From assembly GCA_946183925.1 (NCBI GenBank), contig CAMHDS010000005.1, forward strand, positions 1 to 64,000: a DNA stretch of 64,000 nucleotides. The letters run 5' to 3'. Below are positions 1 to 64,000 of this stretch, one piece after another (within the stretch, counting starts at the first letter, position 1; each line of letters starts with the position of its first letter). The position numbers and the translations under genes are program-made. The DNA comes from an uncultured Fibrobacter sp. (GTDB lineage Bacteria > Fibrobacterota > Fibrobacteria > Fibrobacterales > Fibrobacteraceae). A model generated the notes under the pieces. It was not told the origin of the DNA and did no database searches. It saw nothing but the letters and a program-made list of their open reading frames with translations.

Positions 1-658
1 TGAGAATCCCTCGGAGGTTCTCTTTTAGGGAAATGTTTACCTTGTTTGTATCGCCGGTATATTTGTAGTAACCGTTGTCCACATGGGTGTACAGGCGCAA
101 ATGAGCTTTGTCGCTGAAGGTTGCCTTCAGGTTGACATAGTAATAACCATCTTCGAAAATCACGAATTGGTTTTTGATCAGTACTGCTCCATTACCGGGA
201 GTCACGAAATTTTCAAAAGTGCAATTATCTGAAATGCATTGAGGTAACAAGGGAAGTAAGGTTTGGCCCAGTTCGCTCATGATTCGCATCGTGTCTTTGG
301 ACAGCCCACTTGTGGCTGCCCAAAGGCTTATACGGTCCCCTTTTTTCAGGTTGCCGAAGAATAGGTTGATTTCTTTTGTCAGTGAATCTATGCAAAGAGT
401 CTTTTCGGGGCACTCTGTGCTGCCGGTAGAATCTGCCATTGGACGCTGGATATAGATATTGGTGGTGTCGTCCAAAACGATGTCATCATCATAATTTATA
501 TCAGCGCGGTTGCTTGTACCTGAACTGGAGTAAAAGGAACTGTCGGCATATTCACCATCGCCATCGTTGATGTCCGAATTGTTGGTGTGGCTTGTTTCGC
601 TGCAAGCGAGAAGTATTATGGCTGTTGCAGAAAGTAAAGTAAAAAGCATTTTTTTCAT
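1..658 (-). CDS. Lipoprotein, C-terminus beyond the window (partial)
   Basis: Open reading frame on the minus strand from ATG at 658 (MKKMLFTLLSATAIILLACSETSHTNNSDINDGDGEYADSSFYSSSG...), with a lipobox-like LLAC; stays open to the window edge, so it is absent from the ORF track. Confidence 0.75.
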   Translation of the reverse strand, partial: MKKMLFTLLSATAIILLACSETSHTNNSDINDGDGEYADSSFYSSSGTSNRADINYDDDIVLDDTTNIYIQRPMADSTGSTECPEKTLCIDSLTKEINLFFGNLKKGDRISLWAATSGLSKDTMRIMSELGQTLLPLLPQCISDNCTFENFVTPGNGAVLIKNQFVIFEDGYYYVNLKATFSDKAHLRLYTHVDNGYYKYTGDTNKVNISLKENLRGIL

Positions 659-670
659 CGTAGAGCCGTC

Positions 671-3600
671 CTAGTTCAAGATGTAGAACTTTTGTTCTGC
701 GCTAAAGGCTTCGCCATTGACTTTCAAGGTATACTTGCCCGTGGGGAACTCATGGGCCTTGAACTTGAAGTGGGTTTTCTTTTCGCCGGCGAGTTCTCGT
801 GCCGCCACCATGAGCATGCGACGACCGAACTCGTTGACGATTTCAATCTGTACAAATTGTGGATAACCTACTGTCAAATCGAAATCGCATTCCAGAGAGT
901 AAATGTCGATGTGCACTTTGGTCAACGTGTAACCTCCCTCCATCACGTCACCGCTTACGGAGCGGGTGTTGTCGAAGTAGCCCACATAAAGTGCCGGAGC
1001 GAGCCCCCTGTTTTGATTATGTGAATGAATGATGGTTTCGCCCGGCTCAACGGCGGTGAGAATCAGCGTGTACATGTTGGAGGGGTGCTTCCTCTTGAAG
1101 AACTCCGTCAGGGTAGGAGTGCGCAGGAACGCTCCCAACGGGGCCTTGGGGTTCAAGGTGATTAGTCCCAAGAAGTCGGCGTGCTTGGTGTCGACACCAC
1201 CGCCGGAGTTCTTGCGAATGTTAAAGTGTCCACCAGGCTGGGGCAGGTTTGCAGGGGCGTTTTCCCAGGTCAGTTCGTCTCCTCGCCAGTCCACGCCCAG
1301 CTTCCCTTCGCCAAAGTTCATGTCCCGGGATGTTTCTTTTAGGCCGAATATGTTGAACTGCACCGGTTTTTTCAGGGAGTCGGCATTGTATTCCAGCTTC
1401 AGGCCAGCATCGAAGAGTGGCCCCGGCAGGGCGGACAGGTCGAACTTCAGGTAAATCTTGCCTGCATCGTTGGTGTCGTTTGCCACCCTGAGGGCTGCGT
1501 CCGTATTGTGAGGCGTAAAGTTGTCGAAAGATGAAATCCAGGTGTCTACGCCCTTGCCGCTGGGGGCTCCATCTCCGGAGTTGTCAAAGGTGGTGTACTT
1601 CTTGTCGAACACGTAGACCTTTCCGGTGTCGGCGCCGGTCTTGGTTCCGTCGTTGGCGGTGAAAATCAAGTTGTAGCGTCCGCTACCGGTAAAGGAAACG
1701 TCGGTCTCGTACTCGGCGGTATCGGAGAAGATGACCTTACCGGGGCCTACACCTTTTCTCCAGAGCACCGGGTCCTTGCAGAGGCCGTTACCTCGACCGT
1801 CGTCTTCCACGGTGCCTACCAGGTGGATCTTGCCGGGCTGCACCACAATCATCTCGTCGGCGAAGGAGACCTTCGGGGCCTCGTTCTGGCCCTGCTTAGG
1901 GGCGTAACCGGTGTAAAGGGCCATGTTCACGCCGCCGGTGCTGTTCTTTTCAAGATCGGCGTCCGTAAGGGCATAGATGGCAGAACCCATGCGGGATTCT
2001 TCCACAATCTTCTTGTAGGGGTTTCCGCGGGTGAGGACTTCCTTGAGGCCTTCGATGGAAAGGCTTCCGTTGTCGTTGATGAACATGGGGGTGGTCTTTG
2101 CCTTGTCGCTTGCGATGACCAGCACGCCTAGGAGTTCGGCAGAACCTTCGTTAAAGTTCTGCAAGATGGTGTTACCGTCCTTGGAGGTAAGTCCCAGAAT
2201 CCAGATGTCGCCACCGTTGTTCTGGATCTTTGCGCCCTTGGTGTCGGAGAACATGGAAATCTGGCGGCCCCACAGGTGTTGCTGGTTGATCTGGATAGAA
2301 CCTACCGCAACGTCTTCCATGTAGATGTCGCCCACGCCCAGTTCGTTGGTCTCGAAGGACTTGAACATCATGTTCTTGAGGAGCACGGCGCGCTTGCTCT
2401 TGTGGATGATTCCGTTTCCAAATTCGGAGAAACGCTCGATGGTGATTTCGTTGAAGGCACCGTCCTCGATGATGAACTTGCCCTTACCGTCGATGCGGCC
2501 TTCGGTACCGAGAATCCGGCGGATACGGTTACGCAGGTAGATGTCGCGGTTGATGGTCCAGCGGCCTCCCGGCGGGAAATAAATCGTTTCGGCACCGTCG
2601 TCGATAGCGTCTTGTATGGCCTTGGCGTCGTCGGAACCGGTGTTCATCTTTCCGCCGTAGTCTCCGGCGATGGTAATCCAGGAGTCGGACTTCTGGTCGT
2701 TCAGGTTTGGGGTCTCTGCCACCGGAAGCCTCATGGACTGCTTGGGGCTGTGGCAAAGCTGGTGAGAAGCCTGGGTCACGAATTCCACGATCTCGTTGCC
2801 GACATAGGTTTCGGTAACGGCCTTGGGGGTGCTCTTGATTTTTTCCTCGAAACGGCTGGTGTTTACGGAACGGGCAAACAGCATGCCTTCGTTCTCGATG
2901 GCTACTGCAGGCTTGGACTGCTTTACACGGTTGTATTCCAGGGTGGCATCCACCAGGACCATGGAAGCTCCGTCGCCGTGGTTGAACACTGCCGGCACGT
3001 CTCCCTTGAAGCGGAGCCCGCGGCTGGACACCACCTGACCATCGTTTTCCAGGCCGTACTTCTTTTGGCCTCCCAGGGTCACGTGTTCCAGGGTGACGCT
3101 GTTGGTCTTGCCGGCAACATAGACGCCGGTTTCAAAGCCCTGGATTTCTACGTTTTCGAGAAGGAGGGGGCCGATATTTTCGGTGTGCCCCAGGTCAATG
3201 CCGTAAATGCCCAGGCTGTCGCCGGAATACACCTTCACGTTCTTGATGGTGCCCTGCTGGGCGGCGTTGAAACGGATACCTACGGCACCGGCGTTCTTTT
3301 TACCCGTGCGGATGGTAATGTCGCGGATGGAGTTCCTGGGCTTGAGCCCCGGGCCCTCGCCGGTAAACAGCACCGGAGCCGGGAAATCGGGATTGGTGAA
3401 CCCCTGGCATTCGTCGGCCAGGGCGATAATGGTGCCGCCGATGCTTGCACCCTGCAAAATAGTGCGGCTGTAGGCCTGTTCCGGTTTTTCGCTGGCGGGC
3501 CAGGTCAGGGTGTTGGTCACCTTGTAGATGCCATGGGGCAGGTATATAATGTAGTCGCCATCGGGGTGGTCGTTCAGCGCTTTCTGGATAGCCTCGGTGT

Positions 3601-3745
3601 CGTCGGTCTTTCCGTCGGCCTTGGCGCTATAGGGGGCCTTGGTCACGTCGACGACGTTGGAACCCAGAGGGAACGTCACCTGGGAAAATGCCGTGGTGGT
3701 CACGCTTAAAATCAGGACAAGACAAAACGAAAAAACACGAAACAT
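671..3745 (-). CDS. Secreted protein with two pectate_lyase_3-type beta-helix regions, a DNRLRE/CBM96-like domain and a T9SS-like C-terminal region
   Basis: Signal peptide MFRVFSFCLVLILSVTTTAFS; two 'AKADGKTDDTEAIQKAL/DDAKAIQDAIDDGA..IYFPPG' motifs typical of pectate lyase superfamily 3; DTWIS...LKFDLSALPG segment; C-terminal PTGKYTLKVNG...FYILN. Confidence 0.8.
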   Translation of the reverse strand: MFRVFSFCLVLILSVTTTAFSQVTFPLGSNVVDVTKAPYSAKADGKTDDTEAIQKALNDHPDGDYIIYLPHGIYKVTNTLTWPASEKPEQAYSRTILQGASIGGTIIALADECQGFTNPDFPAPVLFTGEGPGLKPRNSIRDITIRTGKKNAGAVGIRFNAAQQGTIKNVKVYSGDSLGIYGIDLGHTENIGPLLLENVEIQGFETGVYVAGKTNSVTLEHVTLGGQKKYGLENDGQVVSSRGLRFKGDVPAVFNHGDGASMVLVDATLEYNRVKQSKPAVAIENEGMLFARSVNTSRFEEKIKSTPKAVTETYVGNEIVEFVTQASHQLCHSPKQSMRLPVAETPNLNDQKSDSWITIAGDYGGKMNTGSDDAKAIQDAIDDGAETIYFPPGGRWTINRDIYLRNRIRRILGTEGRIDGKGKFIIEDGAFNEITIERFSEFGNGIIHKSKRAVLLKNMMFKSFETNELGVGDIYMEDVAVGSIQINQQHLWGRQISMFSDTKGAKIQNNGGDIWILGLTSKDGNTILQNFNEGSAELLGVLVIASDKAKTTPMFINDNGSLSIEGLKEVLTRGNPYKKIVEESRMGSAIYALTDADLEKNSTGGVNMALYTGYAPKQGQNEAPKVSFADEMIVVQPGKIHLVGTVEDDGRGNGLCKDPVLWRKGVGPGKVIFSDTAEYETDVSFTGSGRYNLIFTANDGTKTGADTGKVYVFDKKYTTFDNSGDGAPSGKGVDTWISSFDNFTPHNTDAALRVANDTNDAGKIYLKFDLSALPGPLFDAGLKLEYNADSLKKPVQFNIFGLKETSRDMNFGEGKLGVDWRGDELTWENAPANLPQPGGHFNIRKNSGGGVDTKHADFLGLITLNPKAPLGAFLRTPTLTEFFKRKHPSNMYTLILTAVEPGETIIHSHNQNRGLAPALYVGYFDNTRSVSGDVMEGGYTLTKVHIDIYSLECDFDLTVGYPQFVQIEIVNEFGRRMLMVAARELAGEKKTHFKFKAHEFPTGKYTLKVNGEAFSAEQKFYILN

Positions 3746-3822
3746 GAAAACCTCGTTATACGCCCTAAAATTAAGTTTTTAAGGGCGTTTTTTGGAAACG
3801 CTTGCCTTGAAATGCCCCTGTT

Positions 3823-4596
3823 CTAGGGCTTGACTTCGCACTTTTCGAAAACGAAGGGGTTGTGGTCCCCCTGGACCTTGAAAATACGGCGGTCCCGCTC
3901 GCATTCCCTTTCGGTGACGGGGTACATCTTGTCCCAGGCCTCGAACAGCTTGCGGTCTTGGCTAGAGAGCTTGATGCCGTAGGTCTTTTCCATGTAAAAA
4001 TGCACCCGGGCAATGAGCCCGCGAACCTCTTTTCGGGGCTGGGCCTTTTTCAGCTTGAAATCCACGATGGTCTCGCATTCCCCGTACATGGGTTCCGGAT
4101 TGTTGGTCCACTGGGAATACATGAAGTTGCTCCGGTCCCCGTTGATTTCGCCGATGGCGGGGTAGAGGTTGTGCAGGTCCCCTTCCAGGATTTTGAACAA
4201 AGTATCGTTTGCGCTGCAGTTCTTGCGGCCGCCGTCCCTCCAGCAGGGCATAAAGTGCCCCATGTTGTGGGCGGTCACGATATGCTCCCATTCCACGGTC
4301 TCGGCACGCTTGAAACTCTTGCGTCGTGGATTTTCCCTGGGTCTAAAGTTGCAGGTGCTGTAGTCCACCTTTTTCTTGTCGTTGTATCTGCAGCCGCAAT
4401 AGATGGTCTCTTGCAGGTCGCCGTAGTAAATCCGCTTCATCTGCTGGCCAGCGCCCCGATAGTTGTAGTGCTGCGGAGGCGGCTCCTTGTCTACGGCGGC
4501 AAGGGAAAAGGAAATCGCGATGGCGGTAAGCGCAAGGGCACACCGCATTACAGGGAAGTGCCGCGCCGCCTTTCGGAATGTGGAAATAATACGCAT
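3823..4596 (-). CDS. Endonuclease I family (EndA-like) secreted nuclease
   Basis: N-terminal hydrophobic segment; VEWEHIVTAHNMGH, GDLHNLYPAIGEINGDRSNFMYSQW motifs typical of endonuclease I. Confidence 0.8.
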   Translation of the reverse strand: MRIISTFRKAARHFPVMRCALALTAIAISFSLAAVDKEPPPQHYNYRGAGQQMKRIYYGDLQETIYCGCRYNDKKKVDYSTCNFRPRENPRRKSFKRAETVEWEHIVTAHNMGHFMPCWRDGGRKNCSANDTLFKILEGDLHNLYPAIGEINGDRSNFMYSQWTNNPEPMYGECETIVDFKLKKAQPRKEVRGLIARVHFYMEKTYGIKLSSQDRKLFEAWDKMYPVTERECERDRRIFKVQGDHNPFVFEKCEVKP

Positions 4597-4672
4597 GTCT
4601 TACTGGGAATATAAAAAAAGAATGCATCCAGGCCCGAGGTTCCTTAAACAGAGCATTATTCTCGAGTGGTTG

Positions 4673-4750
4673 GTAGGGGAAAGCCTTCCCCTGGCTCGCA
4701 TTACATTGCTCGCCACCCCTTCTGCGGGGGACACCCCCGCAACGCCCCCT
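4673..4750 (+). repeat. GGGGAAAGCCTTCCCC multi-hairpin repeat
   Basis: AGGGGAAAGCCTTCCCCTGGCTCGCATTACATTGCTCGCCACCCCTTCTGCGGGGGACACCCCCGCAACGCCCC. Confidence 0.8.
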
Positions 4751-4777
4751 TGCAATAAAAAAACTACATTTGTGCCC

Positions 4778-6100
4778 ATGAATTCCGCAGGCATGCAATA
4801 TCTGGAGTCAAGGCTGATGTTCGGGATGGTTCCCGGTCTGGAATCTACCTTCAAGATTTGCGAGGCCTTGGGGAATCCGCAAAAATCTTTTCGCACTATC
4901 CATGTGGTAGGAACCAACGGCAAGGGCTCCTGCAGTTATTACCTTTCGGGGGTGTTGCAGGCCCACGGAATCAGGACCGGGCTCTACACCAGCCCGCATC
5001 TCATAAGCCTGCGGGAGCGGATTCGGGTGAACGATGTGCCCGTATCTGATGCTGATTTGGATCGCCTCTTTTTGCAGGTGAAGGCTGCCGCCGAAATCGC
5101 CCGCGTAGAACCTACGTTTTTTGAGGTGGTTACCGTGGCCGCCTTCCTCTACTACAGGGAGCAGGGCGTGCAGGTTGCGGTTTTGGAAGCGGGCATGGGC
5201 GGCCGTCTGGATTCTACCGCCGTCGCCCGCGGGAACATTGCCGTTGTCACCAGCATTGGGCTGGAACATACCGAAATCCTGGGTGCCACCGAAAGCGCCA
5301 TTCTGCGGGAGAAAATGGGGGTGATGCTGCAAGGGACGGCACAAGGGCCTGATGGGACTGCGCAGGCCAAGACCTTCATCGTGGGCGGCCTTTCTCTGGA
5401 ACTGCTACAGGAGGCAAAAGACTTCGCCGCCGCGGTCGAGGCGGAAATTCTAGTTCCCGAAATCCGTGAAGACATTGAACTGCCAAACTTGGGACGGCAT
5501 TATGTGGAGAACGCCAGCCTCTCCCTAGCGGCGGCGGAACTGTTCTTGCGGCAGGTGGGAGGGAATTTTCCGAATGCAATGCCCTACAGCGACGGCCTTG
5601 CCCGGGAGACCTTGAAGACCCGCTCCTGGCCAGGCCGCATGCAGCAACTCTATGATACCGACGGTTCGCTTCGCTTCATTCTGGACGGCACCCACAATTC
5701 CCATGCGGCAAGACGCCTGGCCGAAACTCTGGACCGCTACTATCCGGGGCAAAAGTTCCCCTGCGTCTTTGGAGCCCTCAAGGACAAGGATGTAGAGGAA
5801 ATGCTCAGGTTCCTTGTGCCCTACGTTTCGGAGTGGCACCTGGTCCGGACTCCTTACGAGCGTTTTCGCGAACCGTCGGAAATCGCCGGCATCTTGCAGA
5901 AGATGGGGGCGGTAGTCGCCTCTACGGGGCCTTTGTCAAAAGATGTTTTGGATAAAGTAACGGGCTCGCAGGGTGCTCAACCTACGCTTGTTACAGGCTC
6001 CCTCTACATGATAGGGGAGGTCATTGACCTGCTGAAAGATGATTTTGAAGAACTTGCCTTTTTCCGCGGCCTCACGAAAGCCACCAATGAACATAGGTAG
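4778..6100 (+). CDS. folC: Folylpolyglutamate synthase / dihydrofolate synthase
   Basis: HVVGTNGKGSCSYYLSGVLQAHGIRTGLYTSPHL (Mur ligase/FolC P-loop). Start chosen at MNSAGMQYLE; the ORF-track start at 4487 overlaps a divergent gene and a repeat. Confidence 0.9.
   Translation: MNSAGMQYLESRLMFGMVPGLESTFKICEALGNPQKSFRTIHVVGTNGKGSCSYYLSGVLQAHGIRTGLYTSPHLISLRERIRVNDVPVSDADLDRLFLQVKAAAEIARVEPTFFEVVTVAAFLYYREQGVQVAVLEAGMGGRLDSTAVARGNIAVVTSIGLEHTEILGATESAILREKMGVMLQGTAQGPDGTAQAKTFIVGGLSLELLQEAKDFAAAVEAEILVPEIREDIELPNLGRHYVENASLSLAAAELFLRQVGGNFPNAMPYSDGLARETLKTRSWPGRMQQLYDTDGSLRFILDGTHNSHAARRLAETLDRYYPGQKFPCVFGALKDKDVEEMLRFLVPYVSEWHLVRTPYERFREPSEIAGILQKMGAVVASTGPLSKDVLDKVTGSQGAQPTLVTGSLYMIGEVIDLLKDDFEELAFFRGLTKATNEHR
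6053..6093 (+). repeat. Direct repeat copy 1 (3' end of folC)
   Basis: CTTGCCTTTTTCCGCGGCCTCACGAAAGCCACCAATGAACA; 39/41 identical to 7882..7922. Confidence 0.9.
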
Positions 6101-6157
6101 CAGGCTACACGAATTTGTCATCCCCGCGACCTTCCTTGTCATCCCCGCGATCCCTCT

Positions 6158-6185
6158 TGTCATCCCCGCGCAGGCGGGGATCTGC
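6158..6185 (+). repeat. REP-like dyad repeat (TGTCATYCCCGCGNAGGCGGGRAYCTCC family)
   Basis: TGTCATCCCCGCGCAGGCGGGGATCTGC; preceded by truncated half copies at about 6115-6150. Confidence 0.85.
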
Positions 6186-6235
6186 TATCATCTCGGTCGG
6201 GGATCTCCCGTCCATCCCATTGTCACCCCGGGCAT

Positions 6236-6340
6236 ATCCTTTAACAAATCTTTCCCTCGATGTGTGTTCCCTCGAGAGCAGATTCACTTCGTTCGACTGC
6301 TCTCTCGGGAAGCACACATCTCGGTCAAAAAACAAGCGTT
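6236..6340 (+). repeat. Long imperfect hairpin element (copy A)
   Basis: AACAAATCTTTCCCTCGATGTGTGTTCCCTCGAGAGCAG...CTGCTCTCTCGGGAAGCACACATCTCGGTCAAAAAACA; same organisation as 50966..51062. Confidence 0.75.
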
Positions 6341-6407
6341 GGCTTTGGCATACAAGTGCTTTTTCGGGTAAGAATATTTACTATAGGTCTGAGCAGTTAC
6401 AACAGGC

Positions 6408-6443
6408 GGAAACTCTTGTGACTGTTAGTCCCTGCGAGTTTCC
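6408..6443 (+). repeat. 36-nt dyad repeat, copy 1
   Basis: GGAAACTCTTGTGACTGTTAGTCCCTGCGAGTTTCC; outer GGAAACTC/GAGTTTCC and inner GACT/AGTC arms. Confidence 0.9.
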
Positions 6444-6538
6444 CTCGAGATGTCATCCCTTGCGCTTCTCCATTGTCATCCCCACTCCTACGTCATGACG
6501 GCCCTCGAGCCGCCACCTGGCATCATCGCCTCCATCTT

Positions 6539-6566
6539 TGTCATCCTCGCGTAGGCGAGGATCCGC
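6539..6566 (+). repeat. REP-like dyad repeat
   Basis: TGTCATCCTCGCGTAGGCGAGGATCCGC; compensatory C->T/G->A relative to the CCCCGC/GCGGGG form. Confidence 0.8.
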
Positions 6567-6699
6567 TTGCATCCTCCATTGTCACCCCGGGGCCACACGA
6601 AACACCCCTCTTTCCCCGCATTTTACACTTTCTTCATTTGACATTCCCGAAAATTTTATATAGATTGCATACAAACAACCTTCTCAAGGGGAACTGGCT

Positions 6700-7680
6700 A
6701 TGAAAAATCTTTTTTGGGGGCTTCCCCTTGCCGCCATGGCACTACTCGTCGCCTGCAGTAGTGGTTCAGGAACCAATAGCGAGCCTTTGGAAAATACCTC
6801 GAATTCCTCCTCAGGGGCAGACCTGTTTGCCGAGACTTTCGATGACCTGCCAGTTTGTACCGTAAATCGCGAAGGTGCAATCGCCTACGTGAAGGACGAA
6901 AAGGCCGCCTACGCATGCGAAGGCGGCGACTGGACTTTGGACGATGAAGATTCCACCGAAAGAAAATCAAATGGCGATACTGATAACGGTGGCAGCAGCG
7001 ACGCCAGCACAAACAACGTGGTCACCGGCACGCTTACCGACACCCGCGACGGACAGACCTACAGGACCGTGAAAATCGGTGATCAGGTGTGGATGGCGGA
7101 GAACCTGAACTACGCCTACACCGGCATTCCCTATGAATATAAAGGTTATACCTCCGATTCCACAAGCTGGTGCTACGACAACGACCCTGCCAACTGTGCC
7201 AAGTACGGTCGCCTTTATGCCTGGGCTGCGGCCATGGACAGCGTGGGCGAGTGGAGCACGAACGGCAAGGGCTGCGGCTATGGCAAGGAATGCTCGGTGA
7301 CGTCCCCTGTCCGGGGCATCTGCCCCGAGGGCTGGCACCTGCCAAGTAGGGCTGAATGGGACGCCCTGATTGTGGCCGTTGACGGTTCCATAACTGAATA
7401 CGAAAAGGACAATGTGGCGGGTTCCAAGCTGAGGTCCCAGACTGGCTGGACGGTGAGCGGCGTCACCAACGAGGATTCCTTCGGGTTTTCGGCGCTTCCT
7501 GCTGGCTACAGGGACTACTATGGGGTTTACGGCCAAGAGGGTCACAGCGCGATCTTCTGGGGTTCTACCGAGTACGGTAGCACTGGCGCGTACTACGTGG
7601 ATTTGGGCTACCGCGACGATGCGTACCTGAGCAACCTCGGCAAGTACCGCGGGTTTTCTGTTCGTTGTCTCAAGGACTAG
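6700..7680 (+). CDS. FISUMP-domain lipoprotein
   Basis: Lipobox LLVAC; TDTRDGQTYRTVKIGDQVWMAENLNYA...GRLYAWAAAM...CPEGWHLPS...FSALPAGYRD...SVRCLKD. Confidence 0.9.
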   Translation: MKNLFWGLPLAAMALLVACSSGSGTNSEPLENTSNSSSGADLFAETFDDLPVCTVNREGAIAYVKDEKAAYACEGGDWTLDDEDSTERKSNGDTDNGGSSDASTNNVVTGTLTDTRDGQTYRTVKIGDQVWMAENLNYAYTGIPYEYKGYTSDSTSWCYDNDPANCAKYGRLYAWAAAMDSVGEWSTNGKGCGYGKECSVTSPVRGICPEGWHLPSRAEWDALIVAVDGSITEYEKDNVAGSKLRSQTGWTVSGVTNEDSFGFSALPAGYRDYYGVYGQEGHSAIFWGSTEYGSTGAYYVDLGYRDDAYLSNLGKYRGFSVRCLKD

Positions 7681-7690
7681 CAAGTCGAGC

Positions 7691-7722
7691 GTCAAGGAAA
7701 TGAGTGTGCTCATTTCCTTGAC
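7691..7722. repeat. Perfect 14-bp inverted repeat, 4-nt loop
   Basis: GTCAAGGAAATGAG-TGTG-CTCATTTCCTTGAC just downstream of the FISUMP gene; no T-tract. Confidence 0.85.
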
Positions 7723-7881
7723 CGAAACGCAGTGGTCCGCGCTACGCAGTAGCGCCAGGACTAGTATAGGGGCTAGGGGGTAGGATCTAGGATCTAGGGC
7801 CGAGGGATAGTTTTGAAGGGCGGAAGCACTTTTAGGCTAGGTCTTAGGGTCGCTGGTTACAAGATGTGTCATCTTGACGGC

Positions 7882-7922
7882 CTTGCCTTTTTCCGCAGCC
7901 TCACGAAAGCCACCAACGAACA
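7882..7922 (+). repeat. Direct repeat copy 2 (folC 3'-end relic)
   Basis: CTTGCCTTTTTCCGCAGCCTCACGAAAGCCACCAACGAACA; in-frame reading is LAFFRSLTKATNEHREGFSPPYLRFIS*. Confidence 0.9.
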
Positions 7923-7943
7923 CCGAGAAGGGTTTAGTCCTCC

Positions 7944-8225
7944 TTACCTGCGTTTCATCTCCTGAATGGCTTCATTGAGGGTGTAGGTTTTAACTTTTGA
8001 CGGGTTTTTCCTGTATTTCTCGATGAGCTTGTCACCTTCTTTCATGGCCTTGATGGTTTCGCGGTTTGGGCGGTCAATGCCTATTTCGAAGGGGATTTTT
8101 CCTTCGCGCAGGACTTGCTTGGTGAACACGTTGTAGAGTCCGGAAATGGTCATCCCGACTTTTTCACAGAAATCGGCAATGCCCTTTTTGTCTTCGTCGT
8201 CCAGTGTGATTGTCAGGTTAGCCAT
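7944..8225 (-). CDS. RelB/DinJ-family antitoxin, no adjacent toxin
   Basis: MANLTITLDDEDKKGIADFCEKVGMTISGLYNVFTKQVLREGKIPFEI typical of RelB/DinJ. Confidence 0.75.
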   Translation of the reverse strand: MANLTITLDDEDKKGIADFCEKVGMTISGLYNVFTKQVLREGKIPFEIGIDRPNRETIKAMKEGDKLIEKYRKNPSKVKTYTLNEAIQEMKRR

Positions 8226-8282
8226 TTTTTGCCTCGTTTGTGTGGTTTTTAAGTGTTTTGTCCATTAAAATTACATAAAATA

Positions 8283-8299
8283 CACTTGAAATACAAGTG
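8283..8299. promoter_or_regulatory. Candidate antitoxin operator palindrome
   Basis: CACTTG-AAATA-CAAGTG upstream of the RelB-like gene. Confidence 0.4.
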
Positions 8300-8423
8300 C
8301 TTTTGTGTGTATTTTGTCTCATTTTGCGTGTTGCCTCCGTTTTTGGTGTGCTTATCTGTATATAAGACGGAGATGTAGGCCGAAAAAAGCCTTGTAAAGG
8401 AAATTTTTACGATGGAGTGAAAG

Positions 8424-8452
8424 GGAGATACCCCGTCAAGCGGGGCATGACA
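8424..8452 (-). repeat. REP-like dyad repeat
   Basis: Reverse complement TGTCATGCCCCGCTTGACGGGGTATCTCC. Confidence 0.75.
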
Positions 8453-8494
8453 AGAGGGGAGGTCCGGCATGACAGCAGGGGGGGACTTCTTGGA

Positions 8495-8530
8495 GGAAAC
8501 TCGCAGGGACTAACAGTCACAAGAGTTTCC
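8495..8530 (-). repeat. 36-nt dyad repeat, copy 2
   Basis: Exact reverse complement of the 6408..6443 copy. Confidence 0.9.
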
Positions 8531-8561
8531 ACCTGCGGGCCTAATACCTACAACCTACTAC

Positions 8562-9419
8562 CTAACCCCTAATAGCAGCTTTCCTCTGCCGCACAATCAG
8601 CACGATGAGCCAAATGAGGCCGGTCAAAATCATGAGGCTGCACAGCGTCTGGCCGCGGCTCATGCCGAACAGGTCCACGCGTCCAATGTGGGCGTCGGGC
8701 ATGCGGAAAAACTCGATGAAGAACCGTGCGGTGCCGTAGCCTATCAGGTACAGGCAGGGCATCTTGTCGTGGAGTACAGGAATGCGGCGCAGGTTGTAGA
8801 GCGCTACGAACAAAAGAACGCCTTCGAAGAGCATTTCGTAGAGCTGGCTCGGGTGGTGGAGCACCGGCGGGCTCACCAGGCTGTCCTTTGCCAGCGGGAA
8901 CCACATGCCGATGGGGCTGGTGGTCACTTCGCCAAAGAGCTCCCCGTTGATGAAGTTCCCCCAGCGGCCCCAGGTGTAGGCGAGGGGCGCCAGCAGAAAG
9001 CACAGGTTCAGGGTTTTCCACAGGTCCATCTTGTTGCGCCTGATGCCGATGATGGTGAAGACGGTGCCAAGGATTAGCCCCCCGTGGTAGCTCATGCCCG
9101 AAATGCCCACGAAATGCCCGTTGCTCATGGGAATAAGGATTTCGGTGGGGTTGGCGAGGTAGTAGTCCGCCTTGTAGAAAAACACGTAGCCAAGGCGCGC
9201 CCCGATGATGATGCCCGCGATAATCCAGGTGAAAAGGCTGTCGAACTGTTCCTTGGTGTAGCCCAGGTTTTCTTTCTTGTTGATGTGGGTCAGGGTCAGG
9301 TAGCCCGTGACGAAGGCGAAAATGTACATGATGCCGTACCAGCGCACGGGGAAACTCCCCAGCGTGAATGCGGTTCCGTCAAAATACGTGGGAATCAGGT
9401 TCCACCAGGATAAATCCAT
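8562..9419 (-). CDS. lgt: Prolipoprotein diacylglyceryl transferase
   Basis: GISGMSYHGGLIL, RWGNFINGELFG, HPSQLYEMLFEG motifs of Lgt. Confidence 0.9.
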   Translation of the reverse strand: MDLSWWNLIPTYFDGTAFTLGSFPVRWYGIMYIFAFVTGYLTLTHINKKENLGYTKEQFDSLFTWIIAGIIIGARLGYVFFYKADYYLANPTEILIPMSNGHFVGISGMSYHGGLILGTVFTIIGIRRNKMDLWKTLNLCFLLAPLAYTWGRWGNFINGELFGEVTTSPIGMWFPLAKDSLVSPPVLHHPSQLYEMLFEGVLLFVALYNLRRIPVLHDKMPCLYLIGYGTARFFIEFFRMPDAHIGRVDLFGMSRGQTLCSLMILTGLIWLIVLIVRQRKAAIRG

Positions 9420-9420
9420 G

Positions 9421-10812
9421 TTACTTTCCTTTCTTGGTGTTCAAATTCTGGTGCGCCCAGTAGTTCATGATCATGGCGGCCACCTGGGTGGCGGGCTGGC
9501 TGCGGACCTTCTGCAGGTCGTGAATCTGCAAGATGACCACCACGATGGCTTTCTTGGGGTCTTCCTTGGACTGGGCGAATCCCTTGAACCATTCGTAGCG
9601 TCCGTAGGGGTCGTGCCCGTCCAGGGAGCCGGTCTTTCCGCCGATGTCCAGGGCGTTGTAGTTCTTGCGGGCCATGTTCCGGGTGGAAATTTGCTTGCGG
9701 GCCGTTCCGTTTGTGATGGAGCGGATCATGGCCTGCCTAAGCCCGTAGTAGGTGTTCTCGCTGAAGGAACCTGCGTTCAGGGCGATGCGGTTCTTGGGAG
9801 CGTAGGGCGCGAGGTTTTCGGCCCAGGGGATTTCAAGAGGTTTCTTTGCGAGAATCGCCCGAACCTGTGCCGCCGCCAAAAGCGGGGTGAGGGTGGTGGA
9901 TTCCGTAAAGCCGCAGCTTACCTCGGCAAGTCCGTAGCCGCTGTCGGGCGGCGTGTAGCTGGAACGCCCCGGGATGCCGCTTGGGAAGTTGGTGTTGTAG
10001 CCCAGTTTCTTGGCTGCTTCTTTCAGTCTGCCTGCGCCAACGTTCAGGCCTATGAGGGCGAGAGGCGGGTTTGCGGACATGGCATAGGCGTCTTGCAGCT
10101 CGATGGTGGGGCCCGTGTAGTTCTCCTTGACCCGTAACTGGTTCTTGTACAGCGTGTGGTAAGAGCCGATCATGGGGATGGGGGTGTTCAGGGTGTAGCG
10201 CTTGCTGTCCATGGCGGCGGCGATGGTGATGGTCTTTGCCAGGGAGGCTGCGGGGAAGGTGTTCTTCACGAAAAAGTCCGGGGTGCTCTGGACCTTTTCG
10301 TCTTTGCGTTCGCCCCAGGCGATAATCTCGTTGGTCTGCACGTCCACCACCAAGATGACGCCGTACATGGGCTTGAATCGGCGGAGCATATTGTCGATTT
10401 TTTCGGCCAGGAACACGTTTTTCTGGGCCTTGATGTGGGTGGAGTCGATGACCTCGATTTCGGGGGGAACCTCGGGGGTGACCGCCGCGGTGATGGCGGC
10501 CTGGGCGTTGGCCATGTCTTCGGCCTTCTGCTCGGCGGGGGTCAGGGGCGAACCTTCGGCCATGGCGGTTTCGATGTCCCTTGCTCCGGAATCGCTTGCG
10601 GCGCTGTCGTTGACTGGATTACTGGCGGTGTTGCCTGCGGAGTCGGCGGCAACGAGGGGTGCTTCCGGCGCTTCGGGGAGCTTTGCGACATCTTCTTTTT
10701 TGCCGCCTCCGAAAATGCAGGAGCCTATCATGAAACATAGGGTCGCGAATATCCCTAGGGCGATAATGCGGTTGCGGAGCCGTTGGGCGTAGGGCAGGGG
10801 TTGAATGGGCAT
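9421..10812 (-). CDS. Penicillin-binding-protein transpeptidase domain protein
   Basis: ASLAKTI (SxxK), SANPP and GGKTGSLDG (KTG) motifs; N-terminal TM segment. Confidence 0.75.
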   Translation of the reverse strand: MPIQPLPYAQRLRNRIIALGIFATLCFMIGSCIFGGGKKEDVAKLPEAPEAPLVAADSAGNTASNPVNDSAASDSGARDIETAMAEGSPLTPAEQKAEDMANAQAAITAAVTPEVPPEIEVIDSTHIKAQKNVFLAEKIDNMLRRFKPMYGVILVVDVQTNEIIAWGERKDEKVQSTPDFFVKNTFPAASLAKTITIAAAMDSKRYTLNTPIPMIGSYHTLYKNQLRVKENYTGPTIELQDAYAMSANPPLALIGLNVGAGRLKEAAKKLGYNTNFPSGIPGRSSYTPPDSGYGLAEVSCGFTESTTLTPLLAAAQVRAILAKKPLEIPWAENLAPYAPKNRIALNAGSFSENTYYGLRQAMIRSITNGTARKQISTRNMARKNYNALDIGGKTGSLDGHDPYGRYEWFKGFAQSKEDPKKAIVVVILQIHDLQKVRSQPATQVAAMIMNYWAHQNLNTKKGK

Positions 10813-10815
10813 CTG

Positions 10816-11397
10816 TTAAAGGGATTCCTTGAAGATGGTCTTGCGGTAGTAGGCCAGTTCGGCGATGCTTTCCCGGATGTCGTCCAGGGCCTGGTGCTTC
10901 TCTTGCTTCTTGAATTCGGGCAGGTTCGGGTACCAGCGGAAGGTCAGTTCCTTGATGGAACTGACGTCGATGTTCCTGTAGTTCAGCCAGCCCGTTACCT
11001 TGGGCATGTACTTGTACATGAACCTGCGGTCCTGCGTGATGGAGTTTCCGCAGAGCACGTTCAGTTTCTCCTGGGTGAAGGGCTTGATAAAGTCCAGGGT
11101 CATCTGGTCGGCATCGGCAATGGAAAAGCGGGATTTGCGGCAACGGTCGATAAGCCCGCTCTGCTTGTGGTGCTTGGAGTTCCACTCGTCCATGCCGTTG
11201 AAGATGTTTTCGGTCTGGTAGATGGCAAGCACCGGGCCTTCGGCGAGAATGTTCAGGTTCGGGTCGGTCACGATGGTGGCCACTTCGAGGATTACGTCTT
11301 TTTCGGGGTAGAGCCCCGACATTTCCAGGTCCATCCACACCAGGTTCGGTGCGCTTTTAATCTTTGCCATAACGGTGCTAAATCTAGTTTTTTTCAA
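10816..11397 (-). CDS. orn: Oligoribonuclease
   Basis: LVWMDLEMSGLYPEKDVILEVATIVTD...; real start may be the internal MAKIKSAPNLVW. Confidence 0.9.
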   Translation of the reverse strand: MKKTRFSTVMAKIKSAPNLVWMDLEMSGLYPEKDVILEVATIVTDPNLNILAEGPVLAIYQTENIFNGMDEWNSKHHKQSGLIDRCRKSRFSIADADQMTLDFIKPFTQEKLNVLCGNSITQDRRFMYKYMPKVTGWLNYRNIDVSSIKELTFRWYPNLPEFKKQEKHQALDDIRESIAELAYYRKTIFKESL

Positions 11398-11542
11398 AAA
11401 GCTGAGAGCGGGTTATGAGCCAATGTTATCTTTTTATCGTAATTTTCTGCCGTTCCGTCAAATGATAAATAAAACCATTTAATGTAAGTTTTTTATTTTC
11501 TATATTAGCTCGCGTTAATTTGTTACACCAATAGGAGCAATT

Positions 11543-12772
11543 ATGGAAGACGTGGTAATCACTGGTATGGGTTGTGTTTCTGCACTTGGCAACAGCCCCG
11601 ATGTGCTTTGGGATAATCTTTTGCAGGGAAAGTCTGGCGTAGCCCTTATCGACCGTTTCGATACAAGCGCCCTCCCCATCAAGATTGCCGCTGCCGTCAA
11701 GGAATTTGACGGTTCTGAATTTTTCAGTGCCCGTGACCAGTCCCGTTTTTCCAAGTGCATCCAGTATGCCGTCTATTCCGCCTACAAGGCCCTGGCCAAC
11801 GCGGGGATTGACCCCAAGGCCGAAGACCCTTCCCGTTCTGGCGTGATTATCGGTGCGGGCATCGGCGGCATGAACTGCTATACCGAAAACGCTGTGACCT
11901 GGGGAACCCGCGGTCCTAACCGCGTGTCTCCCTTCTTTATCCCCATGTCCATTACCAACATGCCCGCCGGCGAAGTTTCTAACCGTACCGGTTGGATGGG
12001 TCCCTGCTTTGCTGTGGTTTCGGCCTGTGCAACTTCTAACCATTCCATCGCCGCCGCCTACGACGCTATCCGTCTGGGTCGTGCCGACATCATGCTGGCT
12101 GGCGGTACCGACGAGACGGTGAACCCGCTGGCCTTGGCTGGCTTTACCAACATGCATGCCCTGAGCAAGCGCAACGACGACCCCGAAACGGCATCCCGCC
12201 CCTTCGACAAGGACCGTGATGGCTTTGTGATGGGTGAAGGTTCCGGCATTCTGGTGCTTGAAAGCCTCTCTCACGCCAAGAAGCGCGGCGCCAACATTCT
12301 GGCCCGTATCGCAGGCGTTGGCATGAGTGCCGATGCCCACCACATGTCCGCCCCCCGCGAAGACGGCGAAGGCGTGCGTCTCGCTATCGAGATGGCGCTC
12401 CGCGATGCAGGAATTTCTCCGAACGACGTGGGCTACGTGAACACCCACGGCACTTCTACTCCTCTTGGCGACGTGGCTGAATGTTCCGCCCTGGAAAAGG
12501 TGTTTGGTGCCCGCGACAGCCTGAAGGTGAACTCCTCCAAGTGCATGATCGGGCATGCCCTGGGTGCCGCCGGCGCTCTCGAGGCTATTATTACCGTGAA
12601 GTCCCTGCAGAACCAGATGGTTCATGCTACGAGGAACGTGTTCAACCAGGACGAGCGCATCCATCTGGACGTGTGCGCAAACAAGAACACCAGTCACGAC
12701 TTCAAGTACGCCCTGTCCGACGGCTTTGGCTTTGGCGGCCAGAACAGCGTGCTTTTGCTTGCCCGCGACTAG
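11543..12772 (+). CDS. fabF: 3-oxoacyl-[ACP] synthase II
   Basis: VVITGMGCVSALGNSPDVLWDNLLQGKSGV; VVSACATSNHSIAAAYDAIRLGRADIMLAGG; NTHGTSTPLGD. Confidence 0.92.
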   Translation: MEDVVITGMGCVSALGNSPDVLWDNLLQGKSGVALIDRFDTSALPIKIAAAVKEFDGSEFFSARDQSRFSKCIQYAVYSAYKALANAGIDPKAEDPSRSGVIIGAGIGGMNCYTENAVTWGTRGPNRVSPFFIPMSITNMPAGEVSNRTGWMGPCFAVVSACATSNHSIAAAYDAIRLGRADIMLAGGTDETVNPLALAGFTNMHALSKRNDDPETASRPFDKDRDGFVMGEGSGILVLESLSHAKKRGANILARIAGVGMSADAHHMSAPREDGEGVRLAIEMALRDAGISPNDVGYVNTHGTSTPLGDVAECSALEKVFGARDSLKVNSSKCMIGHALGAAGALEAIITVKSLQNQMVHATRNVFNQDERIHLDVCANKNTSHDFKYALSDGFGFGGQNSVLLLARD

Positions 12773-12793
12773 TCTTTTTCTATCTTTGCTGGC

Positions 12794-13753
12794 GTGAATT
12801 TTGCAATGCGAAAAATTCTCGCTGTGTTAGTGCTTGCGCTGGTGTGCCTTGTGCAGCCTTCGCTGTCGGCTCCCTACGATCCGCCCACTTGGCGCGATTC
12901 CACTTGGGACTACCGCAGCGAAGATTCCACGGACCTGGCAGGAGAAGTTTCCTGGCTCAAGGTAGGGGGTGTTGCGTCCCTGACGCTCATTGCCTACGGT
13001 GCCGCCTACTGGCTGGTGTTCGACAAGGGCTGGTGGGACGAGCAGGGCAACCATTTCCATTTCGAGAACGATTTTGACTACGCCCTGAACCTGGACAAGT
13101 TCGGTCATTTCGCCTCGGGCGTGGTCATGGGCGAACTCTTTTACGAGGGGTATCGCTGGGCAGGTGCTACGGAGTTCCAGTCCTACCTGTTTGCTGGGCT
13201 TTCCGCCATGATGACCCACATCGCCATCGATGTGAAAGACGCCTATTCTCCGGAGTGGGGCTTCAGTATCTTTGACGTACTCTCCGGGACGTTGGGCGGT
13301 TTCTTGCCCATGGCGGAGCGATACGTACCCTTGTTCAAGTACGTGGACCTTAAGTGGAGCTACTGGATTAACAGCAGGGCCTATTACGACCAGGGCAAGA
13401 TAGACGGAAAAAACCATACGTGCGTTTTTACCGACGACTATGTGAACCAGACTTTCTGGGCGTCCTTCAAGATTTATCGCATGTTGCCGGCAGGGGCCCG
13501 CGCCTATTACCCAAGCTGGCTTGCCATTGCGGCAGGCCTTAGTATTGACGATGGGGTCTTTTTGCACAACAAGGAGATTACCCCCCACAGGGAAGTGTAT
13601 ATCGCCCTGGACTACGACTTGGAGGCATTCCGCCCCCAAAGCCGCATGGCCCGCACCCTGATAAAGAGCCTGAATTATTTCAAATTGCCGGCTCCGGCGG
13701 TGCAAGTTTATCCTGAATTTCACTGGTTCTTGCTGTACCCGATTAAATTTTAG
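12794..13753 (+). CDS. DUF2279-like predicted periplasmic/membrane protein
   Basis: Signal-like N-terminus; NLDKFGHFASGVVMGELFYEGYRWAG...DVKDAYSPEWGFSIFD resembles DUF2279/YfiM. Confidence 0.55.
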   Translation: MNFAMRKILAVLVLALVCLVQPSLSAPYDPPTWRDSTWDYRSEDSTDLAGEVSWLKVGGVASLTLIAYGAAYWLVFDKGWWDEQGNHFHFENDFDYALNLDKFGHFASGVVMGELFYEGYRWAGATEFQSYLFAGLSAMMTHIAIDVKDAYSPEWGFSIFDVLSGTLGGFLPMAERYVPLFKYVDLKWSYWINSRAYYDQGKIDGKNHTCVFTDDYVNQTFWASFKIYRMLPAGARAYYPSWLAIAAGLSIDDGVFLHNKEITPHREVYIALDYDLEAFRPQSRMARTLIKSLNYFKLPAPAVQVYPEFHWFLLYPIKF

Positions 13754-13804
13754 CCTGCGGTCGCATATTTGACTGCATTTTTCTGTATAAATCCTATATT
13801 TTGA

Positions 13805-15316
13805 GTGATGCGTAAAAAGCACCAAATACGGTTATTCATGACCGTGTTGTTTGTTGTAATCGGAACCTCGGGGGCAGCCCCTGTGGTGGGTTCTGAACGT
13901 ACCCGGAATTTGCAGGGTCTGGAACATTCCCCCATACTCATGGAGTACCACAGGCAGACCGTGGGGGAGGACCGTCAGTTCTTTACCTACCCCAGGCGTG
14001 ATTACGGATTTATCCGGAACTTTACCCGTGCAGAATCCGGCGCAATGATGTTCATGGCCGATACCACCGGCGAGTTCTTTGGCAAGAGCCACAGTTTCGG
14101 TGTGGCTGCGTCCCCGGTGTTCGGGGCGGAATACTGCGGTAGTGAATTTCTGGGCGATACCCTGTGGCCCTCTTTTGACGGGGGCATTTACCTGCGGGGT
14201 TACGCCGACTCCCTGGATTTTGACCTGGATGCCCGCATGTATGCCGGCGAGCATTCCGCCAAGAAGCCCAAGAGTTTCGACGGCGAGGTCTTTGACGTGC
14301 AGACCAAGGAAGGCAACGCCGGTGCTGACTACGTGAGCTATTCCCGCTACAGGGCACACATGGCCCTGAACTATGCCTGGGCAAGGCTGCAGCTGGCCCG
14401 TGACGTACTCCACTGGGGACCGGGCTATTACAATAACCTTTCCCTGAACCAGTTCGCCTTGCCCTACAACATGCTCTCCCTGGACCTGACCTTTGGCCCC
14501 CTGCGAGTGTTCAGCGTGTATGCCGATTTGCGGGTGGACAGCTGGAGTTACAGCAGGAACAACCTGAACGACCGGAACCTGTATGCCCACCGCTACGAAC
14601 TGGCCTTGGGGAACTTGACTATCGGCATGAGCGAAATCCAGGTGCTATACAACGAGAACAAGCCCTGGCTCTTTGTGCCCATCGCTCCGCTTTTTATTGA
14701 AAAAGGCAACTACACCGAGCGAGTAAATAACGGGGCACTGGCCCTGGACATGAACTACCGCCTGTTCAGTGCAGTCCGCTTTTACGGAGAATTTTTCTTG
14801 GACGACCTGGAATCTCCCAATGCGATTTACGAGAACAAGTACAGCAACAACCGTTGGGCGGGTATGTTGGGCCTGCAGGCGGGACACGACTTTTACATCG
14901 GGCAAAGGCGTCTCAGCGCAGGCACCATTGCCGAAATTGCCCGTGTGGAACCCTACACCTATTGCCATTACGATACTGCCCATGCGCAGCTTGCAAACTT
15001 GGGAGCCCCTCTTGGGAACCCCAACGGCCCCAACAGCCTGGCGGTGGACTGGACGATGTATGCTCAAATAGGGCTTGGTTCCCTTGGACAGCTTTTTGCG
15101 GGCGTACATCAGAAATGGCTGTGGAAGGGAACCGATGCAGGCAGTGGCATCGAGGACCCTTACAAGACGGTGCGCAAGCGCTTTGCCCATGGTGCACCCA
15201 TGGCGTACACCGTGGCACCGGCTCTCGGGTACAACGGACGGTTTGTTGGCTTTTCAGGAGAATTGACCTTAGGCGACACCCGCGCTGCGGATGTCAGGAT
15301 TTCATTCATGTGGTAG
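13805..15316 (+). CDS. Wzi-like outer-membrane beta-barrel (capsule assembly family)
   Basis: LARDVLHWGPGYYNNLSLNQFALPYNMLSLDLTFGPLRVFSVYADL; adjacent to a CapD/WbpM-type dehydratase. Confidence 0.55.
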   Translation: MMRKKHQIRLFMTVLFVVIGTSGAAPVVGSERTRNLQGLEHSPILMEYHRQTVGEDRQFFTYPRRDYGFIRNFTRAESGAMMFMADTTGEFFGKSHSFGVAASPVFGAEYCGSEFLGDTLWPSFDGGIYLRGYADSLDFDLDARMYAGEHSAKKPKSFDGEVFDVQTKEGNAGADYVSYSRYRAHMALNYAWARLQLARDVLHWGPGYYNNLSLNQFALPYNMLSLDLTFGPLRVFSVYADLRVDSWSYSRNNLNDRNLYAHRYELALGNLTIGMSEIQVLYNENKPWLFVPIAPLFIEKGNYTERVNNGALALDMNYRLFSAVRFYGEFFLDDLESPNAIYENKYSNNRWAGMLGLQAGHDFYIGQRRLSAGTIAEIARVEPYTYCHYDTAHAQLANLGAPLGNPNGPNSLAVDWTMYAQIGLGSLGQLFAGVHQKWLWKGTDAGSGIEDPYKTVRKRFAHGAPMAYTVAPALGYNGRFVGFSGELTLGDTRAADVRISFMW

Positions 15317-15319
15317 ATT

Positions 15320-17296
15320 ATGGCGGATTTTAAAGAGAGAATCAAGGAGAGCGGGCATTTCAAGGCGCTGATGAACAGCTTTCGGTTGCGTAAGCGTGTA
15401 CTTGCCTTGGCCGATGCCTTTGTGGTGGCGGTGTCGGCTTTGATTGCCAACTACCCGCTGCCCCTTTTCGCCGAACGCATTGGTCGCCCGGATCTGTTTG
15501 TCATTATTATCACCAGCATTATCTCTTGTTTTGGAAGCCTCCTGTTCTTTGGTGCCTATAACAAACTGTGGCGCTATTTCAGCAAGCGTGATTACCTGAG
15601 TTGCGTCAAGGGAATTGTCGTGGGTATTGCTGTGGCGTACGGCCTGGTGTACCTGTTCCACAAGGACTTGTTCTGGGAATTTGCCTTGCTCCATGCTCTT
15701 GTCGCCGTAGTGGGGGTTTCCCTGTTCCGTTACTTGTTCCGCAGGACTTTTGTGTCATTGGTTTCTACGGGAATGCATGAGGCCGAACGTAAGCGCACCA
15801 TGATTATTGGTGCGGGAAACGCAGCTCAGCTTTTGTTAAATGAAATTCGTAATAACCAGACTGATGCAAGCCATGGGGAGAGTACTGGTTCTGCTAAGAA
15901 TATTAATCCGGTCTGCTTGATCGATGACGACCGCTATAAGATTGGCAAGCCTTTTGGTGGCGTGTTGGTTGCTGGAACCACGTCGGATATTCCCAAGGTG
16001 GTCAAGGAACTCCGGATAGAGCAAATAATCTTCGCTATCCCTAGCTGCCCTCCTAAAGACAGACAAACCATTCTGGATATTTGCGGCAAGACGGGCCTCC
16101 CCGTAAAGGTGTTGCCCTTTATCGGAAGCTTGTTGGATACATCTGCGGTAGGAACCGGTGCTACAAGCTTTGTAAGCCAGATTCGTGACATCAAGGTGGA
16201 GGATTTGCTAGGACGTGAACCCATCAAGTTCAACAATTCTGAAATTCGCGAGTTCATTGAGGGTAAAGTCTGCATGGTTACCGGCGGTGGTGGCAGCATC
16301 GGTAGCGAACTGGTGCGCCAGATTGCAAAGTACAGGCCCAAGCAGGTGATTATCGTGGATATCTACGAGAACAATGCCTACGAAATCCAGCAGGAACTGG
16401 TGATGGAGTATGGCGACCGACTGAACCTGGTAACATTGATTGCCAGCGTGCGCGACTATTTCCGCATGAACCAGATTTTCAAAAAATATGAGCCCCAGGT
16501 GGTGTTCCATGCGGCGGCCCACAAGCACGTGCCCCTGATGGAAAATAACCCCATGGAAGCCATCAAGAACAACGTGGTGGGCACTTTCAACATGGCCACG
16601 CTTTCCTTGCTGCATAACGTGAAAAAGTTCGTGATGATTAGCACCGACAAGGCCGTGAACCCCACTAACGTGATGGGGGCGAGCAAGCGCTGTTGCGAAA
16701 TGATTGTCCAGTTCTTTTCGCAACAGAAGGACTGCAAGACCGAATTCGTGACCACCCGCTTTGGAAATGTGCTGGGGAGCAACGGCTCCGTGATTCCCCT
16801 GTTCAAGCACCAGATTGAGCAGGGCAAGCCTGTGACGGTGACACACCCTGACATTATCCGCTACTTTATGACTATTCCGGAGGCGGTGAACTTGGTGCTA
16901 GAGGCGGCAAGCTTTGCTCACGGTGGCGAGATTTTTGTGCTGGATATGGGCCAGCCCGTGAAGATTGTGACCCTGGCCGAAAACCTAATTCGCATGTATG
17001 GCAAGGTGCCTTACAAGGATGTGGAAATCAAGTTCACGGGACTACGACCTGGAGAAAAACTGCTCGAAGAATTGCTGATGAACGAAGAGGGCTTGCAGAA
17101 AACCAAGAACAAGCTCATCTATATCGGAAAGCAGATAGAGATTGATGCCGATACCTTTATCAATGAACTGTGGACTTTGAAGAATGCTGCCCAGGAAAAC
17201 GACGACAAGACCGCCATTTCCGCTCTGCACCACATTGTACCCACCTTCACTACGCCCGAAGAATTCAACAAGACGGTAAGGATGCCGAAGGTGTAG
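15320..17296 (+). CDS. Membrane-anchored nucleoside-diphosphate-sugar 4,6-dehydratase (CapD/WbpM/PglF-like)
   Basis: N-terminal TM helices; MVTGGGGSIGSELVRQI; STDKAVNPTNVMGASKR; FVTTRFGNVLGSNGSV. Confidence 0.9.
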   Translation: MADFKERIKESGHFKALMNSFRLRKRVLALADAFVVAVSALIANYPLPLFAERIGRPDLFVIIITSIISCFGSLLFFGAYNKLWRYFSKRDYLSCVKGIVVGIAVAYGLVYLFHKDLFWEFALLHALVAVVGVSLFRYLFRRTFVSLVSTGMHEAERKRTMIIGAGNAAQLLLNEIRNNQTDASHGESTGSAKNINPVCLIDDDRYKIGKPFGGVLVAGTTSDIPKVVKELRIEQIIFAIPSCPPKDRQTILDICGKTGLPVKVLPFIGSLLDTSAVGTGATSFVSQIRDIKVEDLLGREPIKFNNSEIREFIEGKVCMVTGGGGSIGSELVRQIAKYRPKQVIIVDIYENNAYEIQQELVMEYGDRLNLVTLIASVRDYFRMNQIFKKYEPQVVFHAAAHKHVPLMENNPMEAIKNNVVGTFNMATLSLLHNVKKFVMISTDKAVNPTNVMGASKRCCEMIVQFFSQQKDCKTEFVTTRFGNVLGSNGSVIPLFKHQIEQGKPVTVTHPDIIRYFMTIPEAVNLVLEAASFAHGGEIFVLDMGQPVKIVTLAENLIRMYGKVPYKDVEIKFTGLRPGEKLLEELLMNEEGLQKTKNKLIYIGKQIEIDADTFINELWTLKNAAQENDDKTAISALHHIVPTFTTPEEFNKTVRMPKV

Positions 17297-17331
17297 ATTT
17301 TGGCGGGTGTCGCCGATCAGAGGAGAATGCT

Positions 17332-18531
17332 ATGAACTGGAAAATAAAAATTCTTGTTTCTTTCGCTATGGCCCTGTTCCTTGAGGCCTGCGGCGATTCG
17401 TCCAGTTCTTCTAGTGATGAGGACCAGGTGCTGCTCAGCACCACCGTCAAGAAAGACGGTATCGACATGCTGAGCTTTGGTAGCCTGAATCTGGACGTGG
17501 CGGCGGATTCGTTCCTTGCGGTATTTGAACTGGGGGACATTGTAACGGTGATGGTGGACGGTTACGACACCCTGGAAGTTCCCGTTGTGCCGGACTACGA
17601 CGCCGTTTCTCCTGGGGAACTGTTGCTGCGCGTAGTGTCGGGCAAGCCCCACGTGACCTTGGGCATCAACTTTGGGCAGCTTGCCGTAGCCTTTGGCATT
17701 GCGGAAAACGCCCCCGAAGGTTCGGAATACCCTTACCGGTTGAAGAATGTTAAGTTGCCAATCCAGGTGAACGTCTCCCTGAAGGATAAGGACGGCTTCA
17801 AGGAAAACCTTGAAATGCTGGAATACCAGAACTACGGGCTGGTCATTGAAAACTACCCGGACTTGTCTGTGGCAGATTTTGCCAACTTCAGGGAAATTAC
17901 CACCACGGGAATGGGGAAGGGTGTGCTCTATCGTTCCTCTAGCCCCATTGACCCGGTGGATGGCCGCAACACCTACGCGGATTCCCTGGCCAAGGCGGCC
18001 AAGGTGGCAACCTTCGTCAACCTGACGGACACGGACAAGGGAGCTAGGGCCTACGAGGGCTTTGACAAGTCCTACTACGCTACACAGAAGGTGGTTTACC
18101 TGTCGTTGCCGGCGTCGTTCACCACCAAACTTTTCAAGGAAGGTCTGGTAAAGGGACTCCGATTCATGATAGAAAATGAAGCCCCCTATCTGGTGCATTG
18201 CCAGATGGGCAAGGACCGTGCCGGATTCGTGAGTGCCATGCTGGAAGCCCTGATGGGGGCTTCTGCCGAAGAGGTGGAGAAGGACTATGTGAAGACCTAC
18301 GACAACTACTACAATGTGGTGCACGGCAAGCAACAGCGCCTTACGGAGTCGCAGCTGGACTGGTTCCAGGCCCTGATTGTCCGCAACATGAAAATGGCCT
18401 ATAGTGATGCGTGTGTGGATATTGAGGACTTTGAAAAAGTTGACCTAGCTAAGGCTACGGAACAGTACCTGGAAAAGTTGGGACTGTCCAAAAAAGAGAT
18501 AGCGGACCTGAAGGAAAAACTGTCTAAGTAA
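17332..18531 (+). CDS. Tyrosine phosphatase family lipoprotein
   Basis: Lipobox LEAC; VLYRSSSPIDP and VHCQMGKDRAGF (CX5R P-loop). Start at MNWKIKILVSFAMALFLEACG. Confidence 0.75.
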   Translation: MNWKIKILVSFAMALFLEACGDSSSSSSDEDQVLLSTTVKKDGIDMLSFGSLNLDVAADSFLAVFELGDIVTVMVDGYDTLEVPVVPDYDAVSPGELLLRVVSGKPHVTLGINFGQLAVAFGIAENAPEGSEYPYRLKNVKLPIQVNVSLKDKDGFKENLEMLEYQNYGLVIENYPDLSVADFANFREITTTGMGKGVLYRSSSPIDPVDGRNTYADSLAKAAKVATFVNLTDTDKGARAYEGFDKSYYATQKVVYLSLPASFTTKLFKEGLVKGLRFMIENEAPYLVHCQMGKDRAGFVSAMLEALMGASAEEVEKDYVKTYDNYYNVVHGKQQRLTESQLDWFQALIVRNMKMAYSDACVDIEDFEKVDLAKATEQYLEKLGLSKKEIADLKEKLSK

Positions 18532-18535
18532 CAGT

Positions 18536-19057
18536 CTATTTGCCTTGCTCGTCTTCGGCGCGTAAGCGTTCAGCCTCTTCGACGCTGATGGTGCGCCCTT
18601 CGCAAATGTAGGCTTTCAATGTTCCGTCCGCTTTGAGCTGTTTCATGTCGCAGGTCTCTGCGATTTCACGGGATGTTTCAAGCGATGCGTTCCATTGCGA
18701 TACGAAAATATCGGAGTTTTCACCATATTTATTTTTCGCTTTTTCTGCTAGGGCGAGTTGGTCAATAATTTCTTGCTCACAGTTTGAATAGTTGGTGCTT
18801 GCCTTTGTATCTGTATTCGTTTGTAGTTCAAAGACTGGTTGGCAACCTGTAGGGGTTAAGTCTTGGAATGGTCCACTATTGGAATCGTCGGGAGTACCAT
18901 AGGTACAGGCAAATGCCTGGAGCGATAACGACGAGGCGATGATGCTTGTGAGGCTATAACGGCGGCTCCAGAATACGGCAACGATCCAGAGATAAACCTT
19001 TCGAAGAATCCTGCTCATAGAGATACGCCCCCTTTGTCCGTTAAATATAGAAACCAT
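18536..19057 (-). CDS. Hypothetical protein
   Basis: Intact ORF with hydrophobic N-terminus; convergent with the preceding gene. Confidence 0.5.
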   Translation of the reverse strand: MVSIFNGQRGRISMSRILRKVYLWIVAVFWSRRYSLTSIIASSLSLQAFACTYGTPDDSNSGPFQDLTPTGCQPVFELQTNTDTKASTNYSNCEQEIIDQLALAEKAKNKYGENSDIFVSQWNASLETSREIAETCDMKQLKADGTLKAYICEGRTISVEEAERLRAEDEQGK

Positions 19058-19086
19058 TTTTTGTTATATTGAGTCGTGGAGGAAAA

Positions 19087-19809
19087 ATGAAGCTAAATTC
19101 GTTGACTCTGGTTATTTTTTTGTGTTCGGTGGCTTTGTCTGCTCAAGACAAATCTTTTTATTGGGGACCTCGAGCGTCCCTGAATATGTTTAGCGTTTAT
19201 AATACCAATTCTGTTCGCGTGCAGTACGGAAACCCTGCCGATAAGGTGATTCATCGAGATTCGTACAAAGATGCTTCTGGAGTAGGGATGGATTTTGGGC
19301 TGGCTGCAAGGTACATGTTTGGCTCTTGGGGTGCTGCCGTAGAATTAAATATCGGTCTTTGCATGCTTTCGATGGATAATGACCTCTACGGTCGGACATC
19401 CTATAATGCGATGGGGTATGCAAATCGTACCTCTTTGCAAGAAAACCTTGATTTCTTTCGGTTCTCAATGCCTATTATGTATTTCAAAAAGTTCGGTGAA
19501 CTTTTTTATGTTGAAGTGGGTCCGCAGCTTAGCCTGAATTATGCGGATGACCGAACCTTGGGAGAAGATGAGGAAATAGAATTGGGTGGCTGGAAACCTA
19601 ATCTATTCGGAGTTTCCGCTCTTCTGGGAGGGGGCTTCGACATGCCTGTCGGAAAAACGAAGTGGCTTGATATAGGTGGGCGGCTGGTTCTCGATTTTAC
19701 AAGGGTAGAGAGCGACTCGAAAGTGGAGCTTGAAGAATCGGAGTCTTTTAGAAAGGCTTCTTCGGCAAAGTTGTTCGCCTGGTATTCTTATCTAGCCTTT
19801 TATCTCTAA
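19087..19809 (+). CDS. PorT/OmpW-like outer-membrane beta-barrel protein
   Basis: MKLNSLTLVIFLCSVALSAQDKSFYWGPRASLNMFSVYN...; alternating hydrophobic strands, aromatic end. Confidence 0.5.
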   Translation: MKLNSLTLVIFLCSVALSAQDKSFYWGPRASLNMFSVYNTNSVRVQYGNPADKVIHRDSYKDASGVGMDFGLAARYMFGSWGAAVELNIGLCMLSMDNDLYGRTSYNAMGYANRTSLQENLDFFRFSMPIMYFKKFGELFYVEVGPQLSLNYADDRTLGEDEEIELGGWKPNLFGVSALLGGGFDMPVGKTKWLDIGGRLVLDFTRVESDSKVELEESESFRKASSAKLFAWYSYLAFYL

Positions 19810-20639
19810 CAAGCTCTGATGCCGTCGTCCTGGATTAGGATTTTCCCTTCGCGATAGAGGGTCCCGAGAATCTTCTTGAAGGTCTTCTTGGACATGCCGA
19901 ATTCCTTCTGGATGGTTTCCGGGTCGGTGTGGTCGCCGTAGGGCAGGAACCCGCCCGCCTCGGAGAGTTTGCGGAGCACTGCGTTCGGGCTATCGCTCTT
20001 CATGATTCCCTTGTAGCCTACAGGCGAAAGGTTCAGGGTGATTTTTCCGTCGCTGGTGAACCGCTGGATGTATCCCGGCATGGTGTCGCCGATGTAGATG
20101 CGTTTGGTGCCGGGCGTGACCATGAGGCGCCCCGTATAGCGGTAGTTCACCAGAAAGTCCACGTAGTCCGGCGTAACCTCGTAGGCGGCCAGTTCCACCC
20201 GCTCTCCCACATGGAGTTCAGAGGTGTCGGTATCGATGAAGCTCTTGATTTTTTCGGTAGCCACCAGACGGTTGCTCTTGTCGTCCAGCAGAATATAGAC
20301 CACGCAGCGGTCGCCCCGCTGGAGTTCTCCCAGCTGTTGCTTGTAGGGCAAGAACAGATCCTTGTTCAGTCCCCAGTCCAGGAACGCTCCCACGCGGTTT
20401 ACGTCCTTGACTTCCAGCACGGCGAATTCTCCGGCCTGGGCGTAAGGCTTCTGGAGGGTGGCGATAGGGCGGTCTTCGCTATCCATATAGACGAACACGT
20501 CCAGGATTTCGCCTTCTTCCAGGGAAAATTCCTCCCGGTTTCCAGGGAGCAACACCCTTCCGCCGGTTTCTAGCTCCAGGTAATAGCCCTGGGGCATGAT
20601 GCTTTCGACCCGGGCGCGATTGTATTTGCCGATTTCCAT
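19806..20639 (-). CDS. S1-domain RNA-binding protein (CvfB-like)
   Basis: GAFLDWGLNKDLFLPYKQQ; tandem S1-like repeats; C-terminal winged-helix MSKKTFKKILGTLYREGKI. Confidence 0.8.
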   Translation of the reverse strand: MEIGKYNRARVESIMPQGYYLELETGGRVLLPGNREEFSLEEGEILDVFVYMDSEDRPIATLQKPYAQAGEFAVLEVKDVNRVGAFLDWGLNKDLFLPYKQQLGELQRGDRCVVYILLDDKSNRLVATEKIKSFIDTDTSELHVGERVELAAYEVTPDYVDFLVNYRYTGRLMVTPGTKRIYIGDTMPGYIQRFTSDGKITLNLSPVGYKGIMKSDSPNAVLRKLSEAGGFLPYGDHTDPETIQKEFGMSKKTFKKILGTLYREGKILIQDDGIRAC

Positions 20640-20737
20640 AATTGCCTTTCCGTTCAGGTGTCCGCGATTGCGGGGTTGATGTCGCGACCATCCGCGACGA
20701 TAAAAATATAGGATTTTATTATATTCAACAAAGATTT

Positions 20738-21727
20738 ATGATAGACTTTATCGGCGACATTCACGGTCACGCGACCGAACTGCGGGCCCTGCTAGAGAAG
20801 TTGGGCTATGTGGAACGTGGAGGTGTTTTCGCCTATCCGGGAAACGCCCGTAAGGTGGTTTTTCTCGGGGACTACATCGACCGGGGCTGTGAATCCCGGG
20901 AGACTATAGACCTGGTCCGTGCCATGCGGGACGCCGGAGCTGCTACCGCCCTCATGGGAAACCACGAATTCAACACCCTCTGTTTTTGGCAGCAGAACGG
21001 TGCTGGCGGTGGGCATTTTCTGAAGACTATTACGGGCGGCTACCTGCGGGACCATTCCTTCAACAAGGTGGCCATCCTTGCACGGACGGTAGAATCTTAT
21101 CGCGGACGACAGCAGGAATTCCAGGAGATGCTGGACTTTCTGAAGACATTGCCGTTCTATATGGAAACGGACTTGTTCCGGGCGCAACATGCCTGCTATG
21201 ACGCCGAATGCGTACAGACCCTGCGTGAGGCGGGCATTACAAGCTTTGCCGACGGAAATTTCGACGAACTGATTGCCCGTGCCTGCGACAGCCACAATGA
21301 ATTTGAAGATTCCCTGTTCCACCCTCTGGATATCTTGCTGAAGGGCCCCGAGATGGAGCTGCCTGCAGGCGGGACCTTCCGGGACGGCGAAGGCGTGGTG
21401 CGCAAGAAGATGCGGCTCCGCTGGTGGATTGACCCGAAGAACGCCACCCTTCAGGATATTGCGCTCCAGCCCGGCGTGGACTTTTCCGATGAACCCGTTC
21501 CTGAGGCTATTCGGTCTCGAAAGTTCTACGGCGAAAACGAACGGCCCGTGTTTTTCGGGCACTACTGGCTTAAAGGCGAGCCGGCCCTTATCCGCAAAAA
21601 CGTGTGCTGTCTGGATTACAGCATCGGGAGTTTTTTCGGGCATGGCCGTATGGTGGCCTACCGCTTTGACGGAGAGCAAACCCTTGATGCCCGCAAGTTC
21701 GTGTGGGTGGAGGGACCGTCGGTTTGA
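20738..21727 (+). CDS. Calcineurin-like metallophosphoesterase
   Basis: MIDFIGDIHGHATELRALLEKLGY...FLGDYIDRGCES...LMGNHEFN. Confidence 0.85.
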   Translation: MIDFIGDIHGHATELRALLEKLGYVERGGVFAYPGNARKVVFLGDYIDRGCESRETIDLVRAMRDAGAATALMGNHEFNTLCFWQQNGAGGGHFLKTITGGYLRDHSFNKVAILARTVESYRGRQQEFQEMLDFLKTLPFYMETDLFRAQHACYDAECVQTLREAGITSFADGNFDELIARACDSHNEFEDSLFHPLDILLKGPEMELPAGGTFRDGEGVVRKKMRLRWWIDPKNATLQDIALQPGVDFSDEPVPEAIRSRKFYGENERPVFFGHYWLKGEPALIRKNVCCLDYSIGSFFGHGRMVAYRFDGEQTLDARKFVWVEGPSV

Positions 21728-22389
21728 AAACTCTCTCGTCTCTCGTCTCTCGTCTCTCGTCTCTTAAGCTGACCGTCTTTTTGCTGGTCGCGTTCCTTCT
21801 GGTCATATTCTGGGGCGTCTTGGGACAGGCAAACGCCGAAGCGGCTGGAATGCCGGCGTCTGTTGCGGTAGAACGATTTTTCGGGAGCTATTTCGTCTGG
21901 GTTTTTGACGTGGTTCCCGTGCCTGCCATGAAAAGCTTGGCGGTGTTGGCCTGCGTGAACCTGGTGGCCGCCATGATCTTTCGCATGCCCCGCGGTCTAA
22001 AGTTTGCTGGACTTTACGGAATCCACACCGCCCTGCTGGTGCTGCTTGCAGGGAGCCTTGTGGGCGGCGCTCTCCAGCGTGACTACAACGGCTACAAGAA
22101 CGTAGCGCCCGAAAGCGTGCCGGAAAAGTCCGGAACCTTGACCATGTTCCCCGCAGGAGACAGCCTCGGGACCGTAGCGGTGCAGTTTCCCCTGGAAACT
22201 GCCGGCTGGACCTACCATGTGGAGTATCGCGGGCGTTTTCCCATGTCGCCCAAGTCCTCCATCGACCTCTATACGGTAACCTACGACCCCATGCGTTTTG
22301 TGCCTTACGCCTTCATGAGCCTGGTGCTGGTCAGTCTTGTTTTTCATTATGTAGTCGTGGTGGTGCGCGCCCGTAAGGGGGACTCGTGA
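21724..22389 (+). CDS. ResB-like cytochrome c biogenesis protein, probable TTG start
   Basis: Membrane protein TU-coupled to the ccsA-like gene; TTG overlaps the previous stop (TTGA); starts in a heptanucleotide repeat. Confidence 0.5.
   Translation: MKTLSSLVSRLSSLKLTVFLLVAFLLVIFWGVLGQANAEAAGMPASVAVERFFGSYFVWVFDVVPVPAMKSLAVLACVNLVAAMIFRMPRGLKFAGLYGIHTALLVLLAGSLVGGALQRDYNGYKNVAPESVPEKSGTLTMFPAGDSLGTVAVQFPLETAGWTYHVEYRGRFPMSPKSSIDLYTVTYDPMRFVPYAFMSLVLVSLVFHYVVVVVRARKGDS
21734..21757 (+). repeat. Heptanucleotide tandem repeat (TCTCGTC x3 plus partial)
   Basis: TCTCGTCTCTCGTCTCTCGTCTCT at the 5' end of the ResB-like ORF. Confidence 0.85.
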
Positions 22390-23939
22390 AACGGCTCTCT
22401 TCAGGACAGTTTGCGCATTTGTTGTTCCCGCACTTTTTATTCCTGCGCCCATTCCCGCGATTTTTGTTCGCGCCACTGCTGTTTGTGACGCTCCTGCTTG
22501 TGGCCTTGCCCTCGGCATGGGCTTCTGAACGGCCGGAACTGCGGACAGAATTGCAGGGTTCGGCGACGGCGGTGGTGTACCAGGGAGAAATCCGACCTTT
22601 TGCCTCTTTTGCGCGAGATGTGCTGGACAACTTTTCGGGAAAAGTTTCTTACCGCTGTGCCGAAAAAGACGCTGACCGCTGCCCACGTAAGATGCAGGCT
22701 ACCGAGGTGGCCTTGGGGATTATAAAAAATGAGCCCCGGAGTCGGGACTGGAAACTTTTCAAGGTCTTGCGGAGCGACGTTTCGGAGGCCTTGCACCTGC
22801 CGCCAGGCGAACGTTACGTGAGTTACGGCCAGCTGCAGCCTGCCTGGGACCTGCTGGAACTTTACGCCAGCCGAGATGACGGTCATGCCGCCACTCTGGA
22901 GATGAAACGGCTCTACGAAAATATCCAGCTGTTCGAGACCCTGGGAGATAGCGCCCGGGTGAAGGAGCTTTTCACCCTGGCAGAACCCGCCTTGGCCGAA
23001 AGCGGCCCCACGGTTCGGCGGATCAACCTGGAACTGGCCTACTACTTTGTGGACCCTGTGCTGTGGGCCTTCGTGACGGCATTTGTCGGGTTCTTGCTTT
23101 CCCTCTTGAACCTGAATTTCAAGAAGACGGCTCTGGACCGAGCCGCCAACGGGGCAGGCCTTGTGGCTTCGGTGGTTTTGGTTCTGACTCTTGCGGTGCG
23201 ATTTGCGGTGACGGGCCACCCGCCTATGGCGAATTTGTACGAAATTATTTTGTGGGTGGCCCTGCTGTTGGAGACCTTCGAGGTGGTGGCGTTTTTCCGT
23301 TGTCGCCGTCGCCAGTTCTCCCTGATGGTGCCTATCGCCTTCGTGGCGGCCCTGCTGTTGTTCTTTGCGCGGTTCGTGCTGGAAACCGGCGATGCCTTCC
23401 GGGCGCTGCCCGCCATCTTGAATTCTTCGGTGTTCCTTACCCTCCACGTGTTTACCATCGCCATAGGATTTGCAGGCATGATTCTTTCGGGAATCGTGGC
23501 CCATGTGGCCCTGTTCCGTTTCCGTGGCAGGGAAATCCCCCGAGATGAGCCCCTCGTGCCGCTGCTCTACGGCACCCTGGTTTTCGGTTCGGTCCTGACC
23601 ATAGTGGGCACTCTTTTGGGTGGGGTGTGGGCGGACTTTGCCTGGGGGCGTTTCTGGGGGTTCGACCCCAAGGAATGCGGTGCCCTCTTTGTAATCCTCT
23701 GGTCCATGCTGGGTTTACACCTGCGGGCCGGGCGCCTGGTGACAGGCCGGGGCTTTGTGCTGTTCAATGCTTTCAACGTGGTGGTCACCTTCCTCTGTTG
23801 GTTCGGAATCAACCTTCTGGGCGTGGGACTTCACAGTTACGGCTTCCAGAATGGCACGTTTACCTGGCTCTTGAGCTTTGTTTTGGCGGACTGCGCCTTG
23901 ATTCTCCTGTTAAATTTCTATTTTCGAAAACATGAGTGA
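22386..23939 (+). CDS. CcsA/ResC-like cytochrome c assembly protein
   Basis: WADFAWGRFWGFDPKECGALFVILWSMLGLHLR (WWD-type motif), multiple TM helices. Confidence 0.8.
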   Translation: MKRLSSGQFAHLLFPHFLFLRPFPRFLFAPLLFVTLLLVALPSAWASERPELRTELQGSATAVVYQGEIRPFASFARDVLDNFSGKVSYRCAEKDADRCPRKMQATEVALGIIKNEPRSRDWKLFKVLRSDVSEALHLPPGERYVSYGQLQPAWDLLELYASRDDGHAATLEMKRLYENIQLFETLGDSARVKELFTLAEPALAESGPTVRRINLELAYYFVDPVLWAFVTAFVGFLLSLLNLNFKKTALDRAANGAGLVASVVLVLTLAVRFAVTGHPPMANLYEIILWVALLLETFEVVAFFRCRRRQFSLMVPIAFVAALLLFFARFVLETGDAFRALPAILNSSVFLTLHVFTIAIGFAGMILSGIVAHVALFRFRGREIPRDEPLVPLLYGTLVFGSVLTIVGTLLGGVWADFAWGRFWGFDPKECGALFVILWSMLGLHLRAGRLVTGRGFVLFNAFNVVVTFLCWFGINLLGVGLHSYGFQNGTFTWLLSFVLADCALILLLNFYFRKHE

Positions 23940-24639
23940 GAATGTACCGAATGCAGAAGATGCCGCCGAGGAATCGGCGGAACTTCCGAAAGTGGAAAGC
24001 CGTGAAGACCTGATGCGCATTATCCAGGCCCTAGTCTTTGCGTCTCCGGATATCGTGACCCTGAAAAAGTTGCGGGAAATCCTGGGGGATTTCTTGGATG
24101 CCCGTACTGTGGCTGAGGCCTTGATTGCCGCCAACGATTCCCTGAACAAGATACAGTCTCCTTTCGAAATTGTGGAACAGGCCGGCGGTTACCGCTTTAG
24201 GACACGTGCCAAGTATTACCCCTGGGTGCGCAAGTTGTTCCCCGAAGCCAACGCCCGCAGGCTTTCCCAGGCGGCCCTGGAAACATTGGCCGTAATTGCA
24301 TACCAGCAACCCATCACCAAGGCCGCCATTGAACAGGTCAGGGGCGTGGCCTCTGTCGATGGACCTATCCGTAACCTGCTGGACAAGGGATTTATTTCTT
24401 TGGGTGCCCGTGCGGAGACGGTGGGGAACCCCTACACCTACGTGACCACCCAGGAATTCATGAAGTATTTCGGGATTAACCGTATTCCCGAAGACCTGCC
24501 CCGCTTGCGGGAATTCAGTGAGCTTCTGGAGGCGGGCAATCTGGTGCCCCAGTATTCGATTCCCGAAAGTTCTCCGGAGGAGCCCAAGCCCCCTGAGGAA
24601 GTTCCGGACCAGATTGAGCTGTCCATGGGAGAGACCTGA
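23932..24639 (+). CDS. scpB: Segregation and condensation protein B
   Basis: IIQALVFASPDIVTLKKLREILG...SQAALETLAVIAYQQPITKAAIEQVRGVASVDGPIRNLLDKGFI. Confidence 0.9.
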   Translation: MSENVPNAEDAAEESAELPKVESREDLMRIIQALVFASPDIVTLKKLREILGDFLDARTVAEALIAANDSLNKIQSPFEIVEQAGGYRFRTRAKYYPWVRKLFPEANARRLSQAALETLAVIAYQQPITKAAIEQVRGVASVDGPIRNLLDKGFISLGARAETVGNPYTYVTTQEFMKYFGINRIPEDLPRLREFSELLEAGNLVPQYSIPESSPEEPKPPEEVPDQIELSMGET

Positions 24640-27257
24640 TGGCCGCTACGCCCTTGATGCAGCAGTACTACGAAATCAAGAAACAGAATCCGGGCTGCAT
24701 ACTTTTCTTTAGAATGGGGGATTTCTTCGAACTGTTCGAAGAAGACGCCGTTATCGCTTCCAAGATTTTGGGGCTTACCCTCACCAGCCGAAACAACGGG
24801 GCGGCGGGGGAGACTCCCCTTTGCGGGTTTCCGCACCATGCGGCGGACCGCTACGTGCCCAAGATGGTGGCCGCAGGCTACCGTATAGCCATTTGCGAAC
24901 AGGTAGAAGACCCAAAGCTTGCCAAGGGAATCGTGAAGCGGGACGTGGTGGAAATCATCAGCGCCGGAACCGCCATGGACGAGACCAACCTGAACGCCAA
25001 GGAGGCCAACTACCTCTGCGCCTATATGCCGGCGGAATCAGGAGACGAGTCGGTGTTCGCCTTTGCGGACGTGACCACGGGCTACCTTGCGGTGAGCAGG
25101 AGTTCCGTGCAGGCTTTTGAGTGCGAGTTCTGCCGCCGCATGCCCAAAGAAGTGGTGGTGGCCGAAGGTTGCGAAATCCCTTCGGGCGTCATGGACATTA
25201 TCCGCTCCGAAAACATCCTGATTACGGAGATTCCCGCTTTTCTGTTCGGGGCGGAGCACGGGCGGGACGTGCTGTTTTCCCACTTCAAGGTGGAATCCCT
25301 GGTAGGCCTCGGCCTGGACGGTCGCGACCGTGAAACGGCGGTGACGGGCGCCCTCTTGCAGTATTTGATGGACCAGAAAAAGTCCGAGCTTTCCCACTTT
25401 ACGGGTCTCGAGATTTTGAATCTGGACGACTACATGACTCTGGATCCCAGCACCTTGCGCAATCTGGAGCTGGTCCGCCCGCTGAACGCCGACGATTATT
25501 CTAGCACCTTGTGTTCCGTTCTGGACTTTACCGTTACCGCCATGGGCGGCCGCGTGCTGAAGGACTGGGTGAGTCACCCGCTGATTTCGGTGGAAAAAAT
25601 CAAGGCCCGCGAAGATGCCGTGTCCGAGCTGGTGGGGAACCCCATGGCCTTGGACGAACTGAAGGAATCCCTTACCTCTATTCTGGACATGGAACGCCTG
25701 ATGGGGCGCGTGGGGAGCGGTCGCGCCAACGCTCGTGACCTGGCGGGCATGGGTCGCTCCCTGTGCCAGGCTTCTAAGGTGGCCCGTGTGCTTTCGGAAC
25801 TGCATTCACCTCTGTTCCAGCAGTTCCGTCAGGTGCTGGAACTGGCCAAAGGCAGGGGAGAGGAACTTCTTCAGAATTTCAACGACGACTTGCCCCTGAC
25901 GGTCCGCGAGGGTGGCATGATTCGGGAAGGCGCCAACGTGGAACTGGACGCCATGAACGCCGATATCAAGGATAAGCGCCAGTGGATTGCCTCCCTGGAA
26001 AGCCGTGAGCGGGAACGTCTGGAAATCCCGAGCCTCAAGGTGGGCTACAACAGGGTGTTCGGCTACTACATCGAGATTACAAGGGCCCAGATGGCCAAGG
26101 CCACCAAGCCCATTCCCGACGAATACATCCGCAAGCAAACTACCGTCAACGCCGAGCGCTACATCACCCCCGAGATGAAGGAGTGCGAGTCTGTCATCAG
26201 CAACGCCGAGGTGAACATCCACGAGCTGGAATACCGCATCTTCTGTCAGCTCAGGGACCGGGTGAACAGCTGGCGCAGCGAACTTCAGGAAATCGCCGAC
26301 GCTATTGCCCGTGTGGACACTCTTTACAGCTTTGCCCGTGCCGCCCGTAAGTACAATTACGTGTGCCCGGAAGTCTATACCGGTACGGGAATTGAAATTC
26401 GGGGCGGTTTCCACCCTGTAATCGTGGCGGTGAATCCGGACTTGAATTTTATCCCCAACGATGTGGAACTTTCTCCCGAGACCACCCGCTTGATGCTCAT
26501 TACGGGCCCCAACATGGCAGGTAAATCTACTTACCTGCGTCAGACGGGGCTGATTGTGCTGATGGCCCAGATGGGCTGCTTTGTGCCTGCGGAATCGGCC
26601 CGCATAGGCGTTGTGGACCGGATATTCACCCGCGTGGGGGCTAGCGACCGCCTGAGCCGTGGTCTCAGTACCTTCATGGTGGAGATGATCGAGACGGCCA
26701 ACATTCTGCGGAATGCCACGCCTCACAGCTTGGTGCTGTTAGATGAAATCGGTCGCGGAACTAGCACCTTCGACGGCCTTTCTATCGCATGGTCTATCGT
26801 GGAGACTTTGCATAGCGAGCCTTCTCGCATGGCGCTGACGCTGTTTGCCACCCACTATCACGAACTCACCGGCCTTGTGGATTCCCTGGAACATGCGGGG
26901 AACTATCAGGTGGCGGTTCAGGAGAAAGGCGACAAGCTCATCTTCTTGCACAAGATTCTTGCCGGGGCTTGCGATTCTAGCTACGGTATCCATGTGGCGG
27001 AAATGGCGGGACTCCCCTCTACGGTGGTGCGCCGGGCCCGCAAGATTCTGCTCCGTCTGGAAAAGCAGAAGATCGACCCCAGTGACGAGGCGATTCACAA
27101 GAAAATAAAGGACAGGCCCCAGATGGACCTGTTCGCCGCCCCCGACGAGTCCCTGACGCTCTTGAAACAGGAAATCTGCCGCCTGCGTCCCGAAGAGATG
27201 ACCCCACTGCAGGCCCTGCAACGCCTCACGGAACTGAAGGAAAACTATGGGAAATAG
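24639..27257 (+). CDS. mutS: DNA mismatch repair protein MutS
   Basis: TPLMQQYYEIKKQNPGCILFFRMGDFFELFEEDA; ITGPNMAGKSTYLRQTGLI; LLDEIGRGTSTFDGLSIAW. Confidence 0.97.
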   Translation: MAATPLMQQYYEIKKQNPGCILFFRMGDFFELFEEDAVIASKILGLTLTSRNNGAAGETPLCGFPHHAADRYVPKMVAAGYRIAICEQVEDPKLAKGIVKRDVVEIISAGTAMDETNLNAKEANYLCAYMPAESGDESVFAFADVTTGYLAVSRSSVQAFECEFCRRMPKEVVVAEGCEIPSGVMDIIRSENILITEIPAFLFGAEHGRDVLFSHFKVESLVGLGLDGRDRETAVTGALLQYLMDQKKSELSHFTGLEILNLDDYMTLDPSTLRNLELVRPLNADDYSSTLCSVLDFTVTAMGGRVLKDWVSHPLISVEKIKAREDAVSELVGNPMALDELKESLTSILDMERLMGRVGSGRANARDLAGMGRSLCQASKVARVLSELHSPLFQQFRQVLELAKGRGEELLQNFNDDLPLTVREGGMIREGANVELDAMNADIKDKRQWIASLESRERERLEIPSLKVGYNRVFGYYIEITRAQMAKATKPIPDEYIRKQTTVNAERYITPEMKECESVISNAEVNIHELEYRIFCQLRDRVNSWRSELQEIADAIARVDTLYSFARAARKYNYVCPEVYTGTGIEIRGGFHPVIVAVNPDLNFIPNDVELSPETTRLMLITGPNMAGKSTYLRQTGLIVLMAQMGCFVPAESARIGVVDRIFTRVGASDRLSRGLSTFMVEMIETANILRNATPHSLVLLDEIGRGTSTFDGLSIAWSIVETLHSEPSRMALTLFATHYHELTGLVDSLEHAGNYQVAVQEKGDKLIFLHKILAGACDSSYGIHVAEMAGLPSTVVRRARKILLRLEKQKIDPSDEAIHKKIKDRPQMDLFAAPDESLTLLKQEICRLRPEEMTPLQALQRLTELKENYGK

Positions 27258-27384
27258 GTGTTAGGTTGTAGGTTTTAGGGCTGCTGGTTACAGGAGGCTC
27301 TGAGCCTGCCCGGATTTGTTCCGGGATGCTGGGGTCAGCGTCAACCAGAAATGAAAAGTTTAGAAGTAAAAAACAGGAGTAACA

Positions 27385-28215
27385 ATGTCTGTACAAGTAA
27401 TGGTAAATGGAATTCCGGGCAACATGGGCCGTATCGTGGCCGAAACCTGCGTGGCCCGCGGCCTGGAACTGGTCCCGTATTCCCTGACGGGCGAAATCAT
27501 CGTGGAAAACGAGGCCGAGGTGGCCGGCAAGACCGTCCAGCTCCTTAAGCCCAGCAACCGCGAAGAGCGCATCGGCGAGGTGCTGGCCAAGTACCCGAAA
27601 ATGATTTGCATCGACTATACCCACCCCACGGCTGTAAACGACAACGCCGCCTTCTACGTGAAGCACAAGATTCCTTTTGTGATGGGCACTACCGGTGGCG
27701 ACCGCGAAGCCCTTGCAAAGCTTGTGGCCGACGCCAACCACCCCAGCGTCATTGCTCCCAACATGGCAAAGCAGATTGTGGCTTTCCAGATGATGATTGA
27801 ATTTTTGGCCAAGGAATTCCCCACGGCATTTAGCGGTTACAAACTTTCCGTGGTAGAAAGCCACCAGAAGACCAAGGCGGACACCAGCGGCACGGCCAAG
27901 GCCGTGGTAGGGGACTTCCAGAAGATGGGATTCGACTTCTCTGTAGATGACATCGAGAAGGTCCGTAACGAAAAGGAACAGGTGGAACGGATGCACGTGC
28001 CCGAGGAATACCTGGGCGGTCACGCCTTCCACACCTACAGCCTGGACAGCGCCGACGGCACCGTGCATTTCGAGTTCCAGCACAACGTTTGTGGCCGCAA
28101 GATTTACGCCGAAGGCACCGTAGATGCGGTGAACTTCCTCGCATGCCACCTCGCAAACGGAACCGCCAAACCCTTCAACATGATGGACGTTTTGCGCTCT
28201 GGAAAAATGAGATAA
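27385..28215 (+). CDS. dapB: 4-hydroxy-tetrahydrodipicolinate reductase
   Basis: VMVNGIPGNMGRIVAETC; FVMGTTGGDREAL; VVESHQKTKADTSGTAKAV. Confidence 0.88.
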   Translation: MSVQVMVNGIPGNMGRIVAETCVARGLELVPYSLTGEIIVENEAEVAGKTVQLLKPSNREERIGEVLAKYPKMICIDYTHPTAVNDNAAFYVKHKIPFVMGTTGGDREALAKLVADANHPSVIAPNMAKQIVAFQMMIEFLAKEFPTAFSGYKLSVVESHQKTKADTSGTAKAVVGDFQKMGFDFSVDDIEKVRNEKEQVERMHVPEEYLGGHAFHTYSLDSADGTVHFEFQHNVCGRKIYAEGTVDAVNFLACHLANGTAKPFNMMDVLRSGKMR

Positions 28216-28313
28216 GAAGTAAACAGTGATTAGTGGTTAGTAAATAGGAATAATTAGGCGGCTACGCCGCGATCATTAAAACCTAACCACTGACCACTAA
28301 CCACCAACCACTC
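28216..28313. repeat. Stop-to-start word repeat (GTGATTAGTGGTTAG ... CTAACCACTAACCAC) forming an inverted pair
   Basis: G-rich words right after dapB stop, GCGGCTACGCCGC palindrome, C-rich words up to the next start codon. Confidence 0.8.
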
Positions 28314-28315
28314 TT

Positions 28316-29332
28316 ATGCGGTCCTACATCCTCCGACGCCTGCTTTTGATGATCCCGACCCTCATCGGGATTTCGCTGGTGTGTTTTATACTCATCCAGC
28401 TGTTGCCGGGCGGCCCTGTGGAGGAGATGATTTCCAGGGCCCAGCAGGCCGCCGCCATGAAAGGCGGGGTAGATGCGTCCAAGGCCCTGTCGCCAGACCA
28501 GATAGCCCAAATCCAGGCCTACTTCGGGTTTGACCAACCGGCCTGGAAGCGCTACCTGACCTGGCTCTGGAACGTGCTGCACCTGGACTTGGGCGCAAGC
28601 TACACCTATGGCCTCCCGGTATGGGACGTCATCGTGAGCCGGTTCCCCATATCCCTGTTTTTCGGAATCACTTCGTTCTTCTTGAGTTACCTGATTTGCA
28701 TTCCCCTTGGCCTCTGGAAGGCGGTGCATCACGGGAGCAAGCTGGACTCCCTCAGTTCGGGCCTGATATTCTCGGGCTACGTGATGCCGGGTTATGCCCT
28801 GGGCATCCTCCTGATTATTTTCCTTGCGGGCGGGTCCTACCTGGACATCTTTCCGCTGGGGGGCCTTACCAGCGACGACTTTGAGGATTTCTCTTTTTTC
28901 GGGAAAATCGTGGACCTGGGGCATCACCTGATTCTGCCGATTTTCTGCTACATGATTAGCGAGTTCGCCTTCCTGACCTTCCTCATGAAGAATTCCGCCC
29001 TGGAGGAACTGGGCAAGGACTACATGCGCACGGCCCTTGCAAAAGGCATGAGTTTCAAGCAGGCTTTGGTGCGCCATGCACTCCGCAACGCGCTCATTCC
29101 CATCGCCACCCGCCTCTCCGAAATCTGCACCCTCATGTTTGCGGGGGCGCTCCTTATCGAGAAGGTCTTTGATATCGACGGCATGGGCCTGCTATACTAC
29201 AATTCCATGGTGAACCGGGACTACAACGTGGTCATGGGCATCATCTTCCTCAGCAGCCTCATGGCCATGGTGGGCCGCCTTTTCAGCGATATCCTATACA
29301 CGCTGGTGGACCCGCGAATCAAGTTCTCGTAG
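28316..29332 (+). CDS. ABC transporter permease (DppB/YejB-type)
   Basis: MRSYILRRLLLMIPTLIGISLVCFILIQLLPGGPVEEM; YMRTALAKGMSFKQALVRHALRNALIPI. Confidence 0.9.
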   Translation: MRSYILRRLLLMIPTLIGISLVCFILIQLLPGGPVEEMISRAQQAAAMKGGVDASKALSPDQIAQIQAYFGFDQPAWKRYLTWLWNVLHLDLGASYTYGLPVWDVIVSRFPISLFFGITSFFLSYLICIPLGLWKAVHHGSKLDSLSSGLIFSGYVMPGYALGILLIIFLAGGSYLDIFPLGGLTSDDFEDFSFFGKIVDLGHHLILPIFCYMISEFAFLTFLMKNSALEELGKDYMRTALAKGMSFKQALVRHALRNALIPIATRLSEICTLMFAGALLIEKVFDIDGMGLLYYNSMVNRDYNVVMGIIFLSSLMAMVGRLFSDILYTLVDPRIKFS

Positions 29333-29516
29333 CTTCATTTTTTGTGTTATTGGCCCTTATTATAACGAAACGAAGGCCTGCGTTACAAGAAAACGGTTTC
29401 TAAACAGGGAATATTTGTTTTTGGCCGGTCCGTTCGTCTTGGATTTATTCATCGTGCATCCGCGATGCTCCGTTTAGAACAAAAGAAGTGGCGTTGCCGC
29501 ACTTGTTATGCTGTTT

Positions 29517-30563
29517 TTACAGCGGCAGTTCCATTTGTTCGGAGGCTTTGTGGCTGGGCATGCTCTTGTGAAGTAGCCTGTAGGCGTTGCTGGTAGCGAC
29601 GCGCCCCTGCTTTGTGCGGGAAAGCAGCCCCTTCTGGATCAGGTAGGGCTCGTAAACTTCTTCCAGGGTATCGGTCTCTTCGCCCAGGGCCGCCCCGATG
29701 GTACCCAGGCCTACTGGGCCCCCGTCGAACTTGTCAATCATCATGGAGAGGATTTTCCGGTCCATGGGGTCCAGGCCTTCGCTGTCGATGCCCAGCATCT
29801 GCAGTGTGCGTTCCGCCGCCTCCAGGTCGATAACGCCTGAACCGCGGACCTGTGCCACGTCACGGCAACGGCGCAAGATGCGGTTCGCGATGCGGGGAGT
29901 GCCGCGGCAGCGCCCGCCCAGAATCTGGGCGGCGTCTTGGGTCAGTTCAATCCCGAGAATCTTGGAACTCCTCATCAGGATTTGCATCAGGTCCTTTTCG
30001 TCGTAGAGTTCCAGCCGGTAGGATAACCCGAAGCGGTCGCGCAGGGGGCCGGTCAACAGGCCTGTGCGTGTGGTAGCGCCCACCAGGGTAAAATGCTTGA
30101 GGGGCAGGTTCACGCTTCGGGCCGCCGGGCCTGAATCCAGCATGATGTCCAGCCTGAAATCTTCCATGGCGGGGTAGAGGTATTCCTCGACGGTGCGGTT
30201 CAGCCGGTGGATCTCGTCGATAAACAGCACGTCGTTTTCTTGAAGCCCCGTAAGGAGCCCCGCCAAGTCGCTTGCCTTTTCCAGCACGGGCCCGCTGGTG
30301 ATGTGGATGTTCACGCCCATCTCTTTGGCGATGATACCCGCCAGCGTCGTCTTGCCGAGGCCAGGCGGCCCCGCAAAAAGGCAATGGTCCAGGGCGTCTC
30401 CCCGGTGCTTGGCCGCCTCTATGGCGATAGAAAGGCTCTCCTTGATGGAGGCCTGGCCCGTAAACTGCTCCAGACTGAGCGGCCGGAGGGTCTGCTCCAT
30501 TTCGGACTCGTCCATGGAGTTTTTACCGGGAGAAATGACGCGTTTGTCTTCCATACTGCACAA
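29517..30563 (-). CDS. ruvB: Holliday junction branch migration helicase RuvB
   Basis: LRPLSLEQFTGQASIKESL; LFAGPPGLGKTTLAGIIAKEMG; FIDEIHRLNRTVEEYLYPAMEDF. Confidence 0.95.
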   Translation of the reverse strand: MCSMEDKRVISPGKNSMDESEMEQTLRPLSLEQFTGQASIKESLSIAIEAAKHRGDALDHCLFAGPPGLGKTTLAGIIAKEMGVNIHITSGPVLEKASDLAGLLTGLQENDVLFIDEIHRLNRTVEEYLYPAMEDFRLDIMLDSGPAARSVNLPLKHFTLVGATTRTGLLTGPLRDRFGLSYRLELYDEKDLMQILMRSSKILGIELTQDAAQILGGRCRGTPRIANRILRRCRDVAQVRGSGVIDLEAAERTLQMLGIDSEGLDPMDRKILSMMIDKFDGGPVGLGTIGAALGEETDTLEEVYEPYLIQKGLLSRTKQGRVATSNAYRLLHKSMPSHKASEQMELPL

Positions 30564-30623
30564 ATATACACTTGTACAGGTGGTTCTGTCAAGATGTCTT
30601 TAACAAAAAACACTTTGGGGTAT

Positions 30624-30637
30624 TGCTTTTTTGTGCA
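30624..30637 (+). promoter_or_regulatory. Candidate LexA (SOS) box, one mismatch
   Basis: TGCTTTTTTGTGCA vs recalled TGCNCN4GTGCA (8/9 defined positions), between ruvB and the radical SAM gene. Confidence 0.4.
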
Positions 30638-30686
30638 GTTTTATATATATTAGTGCACGTAAGAGCAACTAAACAAAAAAGCAATT

Positions 30687-31937
30687 ATGGATGTTCGGGA
30701 AAAATTGAGAATTTTATCGGCGGCGGCCAAGTACGACGTGTCCTGTTCTTCCAGCGGGTCCAGCCGCTGTGCGCCTCCTGGCGGGCTGGGAGATGCCTGC
30801 AGTGCCGGAATTTGCCACACCTGGGCCGCCGACGGACGCTGCGTCTCCCTGCTGAAGGTTCTGCTCAGCAATGCCTGCAAGTACGACTGCGCCTATTGTG
30901 TGAACCGCCGGAGCAACGACGTTCCCCGGGCCACCTTTACGCCTAAAGAGCTTATCCAGCTGACCATCGAGTTTTATCGCCGGAACTACATCGAAGGTCT
31001 GTTCCTGAGTTCGGCGGTGATCAAGGATCCGGACTATACCATGGAACTTCTGGTGAAAATCGCCCGGGAACTCCGGATGGTGCACCGTTTTGGCGGGTAC
31101 ATCCATCTGAAGGCCATTCCCGGGGCCAGCGCCCGGCTTTTATACGAGGCGGGGCTTTACGCCGACCGGAGCAGCGTGAATATCGAGGTCCCTTCTGACA
31201 GGTCCCTGCAGTACCTCGCTCCCGAGAAGAATTTTGCCTCGGTATATGCACCCATGAACTTCTTTGCCGAACGCAAGCTGGAATACAAGGCTTCCGTGAG
31301 CCGCTACACCCCGAGTTTTTTGCCGGCAGGGCAGAGTACCCAGATGATCGTGGGCGCGTCGGGGGAGTCGGACTACCAGATTCTCTCCCTAACCTCGGGG
31401 TTTTACAACAAGCAAAAGCTCAAACGTGTATACTATTCGGGCTATGTTCCTATCAATGCGGACAAACGCCTGCCGGTGCTTACCACCAAGCCCCCGCTGG
31501 TTCGGGAACACCGGCTTTACCAGGCGGATTGGCTTATGCGTTTTTACAAGTTTCGCTACGATGAGATTCTGGATGAGGCCCATCCGAACTTGGACTTGGA
31601 ATTGGATCCGAAAATCGGCTGGGCGCTGCGCCATCCGGAAATGTTCCCGGTGGACTTACAGCATGCCGACTACGAGATGATTCTCCGTGTTCCGGGAATC
31701 GGCGTCAAGTCCGCCCAGCTTATCGTCTCGGGCCGTCGCTTTGCCAAGATCCGGCTGGAACAGCTGAAAAAGATGGGGGTAGTCCTCAAGCGGGCCAAGT
31801 ACTTCATCTACCACCCCGACACTCCGGCAAGCCTGCGCAGGCTCTATCCCGAGATGGTGCGGCCCCTGCTCCTTCCGCGGCCAAAGCCCGGCCAACTGGA
31901 CCTGTTCGCGGGCACCCCGCTGGCCCTACCTGCATAA
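30687..31937 (+). CDS. Putative DNA modification/repair radical SAM protein (TIGR03916-like)
   Basis: CX3CX2C (CKYDCAYC); SSGSSR, CSAGICHTWAADGRCVSLLKVLLSNACKYDCAYC; C-terminal HhH VPGIGVKSAQLIVSGRR. Confidence 0.85.
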   Translation: MDVREKLRILSAAAKYDVSCSSSGSSRCAPPGGLGDACSAGICHTWAADGRCVSLLKVLLSNACKYDCAYCVNRRSNDVPRATFTPKELIQLTIEFYRRNYIEGLFLSSAVIKDPDYTMELLVKIARELRMVHRFGGYIHLKAIPGASARLLYEAGLYADRSSVNIEVPSDRSLQYLAPEKNFASVYAPMNFFAERKLEYKASVSRYTPSFLPAGQSTQMIVGASGESDYQILSLTSGFYNKQKLKRVYYSGYVPINADKRLPVLTTKPPLVREHRLYQADWLMRFYKFRYDEILDEAHPNLDLELDPKIGWALRHPEMFPVDLQHADYEMILRVPGIGVKSAQLIVSGRRFAKIRLEQLKKMGVVLKRAKYFIYHPDTPASLRRLYPEMVRPLLLPRPKPGQLDLFAGTPLALPA

Positions 31938-31959
31938 GGCGCGACCATGATTCCGGCAA

Positions 31960-32008
31960 GAAGGGGTGGTGAGCTACGCAGTGCGAACCAGGGGAAGGCT
32001 TTCCCCTA
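31960..32008 (-). repeat. GGGGAAGGCTTTCCCC hairpin repeat (partial copy)
   Basis: AAGGGGTGGTGAGCTACGCAGTGCGAACCAGGGGAAGGCTTTCCCC; related to 56225..56295. Confidence 0.7.
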
Positions 32009-32014
32009 ACCACC

Positions 32015-32292
32015 AATCACGAAACATTTCTCATCCCACGCCCCGCACCCCACATTAAAACCTCTTGTTCCCATCAGCCCTAACCCCTAAATCCTAATCT
32101 CTACAACCTACTACCTAACCCCTAGATCCTAGCCCCTAGATCCTAAAAAGTTTTCAGTCCTCAGTATATATTTGGCGCCAAAGGCGCGACTATAAGAACT
32201 CACAACTCATAACTGACAACTCATTACTCATCCCACACCTCACATTCCACATTCTTAATTCCGAACTCCGAATTCCGAACTCCGAACTCACC
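32015..32292. repeat. Mosaic of intergenic word repeats
   Basis: CCTAACCCCTAAATCCTA, CTCACATTCCACA, ACAACTCATAACTGACAACTCA and GAATTCCGAACTCCGAA words filling the gap up to the ATG at 32293. Confidence 0.85.
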
Positions 32293-33054
32293 ATGTCCCT
32301 TTCCATCCAATACGATTCTACATTTGAAGGCTTCTTGAGTGCAGTCTTCGAGATTTACCGCCAGCATCTTGAAGTGGGCGAAATCCGTCCGGACCGTTCC
32401 GCGGCTCCGGCAGATATGTTCCTGCAGCCTTTCCATATCGAGACCAGCGAGGAGTCGGCGGCCCGCCTCCATCGCGCCATCGTAAACTTTGCAAGCGAAG
32501 AGGTCTATAACTTGCTCCATGCGGCGTTCCTGTCGGAGGAGGTGGGCGTAGAGATGAAAATTTTCGCCTTTCTGAAAAAGCTTTTTTCTGGAACGGACCC
32601 TAGCTATGGACAAAATCCTGCTTCGGCGGAAATGCTCCCGCTTTACAAGCTGGGCCAGTCCGTGCGTAGGGAGGCGGGGGGAATGCTTGGCCTGGTCCGT
32701 TTTGCCGTAGGTCCCGATAACATGCTCTGTGCCGAAATTGAACCGAAATATGACGTACTGATGCTTATGGAAGCTCATTTTTCCAAGCGTTTCGCCAATG
32801 AAAAATGGCTGATTTACGATTCCAAGCGGGACTACGGCCTGTTTCACGACCGAGCAGGGTGTCAGGTGGTGACATTGCCGGGCTACAAGTCCGGCGCCAT
32901 GGACCTGAAAGATTCTTTTACCGACCTGTGGAGGGAATTCTACAAGTCCATCGCCATCAAGGAACGGGAGAACCCCAAGCTTTTGAGGCGTTGCCTGCCT
33001 GTCCGTTACTGGAACCACCTGCCGGAGCGCTCCATGGCAACGGCGGTTACGTAG
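32293..33054 (+). CDS. Putative DNA metabolism protein (TIGR03915-like), partner of the radical SAM protein
   Basis: YDSTFEGFLSAVFEIY...HRAIVNFASEEVYNLLHAAFLSE...HFSKRFANEKWLIYDSKRDYGLFHD; located next to the TIGR03916-like gene. Confidence 0.8.
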   Translation: MSLSIQYDSTFEGFLSAVFEIYRQHLEVGEIRPDRSAAPADMFLQPFHIETSEESAARLHRAIVNFASEEVYNLLHAAFLSEEVGVEMKIFAFLKKLFSGTDPSYGQNPASAEMLPLYKLGQSVRREAGGMLGLVRFAVGPDNMLCAEIEPKYDVLMLMEAHFSKRFANEKWLIYDSKRDYGLFHDRAGCQVVTLPGYKSGAMDLKDSFTDLWREFYKSIAIKERENPKLLRRCLPVRYWNHLPERSMATAVT

Positions 33055-33196
33055 TGCTCGACCATGTGACCCGCCCGACTTTGCGTTTTTTCGCCGTCTA
33101 GGTTGATTTCTTTTTACGAAACTTCGAAAAAATCCTGGCCTTTTTCTTTTTCCAGATTATATATTTTATGTAAGAAATGATAACTGGAGTGTTCCA

Positions 33197-34819
33197 ATGG
33201 TAAAAACGGCTGCGAAACCGGGATTTTTTGTTCAGGACAGGTACCTTTACAGCAAGGACAACGAGAAGGTCATCCTTCGCGGGGTGAACCATATGTTCAT
33301 CTGGACCGACCGGGAAGGCAAGACCATTCCCGAAATCGCAAAGACCGGCGCCAACTGTGTCCGTATCGTCTGGAACACCCGCGGTCGTATCAGCGACCTG
33401 GACAATATCATGGGGCTATGCATAGCCAACGGCATGATTCCCATTCCCGAGATTCACGATACCACGGGTAACTGGGACCGCCTCCCTGAAGCTCTGGACT
33501 ACTGGCTTCGTGAAGAAACCCTGCAGGTGCTCTCCAACCACCAGGAATACATGATTCTGAACGTGGGTAACGAGCCCGGCGCCGGCGAGATTCCCGAAAG
33601 CGAATTTTTTGACGTGTACCGCATGATTGTGACCAAGATGCGCGCTGCCGGAATCCGCGTGCCCATCATGATCGATGCCGACATGTGGGGTCAGGACGAA
33701 AAGATTCTCCTTTCCGTGGGCCCGAAGCTTTTGCAGGCGGATCCGGAACATAATTTGATTTTTTCCATCCACATGTGGTGGCCTAGCGAAAAGCACGACC
33801 CTGCCCGTACAGGTTTTGCCACCGTTCAAGAACGTATTACCGCTACACTCGAAAAATCTGTGGAACTGAAGCTGCCCTTTGTGGTGGGCGAATTTGCGCC
33901 GGTGGCTGCCGGTGGCGCAAAAGAAATCCCCTACAAGCATATCATGGCCGAGGCGGAACGCCTGAACATTGGTTGGATGGCCTGGAGTTGGGGTCCCGGA
34001 AATTACGACAGCCCCGAAATGGACATGACCGCCCATAGTTCCTTCAATACACTTGTGGGCTGGGGCAAGGAAGTGGCGGTGGATAGTCCCCTTGGAATTC
34101 AGAACACCAGCGTGATTCCGAATTTTATCCAGAACAAGGACTACGTCACCGGGTTCCAGGGAACAGGGACAAACCTTATCCAGAACGGTGATTTTTCTGA
34201 TGAAAACCCGCTGGAAAACTGGGTCACCGATTTCTGGGGTGGCAAGGCCGACGTCAAGGTGGAAGATGGTGTGGTCCACTTTGACATTTCCAAGGCTGGC
34301 AAGGAAACTTGGGGCCTGCAGTTCAAGCAACATCTGCCTCTCCGAAACGGGGTCACCTACATTTTCAGTATGCGTGCCAAGGCAGACAAGCCCCGTACCT
34401 TGAATGTGAACATCAAGAAGGATGCCGAAGTCTATACGCCCTATGCCAACGGTCGTATCCTGGACTTGAGCACAAGCTGGCAGAGTTTCAGCTGGAAGTT
34501 CACCATGAAAGAGGACTCCGATGCCGAAGCCCTGCTGATTTTCGACATGGGCGGCACTCCGATTTCTTGGTCTCTGGCCGACATCTCCTTGGTGCAGGCT
34601 AGGAGTGTGGCGGACCGCCTGAACCGCACCTTCCAGCGCAATGTGCAGAAGAACTCCGGCTACTTCAACGCCCCTAATGGGCCGTGGCAGCTCTTGCTAT
34701 ACTCTGCCAAGGGCGATCTTTTGCAGGTCCTTGACGAAGGCAAGGGTGGCGAGGGCATGCGCTCTTACCCGAAACTGGAACAGAGCGGCATCATGGTGGT
34801 TAAAGACAAGCTTAGTTAG
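33197..34819 (+). CDS. GH5-type glycoside hydrolase with CBM4/9-like module and C-terminal sorting-like domain; no signal peptide visible
   Basis: VILRGVNHMFIW...NCVRIVWNTRG...MILNVGNEPG...VVGEFAPVA; NGDFSDENPLENW; C-term GPWQLLLYSAKGDLLQVLDEG...GIMVVKDKLS. Confidence 0.8.
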   Translation: MVKTAAKPGFFVQDRYLYSKDNEKVILRGVNHMFIWTDREGKTIPEIAKTGANCVRIVWNTRGRISDLDNIMGLCIANGMIPIPEIHDTTGNWDRLPEALDYWLREETLQVLSNHQEYMILNVGNEPGAGEIPESEFFDVYRMIVTKMRAAGIRVPIMIDADMWGQDEKILLSVGPKLLQADPEHNLIFSIHMWWPSEKHDPARTGFATVQERITATLEKSVELKLPFVVGEFAPVAAGGAKEIPYKHIMAEAERLNIGWMAWSWGPGNYDSPEMDMTAHSSFNTLVGWGKEVAVDSPLGIQNTSVIPNFIQNKDYVTGFQGTGTNLIQNGDFSDENPLENWVTDFWGGKADVKVEDGVVHFDISKAGKETWGLQFKQHLPLRNGVTYIFSMRAKADKPRTLNVNIKKDAEVYTPYANGRILDLSTSWQSFSWKFTMKEDSDAEALLIFDMGGTPISWSLADISLVQARSVADRLNRTFQRNVQKNSGYFNAPNGPWQLLLYSAKGDLLQVLDEGKGGEGMRSYPKLEQSGIMVVKDKLS

Positions 34820-35735
34820 CGGAGCTCAGGTCCAAAACGTCTTTCAAGAAGGCCGTAACTTTATTCAGGTAACCGCCGACGATTTTAGGTATGTGGCGGT
34901 GAGAGTAGACGTATCTACCAAGCAGTTGTGACTTGGAAAAAAATCCCAGTTCTCGAGAATCCGGGGCGTGTTTCAGTTTTTCACTGATGATGAAATAGTA
35001 ATCATCCTGAGCAACGATTTTTTCGATAAGGCTTGAATCCGCCTTGTTACGGAATTCGCGCTTTATTTTTACAGGCGTGTTGCCGATTTCTCGCTGGAAT
35101 ACCTGAAGTTCCAGCAGGTAACGGTCTTGCCAGGGGAGAAGGTCCACCTCTTTCAGACTGACTTGACGATTGCCGAGTTTTAGAGCTCCCAACATGTCTA
35201 GGGGGAGTTCCCGTTCACCCTGCCAAAGGGATGTTTTGACATAGAAGGGGATCTCCTGCTCCTGCATGATGCTGATGGCGTAATCTTGCTCAACATCGTT
35301 CAGTTTGCTCATGTAAAGGGTATCGCCCTTCTTGGGGACATCTATTTTTCGTGTTTCGATGAACACCTCTTCGTCGTTAAGCTGCTTGGTCTTGTTCTTG
35401 ACACGAACCTTACCGTTGTTGTAGAACTTGACCTTATCGCCTGGCATGGCCAGCACTCTGCGGACCAAAGTTTCCCTGTTCTTTTGGCGAGCCCAGACGA
35501 TGTCATCGACCTTTAGTTTGTCGATACAGCGGGGAAGCTTGCAAATCCAGACCACGTCGTCTTCCTTGAACTTGGGATACATGGCGGAATCGCTGAGCCT
35601 TAAGGGCTCCAATACGTAAAACCTGCCGTACAAGGCCGCAGCGAAAAATAGCACCAACAGAAACACCAAGAAAAAGATAAATGTCTTGGAATTCCGTAGC
35701 TGACGCTTGTTGACGATGTGCCTGAGAGAAGCCAT
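34812..35735 (-). CDS. Signal peptidase I-like (S26) protein lacking canonical catalytic residues
   Basis: N-terminal TM; LSDSAMYPKFKEDDVVWICKLP (canonical SGSMxPTL) and ETLVRRVLAMPGDKV (canonical KRVxGLPGD); directly downstream of lepA. Confidence 0.8.
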   Translation of the reverse strand: MASLRHIVNKRQLRNSKTFIFFLVFLLVLFFAAALYGRFYVLEPLRLSDSAMYPKFKEDDVVWICKLPRCIDKLKVDDIVWARQKNRETLVRRVLAMPGDKVKFYNNGKVRVKNKTKQLNDEEVFIETRKIDVPKKGDTLYMSKLNDVEQDYAISIMQEQEIPFYVKTSLWQGERELPLDMLGALKLGNRQVSLKEVDLLPWQDRYLLELQVFQREIGNTPVKIKREFRNKADSSLIEKIVAQDDYYFIISEKLKHAPDSRELGFFSKSQLLGRYVYSHRHIPKIVGGYLNKVTAFLKDVLDLSSAN

Positions 35736-35756
35736 ACCAGAAAGTGAATGACGGAA

Positions 35757-37577
35757 CTACTCGCCGTTTCCGTTGGAGTTGTCCGAAAGGGAAAGCACGG
35801 CCAGGAACGCCTTTTGCGGGACTTCTACCGAGCCGATGCTCTTCATGCGCTTTTTGCCTTCTTTCTGCTTTTCCAGGAGCTTGCGCTTGCGGGTGATGTC
35901 GCCGCCATAGCACTTGGCCAGCACGTCCTTGCGCACGGCCTTCACGGTAGAGCGGCTGATGATCTTTCCGCCGATGGCGCCCTGGATGGCCACGTCGAAC
36001 TGTTGCCGTGGAATCAGGTCCTTCAGCTTTACGCAGATGGCATTGGCGTAGGTGTTTGCCTTGTCCCTGTGGATAATCACCGAGAAGGCGTCCACCGGGT
36101 CGCCGTTCAGCAAAATGTCCAGCTTCACCAGGTTGTTCCGCCGGTATTCGCTGGGAGCGTAGTCCAGGCCGGCATAACCGCGGCTCACGGACTTGAGCCG
36201 GTCGTAGAAGTCGAACATGATTTCGGCGAGAGGCAGGTTATACTTGAGAATAACCTTCTCCTCGTCGATGTATTCCATGGTCTCGAATTCCCCGCGTTTT
36301 TCTTCGCAGAGGGTCATGAGGGCGCCAACGTAGTCCTTGGGCGTAAAAATTTGGGCCTTTACGTAAGGCTCTTCGATGTGGTCGTAACGGCTGGCATCGG
36401 GGAGCTTGGAGGGGCTCTCGATTTTCACCATGGAGCCGTCGCTCATGTGCACATGGTATTCCACGTTGGGGACGGTGGTAATGATATCCACGCCGAATTC
36501 TCTGTCCAGGCGTTCCTGCACGATTTCCATGTGCAAGAGTCCCAGGAACCCGGTGCGGAAACCGAAGCCCAGGGCGTCGGAAGTTTCCGGCTCCCAGCTC
36601 AGGGCGGAATCGTTCAGGCGCAGTTTTTCCAGGGCTTCGCGCAAATCCTTGTAGTCTTCGGGGTCGATAGGGTAGATGCCCGAATAAATCATGGGCAAAA
36701 TATCCTTGTAACCCGGGAGCGGTTCTGCGGCAGGATTTGCGGTATCGGTCAGAGTGTCGCCGATTTTGACATCGCTGATGGTTTTCACGTTGGCAAGCAC
36801 GTAGCCTACCATGCCCTCGGTTAGTTCTGGCCGGGGGTCGCGGTGCATGCTGAAGGTTCCCACTTCGGTCACCATGTATTCTCCGCCGGTTTTCATCATG
36901 CGGATTTTCATGCCGGCCTTGAGGGTACCTTCTACGATGCGGATGTAGTTGATGACCCCGCGGTAGCTGTCGTAGACGGAGTCGAAAATTAGGGCCTTCA
37001 GGGGTTTTCCACTGTCGCCCTTGGGGGCGGGAATCTCGTCAACGATTTTGTCCAGGACTTCGCCTACGTTCAGCCCCGTCTTTGCCGAAATCCGGGGAAT
37101 CTTGTCCGGGTCATAACCAAGCAGGTCGCCTACCAGCTGGGCGATGTGGTCTGGCTGCGCTCCTGGCAGGTCCACCTTGTTCAGCACGGGAATCACCGTC
37201 AGGTCGTTTTCGATGGCGAGGTAAAGGTTGCTGAGGGTCTGGGCCTCGATGCCCTGGCTTGCGTCCACTACCAGGATAGCGCCTTCGCAGGCCGCCAGGG
37301 ATCGGCTCACCTCGTAGGTAAAGTCCACGTGCCCCGGGGTGTCAATCATGTTCAAAATGTATTCTTGGCCGTTCCGTTCGTAAACCATGCGGATGGCGTG
37401 GGCCTTGATGGTAATGCCGCGCTCCCGTTCCAGGTCCATGTCGTCCAGCAGCTGGTTCGTCATCTCGTTCTTGGAAACGGTCTTGGTCAGTTCGATAAGG
37501 CGGTCGGCCAGGGTGGATTTTCCGTGGTCGATATGGGCGATAATGCTGAAATTTCTGATGTTGTCGTTTTGCGGCAT
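35757..37577 (-). CDS. lepA: Elongation factor 4
   Basis: [60 protein letters not shown]. Confidence 0.97.
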
Positions 37578-37702
37578 AGGGAATTTCTTTTAAGGTCAGC
37601 ACAAATATAGAAATCCGCCCATAGTTTTTTTATTTTTTTTGCCCTGCCCCTTTACTTTTTCTATATTACCATCGATATTTAAAATGGGGTAGTTGCTCAC
37701 CT

Positions 37703-38230
37703 ATGAAGTTTATTTTCCGTGTTTTTGTAGCTTTATTGTTTGCCGTTGAGTTTTCCTTTGCCGAAGGCAAGGTTTTTAACAAGGACTATTCGGAGATTAA
37801 AGAAATTCAGGCGATTATTACCACCCACGAAGGTGAAATCGTCCTTTCCCTCGATTTCAAGGCTGCGCCCAATACGGTGGCGAACTTTGTGGAGTTGGCA
37901 AATAAGGGCTTTTACAACGGACTGACGTTCCACCGGGTGATTCCTGGATTTATGATTCAGGGGGGAGATCCCGAAGGGAATGGCAAGGGTGGTCCGGGGT
38001 ACACCATCGATGACGAAATAAATGAACTTAAACATGAAACTGGTGTGATTTCCATGGCCAATCGTGGCCCCAATACCAATGGTTCGCAGTTTTTTATTAC
38101 CCAGCTGCCTCAGCCTCATCTTGATGGTAAGCATACGGTTTTTGGAAAAGTTTTGTCCGGGCAAGACGTCGTTTGCCGCATTGAACAGGGCGACCCTATT
38201 ATAAACATCAAAATACTGGAAAAGAAGTAA
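37703..38230 (+). CDS. Cyclophilin-type peptidyl-prolyl cis-trans isomerase
   Basis: [43 protein letters not shown]; signal peptide. Confidence 0.92.
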
Positions 38231-38233
38231 TCT

Positions 38234-39346
38234 ATGGCTACAAAGAAAAAAGCTTCACCTGTGAAGAAAGCCCCTGTAAAGGCTGCTGCCAAGAAGGCTG
38301 CTCCTGCTAAGGCTCCCGTAAAGGCTGCGGCCAAGAAGGTCGCTGCGAAGGCGCCTGCTAAAAAGGCCGCCCCTGCGAAGGCGCCTGCAAAGAAGGCTGC
38401 TCCAGCGAAGAAGGCGGCCCCCGCCAAGAAGGCTGCTCCTGCGAAAAAAGCGGTTCCTGCGAAGAAAGCCGCACCTACCAAGAAGGCAGTGCCTGCAAAA
38501 GCACCTGCCAAAAAGGTTGCCCCTGCAAAGAAGGCCACACCGGCTAAGAAGGTTGCTCCAGCAAAGAAACCGGCGGTGAAAGCTCCCGCTAAGGCTCCTG
38601 CCAAGAAGCCTGTTCCTGCAAAGGCTCCTTCCATCAAGAATTCCGCCCCCGCCAAGGAAACTCCGAAGGCCACCAAGAAGGACAAGGTCGAAAAGGCCGT
38701 CGAGGTCAAGAAGGTCAAAGGTGGCAAGAAGCCTGCGCCAGCTCCTGTCAAAACGGAAACCGTAGCCGAAGAGGTGGTGGAAACGGCTGCCGAAACCAAG
38801 GGCACAAAGCAGGGCAAGGGCGGCAAACCCAAGATTGAACTGCCTTTTGCAGTGCTCCTGGAAGGTGGCAAACGTCTTTCCAAGACCATCATGTTCTACG
38901 AAATCGACGAGCACGAAGATGGTGCCAACAAGAAGAAAGTGTCCTCTGAACTCAAGAATCTGGAAAAGAAGCCCACCATGGCGATTCGCCACAAGGCTTC
39001 CCTTGCCGAAGAGACCCAGGAAGAGCTGACGGAACGTATCCTGAAGGAACTGGAAGAACAGAACCTGGCGTTCACCCGCGAGGCGGCCACTCAGATTTGC
39101 ACCCGCTGCAACAAGAACCTGGTCTCTCCGGAATTCTGGGTGGACAAGCACCTGGGTTACTGCGAAGAATGTGCCGCTATCCTCAAGCTGGGCCAGTCCA
39201 AAGAAGCTCGTAAGGTGGATTACCAGATGGGGCTTCTCGGCCAGGATTCCCTGGACGAAGAGGATGAGGATAATGAATTTATGGACGGCCCTGATGCCGC
39301 TGACCTGAAGGAAGCGGAAGAGGAACTGGCCGAACTGGACGATTAA
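38234..39346 (+). CDS. Histone H1-like Ala/Lys/Pro repeat protein with C-terminal zinc-ribbon domain
   Basis: About 150 residues of KKAAPAKKA-type repeats, then ICTRCNKNLVSPEFWVDKHLGYCEECAAI and an acidic tail. Confidence 0.8.
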   Translation: MATKKKASPVKKAPVKAAAKKAAPAKAPVKAAAKKVAAKAPAKKAAPAKAPAKKAAPAKKAAPAKKAAPAKKAVPAKKAAPTKKAVPAKAPAKKVAPAKKATPAKKVAPAKKPAVKAPAKAPAKKPVPAKAPSIKNSAPAKETPKATKKDKVEKAVEVKKVKGGKKPAPAPVKTETVAEEVVETAAETKGTKQGKGGKPKIELPFAVLLEGGKRLSKTIMFYEIDEHEDGANKKKVSSELKNLEKKPTMAIRHKASLAEETQEELTERILKELEEQNLAFTREAATQICTRCNKNLVSPEFWVDKHLGYCEECAAILKLGQSKEARKVDYQMGLLGQDSLDEEDEDNEFMDGPDAADLKEAEEELAELDD

Positions 39347-39371
39347 TCGTTATAGGTCGTTGAATAAAAAA

Positions 39372-39402
39372 GCGCAGACCCTTAGATGGATCTGCGTTTT
39401 TT
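39372..39402. terminator. Rho-independent terminator
   Basis: CGCAGA...TCTGCG followed by TTTTTT; A-tract on the other side. Confidence 0.8.
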
Positions 39403-39482
39403 GCTTAAATATGTATGGCCGCGACGATGAATCTTGCGAACCGAAATGTGTGAATAAAGTGCGCGATTAAGGACGCGTATCC

Positions 39483-40136
39483 CTAGTTTACCTTGCGCAT
39501 GACCCCGATGACGCGCCCGGCAATAGAAAAGTCCTTGTTGCTCTTGACAATGATGGGGCGGTATTTGGGGTTGGCGGGCCTAAGCTCGATATGGTCGGAG
39601 GAAGGCTGGTAGTACTTGACAGTAGCCTCGTTGTCGATCTGGGCTACGATGATTTCGCCCCGTTCGGCAGACTTCTGCTGGCGGGCAAAGACCAGGTCGC
39701 CGTCGAAGATGCCGGCATCGATCATGGAATCGCCGCGGACCCTCAGGGCGAATACGTCGCTGCGGCAGGCGAGGAAGTCGCGGTCTACGGTAACGGTGCC
39801 TTCCAGGTTTTGGACGGCCAGGATGGGAGCGCCTGCGGCCACTCGGCCCACGATGGGAATCTCGACGGTATTGCTTCGGGCGGAAGAGGCGTTCTTGCCA
39901 TTGTCGGTATCGAGAATCTCAATGCCGCGGCTGAGACGGGGAGAGCGGTTGATGTAGCCCTTCTTGATGAGGGCTGCCAAGATGGAACGGACCCCGTTAG
40001 TGGAGGAAATCTCGAAATGGGTGCCGATTTCCCGGACTGTAGGGGGCATGTGGTTTTCTCTGGAATACTTCTTGATGAACTCGTAAATCTCGGCCTGGCG
40101 TTCGGTCAAGTCCTTCTTTTTGCCTGAATGTTCCAT
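39483..40136 (-). CDS. lexA: LexA repressor
   Basis: [57 protein letters not shown]. Confidence 0.95.
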
Positions 40137-40184
40137 TTTGAACCTCCCAGTATAGGGTTTGGAATTTCTATACTATAAATATAA

Positions 40185-40198
40185 TGCACAATTGGGCA
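40185..40198 (-). promoter_or_regulatory. LexA box upstream of lexA
   Basis: Minus strand TGCCCAATTGTGCA fits the recalled F. succinogenes consensus TGCNCN4GTGCA exactly. Confidence 0.75.
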
Positions 40199-40284
40199 TT
40201 TGTCAATAGGTTCACTGCACAAAATTTCATTTTTTTTAGTGCCTTGGTCGATTGTAGGAAACCTAAACTACCACCAATGCAAAA

Positions 40285-40318
40285 ACCGTCGGCTTTTGCC
40301 GACGGCTTTGTTTAATTT
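40285..40318. terminator. Rho-independent terminator hairpin
   Basis: ACCGTCGGCttttGCCGACGGCTTTG. Confidence 0.75.
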
Positions 40319-40330
40319 TTAGAATAACGA

Positions 40331-40645
40331 CTACTTGAAGTATTCTTCAAACTCGCTATAATCGAAATCATCGTCATTATAGAAGTCACTGTAGTCATCG
40401 TCGTCGTCATCGTCGTCGTTGTATCGATCGTCGTCATCGTCGCCGTCATCGTCGTCGTAAATTTCAACCTTGTTGTTCTTTACGGCATTTTCTGCCTTTT
40501 CTAGGATGTCGGCAGGATCATTGACAACAGACGGTGGCGTAACGGAGTCATCTCCAAGGCGTGATGCAGAAGGGTTGCCGTCACCAGAACAGGCAACAAA
40601 AACTACGGAGAAAACCAGGATCGAAAGTGCTAGAATCTTATTCAT
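40331..40645 (-). CDS. Small lipoprotein with poly-Asp tail
   Basis: MNKILALSILVFSVVFVACSG lipobox; IYDDDDGDDDDDRYNDDDDDDDDYSDFYNDDDFDYSEFEEYFK. Confidence 0.7.
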   Translation of the reverse strand: MNKILALSILVFSVVFVACSGDGNPSASRLGDDSVTPPSVVNDPADILEKAENAVKNNKVEIYDDDDGDDDDDRYNDDDDDDDDYSDFYNDDDFDYSEFEEYFK

Positions 40646-40658
40646 TTTTTTTCTCCTG

Positions 40659-41960
40659 TTAGAATGTGAACATTGCGCTGAAGCTTCCGATCAAGCCAGC
40701 CCAGTTGTTGTTGTAAAGGTTGTCGGCGATAGCGGCTTCCAGGGTGAGACTCTTATACTGGAACCTAGCGCCGGCGTTTGCCAGAGCAGAGCCGGTTTTC
40801 ATAGATATGATGCTTCCTTTGTCAGAGTCGCCATCCTCCTTGTATTCTTCGCTAGCATAGGAGAACACTTCCCAATCAAAAGAAGCTCCGCCAAAGATGA
40901 TCCAGTTTTCAGAAACAGACATTTCGGCAAGAAGGTTCGGTGTAGTATAGAGACCGATAATCATGTAACTGTCCTCTTCTTTTGTAGGACTGTTTTCAAT
41001 CTTGTCAAAGAACACAAGAGGAAGTCTTGTGTTCAAGCCGGCGAAGATGCGAGCATCTTCTTTTTGTGCCAGCGGGAACGCGAGGTTGAAACGGGGCGTC
41101 GCCATCAGGTAGGAACCGGGATTGGTGGTTTCGACAGTTTTTCCTCCAGCCTTCACTTCTTGGCTATCTTCATGCCGCAAGAAATCTGCGCCCAGAGACC
41201 AGAAAATCGTCTTTGCTGAGGGACTGTTGGAAAGGGTTACGGCACCACCGAGATTCCATTTGCTACTGTTGAATTTTGTTCCGTCGCTTTCGGAATCAAC
41301 ATCGGCGTTGAATGTTTGCCAATAGGCATTGGCAGCGATGTCTAATGCACCAAGGGGAGCGGCGAACTTGAGCCCCACAATGTCTCCGGACTCTGTAAAT
41401 GATGCATCGGTTTTAGAGGTGCCGCTTTTGTCTTTTTCTTCGGATGAAATCCAATGTTTGGCTAAAGCCAGGTCTAGGGCAATGCCGAAGCCCTTGGTTG
41501 CCAAACCGGCGGTCAACATGCCAACATCGCCTGCGGCATTGTCAAAAGCGAGCAAGTATGTGAAACTGCCTTTGCTGAGAGCTATAGCGCCATACTGGTC
41601 AGTGGGTTCCACATAGGCAAGGGTACGGCCGAACATCTTATAGGGAACGCTCATGTCGCCACGTACAGTAGAAGCTCCAGCTTCGTTGCCAACCCTATTA
41701 TAGGCACTGCCATGGAGTACATTAAGAGAACCTGCGGTTGCCGCGGATTCCTCTGGAGTGCTCTCCGTAATGGCTGCCGCAGGAGCTTCCTCCTTTGTTT
41801 CTTCGACTGCCGGTGCAGGAGCGGGTTCGGAAGCCTCTTCTTCCGGAGCGGTTTCTGCAACCGGAGTGCTGGCCTCTTCAGAGGGGGCCTCGTAATCCTG
41901 AGCGAATGCTGCTGAAACAGCAAGCATAGCGATTGTTGAAACAATTTTAAGATTCATCAA
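40659..41960 (-). CDS. Outer-membrane beta-barrel protein
   Basis: Signal peptide; Glu/Ala/Pro-rich linker; amphipathic strands ending in FSAMFTF. Confidence 0.55.
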   Translation of the reverse strand: MMNLKIVSTIAMLAVSAAFAQDYEAPSEEASTPVAETAPEEEASEPAPAPAVEETKEEAPAAAITESTPEESAATAGSLNVLHGSAYNRVGNEAGASTVRGDMSVPYKMFGRTLAYVEPTDQYGAIALSKGSFTYLLAFDNAAGDVGMLTAGLATKGFGIALDLALAKHWISSEEKDKSGTSKTDASFTESGDIVGLKFAAPLGALDIAANAYWQTFNADVDSESDGTKFNSSKWNLGGAVTLSNSPSAKTIFWSLGADFLRHEDSQEVKAGGKTVETTNPGSYLMATPRFNLAFPLAQKEDARIFAGLNTRLPLVFFDKIENSPTKEEDSYMIIGLYTTPNLLAEMSVSENWIIFGGASFDWEVFSYASEEYKEDGDSDKGSIISMKTGSALANAGARFQYKSLTLEAAIADNLYNNNWAGLIGSFSAMFTF

Positions 41961-42032
41961 ATGTCCTTTTTTTGAGTTTAGGATAAATTTAATTAAAATA
42001 AACTAAAAATGATGTTTTTTAGAGGCGGTTGA

Positions 42033-43319
42033 CTACTTTTTCGGTTCAATCCTTTCCATGCCACCCATGTACGGCCTCAGCACTTCAGGAATCAAGAGCG
42101 AGCCGTCCTTCTGCTGGTAGTTGTCGCAGATGCCCACCATCACGCGCGGGGTGGCAAGTCCGGAACCGTTCAGCGTGTGCACGAACGTGTTCTTGCCGTT
42201 AATCTTCGTCTTGATGTTAGCGCGGCGGGCCTGGTAGTCTTCGAAGTTACTGCAGGAGCTCACTTCGAGCCACTTCTTTTCGACCGGAGCGTAAACTTCA
42301 AGGTCATAGCACTTGGCGGCACCGAAACCGAGGTCGCCCTTGCAGAGGGCCAGACGGTGGTAGGGCAGTCCCAGCTTTTCCAGGAGCTTTTCGCCGAAGC
42401 GGGTGAGTTCCTCGTGGTCTTCGTAGCTGTGTTCCGGATGGGCGAAGTAGACCATTTCCACCTTGTTGAACTGGTGCAGGCGGAGGAGTCCGCGGGTATC
42501 CTTGCCGTAAGAACCGGCTTCGCGGCGGAAGCAGGCGGAGTAGGCGCAGATGCGCTTCGGGAGTTCGGATTCCGGAATCACTTCGCCGGCATAAAGGTTG
42601 GTCAGCGGCACTTCGGCGGTCGGGATGAGGAACAGGTCGTCGTCCTTGTCGCAGCGGTACATGTCTTCTTCGAACTTCGGGAGCTGGCCCGTGCCGCGCA
42701 TGGTATTGCGGGTAACGAGGTACGGCGGCGTGAATTCTTCGAAGCCGTTCTTCATGTGTTCGTCGAGGAAGAACTGGATGAGGGCGCGTTCCAGGCGGGA
42801 ACCGAGACCGCGGTAGACCGGGAAGCCGGAACCGGAAATCTTTGCGCCGCGTTCGAAGTCAAAGATGCCGAGGCGTTCGCCCAAGGTCTTGTGGTCCACG
42901 CGGGCGAAGTCGTCGTTCTTGGTGTAGTAGTCAAACGGAATTGGGCCGTCCTTCTCGACCACGTTGTCCGAGCTGTCCTTGCCTTCCGGAGAACGCGGGG
43001 CAATGTTCGGCACGTGCATGAGCATTTCGGTCTGCTTGTAGTCCAAATCCTTGAGCTTCTTGTCGAGTTCGTCGATCTTGTCGCCGAGCGCGCGCATTGC
43101 GGCAACGGCCTCGTCGGCGTTCTCGCCCTTCTTCTTCAAGTCGCCAATCTTCTTGGATTCGGCGTTGCGTTCGCTCTTGAGGCGTTCCACTTCGGTGAGG
43201 AGCGGGCGGCGTTCGTTGTCGATGGCGAGAACGTCCTTCAGGCTCACTGTGGTGTACTTCTTTTCGGTTTCAGCAATGTAGTATTCCGGATTTTCGCGGA
43301 TTTTCTTGATGTCAAGCAT
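42033..43319 (-). CDS. serS: Seryl-tRNA synthetase
   Basis: MLDIKKIRENPEYY; FRREAGSYGKDTRGLLRLHQFNKVEMV; CSNFEDYQARR. Confidence 0.97.
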   Translation of the reverse strand: MLDIKKIRENPEYYIAETEKKYTTVSLKDVLAIDNERRPLLTEVERLKSERNAESKKIGDLKKKGENADEAVAAMRALGDKIDELDKKLKDLDYKQTEMLMHVPNIAPRSPEGKDSSDNVVEKDGPIPFDYYTKNDDFARVDHKTLGERLGIFDFERGAKISGSGFPVYRGLGSRLERALIQFFLDEHMKNGFEEFTPPYLVTRNTMRGTGQLPKFEEDMYRCDKDDDLFLIPTAEVPLTNLYAGEVIPESELPKRICAYSACFRREAGSYGKDTRGLLRLHQFNKVEMVYFAHPEHSYEDHEELTRFGEKLLEKLGLPYHRLALCKGDLGFGAAKCYDLEVYAPVEKKWLEVSSCSNFEDYQARRANIKTKINGKNTFVHTLNGSGLATPRVMVGICDNYQQKDGSLLIPEVLRPYMGGMERIEPKK

Positions 43320-43438
43320 TTTATGCCTCGGATGATAAAAATTTTACGCGGGAAAAGATAGAAAAAGTGGTTGGTGATTAGTGGTTGGTGGTTAGGAACG
43401 AAGGACGAAATAGACTCCCAGATTGTATAGGCTAGATT

Positions 43439-43555
43439 GTGTAGGGGAAGGACTTCCCCTCGCTTCCTTCGACCCTCTCAGGTCCCCGAGCTTGACGAGG
43501 GGCCGAAGGGCGCTACCCCTTCGCCTAGGGGGACACCCCCTAAGACCCCCGCGTT
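43439..43555 (+). repeat. GGGGAAGGACTTCCCC multi-hairpin repeat
   Basis: AGGGGAAGGACTTCCCCTCGC...CGCTACCCCTTCGCCTAGGGGGACACCCCCTAAGACCCCC; related to 4673..4750 and 56225..56295. Confidence 0.8.
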
Positions 43556-43582
43556 CTAATCAGTATTTTCTAGATTTGAGCC

Positions 43583-44098
43583 ATGCTTTTTGCAAGATGT
43601 TTATTTCGGTCTGTCCCCATGTTTCTGGCCGTCCTATTGGCAAGCCTCCTTTCGGGCTGTTACAGCTTTACGGCGTCCACGCTGCCAAGCCACATCAAGA
43701 CGGTCCAGATTCACGAGGTTGAAGACAAGACTTTGGACCCGGTGCTGGCCAACAACATCCGCGCAGGCGTGCTGGACATGTTCAAGAGCAACGCGGGCGG
43801 TGTCCGTATTGTAAACGAGAATGCCAACGCCGATTTCGAGATGACTCTTCTCAGTTACACCAACAAGCCCGAAAACTACAACAGCTCTAGTGACGTAGAG
43901 ACTTACCGCGTTACCATTAGGGTGAGCGTCAAGTTCTACGACAACGTGAAGGACAAGATTATTTACGAGAACAAGTCCCTTTCGGCGGACGGAACCTACG
44001 ATGTGGCCAAGAACGAATCCGAAGATCGTCATGGCCAGGCTCGCGCCATCGAGAAACTGCAAGACCTGATTGTAGCCAATGCTCTTGCAAAGTGGTAA
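43583..44098 (+). CDS. LptE-like lipoprotein
   Basis: LLSGCYSFTASTLPSHIKTVQIHEVEDKTLDPVLANNIRAGVLDMF...; LptE/RlpB-like organisation. Confidence 0.65.
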   Translation: MLFARCLFRSVPMFLAVLLASLLSGCYSFTASTLPSHIKTVQIHEVEDKTLDPVLANNIRAGVLDMFKSNAGGVRIVNENANADFEMTLLSYTNKPENYNSSSDVETYRVTIRVSVKFYDNVKDKIIYENKSLSADGTYDVAKNESEDRHGQARAIEKLQDLIVANALAKW

Positions 44099-44218
44099 AC
44101 AGTGATGAGTCGTGAGTCATGAGTTGTGAGTGCACATTTCACATGCCACACCTCACATTCCACACCTCCCTAGATCCTAGCCCCTAAATCCTAAATCCTA
44201 AATCCTAACCCCTAACCC

Positions 44219-45001
44219 ATGCGCAAATTCAGAGTTGTACTTGTTGAACCGGAACACCCTCACAATGTGGGCTTTGTGGCCCGTGCCATGCATTGCTATG
44301 CCTTGGATGAACTGTATATCGTCTACCCCAGGCGCGAAAAGGTAATTGAAAACTCTTACCACACGGCCCCCAACAGCCACGAGGTTTTGGATAAGGCGAC
44401 CATTGTCCACAAGTTCGAAGATGCCATTGGGGACTGCGCCTGCGCGGTGGCCTTCAGCCGCCGCATCTACGGTTCGGCTATCAAGCACACCATGATGCCC
44501 GGGCTTCCGGCACTGCTGCCCGAAGATGGAACCATCGCTCTCGTGTTCGGGCGGGAATCCTGTGGGCTGGAGACCGAAGAGGTGAATGCCTGTACCTACC
44601 AGTGCGAGATTCCCGTGCCGGGACTCATGAGCCTGAACTTGGCCCAGGCGGTGACGGTAGGCCTGTACGAACTTTGCCGTAGCGGAGCGTTGGCCAACGG
44701 CGAGGGTCGTGCCAAACGGACCACTCGGGGTGTGGCGGAAACGGGTCCTGCCACCATCGAGCAGATCGATAGCTTCAAGAAGTTTATGGACCGCTACCTC
44801 ACAGGGCAGTACCACGACCAGGCCTGGCGGGACAATTTCCTTAATACGCTTTTGCAGCGCCTGCACCCGACCCGGAACGAACTTTCGGCCTTGTTCGGGC
44901 TTATCCGCAATATTGCTGGCAAGCCAGCCCGCTTGGAGCATGCGGCAGAAAAGGCCGCCAAGGCAGCTAAAGCTGCCGATACTACAGAAAACGCGGATTA
45001 A
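44219..45001 (+). CDS. SpoU-family tRNA/rRNA 2'-O-methyltransferase (TrmJ-like)
   Basis: VVLVEPEHPHNVGFVARAMHCYALDELYIVYPR; IALVFGRESCGLETEEV; PGLMSLNLAQAVTVGLYEL. Confidence 0.85.
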   Translation: MRKFRVVLVEPEHPHNVGFVARAMHCYALDELYIVYPRREKVIENSYHTAPNSHEVLDKATIVHKFEDAIGDCACAVAFSRRIYGSAIKHTMMPGLPALLPEDGTIALVFGRESCGLETEEVNACTYQCEIPVPGLMSLNLAQAVTVGLYELCRSGALANGEGRAKRTTRGVAETGPATIEQIDSFKKFMDRYLTGQYHDQAWRDNFLNTLLQRLHPTRNELSALFGLIRNIAGKPARLEHAAEKAAKAAKAADTTENAD

Positions 45002-46299
45002 TTCTTGTTGGCAATCTTGCCGTAGAATTCACGAAAATCATCCCAGCGGTAGTAGGGGGCGGCGGGGCAGTTCTTTACCGTCGCAGAATCACAGGCCACA
45101 GGCAGTTTCTGCTCGATTTCGTTGAGCATAACCTTCACCAGAATGGGGGAGTCCTTCTTTGCGGACTTGTAAAAGACAAACTGCACGTTGGCGGCCATGG
45201 GGCAGATTTCATAGTCCCGCCAGACCTTGTGCAGGCCTTCCATTTCGGCAATCTCGATGCCCATGTTTAGCGAACCGTTTTGCATTTGCAGCAATACGGC
45301 GAAGGGAAACACCATGGTGTCGTGGCCAAAGCGCAGTGTGACGACAGGCTGTTTTTCGGTTTTTGCTTTGGTCGTGTCGGAATCAATCACCTTGTCCGCC
45401 ATTTCGAGGACATTTTTCAGGAGGGGGCGTGCGTTTTCTAGGCCTTCTTTTTTGCCGAAGGGATTGTTCCCGAGAACGCTGTACCACCAGGCGTTCTGGG
45501 CTCGCCACCGGGCAAAAAGTTCGTCTTCGGTCCACAGGTCATCAAAGCTGAACTTAATTTCGGGGCTGCCCTGAAGGCTGTTTCCGATTTCGTAAATTTT
45601 GCTATAAAGGTCGCCCGCATTCACGTTCTTCTTGACATAATTGCTGTCGTTGAAAATCGCATTCATCATGCGGGTGGGGGCCACATGGCTGTACATCTTT
45701 TCGTTTTCTTTTTGCCAGGCGGGAGTGTTGGATTCGCTGATGATTTTCCCGAAATCTAGCGGGTTGATAAAGCTCATCAGGTACTTGCCCGATTCTTGAT
45801 GGATGTCCAGTTTCGACTTTTGGGCCCGCAGTTCTTCCAAAAAAGCCGCCATGCTCACTACGCACCGGACCGAAGTGCTAGCGTAGGCTTCGATGTAGGC
45901 GTCGTTCTTGAAAATCTCGGGGAAGTTCTTCACCATGCGCTTGGCAATGCCCTGGTGTTGTGCGACTCCCAGTTGCGTCAGGTCTCCTGCCCGCGGGGCG
46001 GCATATTCGTCCAGATATTTGGCGCGCTCCAGCAGGCTCTTGCCCAGGTCGGTCAGTTTGCCGGCAGAGTCGGCTTTTGCAAGAGTGCTATAGAGAAAAT
46101 GGTAATGGTCGGCGGGCTGATGAAAGCGGCTGCCGTGCCTGCCATAGTGGCTTATATAGAACGGCTTGTAACCGGCGGGAGCCTTGGTGTACTTAGCGGT
46201 GGGAGTGGGGTAGGCGTAGTAGTTGCTGCCCATCTGGCGAAAATCCTGGGCAAATCCTGAGATTGCCACCGCGAATAACAGCGCAAGAATTTTTTTCAT
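44998..46299 (-). CDS. Histidine-type (acid/inositol polyphosphate) phosphatase, secreted
   Basis: YISHYGRHGSRFHQPADHY (RHGxR); LRFGHDTMVFPF (HD). Start at MKKILALLFAVAISGFA. Confidence 0.8.
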   Translation of the reverse strand: MKKILALLFAVAISGFAQDFRQMGSNYYAYPTPTAKYTKAPAGYKPFYISHYGRHGSRFHQPADHYHFLYSTLAKADSAGKLTDLGKSLLERAKYLDEYAAPRAGDLTQLGVAQHQGIAKRMVKNFPEIFKNDAYIEAYASTSVRCVVSMAAFLEELRAQKSKLDIHQESGKYLMSFINPLDFGKIISESNTPAWQKENEKMYSHVAPTRMMNAIFNDSNYVKKNVNAGDLYSKIYEIGNSLQGSPEIKFSFDDLWTEDELFARWRAQNAWWYSVLGNNPFGKKEGLENARPLLKNVLEMADKVIDSDTTKAKTEKQPVVTLRFGHDTMVFPFAVLLQMQNGSLNMGIEIAEMEGLHKVWRDYEICPMAANVQFVFYKSAKKDSPILVKVMLNEIEQKLPVACDSATVKNCPAAPYYRWDDFREFYGKIANKN

Positions 46300-46404
46300 A
46301 TTTTCTAGTCCCGATTGAATGCCAGATGGCGGGTCGCGGCCCGCCATGACGTAATCACAAACTACACTTCACATTACTCATAACTGACCACCAACCACTA
46401 ACCA

Positions 46405-46755
46405 CTAACCACTGACCACTTTAAAAAAGCAACTTCTCGCACCTGTGTGGCAAGCGACCTGCGGCCCCTGCATGCGCACCTTGAAGAGCAGTGCGTCAGA
46501 GTCGCAGTCGGCGGCCCATTCCACGACGGTCATCACGTTTCCGCTGGTGTCGCCCTTGTGCCAGTATTCCTTGCGGCTCCGGCTCCAGAATACCATTTCG
46601 CCACATTCGTGGGTGCGGCGGAGGGCTTCCTCGTTCATCCAAGCCATCATCAGCACGTCGCCCTTGTCAGCATCCTGAACGATAGCCGGCGCGAGCTTTA
46701 CGCCGTCCACTTCCACTTCGAACTTTATTTCTTTGATTAACTCTTCAAATTTCAT
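46405..46755 (-). CDS. hisI: Phosphoribosyl-AMP cyclohydrolase
   Basis: [57 protein letters not shown]. Confidence 0.9.
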
Positions 46756-46783
46756 AACTAGTTAGCAGTTCTTGTTTATTAAA

Positions 46784-46811
46784 GGAGATTCCCGCCTTCG
46801 CGGGAATGACA
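46784..46811 (-). repeat. REP-like dyad repeat
   Basis: Reverse complement TGTCATTCCCGCGAAGGCGGGAATCTCC. Confidence 0.85.
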
Positions 46812-46852
46812 TTTTATTCCCAAAATCCGAACTCTGAAATCCGAATTCCGAA

Positions 46853-48124
46853 TTATCCTCTCACTTGTCCGTTTCCGCGGAGCACCCATTTGTAGGTGCA
46901 GAGGCTTTCCACGCCCATGGGGCCCCGGGCATGCAACTTGTCGGTCGAAATGCCTACTTCGGCACCGAGACCGTATTCGCCACCGTCGGCAAAGCGGGTG
47001 CTGGCGTTCACCATGACGCTGCTGCTATCGACATTGGCCACAAAGTAGTCCTGCACGCTTGCGTCTTCGGCAACTACGGCTTCGGTGTGGCGGCTGCTGT
47101 TCTGCTCGATATGCTCGCAGGCTTCGGCCACATTGTCCACGAACTTGACGCTTGCCTTGAGGGCCAGGTATTCGTGGTGGTAATTGCTGTCGTCGCCGAT
47201 GTCCTTGATACGGCTGTCGTGACTCTGAGCGTCCTTGTTTCCGAAGAGTTCCACACCACGATCGGCGAGGCAGTCCAAGAGTTTCTTGACGTTTGCCGCA
47301 TCGATGTGGCGGTCGATAATCACGCATTCCATGGCGTTGCACACGCCGGTGCGCTGCGTTTTGGCGTTAATCAGGATGTTCACCGCCTTGTCCATGTCGG
47401 CTGACTTGTCCACATACACGTGGCAGATGCCGTTGAAGTGCTTGATGACGGGAATCTTGCTCTGTTCCACCACGGCGCGGATCAGGCGCTCGCCACCGCG
47501 GGGGATTACCAGGTCGATGCAGTCGCTACGCTGCAACAGCATGCCCACCAGGTCGTGGCTCGTTTCGGTCACGAGCTGCACGGCGTCTTCGTCAATGCCG
47601 TTTTCGGCGAGGGCTTTGTGGAAAATCCCGGCGAGGCACTTGGCGGAATTCAGCGATTCCTTGCCGCCGCGCAAAATCACGGCGTTCCCCGCCTTAAAGC
47701 AGAGGCATGCGCCGTCGATGGTCACGTTCGGGCGGCTTTCGAAAATGAAGAACACAGAACCGATAGGTACGGCGATACGGCTAATCTTGATACCGTTCTT
47801 CAGTTCCCGGCTTTCCAGCACCCGGTTCAGCGGGTCGGTAAAGGCGGCGATTTCTTCGGCCCCCTTGGCCATGGCCTCAATGCGGGCGTCGTTCAGGGTC
47901 AAACGGTCCATCTTGGCGTCGTCCAGCTTGCCGGCGGCGGCTTCCAGATCCATCTTGTTGGCGGCCAGGATTTCCGGCTTGTGTTCCCGGAGCAACTTTG
48001 CCACCAGGTTCAGCACGGCGCTCCGTTTTTCGCCAGAGAGGGTGCGCAGGTTCTTGCTTGCTTTTTTGGCGTTTTTCGCCAAAAGGTCGGAATATTCGTC
48101 CAAGTTGGAATAATTTTTAGTCAT
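46853..48124 (-). CDS. proA: Gamma-glutamyl phosphate reductase
   Basis: RVLESRELKNGIKISRIAVPIGSVFFIFESRPNVTIDGACLCFKAGNAVILRGGKES. Confidence 0.95.
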   Translation of the reverse strand: MTKNYSNLDEYSDLLAKNAKKASKNLRTLSGEKRSAVLNLVAKLLREHKPEILAANKMDLEAAAGKLDDAKMDRLTLNDARIEAMAKGAEEIAAFTDPLNRVLESRELKNGIKISRIAVPIGSVFFIFESRPNVTIDGACLCFKAGNAVILRGGKESLNSAKCLAGIFHKALAENGIDEDAVQLVTETSHDLVGMLLQRSDCIDLVIPRGGERLIRAVVEQSKIPVIKHFNGICHVYVDKSADMDKAVNILINAKTQRTGVCNAMECVIIDRHIDAANVKKLLDCLADRGVELFGNKDAQSHDSRIKDIGDDSNYHHEYLALKASVKFVDNVAEACEHIEQNSSRHTEAVVAEDASVQDYFVANVDSSSVMVNASTRFADGGEYGLGAEVGISTDKLHARGPMGVESLCTYKWVLRGNGQVRG

Positions 48125-48141
48125 GTTTTTAATATAGAAAC

Positions 48142-48170
48142 TTGTTTTTTCACAAAAAGAAGTGTATTTT
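48142..48170 (+). promoter_or_regulatory. Candidate promoter for ncRNA
   Basis: TTGTTT-17 nt-TATTTT. Confidence 0.4.
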
Positions 48171-48176
48171 CAAAAT

Positions 48177-48269
48177 ACAGGTTTGTTTTTACCCTCGACA
48201 TTGAGTGGTAGTCTAGGGTATCGGACTTGGGTGTAAGAGCCCGACGTTCAACGTCGGGTTTCTTTTTTT
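48177..48269 (+). ncRNA. Candidate small RNA ending in a strong terminator
   Basis: No ORF between the proA start (minus) and xth; ACCCT...AGGGT stem and terminal CCCGACGTTCAACGTCGGG + TTTCTTTTTT. Confidence 0.45.
48240..48269 (+). terminator. Rho-independent terminator
   Basis: CCCGACGTT-C-AACGTCGGG then TTTCTTTTTTT. Confidence 0.85.
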
Positions 48270-48304
48270 ATATCTTTATACCGTAAAATAAAGAACGGTA
48301 AGTA

Positions 48305-49126
48305 ATGAACATTTACAGTTGGAACGTCAACGGAATCCGTTCCGCCCTCAAGAAGGGGCTGGAAAACTGGTTCCACGAGACCAATCCCGATATCCTGTGC
48401 CTCCAGGAAGTCCGCGCCGAGACAGACCAGATTCCGGAATCCATGGCCAAGCCCGAGGGCTACTTTGCCTACTGGAATCCTTGCCAGCGCAAAAAGGGCT
48501 ACAGCGGGGTAGGCGTGCTTACGAAAATCGAACCCGACGCGGTGAACTACGGCTTTGACATCGAGGAATTCGACGTGGAGGGCCGCGTGCTGCAGCTGGT
48601 GTTCCCGGACTGGGTGCTCAACAGCATCTACTTCCCCAACGGCGGCTCCGGCGATGACCGCCTGGACTACAAGCTCCGCTTTTACGACGCCTTTTTGGAA
48701 AATTCTGAGCGCTGGATTGCCGACGGCAAGCACGTGCTTACGGTGGGCGACTACAACACCTGCCATAAGGAAATAGACATTGCCCGTCCCAAGGAAAACG
48801 AGAACGTGAGCGGCTTCTTGCCCGTGGAACGCGCCTGGATGGACAAGTACGTGGAGCACGGCTTCGTGGACTCCTTCCGCAACCTGCATCCGGACACACG
48901 GGACGTTTACTCCTGGTGGTCCAACCGCTTTGGCGCCCGGGGCAGGAACGTGGGTTGGCGTCTGGACTATGCCTTTGTAGATGAGTCCCTGATGTCCAAC
49001 GTGGTCCGCTCCGAAATCCACACGACGGTCATGGGTTCGGACCATTGCCCCATCAGCATCGAACTGGAACCACCCTTCGCACCGTTGCCCATAAAGTCCG
49101 CATCTGTAGAAGCGGAAGTCCAATAG
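48305..49126 (+). CDS. xth: Exodeoxyribonuclease III family
   Basis: MNIYSWNVNGIRSALKKGLENWF; DILCLQEVRAE; VGWRLDYAFVDESL; GSDHCPISIEL. Confidence 0.9.
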   Translation: MNIYSWNVNGIRSALKKGLENWFHETNPDILCLQEVRAETDQIPESMAKPEGYFAYWNPCQRKKGYSGVGVLTKIEPDAVNYGFDIEEFDVEGRVLQLVFPDWVLNSIYFPNGGSGDDRLDYKLRFYDAFLENSERWIADGKHVLTVGDYNTCHKEIDIARPKENENVSGFLPVERAWMDKYVEHGFVDSFRNLHPDTRDVYSWWSNRFGARGRNVGWRLDYAFVDESLMSNVVRSEIHTTVMGSDHCPISIELEPPFAPLPIKSASVEAEVQ

Positions 49127-49158
49127 AAAAAGTCGCCCTTTCGAGCGACTTTTCTTTT
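49127..49158. terminator. Rho-independent terminator
   Basis: AAAAAGTCGCCCTTTCGAGCGACTTTTCTTTT. Confidence 0.8.
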
Positions 49159-49174
49159 AACACTTTTCCGAAAA

Positions 49175-50476
49175 TTACGAGTGCAGGTATTCCACGATGG
49201 CGTCGTGGATGGTGGTAAACACTTCCCGCAGTTCCTCTTCGTCTTCTTCCAGGAGCGTCACGCGGAAACCCTTCAAGTCCGTGCAGAAGCTGGTGCTGGG
49301 CACCACGCAGATGCCCTTCGCGCCTAGCAGGTAGTAAACGAAGCGGTAGTCCAGGTTCGTGGTCTTGCTGCACCATTCTTCCACCTTCTTCTTGATAATC
49401 GGGTTGTCGATTTTCAGCGTCTGGTGGCTGTTCAGCGTGCCTTCGCGGAAGATGATGGTGTTGTAGAACGCGCCGTAGGTGGGGTTGAAGTAGAGTTCTG
49501 GAATGTCCGAAAGGATTTCGTTGATGATGGCGCTTCGGCGGCCAATCTTCTCGTTCAGCGCGGTGCGGTGCTCGATAAAGCGCGGATCGCCGAGAACGCG
49601 GGGGATAGTCATCTGGGGGAGTGTGGTGGAGCAGACTTCCACCATCTTGGCGTTGTCGATAGCGCGGCAGAAGGCGTCGAACTGTTCGTCCTTGTCCCGG
49701 TTGTAGTATTCGGCCCAGCCGCAGCGAGCGCCCGGCCAGGGGTATTCCTTCGAAATGCCCTTGAGCGCGATGCCCGGAACGTCGCCGATGTATTCGGCCA
49801 GGGCGTAGGCGTGGGCTCCATTGTACGTAATCTTGTTGTAGATTTCGTCGCAGATGATGAACAGGTTGTAGCGCTTGGCGATATCCACAATCTTCTTGAG
49901 GATATCCAGCGGATAGACCATGCCCGTCGGGTTGTCCGGGTTCAGCACCAGGATGCCCGCGATGCTCGGGTTGTACTTCACCTTGTTTTCCAGTTCTTCC
50001 AGGTCCGGGTACCAGTGGTTTTCGGGCTGGAGGCTGTAGGTGATGGGGGCCGTGTGGGCATGTGCTGCTTCGGCGGAACTGTGGGTGGAGTAGGCCGGGG
50101 CAGGTCCGATAATGCGGGTGTTCATGGAGAGCAGGCCGTAGATGGTGGCGATGGCGTCACCCAGGCCGTTGAAGAACAGGATGTCGTCCACGCTAATCTG
50201 CGCGCCGCCCAGCTTGTTGTTCTCCTTCACCAGGAATTCGCGGGTTTCCAGCATGCCCTTGGAGGGGCAGTAGCCGTAACTGCGGTTGGTCTTGACCAGG
50301 TCCACTACGATGTCCTTGATCCAGTCGGGCAGTTGGCATTTCTTTTCGATGGGGTCTCCGATGTTTTCCCAGTGGATGGGGAGACCCAGGGCCTTGAGCT
50401 GGTTCGCCTTCTTCACGATCTCGCGGATTTCGTAAGAAAGTTCCTTGGCACCTTCGCTCAAAAGTCTTCTGCGCAT
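49175..50476 (-). CDS. Class I/II aminotransferase (AlaA/AspC-like)
   Basis: GDPIEKKCQLPDWI; GILVLNPDNPTGMVYP; IICDEIYNKITYNG; GISKEYPWPGARCGW. Confidence 0.85.
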   Translation of the reverse strand: MRRRLLSEGAKELSYEIREIVKKANQLKALGLPIHWENIGDPIEKKCQLPDWIKDIVVDLVKTNRSYGYCPSKGMLETREFLVKENNKLGGAQISVDDILFFNGLGDAIATIYGLLSMNTRIIGPAPAYSTHSSAEAAHAHTAPITYSLQPENHWYPDLEELENKVKYNPSIAGILVLNPDNPTGMVYPLDILKKIVDIAKRYNLFIICDEIYNKITYNGAHAYALAEYIGDVPGIALKGISKEYPWPGARCGWAEYYNRDKDEQFDAFCRAIDNAKMVEVCSTTLPQMTIPRVLGDPRFIEHRTALNEKIGRRSAIINEILSDIPELYFNPTYGAFYNTIIFREGTLNSHQTLKIDNPIIKKKVEEWCSKTTNLDYRFVYYLLGAKGICVVPSTSFCTDLKGFRVTLLEEDEEELREVFTTIHDAIVEYLHS

Positions 50477-50576
50477 TTTATGCTCCTATGGAGTTGTCGA
50501 AAAATCACTTGTTTTACGGCGTAATTATAGAATAATAAAACAATGAAATTTCTTTAAGTTAATGGTTTTGGGTATG

Positions 50577-50602
50577 AAAAAAGCAGCCTTTTACGGGGCT
50601 GC
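50577..50602 (-). terminator. Rho-independent terminator on the minus strand
   Basis: Minus strand GCAGCCCCGTAAAAGGCTGC followed by TTTTTT. Confidence 0.8.
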
Positions 50603-50631
50603 CCTTGAAACTTGTTATCTGGATTTTGGCG

Positions 50632-50742
50632 TTATGCCTTACAGACCTTGGTTTCTCTGGACAGCCCCACAATAGCTCGGGCTGCTGCCGGGCTTGTTGC
50701 GATTGCAGTTGCTGCGATGTTCTGTCCAAAGAATTTGTTCAT
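50632..50742 (-). CDS. Candidate 36-aa small protein (or ncRNA) with its own promoter and terminator
   Basis: MNKFFGQNIAATAIATSPAAARAIVGLSRETKVCKA*; preceded by a near-consensus promoter, followed by the 50577..50602 terminator. Confidence 0.45.
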   Translation of the reverse strand: MNKFFGQNIAATAIATSPAAARAIVGLSRETKVCKA

Positions 50743-50749
50743 GTGCAAA

Positions 50750-50778
50750 AAAATAGTTCCAGGTGCGGAAGTTGTCAA
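50750..50778 (-). promoter_or_regulatory. Candidate sigma-70 promoter
   Basis: Minus strand TTGACA (50778..50773) - 17 nt - TATTTT (50755..50750). Confidence 0.55.
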
Positions 50779-50865
50779 GAGGGGGAGGTCTCCCCCTGAT
50801 TGCAGCCTTGCCTCGTTGAGTCACATCCCTGCGTGCCATTCTTGTCATCCCCGCGCATCCTTCGT

Positions 50866-50894
50866 TGTCATCCCCGCGAAGGCGGGGACCTCCC
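50866..50894 (+). repeat. REP-like dyad repeat
   Basis: TGTCATCCCCGCGAAGGCGGGGACCTCCC. Confidence 0.85.
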
Positions 50895-50965
50895 TTCATC
50901 TACACACTCGGCAAGTCTTCCTTCACCCCCACGCCTAGGGGCGCTGCCCCTAAAACCCCTTTTTT

Positions 50966-51062
50966 ACAAATCTTTCCCTCAATGTGTACGTTCCCTCGCT
51001 CACAGGAACTCACTTTGTTCGACTGTTCGCTCAGGAAGCACACATCTCGGTCAAAAAACACA
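50966..51062 (+). repeat. Long imperfect hairpin element (copy C)
   Basis: ACAAATCTTTCCCTCAATGTGTACGTTCCCTCGCTCACAG...CTGTTCGCTCAGGAAGCACACATCTCGGTCAAAAAACA. Confidence 0.75.
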
Positions 51063-51134
51063 AACAACGGCTCTGGTATGCAAGTGTTTTGTGGTCAGAA
51101 CCTGTTTTTGCAGGCAAGAACAGGTCTCGTAGGA

Positions 51135-51170
51135 GGAAACTCTTGTGACTGTTAGTCCCTGCGAGTTTCC
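51135..51170 (+). repeat. 36-nt dyad repeat, copy 3
   Basis: GGAAACTCTTGTGACTGTTAGTCCCTGCGAGTTTCC, identical to 6408..6443. Confidence 0.9.
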
Positions 51171-51377
51171 GCCGAGAGTCTTTTGAAGATGTTATACATA
51201 ACTGTTTAGACAATTAGACATGGTTTTTGTCTAAACATTTTTGCCATTGAAACTGCGGAAATAGACAGTGAAGTAAAACATCATCTAAAAGTACACTAAC
51301 ATTGAATACGCAACAAAATAATTTATGTTACATTTCGTCGTAACATTTTCTTTTGCCTTGTTATGATATTGCAGTTC

Positions 51378-53102
51378 TTAATCTTTCAAACATCGGACAC
51401 TATATGCTTCATACGTACTTGACTTCCGCCAATTTGTGACATTAACCCATTCATCCCACCAGGTATACTTACAAGAATCTTCCTCGATGCAAATGATATC
51501 ATAGCCTGTGGATTTACTCCAAAAGCACCCATAACCACCTGCGCTCTTAAATTGTCCATTTGTAAAGGCGGGGTAAATGCCATAATAACCGCCCGATACA
51601 TAATAATAGCCCGCAGGCAACCAAGAAAAACCAAAGGCGTCGGGACCTGAAGCATTTATAACTTCAATCCTCGTGTTATCTCCGGGTCCAATACCTTGAG
51701 AAGTGCATAGGTCAAAATCCCGCGGGTAATAGTAAAACCCTATCGAATCGCTCCATCCTTTTCTAGACCTTAATAATGGCCCTGGGTATTTGACATATCT
51801 AAAGAGGGTTTTCCATTCAGATGTATCGGGTAAATGCCAACCCTTGGGGCAGATGTTTTTTGCCGTTGAATAGGGATAAAGCCTTCCGTACCTTTTTTCA
51901 TATTTTGCGCAATAAATCGAGCTGTCGTTATAGCATGCGTTATCACCATATTCATAGTTCATGTTTTCTGCCATCCAAACCTGATTCCCAATTTGAACGG
52001 TCTTGTAATACTGCCCATCGCGGCTATCAATAAATTCGCCATAGTCTATATTCGGGTTCAAATTGTTCATTTTTGGATCAAAACTGCTAGAAGATGAAAT
52101 TTCAATTATGGGAGAAGGACCTTCGATACATCGTATCGAATATAAATACAAATCCTTGTATTTTATTGATTCGCGATAAAAGCCTATATCATTACTTATT
52201 GTAGGAGTATAAATGCAATATCCCGCACTGGTACATTCATATTCTCCGGCACTCCAAAAGGTCGTCGCAGAACCCACACTGTAAAAATCATCATGATACC
52301 CACCTAGATAGTTTCCTGCCGGAAGTGCAGTAAATCCAAAATCATTTGTTCCATTTTTATCCCAACCCGATGCAGATTTGAGGGTTGTTTTTGCTGTTCC
52401 CGAACCAACATACGACACAAGAGTGTCCCATTCATCTATTGTGGGCAAATGCCACCCTTGGGGGCACACGCTATTGGCCGCCGACCAGTTGTACAGTCGC
52501 CCATATTTAAAGCATGAATCAACAGAGTTGTTGTAGCACATGCTCTTTAAAGAGTCAATATTGTAGTTTAGATTTTCGGCCATCCATACCTGATTTCCAA
52601 TTTTAACAGTCTTGTATTTTTGTCCATCACGGCTGTCAGTGAATTCGCCGTAGCTTATATTTGGATTTAGGTATGACCAAGCTTCCTTCATTTTGGATGA
52701 ACTGCTTGACGAATATGTGTCACGAACTGAAGAACTAGAACTTGTCGGCGATGATATATTTTCACTTGAAGAAGATTCAATCGTATTTATTGACGAACTT
52801 GACGGCAAAAGCAAATAAGATGATGAAGAAATTGCCAGAATGGGTGTGTCTTGATTTGCCGGATTGATTGTTTCATCACCTTGTTTCGTCCAGATGCCAT
52901 TTGCACAACCATAGTAGGCATTCTCTGTTGTGACAAGAATCGACATTCCATTCTTTTCTTCGTTACACATTCCAAGTTCAAACCTTTTTTCTACCTCGGA
53001 TACAGGCGACGAATTAGTTGCATCGGACCCAGAGTCGGAACCGCAGGCAGTTATGAGGATTAATGCAAGAACAGTTGTCATTATAGAAATTACTTTCCGC
53101 AT
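51378..53102 (-). CDS. Lipoprotein with two FISUMP domains
   Basis: Lipobox LITAC; two 'YGEFTDSRDGQKYKTVKIGNQVWMAENLNY...CPQGWHLP' units separated by a Ser-rich linker. Confidence 0.9.
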   Translation of the reverse strand: MRKVISIMTTVLALILITACGSDSGSDATNSSPVSEVEKRFELGMCNEEKNGMSILVTTENAYYGCANGIWTKQGDETINPANQDTPILAISSSSYLLLPSSSSINTIESSSSENISSPTSSSSSVRDTYSSSSSSKMKEAWSYLNPNISYGEFTDSRDGQKYKTVKIGNQVWMAENLNYNIDSLKSMCYNNSVDSCFKYGRLYNWSAANSVCPQGWHLPTIDEWDTLVSYVGSGTAKTTLKSASGWDKNGTNDFGFTALPAGNYLGGYHDDFYSVGSATTFWSAGEYECTSAGYCIYTPTISNDIGFYRESIKYKDLYLYSIRCIEGPSPIIEISSSSSFDPKMNNLNPNIDYGEFIDSRDGQYYKTVQIGNQVWMAENMNYEYGDNACYNDSSIYCAKYEKRYGRLYPYSTAKNICPKGWHLPDTSEWKTLFRYVKYPGPLLRSRKGWSDSIGFYYYPRDFDLCTSQGIGPGDNTRIEVINASGPDAFGFSWLPAGYYYVSGGYYGIYPAFTNGQFKSAGGYGCFWSKSTGYDIICIEEDSCKYTWWDEWVNVTNWRKSSTYEAYSVRCLKD

Positions 53103-53105
53103 ATA

Positions 53106-53624
53106 TCACTCCTTGCGTTGGGATATCGGGCCTTCAAAAAGGGGATTATATTTGTAGTGAAGTATGGCTTCAACTAGCTCATTTGAAAATTCTGGAGCTG
53201 ATTTAAGGAAGAGAATGTTGATTCGTATAAAATTGTTTCTTATGAAATCCCCAACATCACCTATTTCTTTCCCTAAAGGTTTGTTATTCAAAATACTTCT
53301 TGCAAGATTGCTTCCGCTTGATTTGGGATTATAGTGATGCCCATCAAATCTAGCGGTAGACTTTGGGCCAACACGACCGATTTTGAAGAAACGGTTTCCG
53401 CTAAACCTTATGCATTCGTTCAAATAAAAAATGTAAACAGCTCCTTTCAACTCGCCGTATTTATTCTTATACGAATTAAAAGTATGTTGATCGGACGGAA
53501 GGTCAATGATAAAGTCGATTCCCGCCTTTAGGGGTTTTTCTAAAAGAAGTGTACTTTTTTCAATATATTTGGGGAGATCCCTCATCATTTGCTGAAGTTC
53601 TTTTTGATTTTTTTCTTTAGCCAT
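53106..53624 (-). CDS. Hypothetical protein, possible GIY-YIG-like nuclease
   Basis: Start MAKEKNQ preceded by GGAGG; GAVYIFYLNECIRFSGNRFFKIGRVGPKSTARFDGHHYNP...ELVEAILHYKYNPLFEG resembles GIY-YIG order. Confidence 0.4.
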   Translation of the reverse strand: MAKEKNQKELQQMMRDLPKYIEKSTLLLEKPLKAGIDFIIDLPSDQHTFNSYKNKYGELKGAVYIFYLNECIRFSGNRFFKIGRVGPKSTARFDGHHYNPKSSGSNLARSILNNKPLGKEIGDVGDFIRNNFIRINILFLKSAPEFSNELVEAILHYKYNPLFEGPISQRKE

Positions 53625-53839
53625 CGCAGCCTCCATCGTATACACCTATGGAGTTCGCCCCTGCTCAACAAGAGCTAAACTCTCTAATATGTCCGATTTA
53701 AAAATAAATTAAAAATGCCGCGATGGAATAGAAAACTTATAAAAAAGAGTGTGCTTGTTGTGAGAATATTGATTTTGAGATAATTTTTGCAATTTGCAGA
53801 AATTTGCATATAATTACGTGAAAATAATGAAAAATATTG

Positions 53840-53859
53840 CAATTTTTGTGCAAAAATTG
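53840..53859. promoter_or_regulatory. Candidate TA operator palindrome
   Basis: CAATTTTTG-TG-CAAAAATTG just upstream of the antitoxin gene. Confidence 0.45.
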
Positions 53860-53886
53860 TATATTTGCATAAAAAAGGAGTCGCTT

Positions 53887-54150
53887 ATGGCACAGGCTAC
53901 AGTTTCTGCACGTATCGACAGCAAGGACAAGGAAAGTTTCGACAAGTTCTGCAGCAATGTAGGGCTGTCCACGTCTGCCGCCATATATATGTTTGTGAAA
54001 AACGTCATCAACGAACGTCGCATCCCCTTCGAAGTCCGCGAACCCTCCGTCCGCTACAACGCAAACGACATCGAAGCCCTCAAGAAAGGCATCGAGCAGT
54101 TGAACGCCGGCAAGGGCGTTGAACACGAACTTATTGAGGTGGATGACTGA
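53887..54150 (+). CDS. RelB/DinJ-family antitoxin
   Basis: MAQATVSARIDSKDKESFDKFCSNVGLSTSAAIYMFVKNVINERRIPFEV; AAGGAG Shine-Dalgarno upstream. Confidence 0.85.
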   Translation: MAQATVSARIDSKDKESFDKFCSNVGLSTSAAIYMFVKNVINERRIPFEVREPSVRYNANDIEALKKGIEQLNAGKGVEHELIEVDD

Positions 54151-54413
54151 TGAAGAAGATTTGGTCGGACAAAGCCTGGGATGATTACCTTTACTGGCAA
54201 ACACAAGACAAGAAAACCCTCAAAAAAGTAAACCAACTAGTCAAAGACATTGAACGCAGTAATTTTGAAGGACTAGGCAAACCCGAAGCGTTAAAGGGCA
54301 ACTTGAGCGGATTCTGGAGCCGCAGAATCGACGATGCCAACCGTTTGATTTATCGAATTAACGGCGAGTTTATCGATATCCTTTCGTGTAAAGGACATTA
54401 CGAGAACGTTTGA
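54150..54413 (+). CDS. yoeB: YoeB/Txe-family mRNA interferase toxin
   Basis: MKKIWSDKAWDDYLYWQTQDKKTLKKVNQLVKDIERSNFEGLGKPEALKGNLSGFWSRRIDDANRLIYRI; overlaps antitoxin stop (TGATG). Confidence 0.9.
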   Translation: MKKIWSDKAWDDYLYWQTQDKKTLKKVNQLVKDIERSNFEGLGKPEALKGNLSGFWSRRIDDANRLIYRINGEFIDILSCKGHYENV

Positions 54414-54434
54414 TTAAAAAGTATTTTTAATGTC

Positions 54435-54851
54435 ATGACCCACGGAACAATATACGATCCCATCCGCAAGAAGGATGTGCCTGACACCCCCGAAGAACGG
54501 GTGCGTCAGGCCACAATCCGTTTTCTGCTGGACGAGGTGAAGGTCCCTGCCCACCTGATTACAGTGGAGTTCGGCCTGAGTTCCGTTGACCCCAAGACGG
54601 ATGACCGGGTGGACATCGTGGTGCACGATTTCCGTAACGGGAACGACCAGGCGAAACCCTGGCTTTTGGTGGAATGCAAGGCTCCCGGCGAATACACCTG
54701 GGAGGCTTTGCAGGTTCAGCTGAACAAGTACCTGCAGATTCTCACGCCCAAGTTCGTGATGCTTTCGTTGGGAGACTGTGAGCGTTTTTTTGAAATGGAC
54801 GCCGCCACCAAGAGATTTGTTAAGGTTGAGCGGCTTCCTGAATTCCGTTAG
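54435..54851 (+). CDS. Stand-alone type I restriction R-subunit N-terminal-like (HSDR_N_2) PD-(D/E)XK domain protein
   Basis: ERVRQATIRFLLDEVKVPAHLITVEFGL...DDRVDIVVHD...WLLVECKAPG (D...ExK). Confidence 0.75.
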   Translation: MTHGTIYDPIRKKDVPDTPEERVRQATIRFLLDEVKVPAHLITVEFGLSSVDPKTDDRVDIVVHDFRNGNDQAKPWLLVECKAPGEYTWEALQVQLNKYLQILTPKFVMLSLGDCERFFEMDAATKRFVKVERLPEFR

Positions 54852-56196
54852 GCGGGTATTCGAAGGAGCGGCGTTCCGCAATCCACTTGCGTACAGCTTC
54901 GACTGCACGGGCGCCCAGAATCTCTTTCTTGTTCTTTTTCTTGAGGCCTTCGTGGTGGGGGAGCAGCCCGAAGTTGAAGTTCATGGGCTGGAAATTTTCG
55001 TTTTCCTCTACCAGCCGGTTCATGAGGGACCCGATGCAACTTTCGTCGGGGAGCGGGTCGGCATGCCCGTGCAAAATGGTCTGGGCCATGTTCCAGGCGG
55101 CATACCATCCGGTAGCCACCGCCTCAGTGTAGCCTTCGCTTCCGGTGATTTGCCCGGCGAACCAGGTGGGCGGAATGCCCTTGGCGCATTCCAAATCCGG
55201 ACGCAATCTTAAAGTGGCATCTAAGAACTTGGGTGATTCGATGAAGGTGTTCCGGTGCATGCAGCCGAGGCGTGCAAATTTCGCATTGCGCAAGGCCGGC
55301 ACCAAGGTGAAGATTTCTTTTTGCGTGCCCCACTTGAGGCGGGTCTGGAAACCCACCATGTTGAAGAGGGTCTTCTGCTTGTTTTCGGCCCGGAGCTGTA
55401 TTACCGCGTACCACAAATGCCCATTGTTGCCAAGCCCGAGACCGATGGGGCGCATGGGCCCATGACGGAGAGTCTCGTAGCCGCGGCGGGCCATTTCTTC
55501 GACGGGCAGGCAGCCTTCGAACAGTTCGTTCTTTTCGAAGGGGCGGGGCTCCACGGCTTCGGCCTCGCACAGTTTACGGACAAACTCCGTATAGGTTTCC
55601 TTGTCCAGGGGGCAGTTGATAAAGTCCGCCGTCTCGCCCTTTTCCCAGCGGTTCATATAGAAGGCGTGGTCAAAGTCGATGCTGTCGGTCTCTACCACAG
55701 GGGCGATGGCGTCGAAGAAATGGAGGCGCTCGCTCCCCAGCCGCTTGAAGATATCGTCGGCGAGCGCGTCGCTGGCCAGCGGCCCCGCCGCGACTAAGGT
55801 CGGGCAGTCTCCTTCGAGGCTGGTGACTTCTTCGCGGTGGAGCGTGATGTTGGGAGATTCTGCAATTTTCTTTTCTACCGATTCGCTGAAAATGTCCCGG
55901 TTCACGGTGAGGGAATCGCCAGCGGGAACGGCGGCTTCACGGGCGGAGTCCAAAAGGAAACTCCCCAGCATGGTGAGTTCCTGCTTTAAAAGTCCGTGTG
56001 CCGATGTGACGCCCAGCGCCTTGAAACTGTTGGAGCAGACGAGTTGCGCCAGGTGGCCGTCCTTGTGGGCGGGAGTCTGCTTGACCGGACGCATCTCGTA
56101 CAGGTCCACCTTGAAACCGCGGCTCGCCAGCTGCAAAGCCGCCTCGCAACCTGCGAGACCGCCACCTATGACTCTTACTCGTTGCTGTTCGCTCAT
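54820..56196 (-). CDS. trmFO: Methylenetetrahydrofolate--tRNA-(uracil-5-)-methyltransferase
   Basis: VRVIGGGLAGCEAALQLASRGFKVDLYEMRPVKQTPAHKDGHLAQLVCSNSFK; GQITGSEGYTEAVATGW. Confidence 0.95.
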   Translation of the reverse strand: MSEQQRVRVIGGGLAGCEAALQLASRGFKVDLYEMRPVKQTPAHKDGHLAQLVCSNSFKALGVTSAHGLLKQELTMLGSFLLDSAREAAVPAGDSLTVNRDIFSESVEKKIAESPNITLHREEVTSLEGDCPTLVAAGPLASDALADDIFKRLGSERLHFFDAIAPVVETDSIDFDHAFYMNRWEKGETADFINCPLDKETYTEFVRKLCEAEAVEPRPFEKNELFEGCLPVEEMARRGYETLRHGPMRPIGLGLGNNGHLWYAVIQLRAENKQKTLFNMVGFQTRLKWGTQKEIFTLVPALRNAKFARLGCMHRNTFIESPKFLDATLRLRPDLECAKGIPPTWFAGQITGSEGYTEAVATGWYAAWNMAQTILHGHADPLPDESCIGSLMNRLVEENENFQPMNFNFGLLPHHEGLKKKNKKEILGARAVEAVRKWIAERRSFEYPPNGIQEAAQP

Positions 56197-56224
56197 TTCA
56201 TTCGCTTTGAGGTTTAAGGTACGG

Positions 56225-56295
56225 GGTTTTAGGGGTGTCCCCTAGGAGAAGGGGTAGCGAGCTACGAAGTGCGAGCGAGGGGAAGGCTTTCCCCT
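56225..56295 (-). repeat. GGGGAAAGCCTTCCCC multi-hairpin repeat
   Basis: Reverse complement AGGGGAAAGCCTTCCCCTCGCTCGCACTTCGTAGCTCGCTACCCCTTCTCCTAGGGGACACCCCTAAAA. Confidence 0.8.
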
Positions 56296-56414
56296 TTTTG
56301 CCAGTTAGTGCTCGTCGGTTCACTTGGACTGGATCCTTCATGCTTCGCATTCAGGATGACACACTTGCGTTTTACTCATCGGTCAATTCCGAATTCCGAA
56401 ATCTGAATTCCGAA

Positions 56415-56876
56415 TTAATTCGTCACCACTTTCCGGTAGCTCTTGGCGTTGCCGATCCAGAGCTTCACCAGGAGTTCTTCTAGGGAGGCGGTGGAGACGC
56501 ATTCGGGGTCGGCATCCTGGATTTCGTCGGAAATCAGGTTTGCTTGGGTCAGGTTCAGCATGCCGTAGTACATGGCTTCCATGAGCTGGGAGGCGAATTT
56601 CGGGGAAATCCGCGCCACCGCGTCCATGTCGTTCAGGGGCGGCAGTTGGGTCTTGTCGGGGCTGAACTGGTCCAGGTTGTCCATGGTCCACATGTCGGCG
56701 GCCTTGCCCATGTCGTCGCTGGGGGCGATTTTCAGGAGCTTTTCCTTGTAGGCGTTCCATTCCACGTTGGTGGTCTTTCCCGCCTTGCGCACGGACTTCA
56801 AGAAGGACAGGACGGCGTAGTAGAGGTCCTTTTCTCTCTGGTTCATCTCTTTCTGCGAAGCGGGAATCATGGCCAA
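56415..56876 (-). CDS. Hypothetical protein
   Basis: Intact 153-aa ORF between purH-like and trmFO genes. Confidence 0.5.
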   Translation of the reverse strand: MAMIPASQKEMNQREKDLYYAVLSFLKSVRKAGKTTNVEWNAYKEKLLKIAPSDDMGKAADMWTMDNLDQFSPDKTQLPPLNDMDAVARISPKFASQLMEAMYYGMLNLTQANLISDEIQDADPECVSTASLEELLVKLWIGNAKSYRKVVTN

Positions 56877-56886
56877 ACCTGCGGGA

Positions 56887-57939
56887 TTAGTGGCGGAAGT
56901 GCCTCATGCCGGTGAACACCATGGCCACCCCAAGCTTGTTGCAGGCTTCGATGGAGAGGTTGTCCTTCTTGGAACCGCCCGGTTGCACGATGTACTGGAC
57001 GCCGGCCTTGGCGGCGGCTTCCACGTTGTCCGGGAAGGGGAAGAAGGCGTCGGAGCCCATGACGACTTCGCTGAACACCTTCTTTTCGAGAGCCTTGAGA
57101 CCGGCCTTGTCGATGCACTTGCCCTTTTCGTTGAAGAACTTCTGGGCGGCCTTCATGCGGGCCACGTTGTCGCGGACGCGGGGCTGGCAGAGGCGGAGGT
57201 TACTATCGATGCGGTTCGGCTGGCCGGGGCCAAGGCCGATGACCTGGAAGTAGCCGCGGGCGTATTCGTAACCCATGACGATGGCGTTAGACTTGGTGTG
57301 CTTGGTCACGATCCAAGTGAAGCGGGCGAGGGCTTCCTTGTTCTTTGCAAACTTCTTCTTGGTGACGCATTCGAACTTTTCGTAAACGTCCACGTCGCGG
57401 TCCTGAACCAGCATGCCACCGATCACGTGCTTATAGACCTTACAGCGGGTTGCCTTCTTGATCTTGCCCACTTCAAGGAGACGAATGTCCTTGGACTTGT
57501 TCTTCAAAAATTCCAGAGCGTCCTTGTCGAATGCCGGGGCGAGAAGGATTTCGACGAACTTGCCCTTCAGGAATTCGGCGGTTTTCAGGTCCACCTTCTT
57601 GGTAACGGCGATCACGGAACCGAAGGCCGACACCGGGTCGCCTTCCCAGGCGGCTTCCATGGCGTTGCGCAGTGTCTTGCCGGTAGCAAGGCCACAGGGG
57701 TTCATGTGCTTTACGATAACAACGGCATTTTCGTCTGCGAATTCGCGGGCCATTTCCAGGGCGGCGTCAGCATCCACGATGTTGTTGTAAGAAAGTTCCT
57801 TGCCCCACAGCTGCTTCGCGGTAGCGAGGCTTGCTTCGGTGCAGGTCGGGTCGCGGTAGAAGACGGCGGACTGGTGGGAGTTTTCACCGTAGCGCATCGG
57901 CTTCGGGTCAACGAATTTCAAAACGAGTTCTTCGGACAT
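56887..57939 (-). CDS. AICAR transformylase domain protein (PurH C-terminal part only)
   Basis: MRYGENSHQSAVFYRD; HMNPCGLATG; MGSDAFFPFPDNVEAAAKAGVQYIVQPGGSKKD; no N-terminal MGS/IMP cyclohydrolase domain. Confidence 0.85.
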   Translation of the reverse strand: MSEELVLKFVDPKPMRYGENSHQSAVFYRDPTCTEASLATAKQLWGKELSYNNIVDADAALEMAREFADENAVVIVKHMNPCGLATGKTLRNAMEAAWEGDPVSAFGSVIAVTKKVDLKTAEFLKGKFVEILLAPAFDKDALEFLKNKSKDIRLLEVGKIKKATRCKVYKHVIGGMLVQDRDVDVYEKFECVTKKKFAKNKEALARFTWIVTKHTKSNAIVMGYEYARGYFQVIGLGPGQPNRIDSNLRLCQPRVRDNVARMKAAQKFFNEKGKCIDKAGLKALEKKVFSEVVMGSDAFFPFPDNVEAAAKAGVQYIVQPGGSKKDNLSIEACNKLGVAMVFTGMRHFRH

Positions 57940-58093
57940 GATTTTTCCTTTGTGATTTACAGGATAAAATATAGAAAATAAGGCTCGAGGCACGGGGCGC
58001 GAGGCACGAGGCTCGGGGGCGAGATTAATGTGGAGTGTGGAATGTGAAGTGTGAGATTAATCATTTTTCATTACACATCACACATTTCACACT

Positions 58094-58915
58094 CTAAAAC
58101 AAACTGGCCGGCGGTTTGTTGTCGTCGAGGCCCGGCAGATTCGGGTTGGGCGGGATATTGTCCAGCGGGTCTTCGGGTTCTACAATCAGGTTGTAATAGA
58201 CGTTGTTCTTCAGTTCGTCTTCGATGTAGAAAAGGGTGCCGCCCATGGCAGAGCCGCAACCGGCGCAAGCCCCTTGGTAGCGGATTTTCAGGCGGTTGTC
58301 GTCGGTCAGGTCCAGCACTTCCAGGTCGCCGCCGTCGCCTTGCAGCATCCCGCGCACGGACTGGTGGAGCCAGGCTTCGATCTTTTCGATTTTCTGCGGC
58401 TTGGTGAGGGCGTTCCATTCGGCGTCGGCTTCGGCGCGGCCCTCGGCGGTCTGGGTACGGTACTTGATGCGCTCCATCTTCTCGCGGACCAAAATAGCGG
58501 TGGCCTTCTTTTCGGGGTAGGCCTCCAGCACCCGCTGGATAAGCGTGTTCATTTGTTTGAGTTCCGGAGCGGAGGCGTCAAAAGCCGGCACGTCGGGGGT
58601 GTCCCGCAGTTCCTGTTCCAGACTTTCGGCGGTAATGGCGCAGGCTTCTTCCACCGTGACCATCTGGATTTTCTTGCAGAAGGTGTCGGCGAGAGCGGTA
58701 AAAATGGGCCCGCCGTAGGTGAAGAACCTAGTCTCCAGAATCTTGTCGCATTCCGGGTCTATCATCAGGTAGACCTTCAGGCTCGCTTCCTTCACGTCTA
58801 CAAGGGCAAGTCCCTTCTCGTCGGCTTCAATCTGGAAAATCGCGCCCCTGTACTTGGGGGCCTTTGCAATCTCCTGCACCTTCTTGGAAAAATTCGCACA
58901 CAGTTCTTCGCTCAT
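58094..58915 (-). CDS. NifU-like Fe-S scaffold (degenerate IscU-like N-terminus plus NifU C-terminal domain)
   Basis: C-term MLQGDGGDLEVLDLTDDNRLKIRYQGACAGCGSAMGGT (CxxC); N-term FFTYGGPIFTALADTF. Confidence 0.75.
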   Translation of the reverse strand: MSEELCANFSKKVQEIAKAPKYRGAIFQIEADEKGLALVDVKEASLKVYLMIDPECDKILETRFFTYGGPIFTALADTFCKKIQMVTVEEACAITAESLEQELRDTPDVPAFDASAPELKQMNTLIQRVLEAYPEKKATAILVREKMERIKYRTQTAEGRAEADAEWNALTKPQKIEKIEAWLHQSVRGMLQGDGGDLEVLDLTDDNRLKIRYQGACAGCGSAMGGTLFYIEDELKNNVYYNLIVEPEDPLDNIPPNPNLPGLDDNKPPASLF

Positions 58916-59002
58916 AACGGGGGCAAATATAGATAATTATGAATTAGGAAATAGGAATTGTTTGCTAGAATAGAAATCTAACTCCGAACTCCGAATTCCG
59001 AA

Positions 59003-61324
59003 TTACTTCACGTCCACCGTCACTTTGTACATGGGCTTGCCACGGTAGCTGTTCAGTCCCTTGGCTGTCTGGACTTTCAGGTTCTTGGCGGTGACGCCCT
59101 TCTGCTGTTTCAGAACCTTCAGCAGTTCCTGGTTGCGCTTGCTTGCCAGGTCGGTGAGGTCTTTTTCCATGGCGGAGCCATCGAAATCCTTGTCGTGTTC
59201 GCGGGCGAATGCCTTGAAGTTTGTGTCCCAGTCCTTGATTTCGGCGGCGGCCTTCTCGTCAATTTCGTTGAGGGTCGCCTTGCCTTCTTTCTGCTTGTAG
59301 TATTCCTGTTTCAGCTTGTGGAGCTTGTGTTCTTTCAGGATTTTGGCGGGATTGTAGTACTGGGTGTAGGTGAGGGTGAGTTTCGGATCTTTGGCCAGGG
59401 CCTCGGTCATCTTGGATGCCTTGGCAAACTGTTCGCTGGTAAATGTTCCGCTAGAAACATCAATCAGGATTTCGTCGTCCTTGCCCAGGTTCAAGCCTAC
59501 GGCATTTGCTCCAGACGTGGCCACGTTGCCTACGATCTTGATGGGGGAGAGGGCTACTTTTACCAGTAGTTTAGTGATGGTGTCCCACACGATTTTCAGG
59601 TAAGAAAATTCGGGGTCCTTCAGGTTGCCCTTTACGGGAACGTCGAACTGGATCTTGTCATCCTTGTCCTTGAGCACGTAGAGCCCCACCTTCATGGGCA
59701 CGGGGTATTCCGGGTCCACAGAGTCGTCCTTGTCGCCAACCTCAATGTTGTAGATGTCGATGGTGTTCTTGCTATCGACATTGAAGTTGTTCATTTTGTT
59801 GTCACTGGCGAAGGCCATGGTACCTGCGGTAATGGGGTAGCCCGTAAAGTGCAGGCTGTAGCTGCTGAAATGCTTGAGGGCCAGGTTCTTGACGCTTACG
59901 TAGGCGTCCATGGTACCGATGTCGTTGATGGCGCCCTTGTACTTGACGGACACGGAGCCTCCTTCGGGGAAGGCGGCGCTCACGTTTACATTGCAGGGCT
60001 TGTCGAAGTTGATGTTGGAGCCGTTCACCGTGATGGCGGAGACCTTGTAGTTAAACGGTTTGGAAAGGGTGTAGTCGTTGGCGGTGACGGTGGTGTTTTG
60101 CACTAGGAGTTTCGTGATGATGGCGTCCAGCTTCTTGGCGGGTTCGGCCTTGGCGGCACTTGTAGAGTCTGCCGAGGTTTCGGGAGCCGGTGCCACCAGG
60201 GAATCCAGCGGGACGGCGTTGGAATCGGCGGCTACGGTGTCTGCCTTGGCGGCATTGGTCCCTGAGCTTGTCGAAGGGGGAGTGAGCAGCACATCGATGT
60301 TGGTCTTTCCGCCCTTGTACAGGTCCAGATGGGCGAATGCGCCGTCCACCACTACGGAGTCGATGCGGAACTTGAACTTTTCTAGGTTGGCTTCGGCAAT
60401 GCCCACGCCCACGTGGCCTGCCCCGATGGTCTTGTCGTTCACCTCGGTGACCACAACGCTATCTACGCTGACAATGCCCTTCACGTTGGAAGCGAGAATA
60501 CTGTTCAGGTTGCCCTGGATGTCCATGTCCGCGGAGAGGTTTCCCTTGAAATCCTTGATGTTCACGAAGTCGTTGAGGTAGGGCTTGCCTGCCGCTAGGG
60601 CGAAATCCTTGAGGCCCACGTTCAAATTGAAGTCGTTGGTGGCCGCATTGACGGTCACTTTCACGTTCAGGTCGCCGCCGTCGGCGAACTTGAGGCTCAC
60701 GCCCACGTCGGTCTGCTTGTTGCTCAGGTAAACGGCGGGAATGGCCACGCCAAAGTCCTTGATGTGAATCTTGGAGCCCACCTTGGCGTCTTCGTAGATG
60801 ATGTTGCCGTTCTCGAAGACGATGTTCTTGACGGAAATGCTCACGGGGAGTCCGTCGGCGATTTCGGCCGCGTTGATCATGCCGGTGGAATCGGTGGCGG
60901 CACTGTCGACCGCTACGGTGTCTGCGGCGGTGGAGTCGGACTGGGAGAGAAAATCCAGAATGTCGCTGAAGTTGAAACGGTCCCCGCTCTGGACCACGTG
61001 CACGTAAAGTCCCTTCATGTAGATTTCGCCTACGCTGGCCGTTCCGGTAACGATTCTCGTGGGGTTCAGGTTGATGCGAAACTTTTCGAAGGAGACAAAG
61101 GGCGTTTTGCCGTCCCGTTCCAGTAGGGCGAAGTTATCTACGTTGACGGTCCAGGTCAGGGGACTCAGGCTTACGCTTTCGATGTTGACCTTTCGGCCGA
61201 TGTATTCTTCGGAGTGGGCCACGATGTAGTCTTTCACGAACCCGGGGGCAAGTTTCAGGGCGGCAAAAACCAGGACGAACAGGACGGCGACGACAAACAG
61301 GATAATCTTCACGGACTTTTTCAT
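59003..61324 (-). CDS. AsmA/DUF748-like envelope protein
   Basis: N-terminal TM; FVKDYIVAHSEEYIGRKVNIESVSLSPLTWTVNVDNFALLERDGKTPFVSFEKFRINLN. Confidence 0.7.
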   Translation of the reverse strand: MKKSVKIILFVVAVLFVLVFAALKLAPGFVKDYIVAHSEEYIGRKVNIESVSLSPLTWTVNVDNFALLERDGKTPFVSFEKFRINLNPTRIVTGTASVGEIYMKGLYVHVVQSGDRFNFSDILDFLSQSDSTAADTVAVDSAATDSTGMINAAEIADGLPVSISVKNIVFENGNIIYEDAKVGSKIHIKDFGVAIPAVYLSNKQTDVGVSLKFADGGDLNVKVTVNAATNDFNLNVGLKDFALAAGKPYLNDFVNIKDFKGNLSADMDIQGNLNSILASNVKGIVSVDSVVVTEVNDKTIGAGHVGVGIAEANLEKFKFRIDSVVVDGAFAHLDLYKGGKTNIDVLLTPPSTSSGTNAAKADTVAADSNAVPLDSLVAPAPETSADSTSAAKAEPAKKLDAIITKLLVQNTTVTANDYTLSKPFNYKVSAITVNGSNINFDKPCNVNVSAAFPEGGSVSVKYKGAINDIGTMDAYVSVKNLALKHFSSYSLHFTGYPITAGTMAFASDNKMNNFNVDSKNTIDIYNIEVGDKDDSVDPEYPVPMKVGLYVLKDKDDKIQFDVPVKGNLKDPEFSYLKIVWDTITKLLVKVALSPIKIVGNVATSGANAVGLNLGKDDEILIDVSSGTFTSEQFAKASKMTEALAKDPKLTLTYTQYYNPAKILKEHKLHKLKQEYYKQKEGKATLNEIDEKAAAEIKDWDTNFKAFAREHDKDFDGSAMEKDLTDLASKRNQELLKVLKQQKGVTAKNLKVQTAKGLNSYRGKPMYKVTVDVK

Positions 61325-61539
61325 GGGCTATAATTTAGAAATGTTAGGCAAGAAGGTGCTTTTTTCTGCTTTTTTTGCTTTCAGTGGAATATTTTTTTAT
61401 AAATTTGCAGCCGTGATTGCTCTTTTTGCCGTTTTTTCGGCAAAACCTGCTCTGTTATTTTGGAGCGAACCTGGCCGTCAAGTCTCCCCGAGGCGTTATT
61501 AAGATGGCCCCCTAACACATTCACTTGCAATCACCCCCT

Positions 61540-61563
61540 CTGCAGGTCTTTTCCAGCCTGCAG
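61540..61563 (+). other. Leader hairpin upstream of the Arg/Asn-rich protein
   Basis: CTGCAGG-tcttttccag-CCTGCAG. Confidence 0.5.
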
Positions 61564-61596
61564 TCGCGGTTCAACCCTTACTTATGAGGTGCCTAG

Positions 61597-62229
61597 ATGG
61601 AAATAATCACTCTCGCATGCTCTGCTCTTGCAGTCGTGCTCTGTATCGTTATCCTGACTAAGGTTAACAAGATTCTTGACAACCTTCACACTCCTATCGT
61701 TAAGAAGCTCACCCCGGACATGAACCTGAGGCCTAACTCTCGTCGTCCTGTCTCTGCCCAAGAAATGGCACAGCGTGGTGATCGCAACAACAAGGGTGAT
61801 CGCAAGGATCGTCAGAATAAAGACAACCGCGGTGAAAAGAACGGCCAGGCCCAGCAGGGTCAGAACCGTGACCGCAACGAACAGCGCGATCGCGGCAACC
61901 GCCGTGACCGCCGTGACGGTCGTCCTGACCGCAACAATCGTCGTGAAATGAACGCCGAAGCCCAGGCCGCTTCTTCTGAAGCTCCCGTGGCCCAGCCTGC
62001 CGAAGCGGCCGCTCCTGCTGCCGCCGAAGGTCGTCGCCCCCTGGCTCCGCGCATTCCGGTTGAAACTCCGGCCGCTCCTGTCAGCGCTCCCGTGGCTCCT
62101 GCAGCACCTGCTGCCGCTACCGCCGAACCTGCTGTGGAAGTCGCCGAAACCACCTTCGATCCCGCCAAGGTCCGCTATGGCCGCCGCAACGTGATCAAGA
62201 AGGCTCCGGAACTCTCCGACGAAGCATAA
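61597..62229 (+). CDS. Single-TM protein with Arg/Asp/Asn-rich low-complexity region
   Basis: MEIITLACSALAVVLCIVILTKVNKILDNL then RGDRNNKGDRKDRQNKDNRGEKNGQAQQGQNRDRNEQRDRGNRRDRRDGRPDRNNRREMNAE. Confidence 0.65.
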   Translation: MEIITLACSALAVVLCIVILTKVNKILDNLHTPIVKKLTPDMNLRPNSRRPVSAQEMAQRGDRNNKGDRKDRQNKDNRGEKNGQAQQGQNRDRNEQRDRGNRRDRRDGRPDRNNRREMNAEAQAASSEAPVAQPAEAAAPAAAEGRRPLAPRIPVETPAAPVSAPVAPAAPAAATAEPAVEVAETTFDPAKVRYGRRNVIKKAPELSDEA

Positions 62230-62254
62230 TCGCGAAAAGCCAAAAGCTTGATAG

Positions 62255-62290
62255 AGCCCTCGGTCTTAGGACCGGGGGCTTTATGTTTTT
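62255..62290 (+). terminator. Rho-independent terminator
   Basis: AGCCCTCGGTC-TTAG-GACCGGGGGCT then TTATGTTTTT. Confidence 0.8.
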
Positions 62291-62313
62291 ATAATGGGGT
62301 TGTCAGGTGCTGC

Positions 62314-62946
62314 CTAGCGCCAGCGGCGATGGTTGTCCGGCCCGTCGAAATCGTCGTAGCGGTCGTCGTAGTTTTCGGGATAGTCGCCGTCGTCGTAGTT
62401 GTCGTCCCGGTCGGGGAATCCCGATTCCAGTTCGGTGAAACTGGGCTCCTCGATGTTCACCACCTGGACTTCGAAAATCAGGTCCTTGCCTGCGAAGGGG
62501 TGGTTCCCGTCCACCAGCACGGTATCCTTGTAGATTTCTTTCACGATGTAGATGCCGTCGGCGTCGTCCTCGTCGTCCAGGTTCAGTCCGTCCACGAACT
62601 CGTCGGCGGTGTCGGGCAGCTGGAATTCCCGGATGTCGTTGTCCAGCATCATCTCCAGCTCCATGCCCAGCCAGAGTTCGCCTACGTCCTGCAACTCTTC
62701 TTTGGGAACTTGGAGCAGCAGGTCGTCGCGGTAAGGTCCGTAGCCTTGGTCGAAGGGAATTTCTACGGTGAACTTTTCGCCCAGCTTGCGGCCTTCCAGG
62801 GCGGTTTCAAGTCCGGGGATAATGTTGTCGTAGCCGTGGATATATACAAAGGGGTGGCTTGGAGGGATTTCCTCCAAGATGCGCCCACTCATCTCTTTGA
62901 GCGTGTAGGCGATGCTTACCTTCGTCTTTGCTTCTACGGTTTCCAT
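62314..62946 (-). CDS. SlyD-like FKBP-type peptidyl-prolyl isomerase with Asp-rich tail
   Basis: VSIAYTLKEMSGRILEE...PFVYIHGYDNIIPGLETALEGRKLGEKFTVEIPFDQGYG; VDGNHPFAGKDLIFEVQVV. Confidence 0.9.
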   Translation of the reverse strand: METVEAKTKVSIAYTLKEMSGRILEEIPPSHPFVYIHGYDNIIPGLETALEGRKLGEKFTVEIPFDQGYGPYRDDLLLQVPKEELQDVGELWLGMELEMMLDNDIREFQLPDTADEFVDGLNLDDEDDADGIYIVKEIYKDTVLVDGNHPFAGKDLIFEVQVVNIEEPSFTELESGFPDRDDNYDDGDYPENYDDRYDDFDGPDNHRRWR

Positions 62947-62983
62947 GGTGCGCCAAATATAGAATTTTTACTACATTACACCC

Positions 62984-63712
62984 ATGCTTTACGGTATTTG
63001 TTCTGATATTCATTCCAATGCTACGGCTTTTCGTGCCGTGCTGGAATCCATGAAAGAAAACAAGGTGGAACGCCGGATTTGCCTGGGCGACCTTGTGGGT
63101 TACGGTGTCGATGCCAACGAATGTGTACAGCTTGCCAAGGAAAACATGGACGTGTGTCTGATTGGAAACCACGACAGCGTGGCTATCAAGTACGAGTCCA
63201 GTATGGGCTTTAACCCTTACGCCAAGCAGGCCGTGGAATGGACGCAAGAGAACATGAATGCCGAATCGGTGGCCTACATCCGTTCGTTGCCCTACATTCA
63301 CGAAGAAAACGACATTACCTTTGTGCATGCGTCGCCCATGTCCCCTGCGGACTGGCTCTACATTACCGACCTGGAAGACGCCCTGAACGCTTTTGACCAT
63401 TTTTCTGGAACCTACTGCTTTATCGGGCACACCCATAGCCCTGTGATTGTGGCAAGCCGCCCCATGGCCATTCCCAAGGTGCTGGACGAATACGAATACA
63501 CCATCGAGAATACGGAACGCCTCTTGGTGAACGTGGGTAGCGTAGGCCAGCCCCGTGACCGGGATTGCCGCGCCAGCTGGTGCCTGCTGGATACGGAGAC
63601 CAAGTGCATCCGCATTATCCGCGTGGAATACGATGTCTTTATCACCCAGGAGCGCATGCGCAAGGCGGGAATGCCCAATTTCCTCATCGACCGCCTGAGC
63701 GTGGGGAGGTAA
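62984..63712 (+). CDS. Metallophosphoesterase (YfcE/phosphodiesterase-like)
   Basis: MLYGICSDIHSNATAFRAVL; CLGDLVGYGVDANECV; LIGNHDSVA; CFIGHTHSP. Confidence 0.88.
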   Translation: MLYGICSDIHSNATAFRAVLESMKENKVERRICLGDLVGYGVDANECVQLAKENMDVCLIGNHDSVAIKYESSMGFNPYAKQAVEWTQENMNAESVAYIRSLPYIHEENDITFVHASPMSPADWLYITDLEDALNAFDHFSGTYCFIGHTHSPVIVASRPMAIPKVLDEYEYTIENTERLLVNVGSVGQPRDRDCRASWCLLDTETKCIRIIRVEYDVFITQERMRKAGMPNFLIDRLSVGR

Positions 63713-63876
63713 GTAGTGATTAGGGCGTAGCCCGTAAACAGTGATTAGTATACAGTGATTAGTATACAGGATCGCTGATATCAAGATGTTTTTTTGCATA
63801 TCCTAACCACCAACGGCCTTACGGCTTACGGACCTTCGGTCCTAACCACTAACCACTAATCACTAACCACTAAATT
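63713..63876. repeat. Stop-to-start word repeat (GTGATTAG ... CTAACCACTAACCACTAA)
   Basis: G-rich words after the stop, C-rich words up to the next ATG at 63877. Confidence 0.8.
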
Positions 63877-64000
63877 ATGAAATGGGTTCTCGCAGTTTTT
63901 GGTAAGGCCGGCTCGCCGTTTATCGCCGACGAGGTGGACAAGTACGTGAAGCGGCTCCGTGGGGGAATGTTCCCGCTGGAGGTAGTGGAACTGAAGGAGT
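63877..64000 (+). CDS. rlmH: RlmH-like 23S rRNA methyltransferase (partial, runs off window)
   Basis: MKWVLAVFGKAGSPFIADEVDKYVKRLRGGMFPLEVVELKE. Confidence 0.7.
   Translation, partial: MKWVLAVFGKAGSPFIADEVDKYVKRLRGGMFPLEVVELKE

What the first reader, a model, noticed from the sequence alone, without database searches (positions are those of the whole stretch)
34812..35735. Signal-peptidase-I homologue in the lepA-lepB position lacks catalytic Ser and Lys
Aligned to the SPase I motifs SGSMxPTLxxGD and KRVxGLPGD, this protein reads SDSAMYPKFKEDD and RRVLAMPGD: nucleophilic Ser -> Ala and general-base Lys -> Arg. I checked both codons on the DNA (GCC, CGC). The fold motifs and membrane anchor are kept. 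This points to a conserved pseudo-protease, perhaps a chaperone, regulator or quality-control factor for secretion, or to a shifted active site using the adjacent Ser.
Basis: partly seen in the sequence, partly recalled or inferred. Interest (0 to 1): 0.68.

Follow-up and report, generated by a model that had tools for sequence, protein, structure and literature searches.

The report
Catalytically dead signal peptidase beside lepA
Rumen Fibrobacter and most sampled lineages of its phylum carry, in the usual place of the signal-peptidase gene, an old second copy that has lost its cutting residues but is still strictly kept, so databases call it an enzyme when it almost certainly is a non-cutting partner protein.

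Summary
The gene at 34812-35735 (-) encodes a 307-aa membrane-anchored type I signal peptidase (SPase I) homologue, 21 bp behind lepA, with Ala51 (GCC) and Arg92 (CGC) in the Ser and Lys slots. It is not a local oddity. The same genome has an intact lepB elsewhere. The lepA-linked copy occurs in 11 of 11 sampled genera of the family and in several other families of the phylum. None of 108 distinct copies has both catalytic residues; 31 of 31 canonical paralogues do. A tree separates the two groups (100/96), which fits one old duplication. Selection is strongly purifying (dN/dS 0.04-0.06). The protease core is much less conserved than in canonical LepB (36-47% against 75-80%), while non-catalytic domain II is conserved almost as well (43% against 48%). 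The Arg is fixed in Fibrobacterales; the Ala is not (mostly Ser). The "adjacent Ser" alternative is not conserved. Best reading: a non-catalytic periplasmic binding or partner factor, like streptococcal SipA in fold and dyad loss; function is inferred, not shown. Inactive SPase I relatives are known (SipA, SpsA); a lepA-linked one this widespread in a Gram-negative phylum seems undescribed.

The parts
34812..35735 (-). LepB-like pseudo-peptidase gene (307 aa), directly 3' of lepA
   Evidence: AlphaFold2 and Foldseek
35613..35687 (-). N-terminal transmembrane helix (residues 17-41)
   Evidence: predicted helix H17-41; hydrophobic stretch in the sequence
35583..35585 (-). Ala51, slot of nucleophile Ser90 of E. 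coli LepB
   Evidence: S/A/T in relatives
35460..35462 (-). Arg92, slot of general base Lys145 of E. coli LepB
   Evidence: Arg in 52 of 52 lepA-adjacent copies
35526..35543 (-). C65-KLPR-C70, conserved Cys pair of Fibrobacteraceae
35016..35381 (-). Domain II (residues 119-240), non-catalytic, also present in the canonical Fibrobacterota LepB
   Evidence: hhalign E 6e-14 over 242 columns; identities
34965..34985 (-). Residues 251-257 (S...A here; C...C in most relatives), slots of E. coli Gly272 and Ser278 that contact the catalytic Lys
34953..34961 (-). Asp259-Ser260-Arg261, retained DSR part of the last conserved SPase box
   Evidence: invariant in A1
35757..37577 (-). lepA (EF4), conserved upstream partner, 21 bp before the pseudo-peptidase start

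Best explanation
This is a non-catalytic paralogue of signal peptidase I. It most likely arose by one duplication of lepB before the sampled Fibrobacterota lineages diverged. One copy (elsewhere in the genome) stayed the working LepB; the other, in the ancestral lepA-lepB place, lost the Ser-Lys dyad and was kept. Inferred mechanism: an inner-membrane protein with its globular part in the periplasm. It binds rather than cuts, mainly through domain II, where the conservation now lies. The bound partner is probably LepB itself or a class of exported proteins, so that it works as a presenter, chaperone or regulator of signal-peptide processing or envelope assembly, as SipA does for pilins. In most Fibrobacteraceae two Cys pairs, one at the former Lys-pocket positions, probably form disulfides. 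Shown: homology, loss of the dyad, intact second lepB, conservation, selection and shift of constraint. Inferred: topology, binding, partners and disulfides.
For: No copy of 108 distinct sequences has both Ser and Lys; 31 of 31 canonical copies do. Arg in the Lys slot in 52 of 52 lepA-adjacent copies; Gln/Leu in f5, f7, f8 and one f9 copy. Present in 58 of 61 genomes of the family and in 45 of 45 good ones, 11 of 11 genera. Directly after lepA in 46 of 58 and in 52 of 57 loci. dN/dS 0.04-0.06 between the window copy and eight relatives, no stops. Canonical and lepA-linked copies are separate groups, 100/96. Between the same genomes, core identity is 0.36/0.47 here against 0.75/0.80 in canonical LepB, while domain II is 0.43 against 0.48. 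Fold match to SipA, TM 0.69-0.72 by target. SipA lacks the dyad, keeps the peptide cleft and is needed for pilus assembly (PMC4049620). Cys pairs are kept or lost together in all but 3 of 108; a DsbA-family protein is present in 31 of 31 Fibrobacter genomes.
Against: No experiment and no partner are known. Apart from lepA, no neighbour is conserved, so the operon does not point to a pathway. Most Fibrobacter copies still have Ser in the nucleophile slot, so a residual or altered activity is not formally excluded there. The peptide cleft was not measured: no coordinates were available. The gene is missing behind lepA in families f3, f4, f6 and one f5 genome, so it is not essential to the phylum. 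The rooting uses one outgroup; the support of the lepA-linked group on the E. coli root is only 84/74.
Confidence: 0.6

Rival explanations
1. It is an active peptidase with an altered mechanism: Ser51 (where present), or the neighbouring Ser, with Arg92 or another base.
For: Ser is in the nucleophile slot in 65 of 108 copies, always with Arg in the Lys slot. The fold is kept.
Against: The window copy has no Ser there. The neighbouring position is N/S/A/T/R/D/V/G; the residue after the Lys slot is K/R/S/N/W/Q. The oxyanion-hole Ser88 slot is Asp in 73 of 108. Candidatus Fibrimonas lost the whole box B. Other families have Gln/Leu. From general knowledge, SPase I needs the Lys as general base.
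Confidence: 0.06
2. It is a dedicated non-catalytic subunit of the Fibrobacterota signal peptidase: LepB and the paralogue form a heteromer through the shared domain II. (A specific form of the best explanation.)
For: Both paralogues share domain II (hhalign E 6e-14 over 242 columns), and domain II diverges at similar rates in both (0.43 and 0.48). Both occur together in the genomes examined that have the paralogue.
Against: Physical contact is untested. The genes are not adjacent. Some families keep LepB without the paralogue. A shared domain may simply be inherited.
Confidence: 0.2
3. It is a decaying duplicate on its way out, kept only as the tail of the lepA transcript.
For: The core has diverged, box B is deleted in Candidatus Fibrimonas, and the gene is absent in some families.
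Against: dN/dS of 0.04-0.06, invariant residues W202, R226, D151, D259-R261, presence in 45 of 45 good genomes of the family, and survival away from lepA in Fibrimonas.
Confidence: 0.03
4. It serves the translation factor LepA (EF4) next door, for example as a membrane anchor or as a link between LepA and export.
For: The lepA linkage is kept in nearly all copies outside Fibrimonas.
Against: lepA-lepB linkage is the ordinary arrangement in E. coli with an active LepB, so it is explained by ancestry; most of the protein is predicted to be periplasmic, whereas LepA is cytoplasmic.
Confidence: 0.04

Closest known systems
Escherichia coli type I signal peptidase LepB (peptidase S26A; PDB 1b12, 1t7d)
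   Same: Fold, N-terminal membrane anchor, lepA-lepB gene order, DSR motif
   Different: Ser90 to Ala, Lys145 to Arg, Ser88 to Asp; GDNR box lost; domain II unlike that of E. coli in sequence
Streptococcus pyogenes SipA (PDB 4n31), signal-peptidase-like pilus assembly factor
   Same: SPase I fold without the Ser-Lys dyad; structural match TM 0.69-0.72 by target; non-enzymatic role in SipA (PMC4049620)
   Different: SipA has Asp/Gly in the two slots, belongs to a Gram-positive pilus system and has a much smaller second domain; here a Gram-negative phylum, lepA-linked, with a large conserved domain II
Staphylococcus aureus SpsA, inactive SPase I homologue with active SpsB in the same genome
   Same: A genome with one active and one inactive SPase I; the inactive one lacks two conserved catalytic residues (PMC12445088)
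   Different: A staphylococcal example called dispensable; here the inactive copy is an old separate group spread through a phylum
Canonical LepB of Fibrobacterota (own genome G000:C17)
   Same: Paralogue, shares core and domain II
   Different: Has Ser, Lys and GDNRDNSADSR in full; longer domain II; lies on another contig than lepA in this genome

Membership tests
Type I signal peptidase (active, S26A) | SPase I fold with N-terminal membrane anchor | tested here: met
   Pfam, NCBIfam, AlphaFold2, Foldseek
Type I signal peptidase (active, S26A) | Nucleophilic Ser in box B | tested here: not met
   Ala51 (GCC)
Type I signal peptidase (active, S26A) | General-base Lys (E. coli Lys145) | tested here: not met
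   Arg92 (CGC); Lys in only 1 of 108 copies, which lacks the Ser
Type I signal peptidase (active, S26A) | GDN motif ahead of DSR in the last conserved box | tested here: not met
   ISEKLKHAPDSR; only DSR is kept
Type I signal peptidase (active, S26A) | Signal-peptide cleavage | not testable with these tools
   needs purified protein or complementation
Inactive SPase-I-like proteins (SipA, SpsA type) | SPase I homologue without the Ser-Lys dyad, with an active-type SPase in the same genome | tested here: met
Inactive SPase-I-like proteins (SipA, SpsA type) | Peptide-binding cleft kept | tested here: inconclusive
   fold match to 4n31, but no coordinates to inspect; core sequence is relaxed
SipA pilus assembly factor | Located in a pilus gene cluster | tested here: not met
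   the only conserved neighbour is lepA

The most novel reading that the evidence does not exclude
Fibrobacterota run signal-peptide processing with a two-part machine: an active LepB and a non-catalytic paralogue joined through their shared domain II, a bacterial parallel to the non-catalytic subunits of the eukaryotic signal peptidase complex.
Probability: 0.2. Interest if true: 0.75.

Novelty: new variant of a known kind. Interest (0 to 1): 0.5.

Why it matters
Inactive signal-peptidase relatives are known from a few Gram-positive bacteria. Here one has been kept as a separate group through most sampled lineages of a Gram-negative phylum that includes major fibre degraders, in the very place where lepB is expected. 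Annotation pipelines would call it signal peptidase I (all 11 distant members hit TIGR02227; the window copy passes its cut-off), so anyone choosing 'the' lepB by its lepA linkage in Fibrobacter would pick the dead copy. It also gives a clean test of what a signal-peptidase fold does without catalysis, with natural losses (f3, f4, f6) for comparison.

Tried and rejected
Sequencing error or single-genome mutation: rejected by identical residues in independent assemblies. Pseudogene: rejected by dN/dS and open frames. The only signal peptidase of the genome: rejected, intact lepB on C17. Adjacent Ser as nucleophile, or the residue after Arg92 as base: rejected by variability. A functional clue from downstream genes: none conserved (GH5 cellulase in the window; trpBA-like, aro/tyr-like, transporter-like and other genes elsewhere, read by eye from the sequences). 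Literature on a Fibrobacter signal peptidase or an SPase I pseudoenzyme: nothing relevant among held papers. A paper on SpsA dynamics (PMC12414704) was not held. VKOR as disulfide generator: absent in 31 Fibrobacter genomes.

Full report
Observation. The gene at 34812-35735 (minus strand) encodes 307 residues and is a type I signal peptidase (SPase I) homologue by Pfam, NCBIfam and fold. Ala51 (GCC) sits in the slot of the nucleophilic Ser and Arg92 (CGC) in the slot of the general-base Lys. The oxyanion-hole Ser88 slot is Asp49, and the Gly272 and Ser278 slots, which lie at the Lys in E. coli (PMC4049620), are Ser251 and Ala257. The gene follows lepA with a 21-bp gap, as lepB follows lepA in E. 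coli with 15 bp. Its 3' end overlaps by 8 bp the end of a convergent GH5/CBM4-9 gene.

The working enzyme is elsewhere. The same genome (80.9% complete) has one other SPase I, on contig C17, with PSGSMEDSL, DYIKRCV and GDNRDNSADSR intact. Canonical copies from 31 loci across families f1-f7, f9, f11 and f12 all have Ser and Lys.

The dead copy is old and widespread. Homologues occur in 58 of 61 genomes of the family, in 45 of 45 good ones and in 11 of 11 genera. Of those 58 loci, 46 lie directly behind lepA; the 12 that do not are all in one genus (g5) that matches Candidatus Fibrimonas. Outside the family a lepA-linked homologue was found in f2, f5, f7, f8, f9, f11 and f12, but not behind lepA in f3, f4, f6 and one f5 genome. 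Among 108 distinct sequences none has both Ser and Lys. The states are Ser/Arg 65, Ala/Arg 17, Thr/Arg 2, Asp/Arg 1, Gln/Leu 8, Val/Leu 1, Leu/Tyr 1, Gly/Lys 1, and 12 with box B deleted and Leu (Fibrimonas).

Origin. A maximum-likelihood tree of 66 Fibrobacterota SPases and E. coli LepB puts all 31 canonical and all 35 lepA-linked copies on opposite sides of one branch (100/96), and both halves broadly repeat the order of the families. This fits one duplication before these lineages split. The lepA-linked half has weaker support on the E. coli root (84/74), some rows have long branches, and other phyla were not sampled, so an older origin is not excluded. Profile comparison joins the lepA-linked groups to each other (E 1.6e-25) and to the canonical LepB including domain II (E 6e-14).

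Selection and shift of constraint. Between the window copy and eight relatives dN/dS is 0.04-0.06. For the same genome pairs, canonical LepB shows 75% and 80% identity in the two core parts and 48% in domain II; the lepA-linked protein shows 36%, 47% and 43%. The protease core has been freed, while domain II has kept nearly the same pace. Residues such as P134, D151, W202 and R226 of domain II are invariant in the family alignment. This is the main ground for placing the present function in domain II.

Cysteines. Four Cys (65, 70, 251, 257) are present in 82 of 108 copies; 11 copies have only the first pair (the window clade is among these), 11 have none (these should be the other families), and only 3 break a pair. 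Cys251 and Cys257 sit in the slots of E. coli Gly272 and Ser278. Pairwise loss suggests two separate disulfides, 65-70 and 251-257. A DsbA-family protein is present in 31 of 31 Fibrobacter genomes; VKOR is absent. Distances could not be measured because no coordinates are returned.

How it probably works. With no dyad, an intact LepB elsewhere, strong selection and constraint on a non-catalytic domain, the likeliest role is binding. SipA of S. pyogenes is a solved precedent: same fold, dyad replaced by Asp and Gly, no peptidase activity, cleft kept, needed for pilus polymerisation (PMC4049620). It is a structural match to both models made here (target-normalised TM 0.69-0.73). S. aureus SpsA is a second inactive homologue (PMC12445088). 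The partner here is unknown. LepB itself, through the shared domain II, and a class of exported proteins are the two leading candidates. The operon gives no help, because only lepA is conserved next to it and that linkage is ancestral.

Verdict. The shifted-active-site option is unlikely. The kind of thing is known; a lepA-linked, widespread Gram-negative group of this kind was not found in the held literature, which lacks most subscription papers. I put the claim 'conserved pseudo-protease' at about 0.93 and the fuller mechanism (binding factor acting through domain II) at 0.6.

Noticed in passing
L050-L053, L055-L062, L153-L157: In Candidatus Fibrimonas the homologue is shortened to about 255 aa, lacks box B altogether, and has left the lepA neighbourhood; in some loci it sits back to back with a gene that reads like proA.
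   Followed up: partly
L086-L097, L100: Families f3, f4, f6 and one f5 genome have no signal-peptidase homologue behind lepA: natural losses useful for comparison.
   Followed up: partly
window 34965-34985 and 35526-35543: Conserved paired cysteines of Fibrobacteraceae, one pair at the former catalytic-Lys pocket; the window clade has lost that pair as a pair.
   Followed up: yes
L072:2181-3149: The f11 copy is the only one with Lys in the general-base slot, and it keeps GDN in the last box, but has Gly for the nucleophilic Ser: it may show an early step of decay.
   Followed up: no
window 38234-39346: 370-aa protein with a long Ala/Lys/Pro-repeat N-terminal half and a C-terminal part with CTRCNKNL and CEEC motifs (possible zinc ribbon, DksA/TraR-like by eye); no Pfam hit.
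   Followed up: no
G099:C96:2167-2685: At least one Fibrobacter genome shows a second long canonical-type SPase I copy besides the usual one.
   Followed up: no
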